Positions 1 through 64,000 of a DNA stretch of 64,000 bases are shown one piece after another. A program made the translations under genes and the position numbers. The DNA is from Natronosalvus rutilus. GTDB lineage: Archaea; Halobacteriota; Halobacteria; Halobacteriales; Natrialbaceae. The stretch spans positions 558,001 to 622,000 of the forward strand of contig NZ_CP100355.1 in the NCBI RefSeq assembly GCF_024204665.1. The letters run 5' to 3'. The notes under the pieces were generated by a model. It saw only the letters and a list, made by a program, of their open reading frames with translations. It had not been told where the DNA came from and did no database searches. The first letter of the stretch is position 1. Each line of letters begins with the position of its first letter.

Positions 1-237
1 GAGGACGTCCTCCAGGAGACCGGGTGGTCGCCGACGCGAACCCACGTCGTCGCTGGCGCGCTGAAGTACCGCGAGTACGGACTGCTCACGCGCTTCATCG
101 TGCGCCGCATCGCTGGCAAGGAGAGGCTAGCAACCGACACCAGCCGGGATCACGAGTACACCGACTGGGACGACCTCGAGGCGTTTACGGGCGAGTTCGC
201 GACGCTGGTAGACGACCACAGCTCGAGCGCCCGGTAA
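1..237 (+). CDS. Flavodoxin-domain protein, 3' end (HemG-like), partial
   Basis: The window opens inside a gene read in frame 1 that ends with TAA at 235-237, so 78 C-terminal residues are visible. The stretch GALKYREYGLLTRFIVRRI followed by TDTSRDHEYTDW resembles the C-terminal half of flavodoxin-like protoporphyrinogen dehydrogenase (HemG type) proteins, in which an acidic DTSRDYEYTDW segment is common. Such proteins bind FMN and act as small redox enzymes; HemG oxidises protoporphyrinogen IX to protoporphyrin IX. The FMN-binding N-terminus lies outside the window, so the exact substrate cannot be judged. The family call is from memory of the C-terminal motif alone. Confidence 0.7.
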   Translation, partial: EDVLQETGWSPTRTHVVAGALKYREYGLLTRFIVRRIAGKERLATDTSRDHEYTDWDDLEAFTGEFATLVDDHSSSAR

Positions 238-982
238 CCTTTCATAACCAGACTCGGTATCCGGAAGAACGGTGGGGACGTGAGTTGGAAGCGGGACTAG
301 GAATACGCGTTTGAACAGTCGACGAGGGCTCGAGAGAGCGGTCAGCCGTTGGATGGCGTCATTAGAGGAAAAAGATGAATGGGGAGCGTTCGAGAAAAGC
401 GGTAAAATCGCGCGCTAAAATGTTCATAATCGGTTTCCGTATGGCGGTTTCCGGGTTGGTAGCTACTCGAAAGTGAAGCGGGACGAAGAGGGACTCGAAT
501 TGAAATCCCGAAATCGAATTCGGTGGTCTCGAGCCTTCTCTGTAGGAGTCTCAGTCACCCACTCGAGTCGAACGGGTGGGCTCCCGGTGGACAGTCTGAA
601 AGTTCATAATCGGTTCTCTGCTATCGATTTTGAGAGTGGAGCCAGTACTGCAATAACCGAGAAAGTCGAGACGGCTTTTGAGAGAGAAAACGCAGACTAG
701 AGGAGGCCTCGTGGCGGTTATACCTGTATGGCTGCTCGAGGCTTGGCTCTACGCAGCGAGCACCGGCCACGAGACGGACTTCGCACACCATTCACTCTAA
801 GCACCCATCTTGAGACATGCAGATACGCACGAACAGCCTCGAACGGCCCCTACTCAGAGATTGGGATGTGAGGCCACGTTCTTGAAGGAGCACTTTCCAC
901 GTACGCACCTCTCGACGATATTCATAATTGGCCTCGAGTCAGGGATCGTAACGACTCTTCCGGACGATTTCCCAATTATGAG
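238..982. other. Non-coding stretch with repeated TTCATAAT motifs
   Basis: No convincing gene is seen in these 745 bases. A 75-codon frame at 473-700 has codons less GC-biased than the neighbours and no recognisable family. The stretch holds recurring short motifs: TTTCATAACC at 240-249, TTCATAATCGGTT at 423-435 and 603-615, and TTCATAATTGG at 921-931. The last has an inverted partner, CCAATTATGA, at 972-981. The region looks like decayed or regulatory DNA between two conserved genes. Confidence 0.5.
922..981. repeat. 10-bp inverted repeat TCATAATTGG / CCAATTATGA
   Basis: TCATAATTGG at 922-931 and its exact reverse complement at 972-981 are separated by 40 bases. They lie just beyond the 3' end of the frameshifted membrane protein on the minus strand. 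Similar TTCATAATCGG motifs occur upstream at 423 and 603. Whether this is a binding site or a relic is unknown. Confidence 0.5.
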
Positions 983-1304
983 TTATTGAAGCGTGATTAG
1001 TCCAGCCTCGCGAGCACGGGGGCCGGTTGAGACGTCAGCCACGATGATGGCGGCAATCGTACCGATGCCGACAGCGATTGCGAACCCAGCGGCGCAAATG
1101 GCAGGGGTGGTTTGCACCAAGCCGTCGAACTCAACGACGACACCACCCATCCGATTCAGGATAGAGACCACTGGCGGCGTCACTACACGCCCAGGGAAGC
1201 CGCCGACCAACCACGACACCCTGGCCAGCGACCACGATGAGTAGCAGCGACGAGGGGAGCCCAACAGCCAACCCAGTGACGACGCTCTGGCGCCCCAAAA
1301 ACAT
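983..1304 (-). pseudogene. Frameshifted small membrane protein
   Basis: From an ATG at 1304 the minus strand encodes MFLGRQSVVTG followed by a hydrophobic segment (LLLIVVAGQGVVVG). That frame then turns into low-hydrophobicity sequence and stops. One base away, the neighbouring frame continues from about 1203 with GGFPGRVVTPPVVSIL, a second hydrophobic helix (AAGFAIAVGIGTIAAIIV) and ADVSTGPRA, ending at 983. Joining the two frames near 1200-1206 gives a coherent protein of about 107 residues with two or more membrane spans. This suggests a one-base frameshift in a small membrane protein. It starts only 28 bp from the divergent gene at 1333. The function is unrecognised. A sequencing error is possible; the shorter 93-codon frame could also be read alone. 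Confidence 0.45.
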
Positions 1305-1332
1305 TTTTCCGGCCGTCCGATGTCGAGCGCGT

Positions 1333-1764
1333 ATGGACCCCGACGACGAGAACGCGGACGACGCGAAGGCGACCGACCTCGAGTTGAGCGACGCCGAGAA
1401 GGACGCCCTCCACGACCTCCAGCTCGCCGTCGAACACCTCCACCGGGGCTACGGTGCCCTGCTCGAGTGTCACCACGAGGTCGGCCACGCGATGGATCAG
1501 ATCGCCGACGCCGAGGACCGCCTCCGAGAGGCGGGCCACGAGACCTGGGCGAACGACCTCAGGGATGAGTACCTGCCCGCCGGCTCGATCGGCGACCGGT
1601 GGACCTACGAGTTGATCGAGGAGTTCTCCGACGGGTTCCTGCGAGAACTCACCGACTTTGAGGCGAGCGTCCGGGACGAACTCGCCGACGGCCAGGGGCA
1701 CGTCACCGAGCGCGAGCAACAGCGACGGTGGCGCGAGCGAGCGGAGGGATGGGAAGACGAGTAG
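1333..1764 (+). CDS. Conserved haloarchaeal hypothetical protein
   Basis: 143 residues from an ATG at 1333. I prefer this start to an upstream in-frame start at 1237 because the sequence before it (about 32 codons) is not acidic and overlaps the divergent relic, whereas from MDPDDENADD onward the protein is typically haloarchaeal. It is a soluble, acidic and probably all-helical protein, with a central HLHRGYGALLECHHEVGHAM segment of paired His and Glu residues and a charged tail rich in Glu and Arg. There is no signal peptide or membrane span. I recall similar proteins across Halobacteria without an assigned function. The helical His/Glu segment could in principle bind metal, but nothing here demonstrates that. 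Confidence 0.75.
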   Translation: MDPDDENADDAKATDLELSDAEKDALHDLQLAVEHLHRGYGALLECHHEVGHAMDQIADAEDRLREAGHETWANDLRDEYLPAGSIGDRWTYELIEEFSDGFLRELTDFEASVRDELADGQGHVTEREQQRRWRERAEGWEDE

Positions 1765-2067
1765 CTCGAGTCGAAGGGTGGCTACTGGCGCGGACTCGAA
1801 CGCCGACAGGACGAAGCGAGATCCAGCGTGTGAGTCGTCTCGAGCACACTGGTAGCAGCGAGTGAAAGCGTGAACGGCAGCAGTCGGTCGTCAGTTGGCC
1901 ACAACTGCGACTTGTCGTGTCGCTACATTCGGTTCTCGGACCATTCCGCGCCAGAGAGACGTATCACATGGCTGAAATCCCATTCTCGACACATGCAGTG
2001 TTTTCAGTACTTTCAGTGTTTTCGCTCCGAACACTCATAACGATGCGCACGGTACTCTCGTTCATCG
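1765..2067. other. Intergenic region upstream of the toxin-antitoxin pair
   Basis: These 303 bases have no credible gene. The right end carries the promoter and operator candidate of the toxin-antitoxin operon: three tandem 9-base units at 1997-2023, described separately. The left end is GC-rich DNA after the preceding stop codon with nothing recognisable. Confidence 0.5.
1997..2023 (+). promoter_or_regulatory. Three tandem 9-base repeats, operator candidate
   Basis: AGTGTTTTC (1997-2005), AGTACTTTC (2006-2014) and AGTGTTTTC (2015-2023) lie head to tail, 45 to 71 bases before the antitoxin start. Such iterons next to a winged-helix antitoxin gene suggest an autoregulatory binding site. The T-rich sequence may also contain the promoter. 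The repeats are seen; the role is inferred. Confidence 0.5.
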
Positions 2068-2439
2068 ATGTCGATCGATCGCAAGACCTTCGAAAACTCG
2101 AGCGAGGACGAACTGGACGAGCCCTCAGTTCCGGATCTGGTACTCGGATTCCTCGCTTTCCACGACGACCGCGCGTTCAAGGCTCGCGAAATAGCCGCTC
2201 GAGTTGGTGCCGACGAAGGCGCGGTTAGCACGGCCCTCTCGCGGCTGAAAGACCGCAGTCTCGTCGAACACAAGGCGACGTACTGGGCAGTGACGGACGA
2301 CACCGACCGCCTCGATGGATACAGTGGCTACGAACGGGCGACAGCACTTTTCAACGAGCAACTTGGTGAGGAGGACGAGCAGGCCTGGCGCGAACACGCC
2401 CCCGACGAGCCACACCCGAGTGTGGAGAACGAGCAGTGA
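2068..2439 (+). CDS. Winged-helix (MarR-like) antitoxin candidate
   Basis: 123 residues. After an acidic leader, residues about 22-85 form a winged-helix DNA-binding domain: FKAREIAARVGADEGAVSTA is the helix-turn-helix and LVEHKATYWAV the wing. The C-terminal 35 residues are acidic and probably flexible, a common arrangement for antitoxins that wrap around the toxin. The stop codon overlaps the GTG start of the MazF/PemK-like gene (GTGA at 2436-2439), which implies translational coupling. The expected role is to neutralise the downstream endoribonuclease and repress the operon, probably through the tandem repeats at 1997-2023. The DNA-binding fold is clear; the antitoxin role rests on gene context. 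Confidence 0.75.
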   Translation: MSIDRKTFENSSEDELDEPSVPDLVLGFLAFHDDRAFKAREIAARVGADEGAVSTALSRLKDRSLVEHKATYWAVTDDTDRLDGYSGYERATALFNEQLGEEDEQAWREHAPDEPHPSVENEQ

Positions 2440-2789
2440 CCGACGACGAACCCACCCCGATCTTCGAACGAGGAGACGTCGTCTACGGCAACGACCCGTT
2501 CAAAGGTGGGGAAAAAGCTCGACCCTGGCTCGTTCTCTCGAACCATCACGGACGGCCGTTCCACGGCGAACAGCATATCGTGCTCACGTTGACGTCGAAA
2601 TCGTGGCTGGAGGGACTCATCGAGATTCCAGAGGATGGGTGGCTTCGTGGTGGGACTCCAGACGACAGCCGGATTGTACCGTGGGGTGATCAATCAATCG
2701 ACAAAAGAGACGTCAAATTCTGGCAGGGGCGTCTGAGGCAGGATCTCGTCGATGAAGCTGTCACTGGTCTCGTCGAAGAGCTACAGTAG
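2436..2789 (+). CDS. PemK/MazF-family endoribonuclease toxin candidate
   Basis: 117 residues from a GTG that overlaps the antitoxin stop codon. The start IFERGDVVYGNDPFKGGEKARPWLVL matches the opening of MazF/PemK toxins: a beta strand leading to a G-D-V-V segment, then K-x-R-P-W-L-V-L with the conserved Arg-Pro. HIVLTLTSKSW corresponds to the central strand with its Ser/Thr residues. MazF toxins are SH3-like barrel dimers that cleave single-stranded mRNA at short sequence motifs. The length is normal for the family. There is no membrane segment or signal peptide. The pairing with a MarR-like partner, instead of the AbrB, PHD or RHH antitoxins usual in bacteria, is the notable feature. Confidence 0.8.
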   Translation: MTDDEPTPIFERGDVVYGNDPFKGGEKARPWLVLSNHHGRPFHGEQHIVLTLTSKSWLEGLIEIPEDGWLRGGTPDDSRIVPWGDQSIDKRDVKFWQGRLRQDLVDEAVTGLVEELQ

Positions 2790-2952
2790 TGGTTTTCTCA
2801 GGCGTCCCTTAATTGGGGGAATCACAGAGCAATGGTTGTCGAATGTCAGGGCAGGGACTTCGAAATCCATCTGGGCCGGTATTCCGCCCACTCACGACGT
2901 CAGCCGAAAAACACAACACAGGCCGGAAAATACCCGAATCTCGATACCAGAC

Positions 2953-4926
2953 TCAGTCGTCGGCGGGCGCTGCCCCGGAGCCGCCTTCGGCCTGGGCCTT
3001 CGTCCAGGCGAGTTTGCCGCCGGCGGCGAGGATGTCGCGCTCGCGCTCGGAGGCGTCCAGCGTGGCGGTGAACTCCTCCTCGCCGTTGACGCGGACGGTG
3101 AACTCCTCGGCGCCGCTCGAGACGGCTTCCTCGACGTCGTCGACGATTTCGATGTCGTCGCCCTGGTCGATGGCGTCGTAGGTCTCCTCGTCGATGGTCA
3201 GCGGGAGCAGGCCGAAGTTGAAGAGGTTCGCGCGGTGGATCCGGGCGAAGCTCTGGGCCAGCACGCCGTCGACGCCCAGGTACATCGGGCACAGGGCTGC
3301 GTGTTCGCGCGAGGAGCCCTGGCCGTAGTTCTCGCCGGCGACGAGGAAGCCGCCGTCGGACTCGAGGGCACGCTGGGCGAAGGTGTCGTCCACCCGGCTG
3401 AGCGTAAACTCGGAGAGTTTGGGGACGTTCGACCGGTACATCAGGATGTCCTGAGTCGCGGGGATGATGTGGTCGGTTGTGATGTTGTCCTCCATCTTCA
3501 GCAGGGCCGGCCCCTCGAGTTCGGCCTCGAGGGGGTCCTTGAGGGGGACGTCGCCGATATTGGGGCCCTTGATGAGTTCGTCGTCGACGGCCTCGTCAGG
3601 GCTGATGAGGTCGGCTTTCGAGGCGTCGTACTCGTCGGCGAGTTCGAAGCCGGGGTCCTCGAGGTCGCCGAGTTCCTCGGCCAAGTCGCGCGGGTCGACG
3701 ATTTCGCCTTTGAGCGCCGCGGCGGCGGCGACCTCCGGGGAACAGAGGTAGACGTTGTCGTCTTCGATGCCCGAGCGGCCCTCGAAGTTGCGGTTGAACG
3801 TCCGCAGGCTCACGGAGTCGGAAGCGGGCACGTGGCCGATGCCGATACAGGCACCACACGTGGCTTCGGAGAAGTTGACGCCGGCGGCCATCATCTCGGC
3901 AACCCAGCCCTGGCGGGCCAGTAGTTCGGAGGCCTGCTTCGAGCCGGGGGCGACGATCATCTCGGTCGTCTTGTTCACCTCGCGGCCCTCGAGCATCTTC
4001 GCCGCGGGGAGGACGTCCTCGAAGGCACCGTTGGTACAGGAGCCGACGATGACCTGATCGACGTCCGTTCCCGCGACCTCGCTGACGGGCACGACCTTGT
4101 CGGGCATCGACGGTTCGGCGATCAGCGGTTCGAGATCCGAGAGGTCAACGACGATCTCGTCGTCGTACTCGGCGTCGTCGTCGGGCTGGAGTTCGACGTA
4201 CTCCTCGCCGCGGCCCACCCGTTCGAGGTAGTCTTGGGTCTGCTCGTCGGTCGCAAAGATCGAACTCGTCGCGCCGAGTTCCGTCCCCATGTTGGTGATG
4301 GTCATCCGCTCGGGGGCGCTGAGGCTCTCGGCGCCCGGACCGGTGTACTCGAGGATCTTGCCGACGCCGCCTTTGACCGTGAGTCGGCGGAGCATCTCGA
4401 GGATGACGTCTTTCGCGGTGGCCCACTCGGGGAGTTCGCCCTCGAGGCGGACGTTCACGACCTCGGGCATCTCGATGTAGTAAGGGGCGCCGCCCATCGC
4501 GACGGTGATGTCGATCCCGCCGGCGCCGATAGCGAGTTCGCCCAGGCCACCCGGCGTCGGAGTGTGGCTGTCTGAGCCGAGCAGGGTCTTGCCGGGTGCG
4601 GCGAAGTTCTCGCGGTGGACGTTGTGGCAGATGCCGTTGCCGGGGCGAGAGAAGTGGGCCCCGTAGGTGCCGGCCGCAGAGCGCAGGAATCGGTGGTCGT
4701 CGGTGTTTTTGAAGTCGAACTGGTAGGTCTGGTGGTCACAGTACTGGGCGGCCAGTTCGGTCTGGACTTCGTCCAGTCCCATCGCCTCGAACTGGAGCCA
4801 GACCATCGTGCCGGTCGTGTCCTGTGTCAGCACCTGGTCGATCTCGATCCCGATCTCCTCGCCGGTCTCGAGTTCGCCCTCGACGAGGTGGTCGTCGAGA
4901 ATTTTCTCGGTGAGCGTCTGTCCCAT
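2953..4926 (-). CDS. acn: Aconitate hydratase (aconitase)
   Basis: 657 residues. It interconverts citrate and isocitrate in the TCA cycle using a [4Fe-4S] cluster. The cluster ligands are visible: Cys297 in GSCTNG, and Cys357 and Cys360 in ATCGACIG. The opening of the catalytic domain has GSDSHTPTPGGLGELAIGAG, and the C-terminal swivel domain has GENYGQGSSREHAAL and QSFARIHRANLFNFGLLPL. The protein is shorter than bacterial AcnA (about 890), as usual for the compact archaeal type. The ATG at 4926 gives the conserved N-terminus MGQTLTEKIL. It stands alone on the minus strand with its promoter in the 267 bp shared with the divergent gene at 5194. Confidence 0.95.
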   Translation of the reverse strand: MGQTLTEKILDDHLVEGELETGEEIGIEIDQVLTQDTTGTMVWLQFEAMGLDEVQTELAAQYCDHQTYQFDFKNTDDHRFLRSAAGTYGAHFSRPGNGICHNVHRENFAAPGKTLLGSDSHTPTPGGLGELAIGAGGIDITVAMGGAPYYIEMPEVVNVRLEGELPEWATAKDVILEMLRRLTVKGGVGKILEYTGPGAESLSAPERMTITNMGTELGATSSIFATDEQTQDYLERVGRGEEYVELQPDDDAEYDDEIVVDLSDLEPLIAEPSMPDKVVPVSEVAGTDVDQVIVGSCTNGAFEDVLPAAKMLEGREVNKTTEMIVAPGSKQASELLARQGWVAEMMAAGVNFSEATCGACIGIGHVPASDSVSLRTFNRNFEGRSGIEDDNVYLCSPEVAAAAALKGEIVDPRDLAEELGDLEDPGFELADEYDASKADLISPDEAVDDELIKGPNIGDVPLKDPLEAELEGPALLKMEDNITTDHIIPATQDILMYRSNVPKLSEFTLSRVDDTFAQRALESDGGFLVAGENYGQGSSREHAALCPMYLGVDGVLAQSFARIHRANLFNFGLLPLTIDEETYDAIDQGDDIEIVDDVEEAVSSGAEEFTVRVNGEEEFTATLDASERERDILAAGGKLAWTKAQAEGGSGAAPADD

Positions 4927-5193
4927 AGCATCACAAACTGGGCTATCCTGCCTGATAAATCCAGCGTGTTTCCGAGTGGGTAAGCGTCCAAAACGTGGTT
5001 GTAAAACGGTTTATTCTGCAATAATTGCGCCCACAGGTATGCATTCGAGACAGTGACGAGAAACTGGTGCTCAGGTTCGTGTGCATATTCTTCCCGATGT
5101 GGATCCGACGTCGTCGAGCGAGAACGGCAACAATTGCCGCAATCTACGACGGGAACCAGTAGCTATACGGCCCCGGATAAATCAGCTACCATC

Positions 5194-5334
5194 ATGAACG
5201 GCGAGCAAGTCGGCAGCGTGCTCGAGGGAACGGTCGATCGGTGGACCGAACTCGATACCGACTGGCAGGGAGTGTTCATCGGTCTGGCGATCGTCGCCCT
5301 CGTCGGCGGTTTCGGCGTAGATATCGTATGGTAA
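5194..5334 (+). CDS. 46-residue membrane micro-protein upstream of YeiH
   Basis: A short frame from ATG 5194 encodes MNGEQVGSVLEGTVDRWTEL, then a single hydrophobic span (VFIGLAIVALVGGFGVDIVW) and a stop. Its last seven bases overlap the ATG of the YeiH gene at 5328, the pattern of translationally coupled genes. The codons are GC-biased like real haloarchaeal genes. It could be a small partner of the exporter or a leader peptide. No family is recognised with certainty. The alternative is that it is an artefact and YeiH is translated independently. Confidence 0.5.
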   Translation: MNGEQVGSVLEGTVDRWTELDTDWQGVFIGLAIVALVGGFGVDIVW

Positions 5335-6317
5335 CGGCCGTCACCAGAACACTGCCCGGCCTGCTCGTACTCTGTCTCGGGGCGGTACTCGCTCGCGGCC
5401 TCTCGACGCTCGCGGGACCGAACGAGTTGCTCCTGGCGATCGCCCTCGGAGTCGTGCTGGCGAACGGGGTCGGCGTTCCTAATCGACTTCGCCCAGGACT
5501 GGGGACGCACAAGATTTGGCTCGCCGCAGGGATCGTGTTGCTCGGCGCGTCGGTGACGCTCGAGTCGATCCTCGAGACCGGGGCGACGGTCCTCTTGTTG
5601 CTGGTCGCGACGGTGACGCTCACCCTCCTCACCGTTGAGGCGATCGCTCGAACCGTCGGCGGACTCCCGGAGCACTTCGGATCGTTGCTCGCCGCTGGTG
5701 CCGGAATCTGTGGGGTCTCCGCCGTCGTCGCCGTCGGCGGCGGAATCCGTGCCCGGGAGACCCAGATCGCCTACGCGGCGGGCACCGTGTTGCTGGTCGA
5801 CGCGATCACGCTCGTCGTCTACCCGATCGTCGGCTCCGTGCTCGAACTCTCCGGACAGGTCTTCGGCGTCTGGGCCGGCGTCAGCATGCTCTCGACCGGT
5901 CCGGTGGTCGCCGTCGGGTTCGCCCACTCGGAGACCGCCGGGCAGTGGGCGACGATGACGAAACTCGCCCGCAACGCCCTCATCGGCGTCGTCGCGGTCG
6001 GCTACGCGAGCTACTACGCTCGCCGGGGCTCCGGCGAATCGACGTCCCTGCGGCTGCTGTGGTCGAACGTCCCGAAGTTCGTGCTGGGCTTTCTCGCGCT
6101 CGTCGCGCTCTCGAGCGCGGGCGTCTTCTCGCCGGCCCAGCAGGAGTCGCTCGCGAACGCGGTGGACTGGCTGTTTCTGCTCGCGTTCGTCGGCCTCGGG
6201 ACGGAGATTCGAGTGGCGGACCTCAGACGAGCCGGTATCGCCCCCGCGCTCGTCGTGGTCGCCGCGGTGATGATCGCAAGCGTGGTGTCGCTCGGGGTTG
6301 CACTCGTCGTGCTTTGA
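5328..6317 (+). CDS. YeiH-family putative sulfate exporter (UPF0324)
   Basis: 329 residues from ATG 5328, which follows directly on the micro-ORF. The whole protein is hydrophobic, with about ten membrane spans. Family hallmarks are NELLLAIALGVVLANG near the N-terminus, IWLAAGIVLLGASVTL, GAGICGVSAVVAVGG in the middle, and FLLAFVGLGTEI near the C-terminus. Members are assigned as putative inner-membrane exporters of sulfate or organosulfur products, but the substrate is rarely shown. Haloarchaeal copies are about this length. It is convergent with the DUF1648-like gene, only 22 bp away. Confidence 0.85.
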   Translation: MVTAVTRTLPGLLVLCLGAVLARGLSTLAGPNELLLAIALGVVLANGVGVPNRLRPGLGTHKIWLAAGIVLLGASVTLESILETGATVLLLLVATVTLTLLTVEAIARTVGGLPEHFGSLLAAGAGICGVSAVVAVGGGIRARETQIAYAAGTVLLVDAITLVVYPIVGSVLELSGQVFGVWAGVSMLSTGPVVAVGFAHSETAGQWATMTKLARNALIGVVAVGYASYYARRGSGESTSLRLLWSNVPKFVLGFLALVALSSAGVFSPAQQESLANAVDWLFLLAFVGLGTEIRVADLRRAGIAPALVVVAAVMIASVVSLGVALVVL

Positions 6318-6339
6318 CGCGTGTCGGCGAGCGCTCGAG

Positions 6340-6714
6340 CTAAAGGTTCAGGACGACGAGAACGAACTGGCACGCGACGATCACGCTGAGGGTCGCCAGT
6401 ACGCAGGCGTCGTAGACGAGTCGAAACTCGTCGATCGCTCCCCGGCGCACCAGCCAGGTTCGGAGCCACTGGGCGCCGGCGTACAGTCCGATCAGTGACA
6501 CGGGAAACGCGACCAGGACGGCCAGCGTCGGTGCGTGTTCGGGTCCGTAGTAGGTGCCGATCGTCCACCGAATTCGGACGGTGTCCGAGAGGCGTCCGTA
6601 CGAGACGGCGCTCAACGCGACGCTCGCGAGAACGATTACGAGACCACCGAGTGAGAGCGGTCGCGCGCGTTCGAGGTTCGAGCCATCCGGTCGGCCAGGG
6701 GTAGTCGTGACCAT
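6340..6714 (-). CDS. DUF1648-like membrane protein
   Basis: 124 residues with about three membrane spans (around residues 20-40, 62-80 and 100-122). Between the first two spans is the extracytoplasmic motif RLSDTVRIRWTIGTYYGPE, which resembles the LPDRIPTHW loop of DUF1648 proteins, the N-terminal module of SdpI-like immunity and signal proteins. Here only that module is present. The function is unknown. The gene is monocistronic and convergent with the YeiH gene. Confidence 0.65.
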   Translation of the reverse strand: MVTTTPGRPDGSNLERARPLSLGGLVIVLASVALSAVSYGRLSDTVRIRWTIGTYYGPEHAPTLAVLVAFPVSLIGLYAGAQWLRTWLVRRGAIDEFRLVYDACVLATLSVIVACQFVLVVLNL

Positions 6715-6819
6715 GGCGTCTCTCGAGACGGCCGGGACCAGTATAACGGCTCGAGCACGGCTTCAGACCCTGTAGTCGTGGGAAGTTCTATACGAGTGTG
6801 GGGTCGAAATGAGGCCACC

Positions 6820-7182
6820 GTGAGTGAGGATGCGGACGCCGACGCTGAGGCTGACATCGAGCGACTCGCCACCGTGCTCGAAGACCCGACGGCACGGACC
6901 ATCCTCACCGAGACAAGCCAGGAACCACTGTCGGCGAGAACCCTGAGTGAACGGTGTGGGGTCTCCGAACCCACGATCTACCGTCGGCTAGAGGACCTTC
7001 GCGAGTGCGACCTGCTCGTCGAGCGGACGAAACCGGACCCCGAACGCGGCCACCACCGAACCATGTACGCGACCAACTTCGAACGACTCACGGTCGAACT
7101 GCGCGACGGACACCTCGAGTTGCGGGTCGACCGCCGCGAGGACCCCGCAGACCGGTTCACGCGGCTGATCGAGGGGATGTGA
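6820..7182 (+). CDS. Winged-helix transcriptional regulator (ArsR-like), paired with DUF7521
   Basis: 120 residues from GTG 6820, which opens MSEDADADAEADIERL; a GTG 14 codons upstream is possible but adds a basic, non-haloarchaeal leader. DIERLATVLEDPTARTILTE followed by LSERCGVSEPTIYRRLEDL is an ArsR-like helix-turn-helix with the wing in RGHHRTMYATNF. The C-terminus LELRVDRREDPADRFTRLIE is shared by haloarchaeal regulators of this type. Only one base separates it from the DUF7521 gene, so the two form an operon. It probably regulates that membrane protein or responds to it; the ligand is unknown. Confidence 0.85.
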   Translation: MSEDADADAEADIERLATVLEDPTARTILTETSQEPLSARTLSERCGVSEPTIYRRLEDLRECDLLVERTKPDPERGHHRTMYATNFERLTVELRDGHLELRVDRREDPADRFTRLIEGM

Positions 7183-7183
7183 G

Positions 7184-7507
7184 ATGGCGTTCCAGCCGCT
7201 CCAGTTGTGGGATCCGTCGATGCCGCCGGACTGGGTGATCACGTTCCAGCAGGTGACGCAGATCGTGAGCGTGCTCATCGGCGTGTTCATCGCCTACCAG
7301 GCCTACCGCGGCTACCGACGCAACGACAGTCGACCGATGCTGTTTCTCGCGCTCGGGTTCGTCCTCGTGCTCGCTGTGCCGTTCTGTCTCTTCGTCCTGT
7401 ACGCCGCGATTCCGGGAATCCCCGAATCCGCCGTCGTCGTCGCCTCACAGTCGAGCCAGGTGACGGGCCTGCTGGCGATCCTCTACGCGCTGTGGATGCC
7501 GACCTGA
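7184..7507 (+). CDS. DUF7521-type small membrane protein
   Basis: 107 residues with three hydrophobic spans at about 20-40, 50-72 and 82-104. The segment VLIGVFIAYQAYRGYRRNDSRPMLFLALGF is typical of the small haloarchaeal membrane proteins found next to an ArsR-like winged-helix regulator. The start ATG follows the regulator stop with a one-base gap. The biochemical role is not known. The fixed pairing suggests membrane sensing coupled to transcription, which is inference. Confidence 0.75.
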   Translation: MAFQPLQLWDPSMPPDWVITFQQVTQIVSVLIGVFIAYQAYRGYRRNDSRPMLFLALGFVLVLAVPFCLFVLYAAIPGIPESAVVVASQSSQVTGLLAILYALWMPT

Positions 7508-7531
7508 GGGTTAGGGTGAATCGAGGCCATG

Positions 7532-9706
7532 CTACCGAGAACGCCGCCCGAGAACGAGCCCCAGGGCGACGGCGACGATCGCCGCGCCGACGCCGAATCC
7601 CGGCACGGACTCCGCCCCCTCCGAAACCCGCGACTCGATCCCGGACTCGACGGTCACCGTCACCCGCTGGTCGCCAGCCCCGATCTCGTGACGCCCGCGG
7701 TCCTCGAACGACAGCGTCGTCTCGACGGTCGTCGACTCGCCTGGACCGAGGGTGACGGTCTCCTCGGCGACCACGCCGTCGACGGTGCGAATCTCGACGG
7801 TCGTCCGCCCGACTCGAGACTGCTCGTTCTCGACCGTCGCCGTCACCGTGATCAACTCTCCGCGTTCGACCCGGTCGGGGCTGGCCTCGAGGGCCGTCGC
7901 CGTGAGATCGGCGGGGTCGACGACGTCCACGATGAACGGGTCGTCGCCGACGTGGAGCGCGTATCGGCCGGCCGTCTCGGGCGTCCACGACAGACGTTCG
8001 ACGGTCACCTTGCCGGGCTCGAGGCGGCCGGTCGCCTCGGACGCGATAGCGTCGTCAACCAGGACAGTCGCCCGGTAGGGCCCCTCCCGATCGCCACGGT
8101 TGTCGACCGCGACTGGGAACGTGACCGTCTCGCCTACGACGAGCGTCCGGGGAATGCCGTCGGTGGTCGTCTCGCGAAGGCCCTCAATCTCGACCTCCTC
8201 GCCGTCGGCGAGTCCGTACGTCATCACCGGCGTCGGCTGGTCGAACGCGTCGGCGTGCTCGAACCGGTTCCAGGTGTCGGGGGCCGACGCCGTCCCCGCG
8301 TAGGTTTCGGCGAACTCGCGAACGTCGCTCCCGCCGCGGTGCTCGAGGTCCGCGAGCCAGTCCTCGAACGTGGCCGTCTCATTCTGATTCTGTGCCCGGA
8401 AGACGTCCTCCATGGTCGACTCGCCGTCGCTCTCGAGGCGTAGCTGGCGGTCGATCGCCCCGTAGACCAGCGGGCCCTTGACGTAGTCGGTGAGCGGGTC
8501 CTGCCAGGTGCCGGGCTCCGTGAGGACACCCTCGGCGTAGGGCGAGTCTCGGCCCTCGCCGAGCGAGCGTCGGAACGTCAGGTAGTCGAGGTCGCCGCGT
8601 TCGTAGGTGAGCAGACTGGCGTAGTACTCCGCCTGGGCCTCGACGAGCCAGCCACTGGCCCGGTCCAGGTTCGAGCGGGCGAACCCCTGGCGGGTGTGGA
8701 CGTACTCGTGAAGCCAGACGCTGCCCGCCACGTCGAGACGGGCGTCGTCGCGCACCCAGGCGTCCCGCTCGCCGTACTGGATGCCGTGGGCGCCCCACTC
8801 GACCGAGCCCGTGGGGGCGGCGACGATCATCACCTCGCTGTGGCTGTTTCCGACGCCGAGTCGCTCGCTGGCGTGAGCGAGCGCCTCGAGCACGTCGTCG
8901 GGCGATTCCTCGAGGTCGGCGGCCTCGGGCACGACGAGGCGGATGGTCTCGCTTCCGGCGGTCGTCTCGTGGACCTCGTTGGCCCCGAAGAACGCGACGT
9001 GTTTCCCGGCGACCCCCTCGCCGTCGACGGCGACCTCGCGGTGGACGTCGACCGACGAGCGTTCCCGCCAGGCTAACTGGAGTTGCGGCGTCGCGACGAT
9101 GCCCCACTCGCCCGTTTCGGCAAACGTGTAGCCGCTCCCGTCGTGGCCGTGGCGTCCGACCTCCGTCCGATTCGCCGGGAGCCTAAGCGTGAGTTGCGGG
9201 GAACGCCCCTCGTGGTCGCTCTCGGCCCACCGATAGGCGCCGTCGTCGGTCTCCTCGAACTCGCTCGTCTCGAGGACGGTCGCCTCGGATCCGGGCGTCA
9301 CCATGAGCTGGGTCACCGGCTCCGGCACGTCGTAGGTGACGACCGCCTCGAACTCGCCGGGGCGGTCGGGTCGCTGGTGGAGGACGACGGATTCGCGAAT
9401 CAGGTCGGGTTCGGCACTCATACGCGAGCTGGCGGTTGCGTTCGCACTCGAGCCGACGGTCGTCGTCGTGCCCACTGTGAGCGACCTCAATGAAACGGCA
9501 TCCGACCCGCTATCTGTCGCCTCGAGTCCCGTACCGACCGCGTTCGCGTCGCGGGTCTCGAGCGACGGAGACGGCGAAACGGGTGCTGAGCTGGCGACGA
9601 ATTCACCCGCACCGACGCTCGCGGGAACGCTTCCGAGGACGATTACGACCAGGAGGGCAGCGACGAACCGGCGTGTCACACGTCTCCTTCTCTCCCGCGC
9701 GAGCAA
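7532..9706 (-). CDS. Secreted gluzincin-like metallopeptidase with PGF-CTERM anchor
   Basis: 724 residues. An N-terminal Sec-type signal (RRFVAALLVVIVLGSVPASV) leads to a Ser/Thr-rich linker. The middle carries HEYVH (HExxH zinc motif, about residue 340) with VEAQAEYYASLL some 20 residues on, where the downstream Glu would be the third zinc ligand, as in gluzincins of the M1/M61 type. Two Ig-like CARDB-type beta domains follow (about 520-690, with VERGELITVTATVEN). The C-terminus has PGFGVGAAIVAVALGLVLG then RRSR, the PGF-CTERM signal cut by archaeosortase before lipid attachment. It is therefore expected on the outer cell surface. The substrate is unknown. It stands alone, convergent with DUF7521. 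Confidence 0.8.
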   Translation of the reverse strand: MLARERRRRVTRRFVAALLVVIVLGSVPASVGAGEFVASSAPVSPSPSLETRDANAVGTGLEATDSGSDAVSLRSLTVGTTTTVGSSANATASSRMSAEPDLIRESVVLHQRPDRPGEFEAVVTYDVPEPVTQLMVTPGSEATVLETSEFEETDDGAYRWAESDHEGRSPQLTLRLPANRTEVGRHGHDGSGYTFAETGEWGIVATPQLQLAWRERSSVDVHREVAVDGEGVAGKHVAFFGANEVHETTAGSETIRLVVPEAADLEESPDDVLEALAHASERLGVGNSHSEVMIVAAPTGSVEWGAHGIQYGERDAWVRDDARLDVAGSVWLHEYVHTRQGFARSNLDRASGWLVEAQAEYYASLLTYERGDLDYLTFRRSLGEGRDSPYAEGVLTEPGTWQDPLTDYVKGPLVYGAIDRQLRLESDGESTMEDVFRAQNQNETATFEDWLADLEHRGGSDVREFAETYAGTASAPDTWNRFEHADAFDQPTPVMTYGLADGEEVEIEGLRETTTDGIPRTLVVGETVTFPVAVDNRGDREGPYRATVLVDDAIASEATGRLEPGKVTVERLSWTPETAGRYALHVGDDPFIVDVVDPADLTATALEASPDRVERGELITVTATVENEQSRVGRTTVEIRTVDGVVAEETVTLGPGESTTVETTLSFEDRGRHEIGAGDQRVTVTVESGIESRVSEGAESVPGFGVGAAIVAVALGLVLGRRSR

Positions 9707-9883
9707 GACTGTTCTGGCTTCCTGACGTTCAGCTAAGCGGTAACACGGAGTCCCCCTTCCTCAACGAGCGAAGCGAGTAGGGAGGGGAGGAGCGCGTGGC
9801 GAAGTTGGGTGAAATCGTAAGATTTAGCCCCTCTGTACCCGTTGTACGAGATGCTGCCGTCCTCGCACAAGTCGGGGTCGGTA

Positions 9884-9906
9884 GGTGCCACGAGTAAACT
9901 GGCACC
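9884..9906 (+). repeat. 7-bp hairpin with 9-base loop
   Basis: A perfect stem GGTGCCA/TGGCACC encloses CGAGTAAAC. The loop is complementary over all nine bases to 10215-10223, which would allow a pseudoknot in a transcript, or guide-like pairing in single-stranded DNA. Confidence 0.7.
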
Positions 9907-10155
9907 CGTGGTGCGGCGGCCACACCGTCGCACCCTCTACTCGGGAACGACGACCGCAAATGGGTTCGACTCCCGTTCCTCGATTGAGGATAGAGCGTGA
10001 GAACACCGGGAATTAAATCGGCGGGACAACCCACGGACGGGGTCCGGTAGGCGAGTCGCAGCATCAACTCCGACCCGCCGCCCACCCGTGGACGGTAAGA
10101 GGAAGCCGGGCCGCGTCCATGCATGGGGTCGGGGTACAATGTCGTTGCGATAACG

Positions 10156-10223
10156 CCCCGCCCTCAAGGAGTGACCGACCGCCGCAAGGCGGGAGCGAGC
10201 GAGTAGGCGGGGTAGTTTACTCG
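10156..10223 (+). repeat. Nested hairpin with GCAA tetraloop and complementary 3' tail
   Basis: The outer stem CCCCGCC/GGCGGGG (10156-10162 with 10206-10212) encloses a second stem CCGCC/GGCGG (10179-10183 with 10188-10192) closed by GCAA. The tail TAGTTTACTCG follows at once. A GC hairpin with a short tail like this is reminiscent of the right ends of haloarchaeal IS200/IS605-type elements, from memory and not compared here. Confidence 0.55.
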
Positions 10224-10350
10224 AGACACGTTCTGCATCCTGACCGCCCGTCGATGAAAGCCGGGCCGTTTTCGTTCCAGGGAACGTAGCCCGCGCCGTG
10301 TACGAGCGATCAGTCACCGTCCGAACGGATAGCGAGTCGGAGGGCCCTCC

Positions 10351-10788
10351 GTGACCGATCGCCGCGTTCGACGGGCGACACCAGACGACGCCCTGGCGGT
10401 CCGTCGACTCGTCGACGGCGCGTTGCTCGAGGTCGGTGACGTCGAGTCCCGGATCGACGACGGTGACGTCCTGGTCGCGACGGAATCGCGATCGGTGGGT
10501 ACTGGCGAGACGCGACGGGTCCTCGGCGCGGTCGTCTTCGAGCCGCCGGTTCGAGGCGAAACGAAGGGGGCACACGTCGTCGCGATCGCCGTCCACCGGC
10601 GCCACCGTGGTCGCGGCATCGGAACCGACCTGCTCGAGGAGGCGCTCGAGCGAGCGGGCGCGCTAACGGCGAACTTCGACGCCGACGTGCGGCCATTTTA
10701 CGAGTCGCTCGGGTTCGAGATCGAGTCGATCGCGGAGGGTCGATATCGCGGGGTAAAACGGTACGTAGAGACGCGGACTGACGGCTGA
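10351..10788 (+). CDS. GNAT-family N-acetyltransferase
   Basis: 145 residues from GTG 10351. The acetyl-CoA binding motif is clear: VVAIAVHRRHRGRGIGTDLL (about residues 76-95, with the R/Q-x-x-G-x-G/A core RGRGIG). The C-terminal strand pair FYESLGFEIES completes the fold. The N-terminus VRRATPDDALAVRRLVDGAL is the typical first strand and helix. It transfers an acetyl group to an amine; the substrate cannot be told. The gene follows the structured non-coding locus and stands alone on the plus strand. Confidence 0.85.
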   Translation: MTDRRVRRATPDDALAVRRLVDGALLEVGDVESRIDDGDVLVATESRSVGTGETRRVLGAVVFEPPVRGETKGAHVVAIAVHRRHRGRGIGTDLLEEALERAGALTANFDADVRPFYESLGFEIESIAEGRYRGVKRYVETRTDG

Positions 10789-10836
10789 ACGAGGCCAGAA
10801 TGTAAACCCCCCGGTAAATCACGAACGCCGTGACGG

Positions 10837-11256
10837 TCAATTCGGCGGGATGCCATCCTCTCGCTCGACAATTCGTAGTTCGACGCGAGCCAGGTCGTCC
10901 GCGTTCCCCTCCATCGTGGGCGTGAACGAGTGCGCGTCGCCTGGGTCGAGTTCTCGTCCGGAGCGAATTGGTGGGTCCTCCGCCAATAGCCGATCGTCAT
11001 CCGCGTAAAACGCACCGCCAACCTGTACAATGCAAACCGCGTCGGAAATATTCGTAATCGTGACCAGGGCCCTGATACGCTCGCCACCATCGGACGCCTC
11101 GGAGGTCTCGATCCCCTCCGTATCGACGTCAACGTTCCCGTCGAATTCGTTCTCGACGATATCTATCGTCGTGGACGATCCGCGATCGAGACAACCAGCA
11201 ATCGGAACAAGTGACAGGCATCCTGCCAGGAGGTGTCGACGATTTATCTGGACCAA
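10837..11256 (-). CDS. Tat-type lipoprotein with an Ig-like FxLYD-type domain
   Basis: 139 residues. The N-terminus NRRHLLAGCLSLVPIAGC has a twin arginine (residues 6-7), a short hydrophobic stretch and a lipobox with Cys22, so the protein is probably exported by Tat and lipid-anchored. The rest is an acidic beta-rich domain with VTITNISDAVCIVQVGGAFYADD and DPGDAHSFTPTM, like the FxLYD domains that many haloarchaeal lipoproteins carry. No catalytic residues are evident. The gene stands alone. Confidence 0.7.
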   Translation of the reverse strand: MVQINRRHLLAGCLSLVPIAGCLDRGSSTTIDIVENEFDGNVDVDTEGIETSEASDGGERIRALVTITNISDAVCIVQVGGAFYADDDRLLAEDPPIRSGRELDPGDAHSFTPTMEGNADDLARVELRIVEREDGIPPN

Positions 11257-11473
11257 TCGACAGAATTTAAATTTTAGTGATTATTATAGATTTCTAACTT
11301 GGAGTGCGTCGAAGCACCGTTCTCGGTCGGTACCGATTCGATCATTCGATAGAGGATAGCCCACGGTTCTTCCCCCCAGATGACCGATGTCGGATTCATC
11401 GTGGCTTCGTGCTCAGCCCGCGAGTGTGACGGCTGACACGCCCGCCTGTCAGTGATAGCGATCATGCTCACAT

Positions 11474-11480
11474 TTTATAC
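11474..11480 (+). promoter_or_regulatory. TATA box of the 11507 gene
   Basis: TTTATAC within ACATTTTATACC lies about 28 bases before the ATG at 11507, the spacing of a leaderless haloarchaeal transcript. It supports that start over the in-frame start at 11489. Confidence 0.6.
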
Positions 11481-11506
11481 CGGCGAGTGTGGTAGGTGGC
11501 CCCGGC

Positions 11507-11872
11507 ATGAACCCCAGACAACTCCTCACCGGCAATCCGAAGCGGAGCTCGATGCTCTACCTCGGGATCGGCGCCATCTCGCTGCTGAAAGCGCTGGCGG
11601 TCCGCAACGACAAGCGGCGCTTCAAACGCGAACTGCTCGACGCCGCCCTATTCCTCGGTGTCGGGATTGCGCTGCGAAAGTACGGCAGCCTCAGAGAGCA
11701 GAAACAACAGGAACTGCGCGAGTCCGTCCCCGACGTGCTCCTCCAGGCGCTCGAGGGCGACGGGAGCGGCGACGACTTCGCGTCGATGGCGAAGAAACGA
11801 TTCGGCCGCGAGTCGGAGCCGGAACCCGAACCCTCGCTGCGGGCTCGAGCGACGGGCTTCGTTCGCTCGTAG
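11507..11872 (+). CDS. Conserved haloarchaeal hypothetical protein
   Basis: 121 residues from ATG 11507 (MNPRQLLTGNPKRSSM). The protein has one hydrophobic segment at about 15-30 (LYLGIGAISLLKALAV), a basic helix (RNDKRRFKRELLDAALFLGVGIAL) and a disordered C-terminal part rich in Glu, Pro and Arg. It may associate with the membrane. I recall similar short proteins in other Halobacteria but no function. It is convergent with the beta-propeller gene on its right. Confidence 0.65.
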   Translation: MNPRQLLTGNPKRSSMLYLGIGAISLLKALAVRNDKRRFKRELLDAALFLGVGIALRKYGSLREQKQQELRESVPDVLLQALEGDGSGDDFASMAKKRFGRESEPEPEPSLRARATGFVRS

Positions 11873-11927
11873 ACTCGTAGAAAAGTAAAATCGCCTCGAG
11901 AAAGGATCAAAAAGCGTACCACCGTTT

Positions 11928-13265
11928 TTAGGCTTCGACGAGCTTGTAGGCGGCCCCGTCGGTCTCGCCGTCCTCCGGAGCGGGCGCCCGCTCGGCGTAG
12001 TAGATAGCTCCGTCGGCGACCAGCGGCGTGCTCGTGACGACGCCGTCGTGGTCGACGCGCCAGACCGCCTCGCCAGTCTGCTTCTCGACGGCGTACAACG
12101 TCTGATCCTTCGAGCCGAAGACCACCCGGTCGGCACACACCGTCGGACACCCGGTAAGCGCGCGGTCAGTTCCGAAGCGCCAGTGCTCCTCGCCGGTGGC
12201 GGCGTCGAGCGCGTAGAGGTTGCCGTCGTGGCTCCCCGCGAAGACGACGCCGAGGCTCGGGTCGATCCCCGGGCCCGTCATCGAGAGCCCGCCCGTCTCG
12301 ACCGACCAGTCCTCGGTGCCGTCCTCGAGGTCGACCCGGTAGATGCGCTGGTCCCACGAGCCGAAGTAGGCCCCGCCGTCGCAGGTGGCGATCGGTCCCT
12401 TGATCTCGCCGTCGGTGTCGTTGTCAGGGTCGGTCTCGAACGTCCACTCGAGTTCGAGGTCCGGATACGACCAGCCGTAGAGCACGCCGTCGTTGGCGCC
12501 GACGACCAGCCGTCCGGCGTCGGGATCGATCGCGGGCGTCGAGTGGGGGTGATCGGTCGGTCGGCTTTCGGCGTCCTCCCACAGGACCTCGCCCGTGTCG
12601 GGGTCGAGGGCAAACATGCTGCCCTCCGGATCGGGGTACTCGACGGCCACGAAGACGCGCTCGCCGTCGAAGACCGGACTCGAGCCGATCGCACCCCCGA
12701 GTTTCTTGGCCCACAGTTCGTTGCCGGTCTCGAGGTCGAACGCGTAGAGGGTCCCATCGTAGGCGCCGATGAAGACGGTGTCCTCGGTGACGACGGCCGT
12801 GCCGTGGATGCCGTTGCCCGACGTCGTGGTCTCGGCCTCCCACAGCACCTCGCCGTCGGCGGTGAGCGCGGTGAGGATCCCGGTGTCGCCCGGCATCACG
12901 AGGCCGCCGTCGGGCGTCGGCGTCGCGCTGGCTTTCGCCGCACCGTGATCGCCGGTGTTTACCTCCGGGAGGCGCCAGGCCTGCTCGACCGCGTCGGGGA
13001 TCGTCTCGTCCGGACGATACCCCCAGTTCTCGAGCGAGCCGCGGAACTGGGCGATGCCGTCAGGGTACGTCGCCTCGAGAGGGTCGTCAACGGGGTCGAT
13101 CAGGGGGCCGTCTTCGGTGTCGTTGCTGTTACCGTTTCCGTCTCTATTGCTGTCGTTCGGCGTCGAATCGTCGGATTCCAACTGGTCGAGACAACCGGCG
13201 GTTGCTGCCGCGAGGCTCGCACCGCCAAGTCAGAGGACACGGCGTCGGGTGGGGACGTTTGGCAT
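11928..13265 (-). pseudogene. PQQ-like beta-propeller lipoprotein with an in-frame stop in its signal peptide
   Basis: The body (about 417 residues) is an outer-membrane-assembly/PQQ-type beta-propeller: repeated blades such as VFIGAYDGTLYAFDLETGNEL, VVGANDGVLYGWSYPDL and FAGSHDGNLYALDAATGEE. In haloarchaea these are surface lipoproteins that may scaffold or bind cofactors. Reading upstream in frame, an ATG at 13265 begins MPNVPTRRRVL, then codon 12 is TGA (13230-13232), followed by LGGASLAAATAGC with a lipobox Cys at position 25. That is a perfect Tat lipoprotein signal interrupted by one stop, which a single CGA to TGA change would explain. Translation from the TTG at 13181 would lack any signal, so I call the gene broken unless the stop is read through or is a sequencing error. 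Confidence 0.75.
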
Positions 13266-13399
13266 TACGACAGCAGTTTTACTCGAGTGGCATGAACTTT
13301 CTCCTCGAGCAGTCGTCGAGAGTTTCGAGGGAAGAAGCGATCGCCTCGAGCGGCCAGCAGGTCCCTCGAGAGAGGATGCGACTGGACGTGATCGAGGAG

Positions 13400-14746
13400 C
13401 TATCTCGAACTCGGCTCGAGTTCGGCCGTGAAGTGACGGAGTTCGGGCACCTCGGGTTCGCGCTTGATCTCGAGGCCCGTCGCCTCGTCGGCGCGCTCGA
13501 GGACGGCCGCCGCGGCGTCGGCGACGTGCTCGAAGTGCTCGCGGTGGTAGGTCCGGCGAGGGACTGCCAGCCGGACGAGTTCCGGGCGGTCGGTGCCGGG
13601 GAACGCGAAGCTCCCGAGTTCGACGCCGCGAACGCCGCCCTCGCGGTAGAGTTCACAGACCAGCACCTGCCCGGGGAAGTCGCTCGACTCGAGGTGCGGG
13701 AAGACGGCCTCGGCGTCGAGGTAAACCGCGTGGCCCCCGGTCGGCGTGTAGACGGGGACGTCGCGGTCCTCGAGTAGGCTCGCGAGCGTCCGAATGCCTT
13801 CGATGCGGTCGGCGACGTAAGCCTCCTCGACGGCCTCGCGGAGACCGACCGCCAGGGCCTCCATGTCTCGCCCGGCCATGCCGCCGTAAGTGGGAAAGCC
13901 CTCGTAGAGGATCGCCCGCTGTTTGCAGCGGTCGGCCAGCGCCTCGTCCTGGGTGGCGACGAACCCGCCGACGTTCGAGAGGCCGTCTTTCTTGCCGCTC
14001 ATCACCAGCGCGTCGGCGTACCCCAGTTGTTCGCGAGCGACGTCGGCGACCGACGCTTCGGCGTACTCAGCTTCGCGCTCGGTGACGAAGTAGGCGTTCT
14101 CCGCGAAGCGACAAGCGTCGATGACGAACGTGGCGTCGATCTCGTCGGCGAATTCGGCGACACGGCGGGTGTTCTCGACGCTCACCGGCTGACCCGCCGC
14201 CGAGTTGTTCGTGATCGTCTGGATCACCACGGGGACGCGGTCGGTGCCCACCTCCTCGACGACCTCGCGGCCGCGCTCGATCGAGAAGTCGCCCTTGAAG
14301 TCGCCCGGGGCCCCGGGGTCGGTCGCCACCTCGACCGGGCAGTCGATCGGGTCGGCGCCCTGGTTGGCGACGTGGGCCCGCGTCGTGTCGAAGTGCGTGT
14401 TGTTCAGGGCGACGTCACCCTCCTCGAGCAGGGTGCCGTAGAGGACGTTCTCGGCCCCGCGCCCCTGGTGAGCGGGGACGACGTGGGGAAAGCCCATGAC
14501 GTCGTCCACCGCGGCCTCGAGCCGTCGAAAGCTCTTCGACCCGGCGTAGGACTCGTCCCCGCGGAGCAGGGCCGCCCACTGGTCCTCGCTCATCGTTCCC
14601 GTCCCGCTGTCGGTCAGCAGGTCGATGAAGACGTCCTCGGCGTCGAGGTTGAAGACGTTGTAGCCCGCCTCCTCGAGGGCGCGCTCGCGGTCGCCACGCG
14701 ACGGGAGGTCGATCGGTTCGACCATCGTCGACTTGTAGTGTACCAT
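13400..14746 (-). CDS. tnaA: Tryptophanase / tyrosine phenol-lyase family enzyme
   Basis: 448 residues. It is a PLP-dependent beta-eliminating lyase that splits tryptophan to indole, pyruvate and ammonia (or tyrosine to phenol). SGKKDGLSNVGGF at about 250-262 holds the PLP lysine, most likely Lys253, matching the SAKKDA site of tryptophanase. Other marks are THFDTTRAHV, TITNNSAAGQPVS, DACRFAENAYF and PTGGHAVYLDA. The length is close to the usual 460-470. ATG 14746 is preferred; a second Met lies seven codons on. No tryptophan transporter or other trp gene lies nearby. Choosing between tryptophanase and tyrosine phenol-lyase needs substrate-pocket alignment; tryptophanase is likelier in haloarchaea. 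Confidence 0.88.
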   Translation of the reverse strand: MVHYKSTMVEPIDLPSRGDRERALEEAGYNVFNLDAEDVFIDLLTDSGTGTMSEDQWAALLRGDESYAGSKSFRRLEAAVDDVMGFPHVVPAHQGRGAENVLYGTLLEEGDVALNNTHFDTTRAHVANQGADPIDCPVEVATDPGAPGDFKGDFSIERGREVVEEVGTDRVPVVIQTITNNSAAGQPVSVENTRRVAEFADEIDATFVIDACRFAENAYFVTEREAEYAEASVADVAREQLGYADALVMSGKKDGLSNVGGFVATQDEALADRCKQRAILYEGFPTYGGMAGRDMEALAVGLREAVEEAYVADRIEGIRTLASLLEDRDVPVYTPTGGHAVYLDAEAVFPHLESSDFPGQVLVCELYREGGVRGVELGSFAFPGTDRPELVRLAVPRRTYHREHFEHVADAAAAVLERADEATGLEIKREPEVPELRHFTAELEPSSR

Positions 14747-14945
14747 GCCCCGTTCTGGGGTGCGCCGATAGTTCAATGCATCTGCGGGTTTCTGGGGATC
14801 AGTCGCCCCGAACGTACACCGGGCGACGAATTGGGGCTTCGGCGAACATGGCGGACGTAGCGCTCTCGAGTCGCTCCAGGAAGCGACGCTACCGCGACCG
14901 ACGAGAGCACTCTTCGCTCGAGGGACGCACGGCTCGAGGACAGGT

Positions 14946-15410
14946 TCACGGCTCGAGGCGATACCGGACCGTCCGCGCGCCGTCGAACCGGGGGCCCGAC
15001 CCGGTGTCGCCGAAGCCGAGTTCCTCGGCGGCCTCCTCGACTGCCCCGTGGCCGTCCGGGACGAGTACCTCGACGGCCATTCCCTCGCACTCGGCGAAGC
15101 GGACGGGTTCGGCCAGCAGGCGCTCGCAGGCGGCCTCGGTGCCGTCGATCTGGGTAACGTGGACGGTGTCGCCCTGGGCGTCGAAGCTGACGAATCCGAG
15201 GAGGTCCTCGGGATCAGATTTACCGTACTGCGTGGCATCCGCGTCGCTCGCGCCGTCCGCGGGTGGGACGTCGGCGTTCGGGTCGTGGGTCCCGTCCTCG
15301 GCCACGCGCACCGTCCGGTCGTGGACGAGGTTTCGGGCCACGTCAGTCGGAGCGTCGGCGATGGCGGCAATCGCGTCGGCGTCGGCCTCGAGGGCATCCC
15401 GTACGTTCAT
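14946..15410 (-). CDS. GNAT-like N-acetyltransferase, divergent
   Basis: 154 residues beginning MNVRDALEADADAIAAIADA, the first strand and helix of a GNAT fold. LLGFVSFDAQGDTVHVTQIDG provides the central strands. The pyrophosphate-binding loop (Q/R-x-x-G-x-G) is poorly conserved, and the end (EEAAEELGFGDTG) is the typical last helix and LGF strand. The weak loop makes acetyl-CoA binding uncertain. It may be one of the haloarchaeal GNAT homologues of unknown substrate. It is divergent from the plus-strand gene at 15521. Confidence 0.65.
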   Translation of the reverse strand: MNVRDALEADADAIAAIADAPTDVARNLVHDRTVRVAEDGTHDPNADVPPADGASDADATQYGKSDPEDLLGFVSFDAQGDTVHVTQIDGTEAACERLLAEPVRFAECEGMAVEVLVPDGHGAVEEAAEELGFGDTGSGPRFDGARTVRYRLEP

Positions 15411-15520
15411 TACTGTTTGTTAATGCCACGCACGAATATAAATCCGACGAGCCACGAGTGCGCCGCCCCAACGCCGTCGACGCGTGCACTTTCTTGTGGC
15501 AGGGAGGCAAAACGCACCGC

Positions 15521-16681
15521 ATGAACGACGCGCCGGCGACGGACGAGACCCGCTGTACGTTCTGTGGACACGCGTGCCCGCTCGAGGCGGTTACCGCAGA
15601 TGAGGAGGGATCAGACCCGAACCGGGTCTTCTGCTCGCGCGCCTGCCGCGACGCCTTCCGGGAGAACGAAGACGGGTTTCCACGGGAGAACGGACACCGG
15701 ACCCTCGACACGGGCGTCGCCGCCCTCGAGGCGAGCCTCCCGCAAGGGCTCCCGCGCAACTCGTTCGTCCTCCTGGTAGGCAACTCCGGGACGCGAGAGG
15801 AGGCCATCCAGGCCGAACTGGTCTGGCGCGCGCTCGAGCGCGGCGAGCCGGCGATCGTGGTGGCGTTCACCGAACCGCCCACGTCGGTCGTCGAGAACTT
15901 CCTCACAATGGACTGGAACGTCCTTCCCTACCTCGAGTCCGGCCAGCTTCGCGTCCTGGACTGCTTTACCTCCCGGATGGACGACCCCGAGCGCCTTCAC
16001 GACCGGATGACCGAGTGGAATACCCACCTGCGGCGTGTCGTCGAACCGCAGACGACCACCGTTCGCGATCCGGGCGACGCCCACGAGGTGCTGAACGTCC
16101 TCGACAACGGCCTCGAGGACCTCGAGATGATCGAGACGGGGCTGGTCGTCGTCGACTCCATCGCGGAGTTCGCCTCGCTCGTCCAGCCCGTCCAGGCGTA
16201 CGACTTCGTCCGGGACGCCCGCGCCGAGGTCTGTAAAGGCCGGTTCGTGCCGCTGATCGCCGGGGGAACGGTCGCGGGCGGCGAAGAGGTCTTCCCCCGG
16301 AACCTCGCGTACGCCGTCGACGGCGTGATCGACCTCGCGCTCGACAACTCGATCGTCGAGGACACGCTCTTTCGTCGACTCAGAGTGCGCAAACTCCGGG
16401 GCGTCCTCGCGATCAGCGAGTGGCACACCTACGAGTACACGAGCGGGCTCGGCATGGTGACCTTCGATCCGCTCGAGGAAATCGAGGGCGACCGCGATGA
16501 TGGTGGTGGAGACCGGGACGGCGAGGGCGAGGAGACGGGCGACGCCGACGGACCGATCGAGAGGGGCGACGACAAATCGAACGGGACAGAAGACGTGACG
16601 AGCGGGCCGAACGACCCTCGAGATGACGTCGATAGAGACGACCGCATCGACCGGCCCCACACCGAGGAACGGAACAGCTAA
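15521..16681 (+). CDS. HTR-like protein: zinc finger plus RecA/KaiC-like ATPase-fold domain
   Basis: 386 residues from ATG 15521; the open frame extends further upstream without haloarchaeal character. Residues 10-50 hold a treble-clef-like zinc site (CTFCGHAC and FCSRAC). Residues about 65-310 form a RecA/RAD55-like domain with NSFVLLVGNSGTREEAIQ where the Walker A should be; GNSGTRE lacks the usual GKS/T, so ATP binding is doubtful. LVVVDSIAEFASL is the Walker B strand, and LRVRKLRGVLAISEWHTYEY is the C-terminal strand motif of the family. The last 65 residues are acidic, low-complexity tail. Haloarchaea carry many such KaiC-like proteins linked to signalling. It is followed by rnhB 25 bp on. 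Confidence 0.75.
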   Translation: MNDAPATDETRCTFCGHACPLEAVTADEEGSDPNRVFCSRACRDAFRENEDGFPRENGHRTLDTGVAALEASLPQGLPRNSFVLLVGNSGTREEAIQAELVWRALERGEPAIVVAFTEPPTSVVENFLTMDWNVLPYLESGQLRVLDCFTSRMDDPERLHDRMTEWNTHLRRVVEPQTTTVRDPGDAHEVLNVLDNGLEDLEMIETGLVVVDSIAEFASLVQPVQAYDFVRDARAEVCKGRFVPLIAGGTVAGGEEVFPRNLAYAVDGVIDLALDNSIVEDTLFRRLRVRKLRGVLAISEWHTYEYTSGLGMVTFDPLEEIEGDRDDGGGDRDGEGEETGDADGPIERGDDKSNGTEDVTSGPNDPRDDVDRDDRIDRPHTEERNS

Positions 16682-16706
16682 CTGCTCCAGCCGAAATCCT
16701 CAGACC

Positions 16707-17384
16707 ATGCCCTTCGGTGTCGACGAGGCCGGCAAAGGCCCCGTGTTCGGGTCCATGTTCGCCGCTGCGGTCTGGGCCCCGACTCGAGACGCCCTCCCCG
16801 ACGGCGTCGCCGACTCCAAGCGCCTCTCGCCGGACCGGCGGGAGACCCTAGCCGAGACCATCCGCGCAGACGCCCGGCTTCGGGTCGGCATCGCCGAAGT
16901 TACCACCGAGCGAATCGACGCACCCGACACCGACATGAACGGTCTGACCGTCGAGGCCCACGCGAGCGCGCTCGAGGCGGCCGCCGAGGAGTCTCCATCC
17001 ACCCTCGAGCGCGGCGAAACGTCGGAACCACCACACGCCCACTGCGACGCCTGCGACACCGACGCCGACCGCTTCGCCCGCCGGGTCGCCGACGCCTGCG
17101 CCCTCGAGGCCACGGTCGAAGCGACCCACGGCGCCGACGACGACGACCCGCTCGTGGGCGCCGCGAGCATCGTCGCCAAAGTCGAACGCGACGCCCACGT
17201 CGCCGCCATCGCCGACGAGCATGGCGAGGTCGGCAGCGGCTACCCCTCCGATCCAACCACGCGGGCGTTTCTTGAGGAGTACGTCGCGAGATGTGGAGCG
17301 TTGCCGCCGTTCGCCCGAGAATCGTGGTCGACCTGCGCCGACGTGCTCGTCGACGCCGAACAGACGGGCCTCGAGCAATTTTGA
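16707..17384 (+). CDS. rnhB: Ribonuclease HII
   Basis: 225 residues from ATG 16707. The enzyme removes RNA from RNA-DNA hybrids and nicks at misincorporated ribonucleotides. The catalytic DEAGKGPVFG motif is at residues 6-15 (Asp6, Glu7), VADSKRLS at about 33-40 provides the next region, and GAASIVAKVERD holds the later conserved Ser and Lys. The C-terminal part GSGYPSDPTTRAFLEEY ends the catalytic core. An acidic insertion with HAHCDACDTDADRFARR sits in the middle, usual for haloarchaeal copies. Its stop is overlapped by a possible ATG of the methyltransferase gene (TGATG at 17382-17386). Confidence 0.92.
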   Translation: MPFGVDEAGKGPVFGSMFAAAVWAPTRDALPDGVADSKRLSPDRRETLAETIRADARLRVGIAEVTTERIDAPDTDMNGLTVEAHASALEAAAEESPSTLERGETSEPPHAHCDACDTDADRFARRVADACALEATVEATHGADDDDPLVGAASIVAKVERDAHVAAIADEHGEVGSGYPSDPTTRAFLEEYVARCGALPPFARESWSTCADVLVDAEQTGLEQF

Positions 17385-17410
17385 TGTACTCCCGCCCAAA
17401 ATACGCCGAT

Positions 17411-18007
17411 ATGAGCGAGGATCACGTCGCTCGAACCCTGCAGACTTACGAATCGGACGCCGACGCCTACGTCGAGAAGTACCGCACTGAGTCGGTGCTC
17501 GCCCAGTACGGCGAGGCGTTCCTCGAGGCGCTCGAGAACGCCGACGGGAAACGCGTCCTGGACGTCGGCTGCGGTCCCGGCGTGGACTCGGCGGCGTTCG
17601 AGGCCCGCGGCTACGACGCCATCGGCCTCGATCTCACCGAATCGTTCCTCCAGGCGGCGACGAAGGACGTCCCGTCGGCGTCGTTCCTCCGGGGCGACAT
17701 GCGGGCGCTTCCGGTCGCAACCGACGCGGTCGACGGTCTCTGGGCGTGTGCGTCGTTTCTCCACGTCCCCCGGACAGACGCGCCCGCGACGCTCCACGAG
17801 TTCCGGCGGGTGCTCGACGCCGACGGCGTTCTGTACCTCTCCGTCAAACGACCCGACCTGGCCGCCCGCGACGAGAGCAACCGCTACTTCGAACCCTACC
17901 AGCCGAGAGCGGTTCGCGACCTGCTCGAGGCGGCCGGGTTCGAACGGGTGACGGTGACCGAACTGGACGGGTGGGTCTCCGCACTGGCCCGCACGCCCGC
18001 CCGATAG
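17411..18007 (+). CDS. Class I SAM-dependent methyltransferase
   Basis: 198 residues from ATG 17411 (MSEDHVARTLQTYE). An in-frame ATG at 17384 that overlaps the rnhB stop would add nine residues; I prefer 17411 because the extra sequence is not acidic. RVLDVGCGPGVDSAAF is motif I, GLDLTESFLQAA the acidic loop binding the SAM ribose, and FLRGDMRALPVATDAVDGLW motifs II and III. EFRRVLDADGVLYLSVK is the motif IV region. This resembles the methyltransferase 11/25 group acting on small molecules. The substrate is not evident. It probably belongs to the same transcript as rnhB. Confidence 0.85.
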   Translation: MSEDHVARTLQTYESDADAYVEKYRTESVLAQYGEAFLEALENADGKRVLDVGCGPGVDSAAFEARGYDAIGLDLTESFLQAATKDVPSASFLRGDMRALPVATDAVDGLWACASFLHVPRTDAPATLHEFRRVLDADGVLYLSVKRPDLAARDESNRYFEPYQPRAVRDLLEAAGFERVTVTELDGWVSALARTPAR

Positions 18008-18044
18008 CAATCGACTTTTTGGGCCCCGCGTCGTAGCGCGACCC

Positions 18045-18518
18045 ATGGGATACGTCTGTCCAATCTGTGAGACGGGCGTCACCGACGGCCGCCAGCTCGC
18101 CGACCACCTCGCCGTCACCGCGTCGCTCGGTCGCACTGCCCACCTCGAGTGGCTCGAGGAGCACGTCCCCGACTGGGGCTCGAGAACGCGGGATGAACTC
18201 GCCGACGCCGTCATCCCGCACGCGCTCGAGGTGGAGTTGCCGGTCTCGGAAGACGCTCCCGAGGGGCCGAGGGTGCAGTCGGGGCGGAAGGCGGACGCGA
18301 GAAACCAGAGAGAGTCAGAGGGCTCGAGGGGCCCCAGACTTGAGGACGCCATCGCCCAGCAGGCACAGGAACCTGGACGCGGAGACGTGACCGCCGAAAC
18401 CAGGGACGTCCTCGAAGAGGCGAGGGCGTTAACGGCTCGAATGGAGGGCGCCGGTGCTGACGACGAGGACGATCCGGAGGCACGCTTCGAGGACGAGAGC
18501 GGAAACGAAAACGCGTAA
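18045..18518 (+). CDS. DUF5810 zinc-finger protein
   Basis: 157 residues starting MGYVCPICETGVTDGRQLADHLAVTASLG. The CPIC pair and the His in ADHLAVTASLGRTAHLEWL suggest a C2H2-like or zinc-ribbon site, and the pattern is what I recall for DUF5810. The C-terminal half is an acidic helix (DVTAETRDVLEEARALTARME) ending in a disordered tail. It is followed 25 bp on by a DUF5809 gene; the two commonly neighbour each other in Halobacteria. A nucleic-acid or protein-binding role is plausible but unproven. Confidence 0.8.
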   Translation: MGYVCPICETGVTDGRQLADHLAVTASLGRTAHLEWLEEHVPDWGSRTRDELADAVIPHALEVELPVSEDAPEGPRVQSGRKADARNQRESEGSRGPRLEDAIAQQAQEPGRGDVTAETRDVLEEARALTARMEGAGADDEDDPEARFEDESGNENA

Positions 18519-18543
18519 CTGTTCTCCCGCCGACCGTCTCGAC

Positions 18544-18954
18544 ATGCACACCGTCGGTACCTTCGCCCCCGACACCCTCGAGGACGCGAGCGACCAGTAC
18601 GAATCGGTCGGTCCCGCCGCCCAGACCGTCGTCCGCGAGGTCGCCAAATCCATGGACTTCGACCGCGAGGAGTATGCTGACCGCGTCTCGAGCGACGTGG
18701 TGGAGACGGCACGAGACGCCCTGTTCGCGAGCCTGCTCGAGGTTCGCGTCGGCACCCGCGAGGAGTACGAGGACTGGCACGAGGCGTACGACGGCGAGGT
18801 GATCGAGGCGGGGAGCGAGCACGTCGACCACGTGGTCTGGCACGCCGCTCCGACCGGCGAGGCCGTTGCTGCGACTTTTCACGAGAAGGAGGAAGCGGCC
18901 ATCGCGACGCTCCGGCGCCAGGCGTTCGGACGACTGTACCGTGAAAACCTGTAG
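18544..18954 (+). CDS. DUF5809 protein
   Basis: 136 residues from ATG 18544. MHTVGTFAPDTLEDASDQYESVG and VREVAKSMDFDREEYADRV mark a compact alpha/beta protein with no signal or membrane span. The segment HVDHVVWHAAPTGEAVAATFHEKEEAAIATLRRQAF is the distinctive conserved end with three His residues. Found next to DUF5810 in many haloarchaea. The function is unknown. It is last in the plus-strand run that starts at 15521. Confidence 0.8.
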   Translation: MHTVGTFAPDTLEDASDQYESVGPAAQTVVREVAKSMDFDREEYADRVSSDVVETARDALFASLLEVRVGTREEYEDWHEAYDGEVIEAGSEHVDHVVWHAAPTGEAVAATFHEKEEAAIATLRRQAFGRLYRENL

Positions 18955-18989
18955 CCGATCCCGGGCTCGAGGCGTCAGCTCGAGTCGAT

Positions 18990-19232
18990 TCAGGACGAGG
19001 AGGGATCCGGGTTCGAACTCGAGTCCTCGACGACCTCGAACGACGTCCCGCCGCACTGACAGCCGGTTCGCCGTCCAATGGGACGGATCGTCCCGTCCGA
19101 CCACCGCTCTGCCGCGTACGCCGAGCCGCAGGAACTGCAGACCGCGGCGACCTTCTGTGTCCCCTCGATTTCCGACTTCGATTCGCCTTCGCGATCGCCT
19201 ACAGTGTCATCGTCAACAGCGTCATCGTCCAT
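18990..19232 (-). CDS. Small zinc-ribbon protein
   Basis: 80 residues. An acidic 30-residue leader (MDDDAVDDDTVGDREGE) is followed by KVAAVCSSCGSAYAAERW and GCQCGGTSFEVVED. The CSSCG and CQCG pairs make a zinc ribbon of the haloarchaeal small-protein type. Such proteins often influence swarming or biofilm formation in Haloferax, but this one has no assigned role. The gene stands alone with an AT-rich upstream region. Confidence 0.7.
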   Translation of the reverse strand: MDDDAVDDDTVGDREGESKSEIEGTQKVAAVCSSCGSAYAAERWSDGTIRPIGRRTGCQCGGTSFEVVEDSSSNPDPSSS

Positions 19233-19414
19233 CGTACGTGGATTACGCGACTCGCGACCATAGCCCGCATGCAGTGAATTCGAGGTAATTTATATACCAT
19301 AGTGGCTGACGGAGACGGCCAGGAGGGGAATCTGCGACGGATAGCGGTTCCTCACGCTCGAGGGCACAGCCGAGGACGAAACGCGTATCCTCCGTCGGTC
19401 CCGATGGTCGAATA

Positions 19415-19846
19415 ATGCGTCGACGGACCCTCCTCCTCGTCTCGATCTTCGTACTCGTGCCGATCGTCCTCCTGGTTGCCCTCGGCGCCCTCCCCGGACT
19501 GATCGGCGGCGGGGACGTCTACTACGTCGTCGCGGACGAGGTCGACCTCGAAGACGGCGAACCGCCCGAAGAGAACGTCACGGGTACGATCGCCGCCGAG
19601 AACCTCTCGGAGAACCGCTTTCCGTACACGACGGGCGCGCTCGAGGACGGACGCTCGGCAGCCTACGAGGAGGGGCGATTCGGCTTTGAGTCGACGTTCA
19701 CCCACACGCCGTTCGACGAGTTCTCCGAGTTCGAGACGTGGAACCGTGCGGCGACCGACCCCGAGGCAGACGTGGTCTACCTCGAGCGAAACGGTACCTA
19801 CTACCGCCTCGAGATCACACCAGCTAGCGATGTCGATGGACCCTGA
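19415..19846 (+). CDS. Membrane-anchored haloarchaeal hypothetical protein
   Basis: 143 residues. MRRRTLLLVSIFVLVPIVLLVALGALPGLI forms an N-terminal membrane anchor or uncleaved signal. The extracytoplasmic part has VYYVVADEVDLEDGEPP, a Tyr-rich segment (FPYTTGALEDGRSAAYEEG) and a final strand NGTYYRLEITPA. The protein looks like a small beta-rich surface domain. It overlaps the start of the Nudix gene by 17 bp (ATG at 19830), so they probably form one transcript. Similar proteins occur widely in Halobacteria without a known function. Confidence 0.7.
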   Translation: MRRRTLLLVSIFVLVPIVLLVALGALPGLIGGGDVYYVVADEVDLEDGEPPEENVTGTIAAENLSENRFPYTTGALEDGRSAAYEEGRFGFESTFTHTPFDEFSEFETWNRAATDPEADVVYLERNGTYYRLEITPASDVDGP

Positions 19847-20423
19847 CGACGCGGACGACGGGAGTGCCGACGGCGACCCGGGTACCACCGAGGATGCACC
19901 GGCGTGGCCCGTGCTCGAGTCGCAGACCGAGTACGAAACCGGCTGGTACGACGGCGGCTACGACCTCGTCGAACAACCCGATGGCTCCGAGAAGCGCTAC
20001 TACTGGGCCGATCTCCCCTCCGCGGTCGTGATCGTCGCCGCGACTGACGACTCGATCCTGTTCGTCGAGCAGTACCGCCCCGCGATTCGAGAGACGCACC
20101 TCGAGTTACCCGCCGGAATCGTCGAAGAAGGCGAGTCCTACACCGTCGCGGCCGCGCGCGAACTCGAGGAGGAGACCGGCTTTCGCCCCTCGAGTCTCGC
20201 CCTCTTGCAGGAGTATCGCGTCGCGACGGGCGTCCTTCGCCACGACCGCGGCGTAGTCTACGCGGAGGGGCTCGAACCCGGCGAGCGCGACCTGGACGGC
20301 AACGAGTTCCTCGATGTGCGAGCGATTCCGAAGGGCGAGGCGCTGGCTCGAGCGCGCGAGCACCCGGCGAACGACTCGACGCTGAGCGCACTGTTGCTGG
20401 CCCGCGAGGACGGGTTGCTCTAG
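19830..20423 (+). CDS. Nudix hydrolase (ADP-ribose pyrophosphatase-like)
   Basis: 197 residues from ATG 19830; a second Met two codons on is also possible. The Nudix box is complete: GIVEEGESYTVAAARELEEE then TGF fits G-x5-E-x7-R-E-U-x-E-E-x-G-U at about residues 96-118. Upstream is SILFVEQYRPAIRETHLELP, where the EQYRP segment is typical of ADP-ribose pyrophosphatases. It hydrolyses a nucleoside diphosphate linked to another moiety, most likely ADP-ribose. It overlaps the membrane-anchored gene before it; a rhodanese gene follows after 50 bp. Confidence 0.87.
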   Translation: MSMDPDDADDGSADGDPGTTEDAPAWPVLESQTEYETGWYDGGYDLVEQPDGSEKRYYWADLPSAVVIVAATDDSILFVEQYRPAIRETHLELPAGIVEEGESYTVAAARELEEETGFRPSSLALLQEYRVATGVLRHDRGVVYAEGLEPGERDLDGNEFLDVRAIPKGEALARAREHPANDSTLSALLLAREDGLL

Positions 20424-20473
20424 GGACCAAGAGCATCGTTTAACCCGCTCGAGATCCAATCCCGACCAACACG

Positions 20474-20896
20474 ATGGACGGCGAAATCTCCACCGACGAC
20501 GTCTCGGCACTGCTCGAGTCCGACGCCGACGCGCGGATCGTCGACATTCGCGACCAGGCGAGCTTCAAACGTGGCCACATTCCCGGCAGCGAGAACGTCC
20601 CGTTTCACGAGCTAACAGCGAAAATCGAGGACTTCGACGGCGCCGACCGGATCGTCACCGTCTGTCCGCACGGGCAGGCGAGCGTCCAGGCGGCACGGCT
20701 CATCGGCTCCTACGAGGGGAGCGCGGACGCCCGTGTCGAGAGCATGGCCGGGGGACTCGAGGCCTGGGCCGAGGCCTACGAGTTGGCGGCCGGCGACGGA
20801 GAGGACAGCGAGGGCAGTGAGCGAGATGGGCGAGGTGAGCGAAACGAACGCGAACACAGTACTCGAGGGAACGCCGACTCGAGTGCACCGTTCTGA
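20474..20896 (+). CDS. Rhodanese-domain protein
   Basis: 140 residues. VDIRDQASFKRGHIPGSENVPF is the classical rhodanese CH2-like motif (DxRxxxxFxxGHIPGA), and IVTVCPHGQASVQAARLI carries the active-site Cys at about residue 65 in the loop CPHGQAS. A Cys here can accept a sulfane sulfur. The last 35 residues are a charged, low-complexity tail (EGSERDGRGERNEREHSTRG) without structure. It is single-domain and soluble, probably a sulfurtransferase for thiol metabolism or tRNA thiolation, with the partner unknown. Confidence 0.88.
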   Translation: MDGEISTDDVSALLESDADARIVDIRDQASFKRGHIPGSENVPFHELTAKIEDFDGADRIVTVCPHGQASVQAARLIGSYEGSADARVESMAGGLEAWAEAYELAAGDGEDSEGSERDGRGERNEREHSTRGNADSSAPF

Positions 20897-21419
20897 TTCT
20901 ACGATCGGGTATCGACTCCCGGTCGTTGCGGGGGCAACCACTGTACCAGCCCCGAATCGATCTGGCAGACGCGACTCGAGTGAGGCGAGACCCGGATGAC
21001 GACCACCCCCTCGTAACGACCCTGACTATGACGGCCGAACAATCATCCCTGTGAATGATGCACATACGAATGGTCTGGTTCCGCATCGCACCACATGGGA
21101 CAGACCGTCAGGATTTCAGCGGGCTGAGAGCCGTATCAGCATCCGGCCACACCCCCCACGTGGCCGGTTTTGCTGTCGGCGTATTCGAATCCTCGAGAGA
21201 TCGGTTTGAAGACGACATCGTTACTCGAGGTACCGGTCGAAGACGACGCTGCTACTCGAGTTGTACGACTCGAGGCGTGTTCGGACGCGTCGCACGAAAA
21301 ACGAGAGAGCGGCGTCGCTGCTCGAGGCCCTCGTCGAAACGAAAAACCGCACCGCAGACGCTATTTTCGTTCGGTTCGCGACCCGCCGTGGATCGGAAGT
21401 CCGGTCAGATCATCGACGG
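20897..21419. other. Non-coding stretch with orphan hairpin and short repeats
   Basis: No convincing gene is present in these 523 bases. The stretch contains a terminator-like hairpin at 21143-21171 and two imperfect copies of GAAGACGAC followed by a TACTCGAG block, near 21208-21230 and 21239-21260. Frames that span the region have poor codon character. A short transcribed RNA ending at the hairpin is possible. Confidence 0.45.
21143..21171 (+). terminator. Terminator-like hairpin, no obvious gene before it
   Basis: CCGGCCAC (21143-21150) and GTGGCCGG (21160-21167) form a perfect 8-bp stem around a C-rich loop, followed directly by TTTT. It lies 247 bases after the rhodanese stop on the plus strand, so it may end that transcript with a long 3' leader, or end an unannotated RNA. 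Haloarchaea usually terminate at T-stretches, so the hairpin is notable. Confidence 0.5.
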
Positions 21420-21713
21420 TCAGGCGACGTTGAATCCGCGATCGCGGAGGAAGTCCTCGATGCGGCCGCGGTGGTTGCCCTGGAGTTCGATGTGACTGTC
21501 CTCGACGGTACCGCCACAGGCGAACTTCGATTTCAGATCCGACGACAGACTGTCGAGATCGACGTCTTTGGGGTCGAATCCTTCGATGACCGTTACCTCT
21601 TTACCGTATCTGCGCTCGTCAATGCGGATGGTGAGTTGCTGCTGGCCCTTGGCCACGTCCTCGCAGACGCAGAGTTCCTGAGGCAGCCCGCACGTCGAGC
21701 AGACTTCCGACAT
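21420..21713 (-). CDS. Translation initiation factor aIF1 (SUI1 family)
   Basis: 97 residues: [20 protein letters not shown] is a short N-terminal zinc-knuckle-like part (CSTCG and CVC), then the SUI1 fold [21 protein letters not shown] and [20 protein letters not shown], ending [14 protein letters not shown]. The CGGTV and QGNHRGRI segments are the hallmark of the family. The factor binds the small ribosomal subunit and helps select the start codon. The length is normal for archaea. It is divergent from the DUF296 gene. Confidence 0.95.
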
Positions 21714-21861
21714 TACGTTCGCCCGTACGGAATGAGCATATTAAACACTATCGGGACCGCAACCGTCTTCCGACTCGAGCGGTCGGACGCTCGACCCGCC
21801 GCCGCCCGAAGCTGCCTGACAACCGATGGGATTTTCCCGTCTGCGCGTCCAGGGTGTTGGC

Positions 21862-22281
21862 ATGAACTATCGCGCAGTCGAACCGACGGGAGAGTACGTC
21901 GCCAGCCTCGACCACGGCGCCGACTGGCGGGCCGAGATCGAGTCGCTCGCGACCGAGGTCGACGCCGACGCCGCCTGGTTCACCGCCCTCGGCGCCGTCC
22001 AGGACGCCGAAGTGTGGTTCTACGACCAGGATACGCTCGAGTACGAACCTGTGACCTTCGACGAACCGCTCGAGGTGGCCAGTTGCGTGGGGAACGTCTC
22101 CTGGCTGGAGGGTGACCGGTTCGCCCACACCCATGCCGTCCTCTCGCGACCCGACGGCACGGCCCTCGCGGGCCACCTGAACGCCGCGGCCGTCTTCGCG
22201 GGCGAAGTGTACATGCGCACCTTCGAGGAACCCCTCGAGCGCGAGCACGACGAGACCACCCACCTCGACCTCTGGCTCTAA
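21862..22281 (+). CDS. PPC/DUF296-domain DNA-binding protein
   Basis: 139 residues from ATG 21862 (MNYRAVEPTGEYVASLDHGADW). The single PPC fold has AAWFTALGAVQDAEVWFYDQ, EVASCVGNVSWLEG and THAVLSRPDGTALAGHLNAAAVFAGEVY, with the conserved HLNAA and GEVY motifs. Plant members are AT-hook proteins; archaeal ones are short, trimeric and of uncertain role. A His cluster (FAHTHAVL and AGHL) suggests a metal site. One base separates its stop from the polymerase gene, so the two share a transcript. Confidence 0.87.
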   Translation: MNYRAVEPTGEYVASLDHGADWRAEIESLATEVDADAAWFTALGAVQDAEVWFYDQDTLEYEPVTFDEPLEVASCVGNVSWLEGDRFAHTHAVLSRPDGTALAGHLNAAAVFAGEVYMRTFEEPLEREHDETTHLDLWL

Positions 22282-22282
22282 C

Positions 22283-25200
22283 ATGCGGGCCGAGGACGAG
22301 CGCTACTTCGAGACGCTCGAATCCCAGCTCGAGGAAGCCATGGACGTCGCCGAAACCGCCAAGCAGCGAGGCGACGATCCGAAACCGGAGGTCGAGATCC
22401 CGGTCGCGAAGGACATGGCCGACCGCGTGGAGAACATCCTCGGGATCGACGGGGTCGCCGAGCGCGTGCGCGAACTCGAGGGCCAGATGTCCCGCGAGGA
22501 GGCCGCCCTCGCACTCGCTGAGGACTTCGCCGACGGTTCCGTCGGGGACTACGAGACGAAAGCCGGGAAGGTCGAGGGCGCAGTCCGGACGGCCGTCGCG
22601 CTCCTGACCGAAGGGGTCGTCGCCGCGCCCATCGAGGGCATCGACAAGGTCGAGATCCTCACCAACGACGACGGGACGGAGTTCGTCAACGTCTACTACG
22701 CAGGCCCGATCCGGTCGGCGGGCGGGACGGCACAGGCCCTCTCGGTGCTAGTCGCGGACTACACCCGCGCGCTGGTCGGCCTCGAGACCTACGAGGCTCG
22801 CCAGGAGGAGATCGAACGCTACGCCGAGGAAGTCGGCCTCTACGACAAGGAGACCGGGTTGCAGTACTCCCCGAAGGATGAGGAGACGAAGTTCATCGCT
22901 AAACACCTCCCGATCATGCTCGACGGGGAGGCCACGGGCGACGAGGAGGTCTCGGGCTTTCGGGACTTAGAGCGCGTCGACACCAACTCCGCGCGCGGCG
23001 GGATGTGTCTGGTGATGGCCGAAGGGATCGCCCTCAAAGCCCCCAAGATCCAGCGCTATACGTCCCAGCTCGACGAGATCGACTGGCCGTGGCTCCAAGA
23101 CCTGATCGACGGGACCTACTACGACGACGAGGCATCGGCGGGTGAAGGCGAGGATGGGGATGGAGGCGACGGAGACGGAGAAGGCGAGGGAGACGAGGAG
23201 GCGAACGCCAACGACTCGAGTCCCGACTCCGGGGCAGACGACCGACCACCGGGACCCCCGCGCGTCGAACCCGCCACCAAGTTCCTCCGGGACCTGATCG
23301 CCGGTCGCCCGGTCTTCTCTCACCCCTGCGCCGAGGGCGGCTTCCGCCTGCGCTACGGCCGCGCGCGCAACCACGGCTTCGCGACCGCGGGCGTCCACCC
23401 CGCCTCGATGCACATCCTGGACGACTTCCTCGCGACGGGCACCCAGATCAAGACCGAACGCCCCGGCAAGGCCGCCGGGGTGATTCCCGTCGACAGCATC
23501 GAGGGACCCACCGTCCGCTTGGCCAACGGCGACGTTCGACAGATCGACGACGTCGAGGAGGCCCTCGAGGTCCGCAACGGGATCGAGAAGATCCTGGACG
23601 CCGGCGAGTACCTGGTCAACTACGGCGAGTTCGTCGAGAACAACCACGCGCTCGCGCCCGCCGCCTACGCCGTCGAGTGGTGGGTCCAGGACCTTGAGGC
23701 CGCGGGCACGGACGTCCAGGCGCTCGAGGACGACCCCCGAATCGACCTCGAGGACCCGCCCGCCGAGCAGGTCCTCGAGTGGGCGCTCGAGTACGACGCC
23801 CCGCTGCACCCGAAATACACCTACCAGTGGCACGACCTCTCGGTCGTGGCGTTCGACGGACTGGCCGAGGCCGTCAGCGACGGAACGGTCGAGGATGGGG
23901 GCGCAGGTGGCGAGACGCTCGTCCTCGAGCACACCGACGCCGTCCGCGAGGCGCTCGAAACCATCGTCATCGAACACCGTCAGCGCCCCGACCGGATCGA
24001 GGTCGACGACTGGGATCCGTTCGTTCGCAGTCTGGGGCTGACGGCGGACCTGGAGCGCACCTGGTCGATCGAGGACCTGAGCGAGCGCGCTCGCGCGTGG
24101 GGCGTCCACGAGGACGGCGACAACGCCATCGAGGCGGTCAACGAGGTCGCGCCCGTCGCGGTCCGCGAGCGCGCGCCGACCCGCATCGGCACGCGGATGG
24201 GTCGGCCCGAGAAGTCCGAGCGCCGGGACCTCAGCCCGCCCGTCCACACCCTCTTTCCCATCGGCGAGGCCGGCGGCGCCCAGCGCAACGTCGCCGACGC
24301 CGGCAAATACGCCGAGACGATGAGCGACACGCCCGGCGTCGTCGAACTCGAGATCGGCCGCAAGCGCTGTGAGGCCTGCGGCGAGGAGACGTTCAAGAAC
24401 CGCTGTCCGGAGTGTAACGAGCGGACCGTCCCCGACTACGAGTGCCCCTCCTGTGAGTCTCGCGTCGACCCGGACGAGGCGGGCCGCGTCGAGTGCGATC
24501 GCTGTGAAATCGAGGCCACCTGCGTCGAGTACACCGAGGTCGACGTCCACGAGGTCTACCGGGACGCCCTCGAGGCCGTCGGCGAGCGCGAGAACGCCTT
24601 CGAGATCCTCAAGGGCGTGAAGGGGCTCACCTCGACGACCAAGGTGCCGGAGCCGATGGAGAAGGGCATCCTTCGGGCGAAACACGACGTCTCGACGTTC
24701 AAGGACGGCACCGTCCGCTACGACATGACCGACCTCCCCGTGACGGCCGTCCGGGCCAGCGAACTCGACGTGACGGTCGGCCAGCTCGAGGCGCTGGGGT
24801 ACGAGGAGGACGTCCACGGCGAACCGCTGACCCACGCCGATCAACTGGTCGAACTCAAGGTCCAGGACATCGTCCTCTCGGACGGCGCGGCCGAGCACAT
24901 GATGCAGACCGCCGATTTCATCGACGACCTGCTCGAGCAGTACTACGGGCTCGAGGCGTTCTACGAGATCGACGATCGTCAGGAACTCGTCGGCGAGCTA
25001 GTATTTGGTATGGCTCCGCACACCTCCGCGGCAACTGTCGGAAGAGTTATTGGTTTCACGAGCGCGGCTGTCGGGTACGCTCATCCGTTCTTTCACGCCG
25101 CGAAACGTCGCAATTGCGACGGTGACGAGGACTGTGTCATGCTCCTCATGGACGGCTTGTTGAACTTTAGTATCAGTTTCTTGCCAGACAAACGGGGCGG

Positions 25201-25867
25201 GCGCATGGACGCCCCCCTCGTCATGTCCTCAAGGATCGACCCCTCCGAGATCGACGACGAGGCTCACAACATGGACGTCGTCTCCCGCTATCCCCGCGAG
25301 TTCTACGAGGCCACCCTCGAGCAGGCCGACCCCGGCGATGTCGAGGACATCGTCGAAATCGCGGAAGACACCCTGGGAACCGACCACGAGTACACCGGCT
25401 TCGGACACACCCACGACACTACCGACATCGCCATGGGGCCGGATCTCTCGGCCTACAAAACGCTCGGGTCGATGATGGACAAGATGGACGCCCAGCTCGA
25501 GCTGGCGCGCAAACTCGAGGCCGTCGACGAGACGGACGTCGCCGAGCGGGTCATCGAGTACCACTTCCTGCCCGACCTCATCGGTAACCTGCGGGCCTTC
25601 TCGCGCCAGGAGACGCGGTGTCTCGACTGTGGCGAGAAGTTCCGACGGATGCCCCTGACCGAGGTCTGCCGGGAGTGTGGCGGCCGCGTCAACCTGACCG
25701 TCCACAAGGGGTCGGTCAACAAGTACATGCAGACGGCCATCGACGTCGCCGAGGAGTACGGCTGTCGGGACTACACCAAGCAACGGCTGGAAGTGCTCGA
25801 GAAGTCCCTCGAGAGCGTCTTCGAGAACGACAAGAACAAGCAGAGCGGCATCGCGGACTTCATGTGA
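22283..25867 (+). CDS. polC: DNA polymerase D (PolII) large subunit DP2
   Basis: 1,194 residues, the catalytic subunit of the archaeal family D replicative polymerase. The N-terminus (EDERYFETLESQLEEAMDVA) is typical; AGPIRSAGGTAQALSVL at about 150 is a conserved core motif. CEACGEETFKNRC and CPECNERTVPDYECPSC (about 695-735) form zinc ribbons, and CLDCGEKFRRM with CRECGGRV (about 1110-1135) a C-terminal zinc site. NCDGDEDCVMLLMDG at about 943-957 is the active-site loop with catalytic Asp residues. An acidic low-complexity insert lies at about 285-320. There is no intein. The codons at 25000-25200 are markedly less GC-biased than the rest, see findings. DP1 is not in this window. Confidence 0.96.
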   Translation: MRAEDERYFETLESQLEEAMDVAETAKQRGDDPKPEVEIPVAKDMADRVENILGIDGVAERVRELEGQMSREEAALALAEDFADGSVGDYETKAGKVEGAVRTAVALLTEGVVAAPIEGIDKVEILTNDDGTEFVNVYYAGPIRSAGGTAQALSVLVADYTRALVGLETYEARQEEIERYAEEVGLYDKETGLQYSPKDEETKFIAKHLPIMLDGEATGDEEVSGFRDLERVDTNSARGGMCLVMAEGIALKAPKIQRYTSQLDEIDWPWLQDLIDGTYYDDEASAGEGEDGDGGDGDGEGEGDEEANANDSSPDSGADDRPPGPPRVEPATKFLRDLIAGRPVFSHPCAEGGFRLRYGRARNHGFATAGVHPASMHILDDFLATGTQIKTERPGKAAGVIPVDSIEGPTVRLANGDVRQIDDVEEALEVRNGIEKILDAGEYLVNYGEFVENNHALAPAAYAVEWWVQDLEAAGTDVQALEDDPRIDLEDPPAEQVLEWALEYDAPLHPKYTYQWHDLSVVAFDGLAEAVSDGTVEDGGAGGETLVLEHTDAVREALETIVIEHRQRPDRIEVDDWDPFVRSLGLTADLERTWSIEDLSERARAWGVHEDGDNAIEAVNEVAPVAVRERAPTRIGTRMGRPEKSERRDLSPPVHTLFPIGEAGGAQRNVADAGKYAETMSDTPGVVELEIGRKRCEACGEETFKNRCPECNERTVPDYECPSCESRVDPDEAGRVECDRCEIEATCVEYTEVDVHEVYRDALEAVGERENAFEILKGVKGLTSTTKVPEPMEKGILRAKHDVSTFKDGTVRYDMTDLPVTAVRASELDVTVGQLEALGYEEDVHGEPLTHADQLVELKVQDIVLSDGAAEHMMQTADFIDDLLEQYYGLEAFYEIDDRQELVGELVFGMAPHTSAATVGRVIGFTSAAVGYAHPFFHAAKRRNCDGDEDCVMLLMDGLLNFSISFLPDKRGGRMDAPLVMSSRIDPSEIDDEAHNMDVVSRYPREFYEATLEQADPGDVEDIVEIAEDTLGTDHEYTGFGHTHDTTDIAMGPDLSAYKTLGSMMDKMDAQLELARKLEAVDETDVAERVIEYHFLPDLIGNLRAFSRQETRCLDCGEKFRRMPLTEVCRECGGRVNLTVHKGSVNKYMQTAIDVAEEYGCRDYTKQRLEVLEKSLESVFENDKNKQSGIADFM

Positions 25868-26151
25868 CCGTGACCGTCGAGCCAGGTCCGCTCGAGGTTC
25901 GCCTCCGGAATCGCTTCGGCGGGACGGCGGGCGAATCCCGCGTCGTCGTCCGCCAGGCCGTCGACCTCGCAGACTCCGGCCAGTACGAGGCCGACGTGGG
26001 CGCCGAATTGACCACCGAGGCGGTGCTCGAGGAACTCGCGGACGCGCCCCACGGGACCCCGGCCGATCGGTGGAACTGGTGGATCGGCTCGCTCGAGGTC
26101 GCCTACGGGGGGTACGGCCAGTTCGGGATTCAACGCTATCGCGACGGTTGA
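25864..26151 (+). CDS. Conserved haloarchaeal protein overlapping polC
   Basis: 95 residues from GTG 25864, which overlaps the polC stop codon (GTGA). MTVTVEPGPLEVRLRNRFGG, VVVRQAVDLADSGQYEADVGAELTTE and PADRWNWWIGSLEVAYGGYGQFGIQRY form a compact acidic protein ending in an aromatic-rich segment with WNWW and YGGYGQF. There is no membrane span or signal. The overlap with polC implies co-translation, but a direct role in replication is only a guess. GTG 25870 is another possible start. Confidence 0.75.
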   Translation: MTVTVEPGPLEVRLRNRFGGTAGESRVVVRQAVDLADSGQYEADVGAELTTEAVLEELADAPHGTPADRWNWWIGSLEVAYGGYGQFGIQRYRDG

Positions 26152-26368
26152 GACACCCGTCGGTCGGGAACGGTCGCTGACCCTTGCTATAGATAACATA
26201 GTGTGTATTCGACGGTCGTCGATCGAACGTGCGCCGCACCGACGGAGGCCTCGACGCGGACGGGTACTTCGAGGGTGTCAATCGACGGCGATTGGAGATC
26301 GATTCGATAAAGACGACCAGACGCCTGCGCACACAAGATACATCCGCATCTTCCCGGTATCGCCGAGC

Positions 26369-26854
26369 ATGGATGGACGACAGTCAGAACTCGACGAGAC
26401 CGACCGGGGGATCCTTCACATACTACAGACGGACGCCCGGAACAACAGAGCCAGGGAGATCGGGGAAGCCGTGGGCGTCTCCGCGAGCACCGTCCGGAAT
26501 CGAATCGAAGCACTCGAGGACGAGGGCGTGATCAGGGGATACATTCCGAAGATCGACTACGAGCGAGCGGGCTACCAGCTGTCGATTCTCTTCACCTGCA
26601 CCGCCAGTGATCCGTCCGAACCCCTCACCGAGGACTTGCTGGAGAAACACGGCGTCGTCTCCGTCCGGAAGCTACTCGCCGGGCGGGAGAACTACCACAT
26701 CAGAGTCGTCGGCACGGACACGAAGGACGTGTCGAACATCGCGAACGCCATTCGCGAGTGCGGCCTCGAGATCGTTCGATCGGACGTGCTCGACGACGAG
26801 TACGTCCAGCCGTTCGATCACTTCGGCAAGGACGTCCCCTCGGGAGAGGGGTGA
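26369..26854 (+). CDS. Lrp/AsnC-family transcriptional regulator
   Basis: 161 residues from ATG 26369, preceded by AAGATACAT about 30 bases upstream as a possible TATA element. Residues 10-60 form the winged helix (DRGILHILQTDARNNRAREI and VSASTVRNRIEALEDEGVI), and residues 65-145 the RAM/AsnC ligand domain with YQLSILFTCTASDPSEPLTE and HIRVVGTDTKDVSNIANAIR. Such proteins form octamers that sense amino acids or other small molecules and act globally or locally. The target is unknown; no metabolic gene is directly adjacent. Confidence 0.88.
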   Translation: MDGRQSELDETDRGILHILQTDARNNRAREIGEAVGVSASTVRNRIEALEDEGVIRGYIPKIDYERAGYQLSILFTCTASDPSEPLTEDLLEKHGVVSVRKLLAGRENYHIRVVGTDTKDVSNIANAIRECGLEIVRSDVLDDEYVQPFDHFGKDVPSGEG

Positions 26855-26944
26855 GAAACGGGATCGCCGGAATTTCGACCCGTTTTCTGTGGAATAAGCA
26901 GCGTTCGATGGTAAAATCCAGGCCTCCCATAACTGGTGACGGGG

Positions 26945-26950
26945 TTTATA
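26945..26950 (+). promoter_or_regulatory. TATA box of the HalOD1 gene
   Basis: TTTATA within GGGTTTATACG lies 28 bases before the ATG at 26973, the spacing for a leaderless transcript. Confidence 0.65.
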
Positions 26951-26972
26951 CGTATCCGCCGGCTGCCTAGCG

Positions 26973-27248
26973 ATGATGGAAACCGCTTCACCCACGCGAT
27001 CAGTCTCCTCCAGCTCGCCCGTCATGGCCGTCGTCGAACTCGTCGCCGACCGAGAAGGAACGGATCCGATAGAGCTACAGCCGCCGCTTTACGACGTGAT
27101 CGACCCCGAGGCGCTAAACGCGCTCTTCGCGCCGACCAGTCGCGGGCGACCGCGCGAATCCGGCCAGGTTTCGTTCGAGTACCTGGGCTACGACGTCACC
27201 GTCCGGGGGGACGGGGACGTTTCCGTGAGAAACAACACTGAACGGTAG
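26973..27248 (+). CDS. HalOD1 output-domain protein
   Basis: 91 residues. The core AVVELVADREGTDPIELQPPLYDVIDPEALNALF followed by VSFEYLGYDVTVRGDGDVSV is the HalOD1 domain, a short haloarchaeal signalling output module found alone or on response regulators. Two adjacent ATG codons (26973 and 26976) are possible starts; the TATA box supports the first. The partner is unknown. It stands alone between the Lrp-type regulator and the convergent small protein. Confidence 0.85.
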   Translation: MMETASPTRSVSSSSPVMAVVELVADREGTDPIELQPPLYDVIDPEALNALFAPTSRGRPRESGQVSFEYLGYDVTVRGDGDVSVRNNTER

Positions 27249-27403
27249 TGGCCGCGAGCGGTAGTAGCGGTCGGGCCGGGTCCATTATTCGCACTGCTTA
27301 CACGCCCACAGCGGTGAGTGAGCCGTCCGGTAGCCAGATGTCCCCTCGGCCCGGCGCTCGCTAGCTGTCCCGACTGGTCACCGCGCTCTGGACGCGAAAC
27401 CGC

Positions 27404-27799
27404 TCACGAACGGCGTGGTCCGCCTGCACTCTGGACGCGCCAGCTCCCATCGAGGCCGCAGGCCTCCCGAACTTCGTAGTCGATTTCGGTTTCCGACCCG
27501 ATTCGCGACCCTCCTTCGACGGACTCGACACGCAGGGGAACGTCGAGGGTGTTCCCACAGCAGCCGACGCCGACGAACTCCTCCCAGACGTCGCCCGGTT
27601 CGGCCTGCTCACGAGTCTTGCGAAGGAAGGCCCGAAACGCCGGTTTCTCGACTTGAAACCGGCCCCAGTCCGAGAGGTCCTCGGGATACGAGAGGACTAG
27701 CCGAGCAGCCGTCTGTGCGTCGGGTTCATCTGCGTCCACAGTCGCGTCGCTCCCCACAGATCCGTCGCGCGCTGTAACCGCATCACTCGAGTGTTCCAT
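27404..27799 (-). CDS. Conserved haloarchaeal hypothetical, C-terminus possibly frameshifted
   Basis: 131 residues: an acidic N-terminus, LSYPEDLSDWGRFQVEKPAF, REQAEPGDVWEEFVGVGCCGNTLDVPLRV and a final EIDYEVREACGLDGSWRVQ. The CCGNTLDVPLRV motif is distinctive and conserved in Halobacteria as I recall; the double Cys may bind metal. The frame stops shortly after GSWRVQ, but the next frame runs on with ADHAVRERFRVQSAVTSRDS to a stop at 27361. That tail looks like a natural end. A one-base indel near 27420-27430 would join them, so the true gene may end at 27361. Confidence 0.7.
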   Translation of the reverse strand: MEHSSDAVTARDGSVGSDATVDADEPDAQTAARLVLSYPEDLSDWGRFQVEKPAFRAFLRKTREQAEPGDVWEEFVGVGCCGNTLDVPLRVESVEGGSRIGSETEIDYEVREACGLDGSWRVQSAGGPRRS

Positions 27800-27917
27800 A
27801 CGACGGCTACGCGCTCGAGCGTGATGACGGGTTCCGTTTCGTTCACCGATCCAGTACCTGAAATATCGTGATGGAATTGAGAAGGCTTACTTTCACCGAC
27901 GGCAACACCCAGGGTAT

Positions 27918-28796
27918 ATGGGGACTTTCGCGGTACCGGAGATCGATTACACCCGGTACACCAACCGCCAGCTGGCGGCGGTTCCACTCGCCGTCCTTGC
28001 CTTCGCGTTGCTCGTTCTCCTCGGCGGCTACGTCGTCTACGGCACGCCGGTCGAACTGGGCATGGACTTCGCCGGCGGAACCGAGTTGACGATCGAGACG
28101 ACGAGTTCCGAAGCGGAGATCGAGGCCGCCTTCAGCGAGGAGCCCGAGTCGGTGCAGTCGGTCCAGGCCACCGAGAACCAGTACCTCGTCCAATTCGCGC
28201 CGACCGACGCGGACGTACAGTCGGAGGCAGAGTCGAACCTCGATCCCGTCTCCGGCAACGACCAGGTCGTCCAGCTCTCGGCAGAGACGTCGGCGAGTTT
28301 CGGGGCGGCCGCCCAGCAGACGGCGCTACTCGGCCTCGGGGCCGCGTTCGTCGGGATGAGCGTCATCGCGTTCGTCCTCTTCCGGACGTTCGTTCCCTCC
28401 ATCGCCATCGTCATCTCGGCGTTTTCCGACCTCGTGATCCCCCTCGCGTTCATGAACGTCCTCGGGATTCCGCTCTCGCTCGGGACCGTCGCCGGACTCC
28501 TGTTGATCGTCGGGTACTCCGTCGACTCGGACATCCTGCTGAACAACCACATCCTCAGGCGCAGCGGTGACTTCTACGAGAGTACCCACCGGGCGATGCG
28601 CACCGGGATCACCATGACCGTCACGTCGATGGCAGCGATGTTGGTCATGGCCGTCGCCGCGTGGGCGCTCGGCGTCGAACTCCTGCTCTCGATCGGCCTG
28701 ATCCTCACCGTCGGACTGGCGGCCGACCTGATGAACACCTACCTGCTGAACCTCAGCCTGCTTCGGTGGTACAAGTTCGAGGGGGTGGCCCGATGA
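27918..28796 (+). CDS. secF: Protein-export membrane protein SecF
   Basis: 292 residues, six membrane spans. MGTFAVPEIDYTRYTNRQLA is the cytoplasmic start; GMDFAGGTELTIETTSSEAE is the SecF/SecD signature followed by the external domain. The conserved core GLLLIVGYSVDSDILLNNHILR in the fourth span and RTGITMTVTSMAAMLVMAV are hallmark motifs. SecF pairs with SecD to assist translocation through SecYEG using ion gradients. Gene order in archaea is secF then secD, as here. The stop overlaps the ATG of secD (ATGA at 28793-28796). Confidence 0.95.
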   Translation: MGTFAVPEIDYTRYTNRQLAAVPLAVLAFALLVLLGGYVVYGTPVELGMDFAGGTELTIETTSSEAEIEAAFSEEPESVQSVQATENQYLVQFAPTDADVQSEAESNLDPVSGNDQVVQLSAETSASFGAAAQQTALLGLGAAFVGMSVIAFVLFRTFVPSIAIVISAFSDLVIPLAFMNVLGIPLSLGTVAGLLLIVGYSVDSDILLNNHILRRSGDFYESTHRAMRTGITMTVTSMAAMLVMAVAAWALGVELLLSIGLILTVGLAADLMNTYLLNLSLLRWYKFEGVAR

Positions 28797-30382
28797 GCGC
28801 CATCGGGTCGATCAAGGCGAACTGGCGCGTCCTGCTCCTGGTCGTCTTCCTCACCGTCGCGCTCGTCGCGCTCTTCCTTCCCGGTGGCGTCATGGGCGGT
28901 GAGGAGACGTACCCGACCAACGAGTCCGACTCGAGCATGCACAACCTCGAGTTCGGGCTCGGCCTCGACGGCGGGACGAAGATCAGCGCCCCAGTCGTGG
29001 GGATGCACGTCTCGGAGGTGAGCGTCGACGCCGAAGGAACCCAGCTAGATCGACGCGGCCAGGAGATCCAGGCCACAGTCTCGGAGGAACTCGACCTCGA
29101 GACCGGCGACGCCCTCGTCCGGACGGACCACCAGAACGGCGAGGTCAGCGTCGAAGTCTTCACCGGGAACGTCTCGGAAGCGGAGTTCGCCGCGGCGCTC
29201 CAGGAAGCCGGCATCGACGTCGCCGAGGAGGACGTCGAACAGGGCGTCACCCAGGCGACCCGCGACGACATCCAGACGACGATCCAGTTGCGGATCAACG
29301 AGGCCGGTCTCTCGGGCAGCCAGGTCTCCCAGGCCGAGATGGACGGCACCTACTACATCGTGACCGAGGCACCCGCGATGACCACCGAGGAGCTTCAATC
29401 CCTGCTCGAGTACCGCGGAATCGTCGAGATCGTGATGCACTACCCCGATGGCGAGGGCGGCCAGCAAAACGAGACGGCGCTCGTCCAGCAGGACTTCGGG
29501 AGCATCGGGACGGCCTCCTACAACGGTGAGGAAGGATACGACTACGTCCCCGTCACGGTCAACCCCGGCCCCGCCGAGGAGTACCAGCAGGCGATGGTCG
29601 AGAACGGGTTCACCCAGAATCCTAGCAGTTGTAACTACGGGAACCCCGAGGCCAGAGGGTCGAACTACTGTCTCTTGACCGTGGTCGACGGGGAAGTCAT
29701 CGACGCCCACAGCGTCGCCCCGACACTCGCCTCGAGCATGGAACGCGGCGAGTGGGCCAACGGCGGCCAGTTCCAGATGATCACGCCCAGCCAGCAGGAG
29801 GCCCAGACGCTCTCGATCAACCTCCGCGCCGGCGAACTGCGCGCGCCCCTCGACTTCGACCGGGCCCAGACGTACATGATCAGTCCCGCGCTGGCCGAGC
29901 AGTTCAAGAACTACTCGCTGCTGATCGGAATCCTGGCCGTGCTCACCGTCAGCGGCGTCGTCTACGTGCGCTACGGCGACCGACGCGTCGCCCTCCCGAT
30001 GATCGTCACCGCCCTCTCGGAGGTCGTCATCCTCCTCGGCGTCGCCGCCCTCCTGCGGATGCCACTCGACCTCTCACACGTCGCCGGGTTCATCGCCGTC
30101 GTCGGGACCGGGGTGGACGACCTGGTCATCATCGCCGACGAGGTGTTAGACGAAGGTGACGTCAACTCGAGGCGCGTCTTCGAGTCCCGGTTCCGGAAGG
30201 CGTTCTGGGTCATCGGCGCTGCGGCGGCAACGACGATCATCGCCATGTCGCCGCTGGCCGTGCTCAGCCTGGGTGACCTCCGCGGATTCGCCATCATCAC
30301 GATCCTGGGCGTGCTCGTCGGGGTCCTGATCACGCGACCGGCCTACGGCGATATCCTGCGCCGGTTGCTGACCGACAAGTAG
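28793..30382 (+). CDS. secD: Protein-export membrane protein SecD
   Basis: 529 residues from ATG 28793, which overlaps the secF stop. An N-terminal span (NWRVLLLVVFLTVALVALFL) leads to GLGLDGGTKISAPVVG, the signature, and a large external domain (about 60-340) with IQTTIQLRINEAGLSGSQVS and ALVQQDFGSIGTASY. Five more spans close the protein, with VAGFIAVVGTGVDDLVIIAD carrying the conserved Asp and ESRFRKAFWVIGAAAATTI. The length and arrangement are normal for archaeal SecD. Both proteins act together at the membrane. Confidence 0.95.
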   Translation: MSAIGSIKANWRVLLLVVFLTVALVALFLPGGVMGGEETYPTNESDSSMHNLEFGLGLDGGTKISAPVVGMHVSEVSVDAEGTQLDRRGQEIQATVSEELDLETGDALVRTDHQNGEVSVEVFTGNVSEAEFAAALQEAGIDVAEEDVEQGVTQATRDDIQTTIQLRINEAGLSGSQVSQAEMDGTYYIVTEAPAMTTEELQSLLEYRGIVEIVMHYPDGEGGQQNETALVQQDFGSIGTASYNGEEGYDYVPVTVNPGPAEEYQQAMVENGFTQNPSSCNYGNPEARGSNYCLLTVVDGEVIDAHSVAPTLASSMERGEWANGGQFQMITPSQQEAQTLSINLRAGELRAPLDFDRAQTYMISPALAEQFKNYSLLIGILAVLTVSGVVYVRYGDRRVALPMIVTALSEVVILLGVAALLRMPLDLSHVAGFIAVVGTGVDDLVIIADEVLDEGDVNSRRVFESRFRKAFWVIGAAAATTIIAMSPLAVLSLGDLRGFAIITILGVLVGVLITRPAYGDILRRLLTDK

Positions 30383-30539
30383 CTCGTCGGTTTCGCGTTT
30401 CGCCCGCTAATCGTCTCGAGTCCTGAATCGATATCGAACGTCCTGGTTGGCTCTGGTAGAGAAGACTAATTTTGGCTGGTTCCGCGCTGCATACGCGAAG
30501 AGAGGTGACGCCGTTTACGGTGAGGAGGATGTCACTCGC

Positions 30540-33500
30540 TCACTTTCCTGTAGCTTCCCGTCGCTCGCCAGCCGCTACTGGCAGCGTAAACGAGAACGTC
30601 GATCCCTCGTCCGGCGCTGACTCGACCCAGATGTCCCCGCCGTGGCGCTCGACGATCCGCTCGCACAGGGCGAGTCCGATGCCGGTTCCGTCGTACTCCC
30701 CGTGGGTGTGAAGGCGCTGGAACACCTCGAAGATGCAGTCTTGATTGTCAGTATCGATGCCGATACCTTCGTCGCGGACCGACACGACCCACTCGGCCCC
30801 ATCCCGTTCGGCTGAGGCGTGGATCCGGGGCTTCTCGTCGCCACTGTAGGTGATCGCGTTCTCCAGCAGGTTCTGGAATACCTGGCGGAGCTGGGTGGCA
30901 TCACCCCTGACGCGAGGGAGGTCCTCGGCGGTAATCTCGGCGTCGCTCTCCGAGATCTGGATCCGAAGATCCGCCAACACGTCGTCGAACACGGCATCGA
31001 GGTCGATGCGTTCCAGCGGATCGCCCTGCGTCTCGACCCGAGAATAGGCGAGCAGCCCGTCGATCATCTCACGCATGCGGTTGGCCCCGTCCACCGCAAA
31101 CTCGAGGAATTCCTCGCCGTCCTCGTCGAGTGCGTTCTCGTACCGTCGTTCGAGCAGCTGAAGGTAGGTCGAGACCATCCGGAGTGGCTCCTGCAGGTCG
31201 TGGGAGGCGGCGTAGGCGAACTGCTCGAGCCGTTCGTTCGACGCTTCGAGTCGCTCGATCACCTCTTCTAAGCGTTGCTCGCGCTGTTTGCGCTCAGTAA
31301 TATCCTGGGCCGCTCCGCGGAACGAGGCGGCCTCGTTATCGACGATCTCCGGGATGCCCTGCAGTCGCAGCCACCGTATGTCGCCGCTGTTCGTACGAAT
31401 CCGTACCTCCACGTCGAAGGGGTCGCCCGAGACGAGCGCGTTCTCGACGGCATCCTCGACGATCCCTTGGTCGTCCTCGTGATACATGTCGAGAGCATCC
31501 TCCAGCGGCGGTTCCTCGTCGGCGTCCACTTCCAGAAGCTCGAAGATGTGGTCGGTCCAGAACACGTCCTTCGTTTCCGGGTTGATCTCCCAGCCGCCGA
31601 CGTCCGCGATGCGTTCGGTTTTCTCGAGTAAGTCGAGCGTTCGTTCGAGTTCACGTTCGCGCTCGATCTGTTCGGTAATGTCGCGCGTCAACGCAAGCTG
31701 GGACGTCGTCCCGTCGGGGCGATGCAGCGGCGCCGCGTGCGTTTCCATGTGCCGGCGCGTGCCGTCTAGCCCGATGATGTCGAACTCCAGGACACCTCGC
31801 TCATCCTGGCAAATCCGCTCGTTGAACTCGCGGAACGTCTCGCGGTGTTCGGGGGCGATCAGCCCGTAGACAGATTCGCCGATCACCGCCGATTCCGAGT
31901 CGGCCTCCACCATGTCGAGCCCGGCGGGGTTCATCTGGAGCAGGGTGCCGTCGGCGGCAACGGTCTTGATGCACTCGGGCGCGGTCTCGATGAGCGCACT
32001 CAGATACTCTGTGTGCTCGCGCAGTTCCTGCTCGCGCTGGCGGCGCTCGAGTTCGTATTTCACCCACTGCCCCATCAGGTGCTGAAACGTCCGTTCGGCC
32101 TCCGAAAACGCTTCCGCTCTCGGTTCGGTCGAGACAAACCAGAACGTCCGGTTACTGTCGTCCTCGAACTCGAGGTACGTTCCGAGGTACGTCCGCACAC
32201 CGAACTTGTCGTGGCATAGTTTGCCTTCGAATTCGTCACTCACAGGAGCGGTAATCGCACAGGTCCCCCCCTCGTCCGCAGGCACGCGGCAGTACGTTTC
32301 GGAGAGAGGATACGATTCGCCCGGAACGAGGTATTCGTGCTCCCCGTTTGTGACCTCCACCTCGAAGTGATCAGTGTCCGGTTCAGCGACGGCGATCCCG
32401 CCGAGTTCCATATCGAAGCGTTCACAGCCAAGATCGAGCAAGTCCTGGAGCTTCTCCTCGAACGGCCGATCGGGATCGGACGTTATCTCGTACAATTGCC
32501 GTTGGGCCCGTTCCCACTTTCTGCGCTCGCTATTGTCGCGGACCACCGCGAGCAGGACCGGACGGCCGTTGTGTTCCATTCGAGACGCGGAGATCTCTGC
32601 CGGAATCTGGCCCCGGTCGTTGGTGTGACAGGTAAGTTCATCAGTCCACCCGGTGCCGTCTTCGAACACCCCCTCGACGAATTCCCGGAACGCGTCGAGT
32701 TCGTTGGGGTGTACGTCGGAGGGAGCGAGGGCCACCAATTCGTCGTGCGTATAGCCGAGCATCTCGGTTGCGGCCCGGTTCGCGTCGACGATTTCGTCAG
32801 CTTCGGGGTCGACGATGAGGATGCCGTCGTGACTGCTCTCGAAAACTCGCTCCAGGTATTCTTGTCGTTCCGTTAATGCCGTCTTCACCTCCGTCCGCTC
32901 TTGCAGCGTCTGCATCATGCGATCGACCTTCGCCTCCATCTTCTCGGAGCCGAAGAACTTCTCGGGTGGTGTGTAGTAGAAATTCTGTGAGACGGTACTG
33001 TCGGAGACGATATGTGGGTGTGTCTTGATAACGTCGTGGATAACTGACGCCGGGAACCGCTCTCGGTTGTACTGGCACATGACGGCGTAGTCTTCGTCCT
33101 GGTAGAGGGAATTGAGCACTGCCTCGTACTCGACCAGTTCGTCGGGACCCGTGTCTCCCTCCAGTGCCCACGTCATCTCGGCGGCCGCTCTGAGTCCCGT
33201 ATAGCCGTCTTCGTCTTTCGCCTGTTCGAGCGACTCCTCCCAGAATTCCAGCATGGTGGTCCGATCGAACTCGCCGGTTCGGCGATAGGTGTCCGCTGGT
33301 GTGAGGACGGAGAGCGCACCCGATTCGAGGGCGGCGTTCACGTCGATGCCGTGGTCCCGCATCGCCTCCACGACTTCTTCTCGGGAGTTGTCGTCGGCGA
33401 CGTACAGACACTGTTCGCCACGTTCGAGCCCCTCGCAGATGAACGGGATTGCAGATGCAAATTGGTCTTCACGGCGCTCGTAGATGAGTGCAAAATGGTC

Positions 33501-33629
33501 GTTCGAGTGGTCGTGGGTGTCCTGGGGCTCGACCGGCCCCCGAAACTCCGAGTGCTGATGCAGCGCCCCTAGTCCACCCTCGCGGCCCGGTTCTCGCTGT
33601 CGCGTACCGCGCTCGACCTGGTTACTCAC
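30540..33629 (-). CDS. MEDS-PAS-GAF-PAS-PAS sensor histidine kinase
   Basis: 1,029 residues, cytoplasmic. Residues about 40-225 are a MEDS domain (DHFALIYERREDQFASAIPF, CEGLERGEQCLYVADD, EFWEESLEQ), expected to sense hydrocarbon-type or methanogen-related ligands. Then PAS (about 260-375, ILIVDPEADEIVDANRAATE), a GAF-like region (about 380-540), PAS (about 550-665) and PAS (about 680-790, with ITERK), then a coiled linker. The kinase core has ASHDLQEPLRMVSTYLQLLE with His at about residue 810, an N box (LLENAITY) and the G boxes (DEGIGID and GTGIGLAL). No linked response regulator is visible. Upstream is an inverted repeat at 33661-33680. Confidence 0.9.
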   Translation of the reverse strand: MSNQVERGTRQREPGREGGLGALHQHSEFRGPVEPQDTHDHSNDHFALIYERREDQFASAIPFICEGLERGEQCLYVADDNSREEVVEAMRDHGIDVNAALESGALSVLTPADTYRRTGEFDRTTMLEFWEESLEQAKDEDGYTGLRAAAEMTWALEGDTGPDELVEYEAVLNSLYQDEDYAVMCQYNRERFPASVIHDVIKTHPHIVSDSTVSQNFYYTPPEKFFGSEKMEAKVDRMMQTLQERTEVKTALTERQEYLERVFESSHDGILIVDPEADEIVDANRAATEMLGYTHDELVALAPSDVHPNELDAFREFVEGVFEDGTGWTDELTCHTNDRGQIPAEISASRMEHNGRPVLLAVVRDNSERRKWERAQRQLYEITSDPDRPFEEKLQDLLDLGCERFDMELGGIAVAEPDTDHFEVEVTNGEHEYLVPGESYPLSETYCRVPADEGGTCAITAPVSDEFEGKLCHDKFGVRTYLGTYLEFEDDSNRTFWFVSTEPRAEAFSEAERTFQHLMGQWVKYELERRQREQELREHTEYLSALIETAPECIKTVAADGTLLQMNPAGLDMVEADSESAVIGESVYGLIAPEHRETFREFNERICQDERGVLEFDIIGLDGTRRHMETHAAPLHRPDGTTSQLALTRDITEQIERERELERTLDLLEKTERIADVGGWEINPETKDVFWTDHIFELLEVDADEEPPLEDALDMYHEDDQGIVEDAVENALVSGDPFDVEVRIRTNSGDIRWLRLQGIPEIVDNEAASFRGAAQDITERKQREQRLEEVIERLEASNERLEQFAYAASHDLQEPLRMVSTYLQLLERRYENALDEDGEEFLEFAVDGANRMREMIDGLLAYSRVETQGDPLERIDLDAVFDDVLADLRIQISESDAEITAEDLPRVRGDATQLRQVFQNLLENAITYSGDEKPRIHASAERDGAEWVVSVRDEGIGIDTDNQDCIFEVFQRLHTHGEYDGTGIGLALCERIVERHGGDIWVESAPDEGSTFSFTLPVAAGERREATGK

Positions 33630-33660
33630 TAAATCAGGTTATTCACGGAGATTCTTAACT

Positions 33661-33680
33661 CTGGTCCCCAATTAGACCAG
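33661..33680. promoter_or_regulatory. Inverted repeat upstream of the sensor kinase
   Basis: CTGGTC (33661-33666) and GACCAG (33675-33680) face each other across eight AT-rich bases, 32-51 bases before the kinase start. The position suits an operator or the upstream element of a promoter. It may also serve as the 3' end of the small zinc-protein gene. Confidence 0.4.
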
Positions 33681-33730
33681 GTAATCCATCGGCCATCTGC
33701 TACTGATTTTAGCAAATTATAGGTTTCGCG

Positions 33731-33859
33731 TCACCCAGAGCGCCGACATTGCGGACACGTTTCCACGAATCCGTTCTCGTCACCGTGGGTTCGACGGTAA
33801 TCGATCGAGACCGGGCGACCGCAGCGCACACAGGTACTCGACTCCGGTGTGAAGTCCAT
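33731..33859 (-). CDS. 42-residue zinc-ribbon microprotein
   Basis: From ATG 33859 the minus strand reads MDFTPESSTCVRCGRPVSID, then RRTHGDENGFVETCPQCRRS, and stops at 33731. The two CxxC pairs (CVRC and CPQC), 28 residues apart, make a zinc ribbon, and the codons are strongly haloarchaeal. It fits the class of haloarchaeal single-zinc-finger proteins under 70 residues, several of which affect motility or stress behaviour in Haloferax. It is easily missed because of its size. It lies between RimI and the kinase, all on the minus strand. Confidence 0.72.
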   Translation of the reverse strand: MDFTPESSTCVRCGRPVSIDYRRTHGDENGFVETCPQCRRSG

Positions 33860-33969
33860 GCTCGAGGCTCCGCTGAGTGTGAGAATAGCGGCTGTGGGTG
33901 CCTATGCAAGGTTTCCTCGGTTCGCGAGCGCCACGAGCGCGAGGGGTGTCGCGGGTATCGTGGAACGGA

Positions 33970-34452
33970 TCACGAAAGCTCGCGAACCATCACGATGGCA
34001 TCCTCGCCGTCCTCGTAGTACCGTGGCACTCGCCGTAACGGATCGAAGCCGAACCGATCGTAGAGGCGTTTCGCCCCGTCGTTCGATTCCCGGACCTCGA
34101 GTTTGACCGAGTGCGCGCCCTGGCTCGCGAGGACGGCGAGCGACCGACCCAGCAGCGCCGAGCCGATACCCGAACCGCGCCAGTCGGGGTGGACGGCGAC
34201 GTCCTTGATGTGGCCGATGTCGCGGCCGTAGTTCGGCGTCACGTCCGAAACGACGTACCCGGCGACCCGCCCGTCGTCGGTCTCGGCGACCAGAAACCCG
34301 AGCTCACCCAGAAACTGGGTGAACGCGTCGTAGGGCCACGGCTGGGGGAACGACGTGTTCTCGATCTGCACGACCGCGAGCAGGTCGGCCCGCTCGGCCT
34401 GGCGGATCGTCACGCCGTCTCGAGTCCGCGTCGACTCGGTCGGTGTCGTCAC
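33970..34452 (-). CDS. rimI: Ribosomal-protein-alanine N-acetyltransferase RimI-like
   Basis: 160 residues of GNAT fold. TIRQAERADLLAVVQIENTSFPQPWPYDAF is the RimI/Ard1 signature at the N-terminus (SFPxPW). IGHIKDVAVHPDWRGSGIGS is the acetyl-CoA motif A, and KLEVRESNDGAKRLYDRFGF motif B. In archaea this enzyme acetylates the N-termini of many proteins instead of just S18. The start codon at 34452 gives the expected leader. It is separated from the DUF892 gene by about 100 bp. Confidence 0.9.
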   Translation of the reverse strand: MTTPTESTRTRDGVTIRQAERADLLAVVQIENTSFPQPWPYDAFTQFLGELGFLVAETDDGRVAGYVVSDVTPNYGRDIGHIKDVAVHPDWRGSGIGSALLGRSLAVLASQGAHSVKLEVRESNDGAKRLYDRFGFDPLRRVPRYYEDGEDAIVMVRELS

Positions 34453-34554
34453 AGGAGGGAGTATCGGCGTGAGGGTAAAATAAGTACGCGACCGTTCACT
34501 CTGGTTCGTCGATTGGAGATTTCGGGCATATCCGCCGTTTCAGTCGATTTGACC

Positions 34555-35043
34555 TCAGGCCGGGATCGCTTCCATATCGAACTCCTCGGTGAGCGTCTTC
34601 AACTCCTCGAGGGCGTCCTGTTCCTCCCGGAGGTTCTCCTCGAGCAGGTCGGCCGCGTCGCCCATATCCATCTGGGCTGCCAGCGGGATCAGGTTGCCGT
34701 AGGCCGCGATTTCGTAGTGTTCGGTCTTCTCGGCGGCCGCCATGTTGTGGTAGTCGAGGATCTCCTGGCTGGGGTCGGTCTCGAGGAACTCCTCGTACTC
34801 CTCGATCAGCCCCTCGATGCCCTCACACTCCTCCTTCTCGGGCGGCTCGCCGAACATGTCGAACACCTCTTCGAGGCGGTCGATGTGCGTCTGGGTCTCC
34901 TCGCGGTGTTCGGCGAAGGCGTTCGCAATCTCTTCGCGCTCGGTGTGTTCCTCGAGGTCTTCCAGCGCGTCGAGTAGCTGGTGCTCGGCGTGGTAGATGT
35001 CCTCGAGGCCGTGCTCGAACAGGTCCTGGATCGTTTCGGTCAT
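34555..35043 (-). CDS. DUF892 (YciE/YciF) ferritin-like protein
   Basis: 162 residues from ATG 35043. TETIQDLFEHGLEDIYHAEHQLLDAL has the metal-binding Glu and the ExxH pair of the first helices (YHAEHQ), and EKTEHYEIAAYGNLIPLAAQ supplies the second ExxH in the four-helix bundle. The short loop DMGDAADLLEENLREEQDALEEL completes it. Such proteins are thought to handle iron or oxidative stress. There is no signal peptide. It lies 64 bp after DUF6360 in the same direction, but promoter boundaries are not clear. Confidence 0.87.
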   Translation of the reverse strand: MTETIQDLFEHGLEDIYHAEHQLLDALEDLEEHTEREEIANAFAEHREETQTHIDRLEEVFDMFGEPPEKEECEGIEGLIEEYEEFLETDPSQEILDYHNMAAAEKTEHYEIAAYGNLIPLAAQMDMGDAADLLEENLREEQDALEELKTLTEEFDMEAIPA

Positions 35044-35107
35044 GGAACCACCAGGTCGGACTCCGCCGAGCAGGGACAAACCTCGTCAGCCTGCGATGGC
35101 AGGCGGG

Positions 35108-35461
35108 TTACTCGGAGGTTGATTCCGAACTCGAACCAGCAGTCGAGGTCGAACTCGAGTCGGCTTCCGAACTCGAACCCGAATCCGCAGCCGCCTCGAC
35201 GCGCCCGGCATGTTTCTCCAGGTCGGCCGCCAGCGCCCGCGCCTGCTCGGGCGTCAGCCGCACCTCCTCCATGTGCGCTGGCAGGTGCGTCTCGGACATG
35301 TTGTCCAGCTCGAGTTGCAGTTTGACGTGATCGGGCTGTCTCCGAGCAGCGGTCGCGTCTACCACCGCGTCCCGCTCGTCCTCGAAGTCGTGTCCCGTCA
35401 CGACCGCGTCGGCGAGGTCCAGCGTCGTGTGCGCGGTGACGCGCATGAGTCGGTTGACCAT
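35108..35461 (-). CDS. DUF6360-like small protein, third gene of the nirA cluster
   Basis: 117 residues starting MVNRLMRVTAHTTLDLADAVVTGHDFEDERDAVVDATA. KLQLELDNMSETHLPAHMEEVRLTPEQARALAADLEKHA is the second conserved part, followed by a Ser/Glu-rich disordered tail. I recall this layout as DUF6360, a haloarchaeal family of unknown function. The start lies four bases after the nirA stop, so translation is probably coupled. A role in nitrite assimilation is inferred only from that link. Confidence 0.7.
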   Translation of the reverse strand: MVNRLMRVTAHTTLDLADAVVTGHDFEDERDAVVDATAARRQPDHVKLQLELDNMSETHLPAHMEEVRLTPEQARALAADLEKHAGRVEAAADSGSSSEADSSSTSTAGSSSESTSE

Positions 35462-35465
35462 GGAC

Positions 35466-37247
35466 TCAGTCGTCCGACGGAATCGGCGACCCGTCGGGCG
35501 TCGCCGGAGCCGGGCTCTCGTCCAGGGCGTCCTGGTCGGCGTATGGGTACCAGGTTCGCTTGGTGTTGTGCATGTACGGATCCTCGTAGTCGGTCTCCTC
35601 GGGTTCGATGAGGTCGGCCAGTTCGTCGTCGTCGCGCGCGGCGACGAACTCGCGGAAGCTCTCCTCACCTTCGCGAACCGCCGCGAAGTTCTCGAGCAGG
35701 TTCGCGATCGTCCCCGGCACTTCGTCGACGGGAACCCGCTCGCCAACCCAGGAAGCGAACTGCGGATTCTCGCCGAGGCCGCCACCAAGGCCGATGTCGA
35801 GCGCCTCGACCGGCTCGCCGTCCTTGCGCGTCTTCATCCCGCGCAGGGAGACGTCGGCGATCTGGGGCTGGGCGCACGACGCGGTACACCCCGAGAGGTG
35901 AATGTGGAAGTCGTCGACGCCCTCGGGCAGGTCGATGTTCTCGACCAGCCAGCGCGAGAACCGGACCTGGCGGTTCTTCGTCTCGACGATCGAGAGCGAG
36001 CAGAACTCGGTCCCGGTGCAGGCGATCGACCCCCGCTGGAACGGATGCGGGTCCGGGCTGTAGGTCTCGAGCAGCGGCTCGGCGAGCAGGTCGTCCAGGT
36101 TCTCGTCGGGGACGTCCGTGAAGATAATGTTCTGGCGCTGGGTGAGACGAACTTCGCCAGAGCCGTACTCGTCGGCGATGTCGGCCAGCTCGAGGGCGTC
36201 GGCGGCGCCGATCCGACCGACGAGGACGTTCAACCCGACGTACGAATCGCCGTCTGGCTGGTCGTGGACGCCGACGTGGTCGTGCTTGCCGGCGGCCTCG
36301 CCGGCGTTGTAGGAGTACGACGAGCGCAGGTCCTCGCCCGCGGTCTCGAGGTCGAAGTCGACGTACTCCTCCTGGAGGACGTCGCGAACCTTCTCCGGGC
36401 CCCACTCGTCAACGAGGAACTTCATCCGGGCGGCGTAGCGGTTCTCGCGGTTGCCGTAGTCCCGGAACAGACCCGAAATGCCGCCGGCGACGTCGACCGC
36501 CTGCTCGGGCGTGACGAAGACGTCGATGTCGCGGGCAAAGCGGGGCTCGTTGCGGGCGAGACCGCCGCCGACGCGGACGTTGTAGCCGGTCATCGTCTCG
36601 CCGTCGATTTCCTTTTCGGCAGGTTCGAACGCGAGGTCGTTGATGTCGCCCTGCCCACAGCCCTCGTCGCAGCCGGTGACCGCCACCTTCCACTTCCGCG
36701 GAAGGTTCGAGTGCGCCTCGTTGCGCTTGAACGTATCGTGGAGATCGTCGGCCAACGCACCGGCGTCGACGTGTTCGTGCTCGTCCTTCCCGGCGACCGG
36801 ACAGCCCACGATGTTCCGCCAGGAGTCGCCGCAGGCCTGCACCGCCGAGAGACCGACGTCCTCGAGTCGGTCGAAGATTGCGGGGACGTCCTCGAGGTTG
36901 ATCCAGTGGAGCTGGACGGCCTGACGGGTCGTCACGTCGAGCCAGCCATTGCCGAATTCCGGATTGGCGGCGGGCCCGTTCGAGTACTCATTGGCAAGTT
37001 CGGCCAGGATGCGAAACTGCCCCGGCTGGAGGACTCCGCTCGGCGGACCGACCCGGAGCATGAAATAGGATTCCTGGCCGGCGCGCTGGTGGTACAGTCC
37101 GTACCACTTGAAGCGCTCGAACCAGGCGTCGTGTTCGTCCTCGGGTATCGACTCCCATCCCGACGCAGCGAACTCCTCGATCGCCTCCCTGATATCGGTC
37201 CCGTACAGTTCGTCTTTCCAGTTCTCGACGTCGCTTGGCATCTGCAC
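35466..37247 (-). CDS. nirA: Ferredoxin-dependent nitrite reductase (NirA)
   Basis: 593 residues. It reduces nitrite to ammonium with six electrons from ferredoxin, using a siroheme coupled to a [4Fe-4S] cluster. The cluster ligands are visible: Cys410 and Cys416 in CTGTEFC, and Cys454 and Cys458 in CTASC. The two repeat halves start with GQFRILAELANEYSNGPA and VNLNVLVGRIGAADALELA-like segments, with DVTTRQAVQLHWI and RLTQRQNIIFTDV marking siroheme contacts. Nitrite and sulfite reductases look alike; haloarchaeal context favours nitrite. Met1 or Met3 could start the protein. No nasA nitrate reductase is in the window. Confidence 0.9.
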   Translation of the reverse strand: MQMPSDVENWKDELYGTDIREAIEEFAASGWESIPEDEHDAWFERFKWYGLYHQRAGQESYFMLRVGPPSGVLQPGQFRILAELANEYSNGPAANPEFGNGWLDVTTRQAVQLHWINLEDVPAIFDRLEDVGLSAVQACGDSWRNIVGCPVAGKDEHEHVDAGALADDLHDTFKRNEAHSNLPRKWKVAVTGCDEGCGQGDINDLAFEPAEKEIDGETMTGYNVRVGGGLARNEPRFARDIDVFVTPEQAVDVAGGISGLFRDYGNRENRYAARMKFLVDEWGPEKVRDVLQEEYVDFDLETAGEDLRSSYSYNAGEAAGKHDHVGVHDQPDGDSYVGLNVLVGRIGAADALELADIADEYGSGEVRLTQRQNIIFTDVPDENLDDLLAEPLLETYSPDPHPFQRGSIACTGTEFCSLSIVETKNRQVRFSRWLVENIDLPEGVDDFHIHLSGCTASCAQPQIADVSLRGMKTRKDGEPVEALDIGLGGGLGENPQFASWVGERVPVDEVPGTIANLLENFAAVREGEESFREFVAARDDDELADLIEPEETDYEDPYMHNTKRTWYPYADQDALDESPAPATPDGSPIPSDD

Positions 37248-37286
37248 CGGGCTACGCGGACCACCTACAAGGCCCCGGCCGTGGCG

Positions 37287-37661
37287 TCAGTTCTCCCCGC
37301 CTCTCGCCCCTTCCGGCGGTATTTGCCGCCCGGGTTCGACCGCTCTGCCGGACACCGGTTCGAGCGTCGCCTGGACGGCCGACGCCTCGTACCGTTCGAA
37401 CTCGCCGTCGACGATCCGGCCGACCGGCAGGCGCTCGAGGGAGTCGTGACGACCGCATTCGAGACACCGGCCGACCGCCCCCGCAACTACGCTGGTGCCG
37501 TCGACGCCGACGTCCGTGAACCCCTCGAAGAGGACGTACGCCGGTTCGCACCGACAGAATCGACCGCGAGCGAGGGTCCAGACGTCGCTCGCGCCGACCG
37601 TTCGGGAGTCGTTGACGCTGATCCACGCCCCGTCGTCGAGGGTACGCAACGAGATTGCCAT
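37287..37661 (-). CDS. Small Cys-rich protein upstream of nirA
   Basis: 124 residues from ATG 37661 (MAISLRTLDDGAWISVNDSR); an ATG eight codons earlier is possible. GRFCRCEPAYVLFEGF and AGAVGRCLECGRHDSLERLP bring two Cys pairs (CRC and CLEC) that could bind zinc. The rest is a beta-rich fold ending with a basic tail. It lies 39 bp before nirA in the same direction, so it opens the cluster that continues with nirA and DUF6360. No family name is recognised. Confidence 0.6.
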   Translation of the reverse strand: MAISLRTLDDGAWISVNDSRTVGASDVWTLARGRFCRCEPAYVLFEGFTDVGVDGTSVVAGAVGRCLECGRHDSLERLPVGRIVDGEFERYEASAVQATLEPVSGRAVEPGRQIPPEGARGGEN

Positions 37662-37845
37662 GCCCTCGCTTCGGGTGGAACCCACCTTCGTCCATCGGCA
37701 CGTGCAATGCTTCGCCGTTGTCGTGACGGCTATTTGGGCGGAGATCGCCAGCAGGCGTCGCCGTCTTTCGTTTCAGCCCGTCAGAGATACCAGCAATCGT
37801 TACCCGAGAACGGGAGCAGAGGTATCGCTTGCACCCGAAGCCGTA

Positions 37846-37851
37846 CTTAAG
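37846..37851 (+). promoter_or_regulatory. TATA box of the microprotein pair
   Basis: CTTAAG within CGTACTTAAGCG lies 27 bases before the ATG at 37876. It supports that start and a leaderless transcript, and makes the frame beginning at 37854 unlikely. Confidence 0.55.
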
Positions 37852-37875
37852 CGATGGCCGAACATACGGGGGAGT

Positions 37876-38052
37876 ATGCCCGACGACCCGTCACGGCCAC
37901 ACGACCGCCCATCGCGTCGCCAGCCCTCCGAACGCAAGGTCCGGAGTCGCCAGCACGTCTCCGCCGACGTGGCTCCGGAGTTACACCTCCCTCCCGTCGA
38001 AACCGGCGCGTCGAGGTCTGTACCGACCGACGACCCGGGGGCCACACGATGA
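37876..38052 (+). CDS. 58-residue basic microprotein
   Basis: MPDDPSRPHDRPSRRQPSER is followed by KVRSRQHVSADVAPELHLPP, then a Thr/Gly end. It is basic and probably disordered at the start, unusual among acidic haloarchaeal proteins; the HVSADVAPELHLPPVETG segment looks conserved-like. The stop overlaps the ATG of the next gene (ATGA at 38049-38052). The TATA box 27 bases upstream and the overlap argue that it is real. The function is unknown. Confidence 0.6.
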   Translation: MPDDPSRPHDRPSRRQPSERKVRSRQHVSADVAPELHLPPVETGASRSVPTDDPGATR

Positions 38053-38225
38053 CGAAGGCGACGCCTGACGGACGCCAGCTGGCCGAATCCGGCGACGAAG
38101 GCGACGAAACCGCTCCGGAGACGGCTCGCGACGATGAGGACGAGACGACCCACCTCGAGGACGTCGACGTCGGCGCTGGCTGTACGGAAATCTGGGAGCA
38201 CCTCGCCGAGCGACGCAAAGAGTAG
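38049..38225 (+). CDS. 58-residue acidic microprotein
   Basis: MTKATPDGRQLAESGDEGDE leads through an acidic stretch to THLEDVDVGAGCTEIWEHLA and ends ERRKE. The GCTEIWEHLAERR end is well defined, with one Cys and amphipathic helix. The start overlaps the stop of the basic microprotein, so the two are co-translated and are opposite in charge, which hints at a complex. I recall similar short proteins near DUF7119 genes in Halobacteria, from memory only. Confidence 0.65.
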   Translation: MTKATPDGRQLAESGDEGDETAPETARDDEDETTHLEDVDVGAGCTEIWEHLAERRKE

Positions 38226-38310
38226 CGAGGAGGCCCCGGATGCACCCCTCGTCGAACCACAGCGGGCCGTCTGGAACGCTTTTTAGGCACGTCGCCCCTA
38301 TCAGCGGTAC

Positions 38311-39030
38311 ATGACCGACGACCACACCGGAGACCGCCGCGCTCGAGACGGCGACCCCGGGAACGAGCCTCCGATCCCGACGGATCGAAAATCACCGGTC
38401 GGCGCACCGGTCATCCGGGGCGACGAATCGATCACGGGGACCCACGCTCGTCGGGCCGTCCAGTTCGACCCCGACGATCCGGACAGTCTCGCACTCGCGG
38501 CCGAAACCGTTGCCCAGTTCGCCACCGGGTCCGTCGACGAGGACCACCTCTACATGCTCCGTGGCGCCGCGGCCTGTGCCGCCCTCGTCCGCGGCGAGGG
38601 ATCGTACAAAACCGCCGCCGAGCAAGCGAGCGCCCACCTCGAGGACGATGAGACGGTCACAGTCTCGTTCATCCGCAAGTGGGCCCGCGTCCACGATCTC
38701 CCCCGGTCGGTTCGTCGACAGGTCGCCCTCGGCGAAATCGCCCCCTCCGCCGCCAAACACATCGCCCGCGTCGGCGGCGAGGACCGGCTCTTGCTCGCCT
38801 GGGCCGTCCTCGACGGCGACCTCACCGTCCGCGACGTCCGCCAGGTCGCCAGTCAGGTCAACGATGGGGCCTCGATCGAACGCGCGCTCGACGACTGCGA
38901 CGTTACCCTCGGTCGCCTCGAACTCACCCTCCCGGCGTCGGCCTACCGCGACCTCCGGCGACGAGCCTCACTCGAGGGCGTCGATCCGGGAACGATCGTC
39001 GCGGACGCCCTCGAGAACGCGCTCGAGTAG
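38311..39030 (+). CDS. DUF7119 protein (ParB-like helix-turn-helix plus RHH-like tail)
   Basis: 239 residues. After a disordered leader with SITGTHARRAVQFDPDDPDS, a helical core (about 65-170) contains SVRRQVALGEIAPSAAKHIA and VRDVRQVASQVNDGASIERA, like the helix-turn-helix modules of ParB-type proteins. The end RLELTLPASAYRDLRRRASL and EGVDPGTIVADALENAL resembles a ribbon-helix-helix domain. It is thus likely to bind DNA. CTTTTTAGG at 38279-38287 is a TATA-like box 28 bases before the start. It is convergent with the M20 peptidase gene, 23 bp away. Confidence 0.75.
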   Translation: MTDDHTGDRRARDGDPGNEPPIPTDRKSPVGAPVIRGDESITGTHARRAVQFDPDDPDSLALAAETVAQFATGSVDEDHLYMLRGAAACAALVRGEGSYKTAAEQASAHLEDDETVTVSFIRKWARVHDLPRSVRRQVALGEIAPSAAKHIARVGGEDRLLLAWAVLDGDLTVRDVRQVASQVNDGASIERALDDCDVTLGRLELTLPASAYRDLRRRASLEGVDPGTIVADALENALE

Positions 39031-39053
39031 CATCGGGAAAGCGTCACAATTCC

Positions 39054-40328
39054 TCACTGCGACAGGTACGCCCGCGCCGCCTTCGCAATGATCGCCCCCG
39101 CCTCGAGCACCTCGTTCCACTCGATCGTCTCCTCTGGGAAGTGTGCCTGGTCGATGCTCCCCGGCCCGAACAGGATTGTCGGAATCCCCGCCTCGATGTA
39201 GTGTCGATTGTCGGCGCCGTAGGTCGCCCCGCACGGTTCGATCGCCTCGGCGTCGAACCCTCGCGCCGCCATCGCGTCCTGGAGCGCCGAAACTACCGGT
39301 TCGTCCGCCGCGATTTCAGCCGGTTCAAACTGCACCGAGAACCGCTCGATCGTTGGCCCGCTGACCCCCGCCGGCCAGGACGGATCGTCCGACAGCGACT
39401 CGAGGCGGCTTCGGAGCGCGTGTTCGACGTCCGTCACCGTCTCCCCGGGGGCGACGCCGACCCGAACCTCCGCCGTCAGTTCGTCCGGGACCGAGGACGC
39501 CCACCGTCCCGCCTCGACTCGCCCGATACAGATCGGCCACGGAATCGGGAACTCGTCGTACAACGGATGGGAGACGGCCTCGCTTCGTTCCCGTTCGAAC
39601 GCCTCGCACTCCTCGCGAACGCGCTCGAACGCCGGCAACACCGACGCCCCCCGCCACCGCGTCGCCGCGTGGGCCGACCGGCCCTCGAGACCGATCCGGA
39701 TCATCAGGCTTCCCTCGACCGCCGTCACCGGACGTAACTCGGTCGGTTCCGCGACGATCATCGCGTCCCGCTCGAACGGATAGGGGTTCTCGAGGGCCGC
39801 CGCGGCCGCACCGATCCCGCCTTCCTCCTCGCCGACAACGCTCTCGACGACGATTCGGCCGTTCAGGTCGGGGCCGTGGCCATTATTCGTAGCGCCCTCC
39901 GCGAGGTGACGCGCCGCAAACACGCACACCCCCAGCCCAGACTTCATGTCCGCCGCACCCCTGGCCGTCAGGCGACCATCGCGCCACCGGGGCTCGAACG
40001 GATCACCTTCCCACCCCGACCCCGTGGGAACGACGTCGACGTGACCGTTCAACACCAGCGTCGGCCCCGCGTCAGGATCTCCGAACTCGAGGACTCCGGC
40101 GACGCTCGGCCGATCCGCCGTTTCGATGTCGTCGGGGTCGTCCGGGAACGACGGATGCTCGGCCAGGACGACCGGGTCAGCCTCCCAGGTATAGGTTCGA
40201 AAGCCCGCCGCCTCGAGTTCCTCGCGCAGCCACACCTGGGCCGGCTTCTCGTTTCCTGCAGTCGTCTCGAACGAACAGCACGTGTCGACGAACTCCCGAA
40301 GGTCGTCGTCCCAGATGCTGAAATTCAT
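39054..40328 (-). CDS. M20-family metallopeptidase (ArgE/DapE type)
   Basis: 424 residues from ATG 40328, preferred over GTG-like starts upstream because a TATA box lies 28 bases before it. VLNGHVDVVPTGSGW has the first metal His and Asp, GRLTARGAADMKSGLGVCVF the second Asp, and VESVVGEEEGGIGAAAA the catalytic Glu pair. The dimerisation domain includes GRSAHAATRWRGASVLPAF, and ILFGPGSIDQAHFPEETIEW holds the last His. It probably deacylates an amino acid or cleaves a dipeptide. The substrate is unknown and no arg or lys gene adjoins. Confidence 0.88.
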   Translation of the reverse strand: MNFSIWDDDLREFVDTCCSFETTAGNEKPAQVWLREELEAAGFRTYTWEADPVVLAEHPSFPDDPDDIETADRPSVAGVLEFGDPDAGPTLVLNGHVDVVPTGSGWEGDPFEPRWRDGRLTARGAADMKSGLGVCVFAARHLAEGATNNGHGPDLNGRIVVESVVGEEEGGIGAAAAALENPYPFERDAMIVAEPTELRPVTAVEGSLMIRIGLEGRSAHAATRWRGASVLPAFERVREECEAFERERSEAVSHPLYDEFPIPWPICIGRVEAGRWASSVPDELTAEVRVGVAPGETVTDVEHALRSRLESLSDDPSWPAGVSGPTIERFSVQFEPAEIAADEPVVSALQDAMAARGFDAEAIEPCGATYGADNRHYIEAGIPTILFGPGSIDQAHFPEETIEWNEVLEAGAIIAKAARAYLSQ

Positions 40329-40351
40329 GTGCGAGACCACGTCGGACCCCG

Positions 40352-40359
40352 ATATAATA
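40352..40359 (-). promoter_or_regulatory. TATA box of the M20 peptidase gene
   Basis: TATTATAT on the minus strand ends 24 bases before the ATG at 40328. It supports leaderless transcription from that codon. Confidence 0.6.
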
Positions 40360-40376
40360 CCGTGGGAGAAAGAAAC

Positions 40377-40383
40377 GTTTAAC
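40377..40383 (+). promoter_or_regulatory. TATA box of tRNA-Lys
   Basis: GTTTAAC lies about 30 bases before the first base of the tRNA gene, the usual spacing in haloarchaea. Confidence 0.55.
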
Positions 40384-40410
40384 CACGCGTCCCCGAAAGA
40401 GGAGAGTACA

Positions 40411-40484
<74 letters not shown>

Positions 40485-40580
40485 CTTTTGTCACGAGCAC
40501 ATTCGCGAGTGGCAAAACGGCTCTGCGATTTGAACGCAGGGAGAGCGCAGTCTCGCGAACGAAGTGAGCGAGGAAGCGAC

Positions 40581-40604
40581 CGTGTCTTCCAATTGCGCCC
40601 GGCC
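40581..40604 (+). repeat. Degraded copy of tRNA-Lys 3' end, copy 2
   Basis: CGTGTCTTCCAATTGCG then CCCGGCCCC matches the T-arm and acceptor strand of tRNA-Lys (CGTGTTCAAATCGCGCCCGG then CCCG) with few changes, including an 11-base identical core GCGCCCGGCCC. It lies about 115 bases downstream. This is the pattern of an old attachment site. Confidence 0.6.
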
Positions 40605-40690
40605 CCTTGCTCCAAGCAGAACCGCGAGGAGTAACACGGTCATATAGCGATCTGAAGGAGACCAGAAAGCCACACCGAAGCGAGCATTTC

Positions 40691-40745
40691 TGGGCGTGGT
40701 TCACAGTCGCGCCCGTCTCGCTTTCCTGTCGTGAACACGTTCGTG
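40691..40745 (+). repeat. Degraded copy of tRNA-Lys 3' end plus flank, copy 3
   Basis: GGCGTGGTTCACAGTCGCGC followed by CCGTCTCGCTTTCC aligns with the tRNA T-arm and acceptor. It continues with TGTCGTGAACACGTTCGTGA, which matches the natural sequence just after the tRNA (GTCACGAGCACATTCGCGA). The copy therefore includes about 25 bases beyond the gene end, consistent with duplication at integration. Confidence 0.6.
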
Positions 40746-40969
40746 AGCAGCGAGTTCAGATCAGTCCACCTCGTCGATACGACGGTTCCTCGAGTGTCGA
40801 ACCGCACCGGACCACACTGAACCGCATCGAACCGCACCGAACGAGCCGCAGTTGCCACTCGAGAACGGCCGAAGAGTACAGACACCAAAAACCAAAACCG
40901 AAAACACCCCGATGCCAACCACGCTGACGAAACGGTACACGAACCGCGATCGTCTAGAAGCTCGAGCCC

Positions 40970-41908
40970 TCAGCCCCGCAACGGCATGAACGCCAACCCG
41001 GCCAGCAACACGATCGCGATCACTGATAGCCCGATCACCCACCAGAACCCGTGGATCCGCTCGTTGTGCTCGTCGACCGCCTGATGCTGGGCCTGGAAAC
41101 TCTCGACGTCCTCGGTCAGGTAAACGACGTCTTCGCTCGGGAAGTGCACGCCGTAGGGCGTCTGTTGGATCATCACATCCTCGTTGTGAGTAAGCGATAC
41201 CTCCGAGACTTCCTCACCGGTGTACTCGACGGTCACCTCGTCGGTCGCAAGCGCCGTCACCTCACCGTCAACCTGCTCTTCCATCTCGGAGTTATAAAAC
41301 GTCACCTCGTCTCCGACAGCGTACTCCCGGGTCTCGATGTCGTCGACCTCCGTGACGTGTCGAACGACCTCCTGGCCGTCCTCCTCGACGATCACGTAGA
41401 CGCCGTCGGGGCGCTCGAGGAACGTGTACTCCTCGGAATCGACCGATTCGATCAGCAAGAACGTCTCCGGTTGGGCCTCGCTCTCGTTTCCATCACCACC
41501 ATCGGCGCTCTCGTTTCCATCACCACCATCGGCGCTCTCGTTTCCATCACCCTCTCCCGGCGGCGCGTAAATGTAGACGGAATACTCCGTTCCCTCCTCC
41601 TCGAACTGAACCGTATCGCCATCGTCCCAGGCGTCACCATTTGCAGCGCTCGCACCGGACCACGCCACGTCAGTTGGAACGGAATCGTTGACGTATTCCA
41701 ACGTCCCAGTTCCGGCAGCCCCGTCCAGCTCGGACACGTTGTACGTCCGATTCTCGATCGTTATCTCGTCACCCTGCTCGAGTTGGTAGTCCGCATCGGC
41801 TTCGTCGATCGTCACCTGCGGTGATTCCGCGGTCGCGATAACGGCGTACGCGCCCGCAGCGACCACCATAAACAGGACGGCGTAGACGATCCCTGCGCGT
41901 AATTGCAT
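40970..41908 (-). CDS. Membrane protein with internal 9-residue repeats
   Basis: 312 residues. A first span (IVYAVLFMVVAAGAYAVIAT) near the N-terminus and a second (WWVIGLSVIAIVLLAGLAFM) at the C-terminus bracket an external beta-rich region. Residues about 117-145 carry GDGNESADG repeated twice exactly at the DNA level (27 bases each) plus a partial third copy. EDQGDEITIENRTYNVSEL-like and VEYTGEEVSEVSLTHNED segments suggest small beta domains. The role is unknown; a similar membrane protein is seen in other haloarchaea without function. It is monocistronic. Confidence 0.7.
   Translation of the reverse strand: MQLRAGIVYAVLFMVVAAGAYAVIATAESPQVTIDEADADYQLEQGDEITIENRTYNVSELDGAAGTGTLEYVNDSVPTDVAWSGASAANGDAWDDGDTVQFEEEGTEYSVYIYAPPGEGDGNESADGGDGNESADGGDGNESEAQPETFLLIESVDSEEYTFLERPDGVYVIVEEDGQEVVRHVTEVDDIETREYAVGDEVTFYNSEMEEQVDGEVTALATDEVTVEYTGEEVSEVSLTHNEDVMIQQTPYGVHFPSEDVVYLTEDVESFQAQHQAVDEHNERIHGFWWVIGLSVIAIVLLAGLAFMPLRG
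41481..41551. repeat. 27-base tandem repeat inside the membrane-protein gene
   Basis: CTCTCGTTTCCATCACCACC with ATCGGCG is repeated exactly at 41481-41507 and 41508-41534, then partially from 41535. On the minus strand it encodes GDGNESADG. The units are identical, so the expansion is recent and copy number may vary between strains. Confidence 0.85.
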
Positions 41909-42126
41909 GTATGAGGCGTTGTCCGCGCGTCGTATAACGGTTACTAAGTTCTCGAAAGATCGGAGTCAGGGATCGCATTCACTCGAGCCGAACCTGGTCG
42001 AGATCGACCGCAATTGACTGGCACTCGAGGATTTGAAGGAGTGACTCCGGGAATCGAAACCAACGCGCTCGAAGGGAGGAGATGACACGGCCTAAAGGGA
42101 CCGGATCAATGTACGAAACGTGAAAG

Positions 42127-42202
42127 AGCCAAGGGCCGGATTTGAACCGGCGATGGGTTGCTCTGCAGGCAACTGCGTTCGGCCGAACTCTGCCACCTTG
42201 GC
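42127..42202 (-). tRNA. tRNA-Cys (GCA)
   Basis: 76 bases: acceptor GCCAAGG/CCTTGGC with discriminator U, anticodon stem GTTGC/GCAAC with loop CTGCAGA (anticodon GCA), and T-arm with TTCAAAT. The D-stem is imperfect, as is common for tRNA-Cys. It is distal to the 5S rRNA but carries its own TATA-like box. Confidence 0.92.
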
Positions 42203-42228
42203 GCGCTCGGATGTAGCCACCGCGTTCG

Positions 42229-42234
42229 TTTAAG
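42229..42234 (-). promoter_or_regulatory. TATA-like box of tRNA-Cys
   Basis: CTTAAA on the minus strand lies about 28 bases before the tRNA-Cys 5' end. Together with the terminator at 42267-42300 it suggests that the tRNA is transcribed on its own, not only by read-through from the rRNA operon. Confidence 0.5.
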
Positions 42235-42266
42235 CGTAGCGGTACGATTTGCCCGCTGTAAAGACG

Positions 42267-42300
42267 AAAACCCCCACGAGCGCAGTCGCTCGTGAGGGTT
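42267..42300 (-). terminator. rRNA operon terminator hairpin
   Basis: On the minus strand a stem of seven perfect pairs (ACGAGCG/CGCTCGT around ACTG), extended outward by AACCC/GGGTT with one mismatch, is followed by TTTTCG. It lies just after the 5S gene and before tRNA-Cys. Confidence 0.7.
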
Positions 42301-42316
42301 GAATAGTGTATGAGTG

Positions 42317-42439
42317 GGTCGGCGGCGAGCCGGGGTTCCCAGCGGGTCTCCCACGCCAGTACTGGCCGAAACGCGGGCGGGCTTAACTGCCGTGTTCGGG
42401 ATGGGTACGGGTGGTGCCCCGCCGCTCTGGCCGCCGTAA
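42317..42439 (-). rRNA. rrf: 5S ribosomal RNA
   Basis: On the minus strand: GGCGGCCAGAGCGGCGGGG, CCCGTACCCATCCCGAACAC, AGTTAAGCCCGCC, then a 3' GGCTCGCCGCC that pairs with the 5' end. The CCCATCCCGAACAC block is the universal loop B-C signature. Ends are set by the terminal helix and are approximate by a few bases. Confidence 0.93.
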
Positions 42440-42517
42440 TGCCGACTCGCGGAGTCGAACCGCGACGATACCAGGGTCGGTGTACGGTGTCTAGGGTTCT
42501 CTGGTCGCTGTGACCGT

Positions 42518-42550
42518 TATGTACGTGTAGTCCAATTAGCGCCTGGACCC
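42518..42550 (-). repeat. 23S processing stem, 3' strand
   Basis: TATGTACGTGTAGTCCA (42518-42534) is the exact reverse complement of 45558-45574, and CTGGACCC (42543-42550) of GGGTCCAG at 45542-45549. The two sites bracket the 23S gene, and the bulge between the helices is where the archaeal tRNA splicing endonuclease would cut the precursor. Confidence 0.8.
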
Positions 42551-42565
42551 GTTCTTACGGGTTGA

Positions 42566-45491
<2,926 letters not shown>

Positions 45492-45541
45492 GTTCTTTCG
45501 GATCGGTGCTGCACAGAATGCAGCGGTTGTGACCCGGGAAC

Positions 45542-45574
45542 GGGTCCAGTGGACGCCTGGACTACACGTACATA
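45542..45574 (-). repeat. 23S processing stem, 5' strand
   Basis: GGGTCCAG (45542-45549) and TGGACTACACGTACATA (45558-45574) pair with 42543-42550 and 42518-42534. They lie upstream of the 23S 5' end in the transcript and complete the bulge-helix-bulge type stem. Confidence 0.8.
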
Positions 45575-45706
45575 CGGTCTTCATCTGCCACCAGTAGACG
45601 GCTGGTGGCATCGACCCTTCCCACCCACGCTTGCGCGGGGTGGTGCATCGGTTCATTCGGGATCAGACGCCGTACTCAAAGAGTACAGCAATCGTCACCC
45701 GAGAGA

Positions 45707-45778
45707 TGGACCCACAGGGATTCGAACCCTGGGCATCCTCCTTGCAAAGGAGGCACTCTACCACTGAGCTATGGGCCC
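45707..45778 (-). tRNA. tRNA-Ala (UGC) in the 16S-23S spacer
   Basis: 72 bases: acceptor GGGCCCA/TGGGTCC with discriminator A, D-arm GCTC/GAGT, anticodon stem CCTCC/GGAGG with loop TTTGCAA (anticodon TGC), and T-loop TTCGAAT. The position between 16S and 23S is the norm in haloarchaea. Confidence 0.95.
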
Positions 45779-45799
45779 ACCCCCTCTCGGGGGCACAAC

Positions 45800-45858
45800 G
45801 TTAGCCTTGGTAGTTCAAAGGTGCTCGCTCGGCCGATCGAGCGGTCGGTGAACGGACC
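45800..45858 (-). repeat. 16S processing stem, 3' strand
   Basis: GTTAGCCTTGGTAGTTC (45800-45816) is the exact reverse complement of 47477-47493, and GAACGGACC (45850-45858) of 47433-47441. The pairs bracket the 16S gene in the spacer before tRNA-Ala. Confidence 0.8.
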
Positions 45859-45894
45859 GCATGTGGGCTGGGGCATCGCCCCAGTCCCGGTCTG

Positions 45895-47369
<1,475 letters not shown>

Positions 47370-47375
47370 GCTATC

Positions 47376-47394
47376 CCTCCAGCAGAGCTGGAGG
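47376..47394 (-). repeat. Hairpin directly upstream of 16S
   Basis: CCTCCAGC/GCTGGAGG with loop AGA lies 7 bases from the 16S 5' end in the leader. It may guide 16S maturation. Confidence 0.6.
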
Positions 47395-47432
47395 AGTTGG
47401 CGGTGAATGTAGGTACACACTCACACTAAATG

Positions 47433-47493
47433 GGTCCGTTCGGTGACCAGCCTCGATTAACCGATCGAGCGTCACCGAACTACCAAGGCTAAC
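47433..47493 (-). repeat. 16S processing stem, 5' strand
   Basis: GGTCCGTTC (47433-47441) and GAACTACCAAGGCTAAC (47477-47493) pair with 45850-45858 and 45800-45816. The 17-bp perfect outer helix and 9-bp inner helix form the expected bulge-helix-bulge substrate for archaeal rRNA processing. Confidence 0.8.
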
Positions 47494-47639
47494 ATCAGAT
47501 CCCATCTGTACGGCGGACCGCAGGGGTGAGATCCTCATTTCCTTCGGACTACTTTGTAGGTCGTCCGGGGTACATAACCCCTTCGAACCGAGTCCGAGAT
47601 GATGGAGCGAGTTGAACGCCCCATCGATCACGCGTTCTT

Positions 47640-48045
47640 TGCGTTTGCATCCGAATGCCCTCGTTTACTTAAGGGCGTCGGATCGGATCGAAGCCGGCGA
47701 AGCCGACCTCGTTCACATCCAATCCGAATCGCCTTACACACTTAAGGGCATCGGATCGCGGCCCGGCCGGAAGTCGCATCCAGCGAGGCGTTCGCGTTCC
47801 AATCTGAACGCCCCTAAGTATATAAGGCCGTTGGATCGGTGTGGCCGGCGAGGCCGACCACGGTTGCGTCCAATCCGAATTGGCTTACACACTTAAGGTC
47901 GTCGGATCGGTTCGACGCCCGGTGTAAGGGTGGAATGCAGTGCCAACCTCCGTGCCGGGAAACGGCCAGAGGGGACGTGGCGGCGTGGGCCACGTCGTTT
48001 GCATTCTATTCGAGGAGAGGGTTAGTATATAAGGCCGTCGAACCG
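47640..48045 (-). promoter_or_regulatory. Five tandem rRNA promoters
   Basis: On the minus strand five TATA-like boxes precede 16S: CTTAAG at 47668-47673, 47741-47746 and 47892-47897, and TATATA-type boxes at 47818-47826 and 48026-48033. Each has ATCCGACG or a close variant just upstream (in the plus sequence GTCGGATCG), and the first four have ATTCGGAT-like sequence about 24 bases downstream, where transcription would start. Spacing is 73, 77, 74 and about 135 bases. It matches the layout of haloarchaeal rRNA operons, where several promoters drive one operon. Confidence 0.75.
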
Positions 48046-48354
48046 ATAGCTCCGTGGGAACCCGCTACCATGTCACGGTTTTCCACCGATCACGGGTTCT
48101 CAAGGAACGTCAAAATAGTAATAAATGTATCCCCTGGTTCGGGGCCAAGTCCGTCGAACGGCGCGGCTGCTCGTCGAGTGGTGTCCCGCGGGCGGAGGTC
48201 GATCGGTCATCCCTCCCTGGCAGGTGGGGTCGGATCGAGTGGTACCCGCGTACGTGTACGGTCGTGCGTGCACGCGTAAGAAGACGTTGGATACGTTGCA
48301 ACGGTGCGAGGGAGAGCGAGAGAGCTATGGCCACGAAGCCGAACGGCTAGATAC
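48046..48354. other. Intergenic DNA between the rRNA promoters and halocyanin
   Basis: These 309 bases lie between the distal rRNA promoter and the halocyanin start. They are less GC-rich near 48110-48130 (AAATAGTAATAAATG), where a divergent promoter could lie, and otherwise show nothing recognisable. Confidence 0.4.
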
Positions 48355-48855
48355 ATGCGCGAGCGAGCGACCAGGCGGCGGGTTCTCGAGGGAGTTGGAA
48401 TCGCAGCGACAGCGGGGCTAGCGGGGTGTCTCTTCGGACGCGGTGACGACGGTGACTACTATGACGGCGAATCGTTCGTCGCCGAGGACGACGAACCCGA
48501 GCTCGGTGGACATCTCCAGGGGATCGATCATCCGGGGACAGTCGACTGGACGGGAGCCAGCGAGGAAAAGCTGGTCGTCGCGGTCGGCACCGGTCGCGAG
48601 GGGATGGGATACGCCCCGCGGGCGGTTCGGATCGAGGCCGGCTCAACGGTCACCTGGGAGTGGACGGGTGCGGGCGGTCGACACGACGTGGTCGATACCG
48701 ACGGTACGTTCGACAGCGGCGAGCAGTACGGCGAGGGGGAGACGTTCTCGTTCACGTTCGACGAGTCAGGTGTCTACACCTACTACTGCACCCCCCATCG
48801 CCATCGAGGGATGAAGGGGGCGCTTGAGGTCATCGAGTCTGGGGCCGGCGATTGA
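48355..48855 (+). CDS. Halocyanin, blue copper Tat lipoprotein
   Basis: 166 residues from ATG 48355. TRRRVLEGVGIAATAGLAGC is a Tat signal with a lipobox Cys at position 25. After an acidic linker the plastocyanin-like domain has VVAVGTGREGMGYAPRAVRI, WEWTGAGGRHDVV with the first copper His, and GVYTYYCTPHRHRGMKGAL with the Cys, second His and Met. It is thus a type 1 copper electron carrier tethered outside the membrane, probably serving a respiratory oxidase or nitrite-dependent chain. No partner gene is adjacent. Confidence 0.93.
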   Translation: MRERATRRRVLEGVGIAATAGLAGCLFGRGDDGDYYDGESFVAEDDEPELGGHLQGIDHPGTVDWTGASEEKLVVAVGTGREGMGYAPRAVRIEAGSTVTWEWTGAGGRHDVVDTDGTFDSGEQYGEGETFSFTFDESGVYTYYCTPHRHRGMKGALEVIESGAGD

Positions 48856-48929
48856 ACGAGGCAGCGCTCGAGTGTGTACGTATAGAGGAGGGAAAACGAA
48901 TTCTGGCGGTCCGTCGGCCTGTCAGTCCG

Positions 48930-50357
48930 TTACCGATTCAGCGTGTGAATCGCGTGTCCGAGCGCGTTCTCGGCGGCTTCCATCACGGCCTCCGAGAGCG
49001 TCGGGTGGGTGTGAATCGTGGCCGCGATGTCCTCGAGGGTGGCCCCGAGTTCGATGGCGAGGCCGAGTTCGGCGATCAGTTCGGAGGCCTCGGGGCCGAC
49101 GATCTGAGCGCCCAGGACGAACCCAGCGTCCTCGTCGGCGACGATCTTGACGAAGCCGTCGGTGTGGCCCGTGGTGAGCGCACGGCCGCTGGCCTGGAAC
49201 GGGAACTTCCCGGCGACCGTCTCGAAGCCCATCTCCTCGGCCTCCATCTCGGTCATGCCGACGGTACCGATTTCGGGGTCGGTGAAGACGGCCGCGGGCA
49301 TCGCCTGGTAGTCGAGCGCCGAGGGTTCGCCGGCGATGACCTCGGCGGCGACCTGGCCCTCCTTGCTGCCGGCGTGGGCGAGCATCGGTTCGCCGGCGAC
49401 ATCGCCGACGGCGAAGATGTGCTCGACGTTCGTCCGGCCGCGGTCGTCGGTCGGGATGAAGCCCCGTTCGTCGGTTTCGATGCCGGCGGCCTCGAGTTCG
49501 AGCGTGTCGGAGACGGGGGCGCGGCCGACGGCCACGAGCACCTTCTCGGCGTCGATCTCGAGCGTGTCTTCGCCGTCTTCGGAGGTGGCCTCGACGCGAA
49601 TGCCGTTGCCGTGCTCGCTCCAGCGGGAGGCCCCGTAGCCGAAGTGGAAGTCGATCCCGAGGTCTTTCGCGCGCTTTTTGACCGGGCGAGCGAGGTCGGG
49701 GTCGAAGCCGTTGAGCGCTTCGTCGAGCATCTCGACGACCGTCACGTCGGTGCCGAGTTTCGCGAAGACGGTCGCGAGTTCCATCCCGATGTAGCCGGCG
49801 CCGACGACAATCAGGGAGTCGGGGACCGAATCGAGCGCGAGCGCCTGCCGCGAGTTGAGTACGGGCTCGTCGTCGTAGGAGAAGTTCGGGATCTCGATCG
49901 GGCGAGAACCGGTGGCGACGATCGCGTGTTCGAAGTCGATGGATTCGCTGCCCTGCCCCTCGCCGCCGTGGGAGACGCGGACCGTGTTCTCGCCGTCGAA
50001 GTGGGCGACGCCCTCCATGAGGTTGACCCCGTTGGCCTTACAGAGCTTCTCGACGCCGCTTGTCAGTTGATCGACAACGCCGTCCTTCCAGGAGACCATT
50101 CCCTCCAGGTCGATGGCTGGGTCGGCGTGGATGCCCATCTCCTCGGCGTTGCCAGCCTCGTGGGCCAAGTCGCTAGCGGTGATGAGCGCCTTCGAGGGGA
50201 TACAGCCGTGGTTGAGGCAGGTTCCCCCGTAGGCCTCCTTCTCGACGAGCGTGACGTCGAGGTCGAGTTGGCCGGCCCGAATCGCGGCCACGTAGCCTGC
50301 TGGGCCCGCACCGATGACGAGTACGTCCGTTCCAGTCGCGATGTCTCCGACGACCAT
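48930..50357 (-). CDS. lpdA: Dihydrolipoyl dehydrogenase
   Basis: 475 residues. An FAD-binding start VLVIGAGPAGYVAAIRAGQL leads to YGGTCLNHGCIPSKALI, with the redox disulfide Cys47 and Cys52. The NAD domain has LIVVGAGYIGMELATVFAKL, the FAD segment VEHIFAVGDVAGEPMLAHAG, and the dimer interface FTDPEIGTVGMTE. The terminal HAHPTLSEA-like motif appears as IHTHPTLSEAVMEAA, with the catalytic His-Glu pair. It serves 2-oxoacid dehydrogenases or glycine cleavage, whose other subunits lie outside the window. Confidence 0.95.
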   Translation of the reverse strand: MVVGDIATGTDVLVIGAGPAGYVAAIRAGQLDLDVTLVEKEAYGGTCLNHGCIPSKALITASDLAHEAGNAEEMGIHADPAIDLEGMVSWKDGVVDQLTSGVEKLCKANGVNLMEGVAHFDGENTVRVSHGGEGQGSESIDFEHAIVATGSRPIEIPNFSYDDEPVLNSRQALALDSVPDSLIVVGAGYIGMELATVFAKLGTDVTVVEMLDEALNGFDPDLARPVKKRAKDLGIDFHFGYGASRWSEHGNGIRVEATSEDGEDTLEIDAEKVLVAVGRAPVSDTLELEAAGIETDERGFIPTDDRGRTNVEHIFAVGDVAGEPMLAHAGSKEGQVAAEVIAGEPSALDYQAMPAAVFTDPEIGTVGMTEMEAEEMGFETVAGKFPFQASGRALTTGHTDGFVKIVADEDAGFVLGAQIVGPEASELIAELGLAIELGATLEDIAATIHTHPTLSEAVMEAAENALGHAIHTLNR

Positions 50358-50444
50358 TATGCTAGAGCAAATCCAATCGAGATATAAAAACGGGCAGGTA
50401 TTGCGCCGACCGACGGGGTGTGCGAGGTCTCGAGCGAGGCAGCG

Positions 50445-51665
50445 TCAGTCCACGCGAGTGGCGTCGTACCCGCGCGATTCGATCGCGTCGAGAACCTCCC
50501 TGGCATGCTCACGGCCGCTGGTGACGACCTGGAAGACGAGGTAGGCCTCCCCGACCCGGAGGTCGCCGATGGCCCGGTCGTGGCGGACCGTCCGGATGTT
50601 CGCCCCAAGGTCCGAGATCACGCCCGAGACTTCCTCCATCTTTCCGGGCTGGTCGGCGATGCGAACCCGCAGTCGCAACAGCTGGTCGCGGTCGGTCAGC
50701 GCATGCTCGAGGACCGTCTGGAGCATGGAGATGTCGATGTTGCCGCCACCGAGCACCGGGACGACGGTCTCGCCGCTGACGTCGAGGTCCGGAGAGAGCA
50801 GGGCCGCGACCGACGCCGCGCCGGCCCCTTCGACGAGCTGTTTGGCTCGTTCGAGGAGCACGAGCGTGCTCTGGGCGATCTGGTCGTCAGTGACGGTGAC
50901 GACTTCGTCGACGTGCTCGCGGATGATCTCGAAGGTGAGTTCCGAGATGCCGCCCGTTGCGATCCCGTCGGCGATGGTGGTCGGATCGTCGATCCCCTGT
51001 GGGAAGCCCTTGTCGAGGCTCTCGGGGACCGTCGCGGCGGAATCCGCCTGCACGCCGACGACGCGGATTCCGGGGTCGAGGCCGGCGAGCGCGGTAGCGA
51101 TGCCGCCGATCATGCCGCCGCCGCCGATCGGGACGATGACGGTATCGACCTCGGGGAGCGCCTCGTGGATCTCGAGTCCCAGCGTCCCCTGTCCGGCGAC
51201 GATGTCGGGGTCGTCGTAGGCGTGGACGAAGCCGACGTTCTCGGCTTCGGTGAGCGTCTTCGCGTGGGCCATCGCCGCCTGAAAGTCGTTGCCGTGGAGT
51301 TCGACGTCGCCGCCGTAGCTTCGGGTCGCGTTGACCTTCGCCTGCGGGGCATTCTTCGGCATGACGATGGTCGACTCGAGGCCCGTCTTGGTCGCGGCCA
51401 GGGCCACCCCCTGGGCGTGGTTGCCCGCGCTGGCGGCGACGACGCGGTCGATGGTTCCCTCCTCGGCCACCTGGACGAGCTTGTTGTAGGCGCCTCGCGT
51501 CTTGAACGAGCCAGTTCGCTGGAGGTGTTCCATCTTCAGAAACACCGTCGCGTCGGCCATTCCGCTCAGTGATCGGTTGGACTCGAGCGGCGTCTCGCGA
51601 ACGACCGACTCGTCGTCGAAGCGCTCGCGGGCCGCCAGCACGTCTTTGAAACGGACCTCGACCAT
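50445..51665 (-). CDS. ilvA: Threonine ammonia-lyase (threonine dehydratase)
   Basis: 406 residues from ATG 51665. The PLP-binding segment HLQRTGSFKTRGAYNKLVQ has Lys55. AASAGNHAQGVALAATK binds the phosphate side, IVPIGGGGMIGGIATAL is the glycine loop, and VGVQADSAATV a central strand. Residues about 325-406 are an ACT domain (LRVRIADQPGKMEEVSGVIS), placing it in the catabolic or feedback-controlled class. It converts threonine to 2-oxobutanoate, the entry to isoleucine synthesis. The codon after the short untranslated start supports the ATG. Confidence 0.92.
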   Translation of the reverse strand: MVEVRFKDVLAARERFDDESVVRETPLESNRSLSGMADATVFLKMEHLQRTGSFKTRGAYNKLVQVAEEGTIDRVVAASAGNHAQGVALAATKTGLESTIVMPKNAPQAKVNATRSYGGDVELHGNDFQAAMAHAKTLTEAENVGFVHAYDDPDIVAGQGTLGLEIHEALPEVDTVIVPIGGGGMIGGIATALAGLDPGIRVVGVQADSAATVPESLDKGFPQGIDDPTTIADGIATGGISELTFEIIREHVDEVVTVTDDQIAQSTLVLLERAKQLVEGAGAASVAALLSPDLDVSGETVVPVLGGGNIDISMLQTVLEHALTDRDQLLRLRVRIADQPGKMEEVSGVISDLGANIRTVRHDRAIGDLRVGEAYLVFQVVTSGREHAREVLDAIESRGYDATRVD

Positions 51666-51798
51666 GACGGTACAATCAGGATGGCGCAGTATTTCATCTT
51701 CGGTTTGTCGTGGTCTCAGAATCCAGAGTTCAGATCCCACAACCCAGCCCTAACACCCAGAACCACCTCGAGCGGCAGAAACTGCGCGCCGCGAGCGA

Positions 51799-52554
51799 TC
51801 AGAGAAACCGCGGAATCGACCCCGCTATCTCCAGTCGCTCGCAGTAGTGAGCGAGCGGGTCGCCCGCGGGCGTCGGCACGTCCGCCGCATCGAACAGGTC
51901 GTTCTCGCGAATCGTCACCTCCGCCGGGGCGAGCGACCAGGGTTCGTGCGCGATCTCGGCGACGAGCGTTCGGTCGCCTCGGGGGACGAGCACCCGTCGG
52001 CGTTCGGCGAGCCAGTGGGTGAGCGAATCGGGCTGCGCTCGAGTCGGAGGCGCGATCGGTCGGTACTCCGCGTCGAATCGTGCGGGAGCTCCGCTCGCGT
52101 CGTCGCGCTCGCTCGAGAACGCGACCTGGCCATCGATGCCGTCGACGTGCTGGCGGGCGTCGAAGCAGGGGACGTCGAGACCCCTGCGAGCAAGGAAGGC
52201 CAGCCACGGCCCGTCGATGTCGATGCTAAAGAAGTACAGTCCGGAGACGTCCCGGTAGCGAACGTACGTCCGGAGGTTGAGTTCGGGGCGCGTGACACGC
52301 ATCGCGCTCGGCGTGTCTCGAACCCCCGCTCGAGCGAGGACGAACGGGACGATTGAGAGCCAGGCCCGATCCTCGAAGGTCTCGAGGTCGAACCGATCGG
52401 GAACGTGTGGTCGGAGGCGATCCGGGTCGACGGGCCAGTGGAGGAAGGCTCCGTCGCGCCACACCATCGAGAAGGGGTGTGGCAGCCACGGGAAGGACGT
52501 TGGTTCCGTCTCAGCAGTCGTCGAGTTGGGGTGAAGGATTCGCTGTTCGGTCAT
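51799..52554 (-). CDS. DUF2071 (YqjF-like) protein
   Basis: 251 residues. WLPHPFSMVWRDGAFLHWPV and PHVPDRFDLETFEDRAWLSI are the DUF2071 opening, followed by PELNLRTYVRYRDVSGLYFF and SIDIDGPWLAFLAR. The end HEPWSLAPAEVTIRENDLF contains conserved aromatic and charged residues. The family adopts an acetoacetate-decarboxylase-like fold with unknown activity. There is no signal or membrane span. It stands alone, with a tandem repeat and palindrome upstream at 52730-52809. Confidence 0.87.
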   Translation of the reverse strand: MTEQRILHPNSTTAETEPTSFPWLPHPFSMVWRDGAFLHWPVDPDRLRPHVPDRFDLETFEDRAWLSIVPFVLARAGVRDTPSAMRVTRPELNLRTYVRYRDVSGLYFFSIDIDGPWLAFLARRGLDVPCFDARQHVDGIDGQVAFSSERDDASGAPARFDAEYRPIAPPTRAQPDSLTHWLAERRRVLVPRGDRTLVAEIAHEPWSLAPAEVTIRENDLFDAADVPTPAGDPLAHYCERLEIAGSIPRFL

Positions 52555-52874
52555 AGGCGATGTGGGGAAGCGGCCTCTCGTTCGAGGAACGGTCGATCGG
52601 GCAACCGGAGCGGGACGGGTCGGAGCGCTTTCGTCGGCGGCGAGGGGTCGGTCACGGCGGCGTTAATCATACGTGTCCCTACGGTACCTGCGGGGATAAA
52701 TCGCTCAGGAATCAACTAGTTTCGGTGAACGTATCGAAGTACGATACGAATTTGATCGAGAGACCGAATTGGGAACGAGTGCGTAGAGTCCGAATCGGGA
52801 ACGAGTGCGCTGGGTCGCGGCCTCGAGCGGGTGAATTCGGATCGACAATGTGAACCGGTCGCCCGTAGAACGGC
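52555..52874. other. Intergenic region with palindrome and tandem repeat
   Basis: No gene is seen in these 320 bases. CGTATCG AAGTA CGATACG at 52730-52748 is a perfect 7-bp palindrome. Two near-identical units, AGACCGAATTGGGAACGAGT and AGTCCGAATCGGGAACGAGT, each ending GCG, lie at 52761-52783 and 52787-52809, 26 bases apart. They follow the end of the LeuRS gene and precede the DUF2071 gene, both on the minus strand. Confidence 0.5.
52730..52748. promoter_or_regulatory. 7-bp palindrome CGTATCG/CGATACG
   Basis: The perfect inverted repeat with a 5-base spacer is about 180 bases upstream of DUF2071 and 130 bases after the LeuRS stop. It could be an operator or a transcript end signal. No regulator is identified. 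Confidence 0.4.
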
Positions 52875-55832
52875 CTACTCGAGGTAGATCGCCGGGCGGA
52901 GCGGTCGGGCCTGGCTCGCTTTACCGGCGGGATCGATCGGATCGCCGTCCTCGGCGTCGATTACGACGTCGGCGTCGAACTCGCTCTCGAAGAAATCCGC
53001 TGACGCCTCGTAGACGGGCCGCTCGTCGATCCCGGCGAGCGTCTCGAGTGCAGCGTCATCGCGTTCGCGGACGAACGAGATGAGGTCAGCCACGAGGTCG
53101 TTGACGGCGTCTCCTCGCTCCCGATGGGCAGGATTTTGCATAACCTGGCCCATCACGGCTCCCTGGTCCGGGCCGGTTTCCACGACAGTGTCGAACACCT
53201 CGCGCTTCCAGTCGGCCGCGACGTAGACGCGGATCGTCTCGGGATCGGTGTCGGTCACGTCGACGATGTCGCGAACGTCCTCGAGCAGCGCCTTTACCAG
53301 CCGTTCCTCGGCGATCACGCTCGAGTCCTCGAGCGCGGGTACCGGCTCGGGCCAGGGCACGTCTTCGGCTGGTTCGCCCGTCAGTCGCTCGTGGAGTTCG
53401 TTCGACGCGAACGGGATGACGGGTGCGAGCAGGCGCAGTCGCGTCTCGAGGGCGGTGCGCAGGGTCCACCGCGCGCCCGCGCGGTCGAGGTCCGTTCGGC
53501 GGCGGTACCACTTCAGGTGCTCCTCGAAGCGGTAGAAGGCACTCTGGCTGGCTTTCCGGGTCTCGAAGCGGTCCATCGCGTCGGTGACCTCACGAACCGT
53601 CTCCTGGAGGTGGGCGAGGAGCCAGCGGTCGATCCGCTCAAGGTCCCGTTCGCCCGCGGGTCCGTCGATTAGGTCCATGGCACGGTTCCAGAAGCGCTCG
53701 AGTTGGTCGCGCGTCGCGGCGACGGCCTCGGCCCGCCAGTCGTAGTCCTGCCACGGTTCGGCGCTGTTGAGCAGGAAGAAGCGTACGGTGTCGGCCCCGT
53801 AGCGGTCGATGGCTTCTCCAGGGAGGACGACGTGCCCTCGCGAGGAACTCATCGACTCGCCCTCGAGCAGGCCCATGCCCATGACGGTGATTCCCCGGGG
53901 CCACTTCGCCTGCTCGAACAGTTCGGCGTGGTGGGAGAGGAAGAACGCCAGGTGATTCGAGATCAGGTCGTTGCCCGAGCACCGATAGTCGACCGGATAC
54001 CAGTACTCGAACTCCTCGCGAAGTTCCAGGGCGTGCTCGTCCGGCTCGTCGACGGACTCCGGACCCAGCAAGAGCGCGTCGAAGAACTCCCTCGTCAGGT
54101 CCTCGACTGGGACGTCTCGGATTCGGTGGGCGATGGTGTAGTAGGCTGTGTAGATGGTCGAGTCCGACAGCGGTTCGATGACGAACGCATCGTCCCACGG
54201 CAGTCTCGTCCCGAGTCCGTAGTTACGGATGCAGGGCCACTCCTCGAGCCACTCGATCGTGTGGTCGTACTGCTCACGGGTGTTCTCGGGGATCGCGTCC
54301 AGGTTCGCGACGGCCCGGTGGGCTTTCTCGCGCCAGGCCGCGTCGTTGTACCGCAGGAACCAGGTGTCCTGTTCGGCGACCTCGACGCGTCCTCCGCAGC
54401 GACAGACGACCGTCTCGGCGAAGTCGTACATCGCGTCGGCGACGCCCTGCTCTCGATAGTGATCCCGGATGTCGTCGCGGACGTCCTCGATTACCGCACC
54501 GGCGAACTCCTCGTATTCCTCGTTCAGTTCGCCCCGGTGGAACTCGCGGGTGTACAGCTCCTCGGTCGCCGTCTCGAGGGCGGGGTCACTCGTGGACTCG
54601 ATGCCGTACTCGGCGACAGCGTCCGCGGCGGGGAACTCGCCGTAGCCCTCGACGGTCAGGACGGCCCGCGGTTCGATGACCCGAACCTCTTCGGGGTCGA
54701 TTCCGTACTCGATCAGGTCGTCGGTGCGGGCTTTCGCCGTCTCGAGCGCGACCCAGTCGTCGGGCGAGTGGGCGGGGACAGACATGACGACGCCGGTGGC
54801 GCTGTCGGTGTCGACGAAATCGGCCGGGAGGACGACGATCTCCTCGTCGGTGACGGGATTCCGGATGCGGGTTCCGGCGATCTCGGCTCCCAAAACGGTC
54901 TCGAGCACCTCGACCTCGCGGGCCTGCAATGCGAGTTTCTCGGTCGCCTCGAAGGAGACGACCCACTCCTCACCGTCCACGGTCGCGCGAGCGTAGGTCG
55001 CGTCGGGGTCGACGAAGGCGTTCGTGACCCCGCGGACGGTCTCGGGGCGCAAGGTCGCCATCGGGTAAACAGTACGTTCGCTCTCCGGTTTCGGTTCACG
55101 GTCCTCGTCGCCCGCTCCGCTCGAGTCGTCACTCGTGGCGCGGAACGTGATCAGCGAGTACTCCTGGAACTCAGCGTCCTCGCCCTCGTAGATGTCGTGG
55201 GTCGTGACCGGCTGTTCCTCGTTCGTACAGTAGTTCACCGGGTGCAGCCCTTTCTCGAGGAGGCCGCGCTCGAGCAAGGTCTCGTACTGCCAGGCGATGA
55301 ACTTCGAGTAGCGCTCGTCTTCGGTGGTGAACTCGCGGCGCCAGTCGATCGACAGCCCGAGGCGGCGCATTCCCGCCTCGTAGTGGTTCTCGACGAAGTA
55401 CCGGGCGAACCCCATCGGCGTCTCGAGCTCCCGGAGGTCGGACTCGGGCACCCCGAAGGCGTTCTGCAGGCTGTCGAGCTGGTGGGCGTCGCCGCGCTTC
55501 AGGCGCTCGACGGCCCCGACGATCGGCGTGCCGGTGACGTGCCACGCGATGGGAAACAGCACGTTGTCGCCCCGCTGACGACGATAACGGGCGTACACGT
55601 CGGGGACGGTGTACGTGCGCGCGTGCCCGATGTGCATGCCGCCGTTCGGATACGGGTAGGGGACGGTCACGAACGTCGCGTCCTCAGGGTCACGGCCGTC
55701 GGGGTCGGCCTCGTACCGACCCGACCCCGCCCAGCGCTTGCGCCATCGGGCCTCGAGTGCCTGTGGCTCGTAACCGTCACTCGCCTCCAAAGTAGTGTCT
55801 CGAGAATCCGCCCCTCGAGCGTCCCGATTCAC
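52875..55832 (-). CDS. leuS: Leucyl-tRNA synthetase, archaeal type
   Basis: 985 residues from GTG 55832. The catalytic start VPYPYPNGGMHIGHARTYTV has HIGH at 67-70, and FPIAWHVTGTPIVGAVERLK is the archaeal/eukaryal LeuRS pattern. An editing domain with YPMATLRPETVRGVTNAFVD follows (about 250-400). At the KMSKS site (about residues 657-663) the sequence is ESMSSSRGH, so both lysines of the consensus are lost. CRCGGRVEVAEQDTWFLRYN carries zinc-binding Cys. The C-terminal anticodon and specificity domains extend to the end. It is the second LeuRS gene at this locus. With an altered KMSKS it may be less active or specialised; that is inference. Confidence 0.9.
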   Translation of the reverse strand: MNRDARGADSRDTTLEASDGYEPQALEARWRKRWAGSGRYEADPDGRDPEDATFVTVPYPYPNGGMHIGHARTYTVPDVYARYRRQRGDNVLFPIAWHVTGTPIVGAVERLKRGDAHQLDSLQNAFGVPESDLRELETPMGFARYFVENHYEAGMRRLGLSIDWRREFTTEDERYSKFIAWQYETLLERGLLEKGLHPVNYCTNEEQPVTTHDIYEGEDAEFQEYSLITFRATSDDSSGAGDEDREPKPESERTVYPMATLRPETVRGVTNAFVDPDATYARATVDGEEWVVSFEATEKLALQAREVEVLETVLGAEIAGTRIRNPVTDEEIVVLPADFVDTDSATGVVMSVPAHSPDDWVALETAKARTDDLIEYGIDPEEVRVIEPRAVLTVEGYGEFPAADAVAEYGIESTSDPALETATEELYTREFHRGELNEEYEEFAGAVIEDVRDDIRDHYREQGVADAMYDFAETVVCRCGGRVEVAEQDTWFLRYNDAAWREKAHRAVANLDAIPENTREQYDHTIEWLEEWPCIRNYGLGTRLPWDDAFVIEPLSDSTIYTAYYTIAHRIRDVPVEDLTREFFDALLLGPESVDEPDEHALELREEFEYWYPVDYRCSGNDLISNHLAFFLSHHAELFEQAKWPRGITVMGMGLLEGESMSSSRGHVVLPGEAIDRYGADTVRFFLLNSAEPWQDYDWRAEAVAATRDQLERFWNRAMDLIDGPAGERDLERIDRWLLAHLQETVREVTDAMDRFETRKASQSAFYRFEEHLKWYRRRTDLDRAGARWTLRTALETRLRLLAPVIPFASNELHERLTGEPAEDVPWPEPVPALEDSSVIAEERLVKALLEDVRDIVDVTDTDPETIRVYVAADWKREVFDTVVETGPDQGAVMGQVMQNPAHRERGDAVNDLVADLISFVRERDDAALETLAGIDERPVYEASADFFESEFDADVVIDAEDGDPIDPAGKASQARPLRPAIYLE

Positions 55833-56027
55833 ACCGATCCCTCGATAACCGGCCCGTCGATGGCCCGGGAGGAGGTCGCGTTCGGTGGTCGGATTCGAGT
55901 TCGCTGGGCGTCGAAGTCGTCGTCGAGCCGTCGTCTCATGCTCGATCCTACTCGCGAGAACGATAAAGTACTGGCGTGGTGACAGGCCGTACCTGTTATC
56001 AATTCCAGTAGTTCAGAACCTCGAGTG

Positions 56028-58685
56028 CTACTCCTCGATCTCGATCGCTGGTCGGCCCGGCTCCGCGTTCGAGAGCACCGAATCGTCGGCGTCTTCGGCC
56101 CGAACCACACTGACTGGCGCGTCGAACTCCCGTTCGATCAGCCAGGCAGCCGACTCGAGGGTCGCGTGCTCCTCGTCCGGGTCGAGCGTCGTCGAGAGCG
56201 CCTCCCGTTCTATTTGCAGGTCCTGCCCGTAACTGGCCGCGGCGTCACCCTGCTCGCGAATGTGCGATTCCTGCATGAGTTCGCCGATCAGGTTGTCCGC
56301 GTCGCTCTGGATGGCGATCTCGAGGGCGTCGTACTTCCAGTCGGGGGCGACGACGACGTCGATCTCCTGCGGGTCGTCGATGCCGGCCACGTCGATAATC
56401 TGGCGGACGTCCTCGCGGGTGTTCTCGACGAGTTTGCGGCGCTTCTGGACGTGATCGCGGTCGACCGTCGCGGTCGGCCAGTCGGCCTCGACGGCGAAGC
56501 CATCGCCCTCGAGTTGGTCGTAGAGATCCTCCGCGAGGTGTGGGGCGACCGGCGCCAGTAGCCGAACGACGGCCGACAGCCCGCGCTCGTAGGTCTCGGC
56601 GTGGGGTTCGGCGTAGTCGGCGTACTGGCGGAGCGTTCGGACCAGGTCCTGGGTCTCGCGAAGCGCGCGGTTGAACGTCAGGTCGTCGTACTTCTCGGTG
56701 GCGATGGCGAGCGTCGCGTCGATTTCGCTCGCGACGTAGCTCGCGACGGCGTCGTCTGCGCCCGCGGGCGCGTCCGCGACGTAGTCCTCGACCATCCCCC
56801 GCAATCGCGTGAGGAACGCGTAGGTCGACCGGACGCCCTCCTCGCTCCAGTCGAAATCGCGCTCGGGCTGGGCGGCCTGCATCATGAACAGCCGGGCGGT
56901 GTCGGCGCCGTACTCCTCGACGATTCGCTGGGGCGAGACCACGTTCCCCTTCGACTTGGACATCTTCTCACCCTCGAGCTGGACCATCCCCTGGGCGAGC
57001 AGGTTCGTGAACGGCTCGCGGTGCTCAAGGCCCTCGTGGTCGGAGAGGACCTTCGTGAAGAACCGCGAGTAGAGCAGGTGCATCACGGCGTGCTCGATGC
57101 CGCCGACGTACTGGTCGACCGGCATCCAGTCATTGGCCCGCTCCAGGTCGAAGGGAGCGTCCCCGAGGTCGGGCGAGACGTACCGCAGGAAGTACCACGA
57201 GGAGTCGACGAAGGTGTCCATCGTGTCGGTTTCGCGTCGTGCGGAACCGCTGCAGTCCGGACAGGTCGTCTCCTTCCACTCCTCGGCGGCGTCCAGCGGG
57301 TTCCCGGTGGTGTTGATGAACTCCGGCAACTCGACGGGTAGGTCCTCCTCGGGAACCATCACGGGACCGCACTCCTCGCAGTGAACGACCGGAATCGGCG
57401 TCCCCCAGTAGCGCTGCCTCGAGATGCCCCAGTCTCTGAGCTGGTACTGGGTGGCGTGCTCGGCGCTCTCGATGTCCGCCGTCAAGCGTTCGCGAGCCGT
57501 CTCGCTGTCGAGGCCGGAGTAGGTTCCAGAATTGACGAGAACGCCGTCGTCGGTGTAAGCCGCCTCCTGGACGTCCGGCGCGTCGGGGACCGTCTCGCCG
57601 TCCCAGTTCTCCGGTTCGGGAGCGACGACGGGGACGATGTCTTCGCCCATCTTCGTCGCGAACGCGTGGTCGCGCTCGTCGTGGCCTGGGACGGCCATCA
57701 GCGCACCGGTCCCGACGTCCGAGAGGACGAAGTCGGCGACGTAGACCGGAATTTCCTCGTCCGTGGCGGGATTCGTCGCGGACAGATCGGTAGCGACGCC
57801 GTTCGGTTCGTCGCCCTCGGGGTCGGCCTCGTGTTCGACGAAGTGGCGGACCTCCTCGTCCTCCTCGGCCAGTTCCTGGCTGATCGGGTGGTCCGGAGCG
57901 AGCGCGAAGAAGGTCGCGCCGAAGAGCGTGTCGACGCGGGTCGTGAACGCCCGGACGTCCTCGTGGCCTTCGATTTCGAAATCGAGTTCGGTCCCGTGCT
58001 GGCGACCGATCCAGTTGCGCTGCATCTGGCGGACCGAGTTCGGCCACCCCTCGAGGTCGTCGATGGCCTCGAGCAACTCGTCGGCGTACTCCGTAATTCG
58101 GAGGAACCACTGCTCGAGTTCGCGGGTCTCGACGGGGGTGTCACACCGCCAGCAGAGTTCGGCCTCGCCCTCGACCTGCTCGTCGGCCAGGACGGTCTCG
58201 CAGTGGGGGCACCAGTTGACCTCGGCGTCGCGGCGCTCGACCAGTCCTTCCTCGTGGAAGCGGGTGAATAGCCACTGGTTCCAGCGGTAGTACTCGGGGG
58301 TGCAGGTGGTGATCTCGCGGTCCCAGTCGTAGCCGAATCCCATCGATTCCATCTGCCCGCGCATGGTGTCGATGCAGTCGAACGTCCAGTCGCGCGGGTT
58401 GGTGTCGCGTTCCTTGGCCGCGTTCTCGGCGGGGAGGCCGAAGGCGTCCCACCCCATCGGGTGGAGCACGTCGTCGCCGCGCATCCGTCGGTAGCGGGCG
58501 TAGGCGTCGGTGATCGTGTAGTTTCGAACGTGACCCATGTGCAGTTTGCCCGAGGGGTACGGGTACATCCCCAGGACGTACGTCGGATCCTGGACGTCGT
58601 CGGGCGTTCGGTACACGTTCGCGTCGTCCCACGCCTCCTGCCAGCGTCGTTCGACCGTCGCGTGGTCGTATCCCGAGTCGCTCAT
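56028..58685 (-). CDS. leuS: Leucyl-tRNA synthetase, bacterial type
   Basis: 885 residues from ATG 58685 (MSDSGYDHATVERRWQEAWD). MYPYPSGKLHMGHVRNYTIT has HMGH at 49-52, GWDAFGLPAENAAKER is the bacterial-type signature, and the zinc site CPHC and CWRC sits at about 180-200. The editing domain has TTRVDTLFGATFFALAPDH. QLEGEKMSKSKGNVVSPQRI gives an intact KMSKS near residue 573. The C-terminus IEREFDAPVSVVRAEDADD is typical. This is the usual haloarchaeal LeuRS and probably supplies Leu-tRNA for translation. It is transcribed upstream of the archaeal-type copy, 195 bp apart. Confidence 0.94.
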   Translation of the reverse strand: MSDSGYDHATVERRWQEAWDDANVYRTPDDVQDPTYVLGMYPYPSGKLHMGHVRNYTITDAYARYRRMRGDDVLHPMGWDAFGLPAENAAKERDTNPRDWTFDCIDTMRGQMESMGFGYDWDREITTCTPEYYRWNQWLFTRFHEEGLVERRDAEVNWCPHCETVLADEQVEGEAELCWRCDTPVETRELEQWFLRITEYADELLEAIDDLEGWPNSVRQMQRNWIGRQHGTELDFEIEGHEDVRAFTTRVDTLFGATFFALAPDHPISQELAEEDEEVRHFVEHEADPEGDEPNGVATDLSATNPATDEEIPVYVADFVLSDVGTGALMAVPGHDERDHAFATKMGEDIVPVVAPEPENWDGETVPDAPDVQEAAYTDDGVLVNSGTYSGLDSETARERLTADIESAEHATQYQLRDWGISRQRYWGTPIPVVHCEECGPVMVPEEDLPVELPEFINTTGNPLDAAEEWKETTCPDCSGSARRETDTMDTFVDSSWYFLRYVSPDLGDAPFDLERANDWMPVDQYVGGIEHAVMHLLYSRFFTKVLSDHEGLEHREPFTNLLAQGMVQLEGEKMSKSKGNVVSPQRIVEEYGADTARLFMMQAAQPERDFDWSEEGVRSTYAFLTRLRGMVEDYVADAPAGADDAVASYVASEIDATLAIATEKYDDLTFNRALRETQDLVRTLRQYADYAEPHAETYERGLSAVVRLLAPVAPHLAEDLYDQLEGDGFAVEADWPTATVDRDHVQKRRKLVENTREDVRQIIDVAGIDDPQEIDVVVAPDWKYDALEIAIQSDADNLIGELMQESHIREQGDAAASYGQDLQIEREALSTTLDPDEEHATLESAAWLIEREFDAPVSVVRAEDADDSVLSNAEPGRPAIEIEE

Positions 58686-58917
58686 TTGCTTATATACGTG
58701 TGGCGGAGGCGAGGTTCTATACCTTTCCATTGGCGGGCAAACGGACGAATCCTGCTCGTCTCGAGACGGGTGCTCAAATTGACTGTTTCGTTCCGGTTCG
58801 GGTTCGAACCAGCTCGAGGGGACGAAGTGGGACCGTTCTCGAGAATGAAACCGCTATACGGCGACAGGAAGACGGGAACAAGATGGAACGAGCAAAACCC
58901 GATGCAACCGTCGCGGA

Positions 58918-58925
58918 TTTATATA
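58918..58925 (+). promoter_or_regulatory. TATA box of the small membrane protein gene
   Basis: TTTATATA lies about 30 bases before the ATG at 58953 and too close to the ATG at 58935, which supports the later start for a leaderless mRNA. Confidence 0.6.
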
Positions 58926-58952
58926 CGTTCGCCGATGGAATCACGGACCACA

Positions 58953-59300
58953 ATGGCACCACTCATCGGCGCACTGGTTGCGTTCATCGTCGCACTGCTG
59001 GTCGGCGGCCTGGCGATCTACCTCGCCGCGGGCGTCGTCGTCGACGCTCACAGTTACGAGCACGCAATCGTGACGGCCATCGTCGGCGCCATCGGTTGGG
59101 CGCTCACCTCGTGGATCCCGCTCCTGGGGCCAATCATCGCCCTGATCGTCTGGATCGGCGTGATCAACTGGCGCTACCCCGGCGGCTGGGTGACCGCCGC
59201 AGCCATCGGCGTGATCGCCTGGCTGTCGGCGCTGGTGATTCTGTTTGTGCTCAACGCGATTCTGGGTCTCGGCGTCGGCGCGTTCGGCGTGCCGATCTGA
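58953..59300 (+). CDS. Small multi-span membrane protein
   Basis: 115 residues with four hydrophobic spans: APLIGALVAFIVALLVGGLA, IYLAAGVVVDAHSYEHAIVT, VGAIGWALTSWIPLLGPIIA and ALVILFVLNAILGLGVGAF. SYEHAIVTAIVGAIGWALTS is a recognisable conserved segment with His between spans. The start ATG 58953 is chosen over 58935 from the TATA position. Similar proteins are common in Halobacteria, with no known function. Confidence 0.7.
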   Translation: MAPLIGALVAFIVALLVGGLAIYLAAGVVVDAHSYEHAIVTAIVGAIGWALTSWIPLLGPIIALIVWIGVINWRYPGGWVTAAAIGVIAWLSALVILFVLNAILGLGVGAFGVPI

Positions 59301-59445
59301 GCCGTCCGGAGCGATTTCCCGTCCCCTCGTCGAAACGCGTCGTCCGCTCGAGTGTCACCCAACCCGGCCAAGCGCGTCGTTCGACCCGACCAAACGTGTC
59401 GTTTGATCCGAACGTTTTTCTCGAGTACCGAGAAAACAGACGTCC

Positions 59446-59907
59446 ATGCAACGCCGGCTCGTTCTCGGCGGAATTCTCGCCTGTCTCTCGCTCGGACCCG
59501 GCTGCCTCTCGAGTGCCGACGAGGCCGAGAACGAGCCGGCGACGGTTGAGGATCCGCCCGAGTGGCTTCGAGAGCGTGGCCGCTGTGAAGACGAGTGGGC
59601 GTGGGGAGCGCTAGAACTCTCGAGAACGGACACCGAGTCGAGGTACGGTACCGCTACCGTCGCGTACGAGTTCCTCACCGAGGAATCGAAGCAACTCGTC
59701 CGCTTCGCGATCCACAACGACGGGGCCGAAGCGTGCACCCAGACCGGTGGATCCGCCTTTCAGACCCTTCTGAGCGACGTTCGCGATCTCGCGTATCGGC
59801 CCTACCAGGAGGAACACGGTAAACGCCCTCGAGTGTTCGCCATTCGTACGAGCGAAGCGGCCTTCCGGATCGAACGGCTGGAGGCGTTTGATGCAGTCCT
59901 CGTCTGA
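59446..59907 (+). CDS. Lipoprotein, hypothetical
   Basis: 153 residues. MQRRLVLGGILACLSLGPGC is a signal with twin Arg (3-4) and a lipobox Cys20, so the protein is probably a Tat or Sec lipoprotein. The mature part is acidic, with a central WAWGALELSRTDTESRYGTA and the end RVFAIRTSEAAFRIERLEAF. No catalytic signature is evident. It is convergent with Hsp20. Confidence 0.7.
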   Translation: MQRRLVLGGILACLSLGPGCLSSADEAENEPATVEDPPEWLRERGRCEDEWAWGALELSRTDTESRYGTATVAYEFLTEESKQLVRFAIHNDGAEACTQTGGSAFQTLLSDVRDLAYRPYQEEHGKRPRVFAIRTSEAAFRIERLEAFDAVLV

Positions 59908-60091
59908 ATCGGTGGCCGGACCCCGGTCGCCGGATCCTCTCTGGATTTGCGGTCGATACGCCCGTGTCGATCCTCGCCACGTCAATATTCCTCCGTCGGT
60001 ACTCGCGAATCGCCAGCACCCCGCTCGAGAGAGGCCGACGGCTCGAGAACGTATTTTTGGATGAAAACGCTTCGAGAACGCCTCGAGTTCG

Positions 60092-60511
60092 CTAGTCGAT
60101 GTCGATTCGCTTCGAGTCGTCGCTCTGCTCGAGTTTCGGCAGCGTCACGGTGAGGACGCCGTTGTTGTAGTTGGCCGTTATCGACTCCTCGTCGACCGGT
60201 TCGGGGAGGTGGAGCCGTCGACTGACCGACTGACGTGATCGCTCCCGGCGGAGGTATCGGTCGTGCTCGTCGGTGCGGTCGGTCTCCTGTTCGGCCTCGA
60301 GCCGGAGCGTCCCCTCGACGAGAGTCAACTCGATGTCCTCGGTCTCGAAGCCAGGGAGGTCGGCCGTCACGACGTATTCGTCGCGGTGGTCGGCCACGTC
60401 GACGGCGACCGAACCCGGAAACGAGAGGCCGTTACCGCCGACGCCCGTTTCGAACTGCTTGCTGACTCGGTCGAGCATCTCCTCGAGGTCGTCGAACGGA
60501 TTGCGTCGCAT
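60092..60511 (-). CDS. Hsp20/alpha-crystallin small heat-shock protein
   Basis: 139 residues from ATG 60511 (MRRNPFDDLEEMLDRVSKQF). The alpha-crystallin domain has VAVDVADHRDEYVVTADLPG, FETEDIELTLVEGTLRLEAE and SVSRRLHLPEPVDEESITAN, closing with NNGVLTVTLPKLEQ, the conserved terminal strand. It forms oligomers that hold unfolded proteins. An upstream frame of 27 codons is not included because it lacks family match. Confidence 0.92.
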   Translation of the reverse strand: MRRNPFDDLEEMLDRVSKQFETGVGGNGLSFPGSVAVDVADHRDEYVVTADLPGFETEDIELTLVEGTLRLEAEQETDRTDEHDRYLRRERSRQSVSRRLHLPEPVDEESITANYNNGVLTVTLPKLEQSDDSKRIDID

Positions 60512-60596
60512 GCGAGTCGATAAGCGCTCGAGGAGGATAAATTGTGCCCCGGCGAGGACGACAGAACTGGTAGGTCCGAGCGGGTCTCGCATACAC

Positions 60597-61403
60597 TCAG
60601 TCGACGACGTGCTCGAGGTCGTACGACCCCAGGCGGCGAACCCACCCCCTCTCGGCGAGGGCCTCCAGGTCGTCGAGAGCCTCCTGGGTGCGCTCCTCGT
60701 AGAGGCCAGCGTCGACGTCCATGTGGAAGACGTAATCGCCGAGTCGCTCCCCGCTTGGGCGGGACTCGACCCGGCTCAGGTTGATGTCGCGGTCGGCGAA
60801 CGGCTCGAGGAGTTCGAGGAGCAGTCCGGGGTAGTTCGCGTTCGGATAGACGACGAGCGAGGTCTTCCCGCCGGCCTCCGAACGCTCGGAGGCGGGTGCG
60901 AGCGCGAAGAACCGCGTCGCGTTCGACGTCTGGTCCTGGATGTCAGCGGCGAGGACTTCGAGGTCGTCGCCCGCCGTGGCGGGGTGAGCGATGCCCGCGA
61001 CGGAGGGGTTCTCGCGAGCGTACTCGACGCCCTGGGCCGTGCTCGAGACGGCCTCGAGGGTTGCGTCGGGGTACTCGGACTCGAGGTAGGAACGACACTG
61101 GGCGAGCGCCTGGGAGTGGCTGGCGATGGTGTCGAAGTTCGGTCCCTGTGCGAGCAGGGCGTGGCGGATCGGCGTGACGATTTCGCGGACGACGGCGACG
61201 TCGTACTCCGCGAGGGCGTCCTGGCTCTCGGTGACGCTCCCCTCGATGCTGTTCTCGATGGGAATTACCCCGCGGTCGAACTCGCCGGCGGCGACGGCGG
61301 CGACGATGTCGGTAACCGACTGGCGGAAGACCACGTCGTCGTCGAGCGCTCGCGTCGCGCGATGCGAATAGGTCCCTTCGGGGCCGAGCGTGACGGCTGT
61401 CAT
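60597..61403 (-). CDS. pheA: Prephenate dehydratase
   Basis: 268 residues from ATG 61403. MTAVTLGPEGTYSHRATRAL is the opening, PIENSIEGSVTESQDALAEY the conserved catalytic block, and HSQALAQCRSYL follows. SNATRFFALAP, the TRF motif, is the prephenate-binding segment. Residues about 180-268 are an ACT domain (SLVVYPNANYPGLLLELLEP and ESRPSGERLGDYVFHMD) for phenylalanine feedback. It converts prephenate to phenylpyruvate for Phe synthesis. Monofunctional, without chorismate mutase. Confidence 0.94.
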   Translation of the reverse strand: MTAVTLGPEGTYSHRATRALDDDVVFRQSVTDIVAAVAAGEFDRGVIPIENSIEGSVTESQDALAEYDVAVVREIVTPIRHALLAQGPNFDTIASHSQALAQCRSYLESEYPDATLEAVSSTAQGVEYARENPSVAGIAHPATAGDDLEVLAADIQDQTSNATRFFALAPASERSEAGGKTSLVVYPNANYPGLLLELLEPFADRDINLSRVESRPSGERLGDYVFHMDVDAGLYEERTQEALDDLEALAERGWVRRLGSYDLEHVVD

Positions 61404-61493
61404 ACCCGCTGGTGGGAGTCGAACCCCGAAAAGCGTGCCGAAGGTGGCCATTACTCGAGTTCACAGTCGGCCAACTCCACTTTCGACTCGACG

Positions 61494-62483
61494 CTAGAGC
61501 GACCCGTAATCGTCGCTGAAGATCTCGAGCGTGGCGACGAGCGCACCGAGGACGATGGGGCCGTAGAACAGCCCCATGAACCCAAAGGCAGTGACGCCGC
61601 CGAGGACGCCGATAATGATCACGGCCGGGTTGAGTTCGGCGTAGCGGTCGACGACGATCGGTCGCATGTAGTCGTCCGAAAGACCGACGATGATGGTACT
61701 GTAGATCGCCAGCCCAATCGCGAACGCCGGCTGGTTGATCAGGAGCAGGTAGACCACAGCGGGGCCCCAGACCAGGAACGAACCGACGATCGGAATCAGC
61801 GAGAGGACGATCATGATGACCGTCCAGAACAGCGAGTTCGGGATGCCGACGACGAACAGGCCGATTCCCGCCAGTCCGCCCTGAACCAGCGCGATGAGGA
61901 CGTGACCGGCCAGCACCGCCCACGTCACGTTCTCGAGTGAGTCGAAGAGGTCGGTCTGGACGGCGTCCGGAAGCGGCGTCACCTCCCGAAGCCACCGGAG
62001 CAGGGAGTCGCCGTCCCGGAGGAGGTAGTAGAGCAAGAAGAGCGCCACGCCGATGCCGATAGCCGTGTGTGTGAGCCCCGCCAGTAGTTCCGGACTCCGT
62101 TCCAGGAGCGTCTGTCCCGCGGTACGGGCCCACTCCATGGCCGTCGACTCGAGGTCGACCCCAAATCGCTGGGCGACCGACTGGAAGGGCTCGAGCGGAA
62201 GCGAATCGGCGTCGGCGCCTTCGACGAGGGCACGGGCGTCGCGAAAGACGTACGCCACGACGATCACGACGGGGACGATGGCGAGGAGCAGTGCCAGCAA
62301 GACGAGCGAAAACGCAGCGATAGTGGGCGAGGTTCGTTGCTCCAGGCGACGCTGGGCCGGCGTCAGCACGAACGCGAGGAGGACGGCGGCCAGCACGTAC
62401 TGGATGTACGGGAGGACGAGTTGTGCCGACAACAGCAGGAGGACGGTGATGAGAACGAGCAACGTCCCTCTCGATCGGTTCAC
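61494..62483 (-). CDS. AI-2E family transporter
   Basis: 329 residues from GTG 62483. Eight or so membrane spans, with two at the start (LLVLITVLLLLSAQLVLPYI, YVLAAVLLAFVLTPAQRRLE) and the typical later pattern ALVQGGLAGIGLFVVGIPNS, LIPIVGSFLVWGPAVVYLLL and GFMGLFYGPIVLGALVATLE. The family (AI-2 exporter, UPF0118) exports small molecules such as furanones or, in some archaea, acts as a Na+/H+ antiporter. The substrate is unclear in haloarchaea. Confidence 0.9.
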   Translation of the reverse strand: MNRSRGTLLVLITVLLLLSAQLVLPYIQYVLAAVLLAFVLTPAQRRLEQRTSPTIAAFSLVLLALLLAIVPVVIVVAYVFRDARALVEGADADSLPLEPFQSVAQRFGVDLESTAMEWARTAGQTLLERSPELLAGLTHTAIGIGVALFLLYYLLRDGDSLLRWLREVTPLPDAVQTDLFDSLENVTWAVLAGHVLIALVQGGLAGIGLFVVGIPNSLFWTVIMIVLSLIPIVGSFLVWGPAVVYLLLINQPAFAIGLAIYSTIIVGLSDDYMRPIVVDRYAELNPAVIIIGVLGGVTAFGFMGLFYGPIVLGALVATLEIFSDDYGSL

Positions 62484-62716
62484 ACCTCGAACTCAACGGG
62501 GAGGGGGTTAAAAGCGGTGGCGGCAGGTACAGGCCGACGGCGGTGTACGGTCGAGAGCGACGGCCTGGACGCCGCCGAAGGTGCCTGCATGAAGATCCGA
62601 TTACTGCTGGGAAATCGGGGAAACACGGGATTGACCGGCGTAAACGGTTCGTACGTCTCGACTGTCTCGTCGCTCGTCACACGGGTTCAAGGCCGTGGTT
62701 CACGAGAGAATCACGT

Positions 62717-63436
62717 ATGTCGACCCAGCTCGACCCGCTCTCGCTCTCGGCCGACCTCCTCTACACGGTCAAGACGGACGGGGAGCGGGGCGCTCTCCGC
62801 GACCATCTCGCCACGCTCGAGCGAGCGCGACTCGACCGAGCGATCGGCGGCCGCGCGGAGAAACTCGCCTTCTGGCTCAACTGCTACAATGCCTACGTAC
62901 AGATCCTCCTCGAGGACGACCCCTCGTTGCTCGAGGGTGGTGTGCTCGACCGTTGGAAGTTCTTCGCCAGGGATCGCGTTCCGATCGCCGGCGTCTGGCT
63001 GAGTCTCAACGACATTCAGCACGGACTCCTTCGTGGGTCGAGCCATCCCTGGGGGATGGGATACCTGCCGCGACCGTTCCCGACGGCCTTCGAGCGCCGG
63101 TTTCGACTCGAGTCGGTCGATCCCAGGATCCACTTCGCGCTGAACTGCGGCACCGAAAGCTGTCCCCCGGTGGCCGTCTATAGCCCGTCAGACGTCGAGA
63201 CAGAACTCGAGACCGCGACCGACTGGTTCCTCGAGGAGAACGTGAGCTACCAGCCACGAGAGCGCGTCGCCCGCGTGCCGCGCGTCTTCCTCTGGTACCG
63301 CGGCGATTTCGGTGGCTCGAGCGGGATTCGGTCGTTCCTCGAGCGCTACGACGTGATTCCGCCCGGCGTGACGCCGACGCTCCAGTACGACGAGTACGAC
63401 TGGTCGATGGATCTGGGGGATTATCGTCGAAAGTAA
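62717..63436 (+). CDS. DUF547 protein
   Basis: 239 residues from ATG 62717. KLAFWLNCYNAYVQILLED is the central DUF547 motif, followed by VWLSLNDIQHGLLRG, IHFALNCGTESCPPVAVYSP with the conserved Cys-Gly-Thr region, and FLWYRGDFGG. The fold resembles a transglutaminase-like Cys-protease core, but the catalytic role is unknown. It has no signal peptide, although many bacterial members do. Confidence 0.87.
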   Translation: MSTQLDPLSLSADLLYTVKTDGERGALRDHLATLERARLDRAIGGRAEKLAFWLNCYNAYVQILLEDDPSLLEGGVLDRWKFFARDRVPIAGVWLSLNDIQHGLLRGSSHPWGMGYLPRPFPTAFERRFRLESVDPRIHFALNCGTESCPPVAVYSPSDVETELETATDWFLEENVSYQPRERVARVPRVFLWYRGDFGGSSGIRSFLERYDVIPPGVTPTLQYDEYDWSMDLGDYRRK

Positions 63437-63559
63437 CTCGTCGGGCCCTCGATGGCCGGATCAGGCCAAAACGGACCGAAGCGGGTCGAAACGGACCGAA
63501 GCGGGCCGCCGGCGTCATTCCGGCCAGGGGACCTCAGCGTCGTTGCCGGTCCGAAGACC

Positions 63560-64000
63560 TCAGTGCCCGCGCCCTTGACCCTCGAGGTACTCCTTCGTTC
63601 GCCCGAGCACGACGTACTCGGCCCGCTGGAGATCCGCCACCGATTCCGACCCCGTGACGAACATCGCCGTCTCGAGTTCGACGCGGAGGGTCTCGAGGAG
63701 GTCGACGACCGCCTCGGTTCCCTGCCCGGCTGGCGAGAGGAACGGCTTGGCGAGACCGCCAGCCTGCGCACCGAGGGCGATGGCCTTCGCCACGTCCAGA
63801 CCCGAGCGAACGCCCCCGCTGGCGATCACGGTATCGTGGACGCTCGCGGCCTCGAGCGTGCTCACCGCGGTCGGGACGCCCCAGGCCCGGAAGCGTCGCC
63901 CGACGTGTTCCTGGCGGGTCGCGCCGACGGCGGCAGCCCGGTAGGACTCGATGCCCGACCACGTCGTCCCGCCCTTTCCGGCGACGTCGATGGCGTCGAC
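63560..64000 (-). CDS. fni: Type 2 isopentenyl-diphosphate Delta-isomerase, 3' part
   Basis: 147 C-terminal residues in frame to the window edge; the start lies beyond 64000. [20 protein letters not shown] is the conserved segment, followed by [38 protein letters not shown] and [20 protein letters not shown]. These are FMN- and substrate-binding parts of the (beta/alpha)8 barrel. The enzyme interconverts IPP and DMAPP in archaeal isoprenoid lipid synthesis. The protein is cut by the end of the sequence, not by mutation. Confidence 0.93.

Follow-up and report, generated by a model that had tools for sequence, protein, structure and literature searches.

The MazEF and PemIK toxin–antitoxin systems of type II encode an antitoxin of the AbrB (MazE), ribbon–helix–helix (RHH) or PHD type, followed by a toxin of the MazF fold in an overlapping gene. 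MazE proteins bind the toxin through hydrophobic residues of their C-terminal tails. Two kinds of DNA-binding regulators are also relevant here: MarR proteins bind palindromes as dimers, and Omega, a small regulator of a plasmid toxin–antitoxin system, binds unspaced short direct repeats. The Omega repressor of pSM19035 is described as an RHH protein acting on heptad repeats (PMC3874152). In the MazF partner tables of Makarova 2009 (PMC2701414), AbrB, RHH, CcdA, PHD and XF1863 proteins are recorded and winged-helix proteins are absent, in agreement with the initial annotation of the locus presented below, which had called such a partner less described. The winged-helix antitoxin AbiEi of the type IV pair AbiEi–AbiEii is encoded first, binds repeated DNA (two inverted repeats) at its own promoter and carries a separate C-terminal domain (PMC3985639).

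The locus analyzed here lies in a 64-kb window (the whole stretch of DNA under analysis) of a 4.3 Mb haloarchaeal genome. It shares with MazEF and PemIK the MazF-fold toxin, the leading antitoxin gene and the gene overlap; it differs from them in the winged-helix antitoxin, which replaces AbrB, RHH or PHD, and in the predicted operator, an array of direct 9-bp iterons. With AbiE it has in common the winged-helix antitoxin encoded first and the binding of repeats at its own promoter, which is predicted here, whereas AbiEii is a nucleotidyltransferase and the toxin of our pair a MazF protein; the separate C-terminal domain and the inverted repeats remain features of AbiEi. Omega is likewise a small toxin–antitoxin regulator with short direct repeats (the binding at our locus is predicted), but it has a ribbon–helix–helix fold and 7-bp units and is separate from the antitoxin. 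As far as we could find, the pair is annotated in RefSeq, where toxins of this family are named PemK/MazF and the partner MarR or helix-turn-helix, and has no earlier description in the open-access literature; a TAfinder screen of Haloferax volcanii listed no MazF pair (PMC5566976).

The features of the locus are as follows.

1771..2950, no strand: module-sized presence/absence polymorphism, approximate extent, about 1.2 kb carrying the pair
1997..2023, + strand: three tandem 9-bp units AGTGTTTTC, AGTACTTTC, AGTGTTTTC, predicted operator core
2024..2067, + strand: continuation of the 9-bp register, GCTCCGAAC, ACTCATAAC, GATGCGCAC, GGTACTCTC, GTTCATCG, up to the start codon
2068..2439, + strand: winged-helix gene, predicted antitoxin and autorepressor, 123 aa, ATG start
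2436..2789, + strand: MazF/PemK-family gene, predicted mRNA endonuclease toxin, 117 aa, GTG start

The ORF coordinates (2068–2439 and 2436–2789) bore out the previously reported order of the two genes, winged-helix gene first, and their overlap in the GTGA at 2436–2439. With two small overlapping genes, the predicted antitoxin gene in front and both inherited together, the pair has the layout of a type II system.

The two proteins

The 117-aa protein matched the PemK_toxin profile (PF02452) with 24.3 bits against a cut-off of 23.1, over profile positions 1–105 of 109. Its AF2 model (pLDDT 89.5) was aligned by Foldseek with the RNA-bound B. subtilis MazF (4mdx) at E 3.4e-7 and probability 1.00, with a TM-score of about 0.7 to MazF structures; the best PDB matches included MazF of B. 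subtilis and of S. aureus and MazF-mt3 of M. tuberculosis. The MazF/PemK-like identity assigned earlier to the second gene was thus upheld, narrowly by profile score and also by the predicted fold. In the alignment of toxin homologues, R29 was nearly invariant and a T/S-rich segment of the TLTSK type was kept; from the alignment and from general knowledge of the family, we take them to be the catalytic Arg and Thr/Ser of MazF. A phmmer search for closely related solved structures of the two proteins returned none, with weak profile matches to MazF only. The 117-aa toxin was not reported by the profile search across the window's own genome, nor did it have a match in the PADLOC search for defence systems. 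In our reading, the downstream gene codes for a MazF-fold protein, presumably a sequence-specific mRNA endonuclease, and its product is predicted to be toxic.

The 123-aa partner, hereafter the helix protein, scored 26.0 bits against MarR_2 (PF12802), and its AF2 topology was that of a winged helix (H21–31/H39–46/H50–62/E66–69/E72–75). Regulators of the MarR/MepR/ZitR group are closest to its wing domain in sequence and in structure. Its PDB matches were of the MarR type, but whole-chain TM-scores to MarR proteins were only about 0.42–0.49. Outside the wing domain, its resemblance to MarR proteins was unconvincing, and the combination of an above-cut-off profile with the MarR dimerization helices was not found. 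The term MarR-like winged helix, used in the initial annotation, is therefore fair as a name, whereas formal MarR membership did not hold (26.0 bits, just below the cut-off of 27). Pfam, AF2 and Foldseek all pointed to a winged helix and not to an antitoxin of the AbrB, RHH or PHD type. PADLOC returned a weak match of the wing domain to PDC-M05A and nothing else. Past the wing runs a conserved acidic tail in which W107 is invariant; by analogy with MazE, this tail may bind and neutralize MazF.

Pairing, decay and mobility of the module

Relatives of the toxin were detected in 287 and relatives of the helix protein in 306 of 392 genomes of the order, the toxin in several copies per genome. The module is carried by around three in four of the sampled haloarchaeal genomes; carriers include Halobacterium salinarum, Haloarcula, Halorubrum, Haloferax and Natrinema. 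In the genomes of the order, the pairing is near-obligate: the two genes are nearly always adjacent and the helix gene comes first. Among the 150 helix matches listed, 113 were directly followed by a toxin match and in three further ones an insertion of 1.4–1.7 kb lay at the toxin (L080, L081 and L082). The remaining 34, most of which were inspected, mostly stood beside a truncated or frameshifted toxin or a divergent MazF. The helix gene was also found just upstream in 24 of 25 toxin matches whose partner had not yet been listed. The initial proposal had depended on winged-helix homologues lying beside MazF genes, and these counts agree with it. The distances between toxins and between helix proteins were correlated (0.77 for 92 intact pairs; maximum 0.17 in 500 permutations). 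We also considered that the antitoxin had been swapped onto unrelated toxins and rejected this, since helix genes without an obvious MazF mostly precede MazF remnants or divergent MazF genes. Outside the order, toxin relatives mostly had other partners, and the same type of pair occurred in one genome (L213).

Several individual loci deserve mention. The insertion between the helix gene and the toxin in L082 contains a 416-aa ORF resembling a transposon protein. The window's own genome holds a second, divergent winged-helix/PemK pair (L224, contig 3, 61200–62700). In L225 (G044 contig 8), a distant PemK-profile gene directly follows a longer winged-helix gene (194 aa), and the two may represent a sister family; in L212 (G409 contig 2) a PemK relative is preceded by an ORF unlike a winged helix, a possible case of partner exchange.

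The decay of the pair is biased towards the toxin. Among close homologues, in-frame stops were present in 21 of 98 toxins versus 4 of 116 helix genes (Fisher p = 6e-5, relatedness among the sequences being uncorrected). In the fetched loci, most stops in the otherwise well conserved toxins were isolated nonsense codons whose positions varied, and one truly early-broken helix gene was seen among the helix sequences inspected. Beside broken toxins, the helix genes were mostly full length and had kept their ATG and repeats. A toxin that does harm and a helix gene that protects against it would be expected to produce such a bias, which indirectly supports neutralization of the toxin by its partner. 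Against this stands the persistence of helix genes next to dead toxins, which may have another use for them.

Gain or loss of the whole module was also observed. At the 1771–2950 site, two congeneric genomes lack the module and show about 100–120 bp in its place, between flanks that are 94–96% identical; toxin relatives are present on 60 plasmid records. The module is mobile. Carriage by viruses was considered and discarded: the helix protein had no matches in phage records and the toxin profile none in viral contigs.

The 9-bp repeats and the recognition helix

The three tandem 9-mers reported just upstream of the pair are exact as quoted and occupy 1997–2005 (AGTGTTTTC), 2006–2014 (AGTACTTTC) and 2015–2023 (AGTGTTTTC). 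A C recurs with a 9-base period from 2005 through 2059, after which the start codon follows at 2068. The 2024–2067 stretch is presumed to cover the archaeal BRE/TATA region, a promoter role deduced from the position about 30 bp before the ATG. Over the 75 bp upstream of the pair, the lag-9 self-identity was 0.55 (z = 5.2 versus shuffles); 32 other upstream regions of the window, taken as controls, reached at most 0.41. The pattern TTTCN5TTTCN5TTTC was present once in the window and in none of 100 shuffles; genome-wide it had one further exact match, and a reversed control pattern likewise had one. We therefore dropped the idea of the helix protein as a global regulator, there being no sign of a regulon for a pattern so rare. 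No inverted-repeat operator was found in 1980–2075, and a sigma-70 promoter scan, whose model is unsuited to archaea, gave nothing.

The initial annotation had looked to repeats upstream of homologous pairs for support, and they do recur, with the 9-bp period kept even where the unit differs. Autocorrelation of the 75-bp upstream regions was dominated by lag 9 (z = 17.7; harmonics at 18 and 27) in 62 close homologues, and lag 9 stood out again in 51 distant homologues (z = 11.5), both z values being overstated by shuffles that assume independent sequences. The TTTC core of the close group formed 54 pairs nine apart against about 0 expected; in the distant group, the TAC core formed 56 and the GAC core 21 such pairs, each against 1 expected. 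The conserved block in homologues extends from about −65 across the BRE/TATA position and includes CCTAACnCTCTTTAC; part of this conservation is attributable to the promoter itself.

Residues 49, 51, 52, 53 and 56 of the helix protein, in the recognition helix, split the TTTC clade from the others, and R58 is associated with GAC cores (p = 0.001). Between the TTTC, TAC and GAC clades, the recognition helix and the repeat core thus appear to vary together, which is suggestive; positions outside the helix are associated with the core equally strongly, and the association follows phylogeny and so provides no independent test.

A dispersed element of about 600 bp occupies 394–1001 of the window, with about ten related copies (approximately 68–75% identity) in the same genome and further copies in same-genus genomes. 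It contains 17-nt direct repeats, AATGTTCATAATCGGTT, at 419, 599 and 917.

Proposed mechanism, alternatives and significance

We put the probability at about 85% that the locus is a mobile haloarchaeal type II toxin–antitoxin module in which a MazF toxin is paired with a winged-helix antitoxin that autorepresses through 9-bp iterons. The wing domain of the helix protein would bind the direct repeats between about −70 and the start codon, over its own promoter, and several protomers sitting head to tail across the BRE/TATA region would shut off transcription of the operon. We infer that the same protein neutralizes the toxin, the conserved tail with W107 binding and blocking it. A fall in antitoxin, under stress or after loss of the module, would free the toxin and stop translation.

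The acidic tail with W107 resembles the C-terminal segments with which MazE proteins bind their toxins, and to our knowledge every characterized MazF antitoxin binds its toxin. It is accordingly unlikely that the helix protein controls the toxin without touching MazF, either by transcriptional repression only or, in a type IV-like manner, at the target of the toxin. Such control would be in keeping with the strong conservation of the predicted operator and has a precedent in AbiE, whose winged-helix antitoxin represses and neutralizes without toxin contact (PMC3985639). We regard as highly improbable that the MazF homologue is a domesticated regulatory RNase and the helix protein an ordinary local regulator. 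The very wide occurrence (287 of 392 genomes) and the aconitase adjoining the pair on this chromosome agree with that role, but the pair is present or absent at one site among close relatives, occurs in several copies per genome, is carried on plasmids and has repeatedly lost its toxin with the helix gene retained. This pattern suits addiction or defence, not housekeeping.

The repeats, for their part, overlap the promoter, which may be conserved for its own reasons, and the association of helix and unit is confounded by descent. Both facts would suit repeats that decorate the promoter or arose by chance and are not bound by the helix protein. Period 9 is, however, the main lag in close and distant groups despite their differing units, and it is weaker in the upstream regions of the window used as controls, so we give this explanation very little credence. 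The preferred reading, an autorepressing antitoxin on iterons, can be taken further. The helix protein may assemble head to tail on the direct 9-bp iterons as a distinct class of antitoxin without MarR dimerization helices, its recognition helix and the repeat core having diverged together into insulated specificities (TTTC, TAC, GAC and perhaps AAAC); we hold this proposal tentatively, at slightly less than even odds.

Altogether, the pair represents a real, widespread and mobile toxin–antitoxin family of the MazEF kind whose predicted antitoxin and operator are both unusual. If the proposed roles are true, a winged-helix partner would be added to the MazF family, and a toxin–antitoxin family very common in haloarchaea would be missing from the open-access surveys consulted, including the screen in PMC5566976. 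The frequent toxin-dead copies constitute natural experiments on antitoxin-only loci, and the repeat cores and recognition helices, which vary naturally across the family, offer a ready set from which to decipher how a small winged helix reads DNA. Were the specificities indeed insulated, a single haloarchaeal genome could carry many copies that do not regulate one another.
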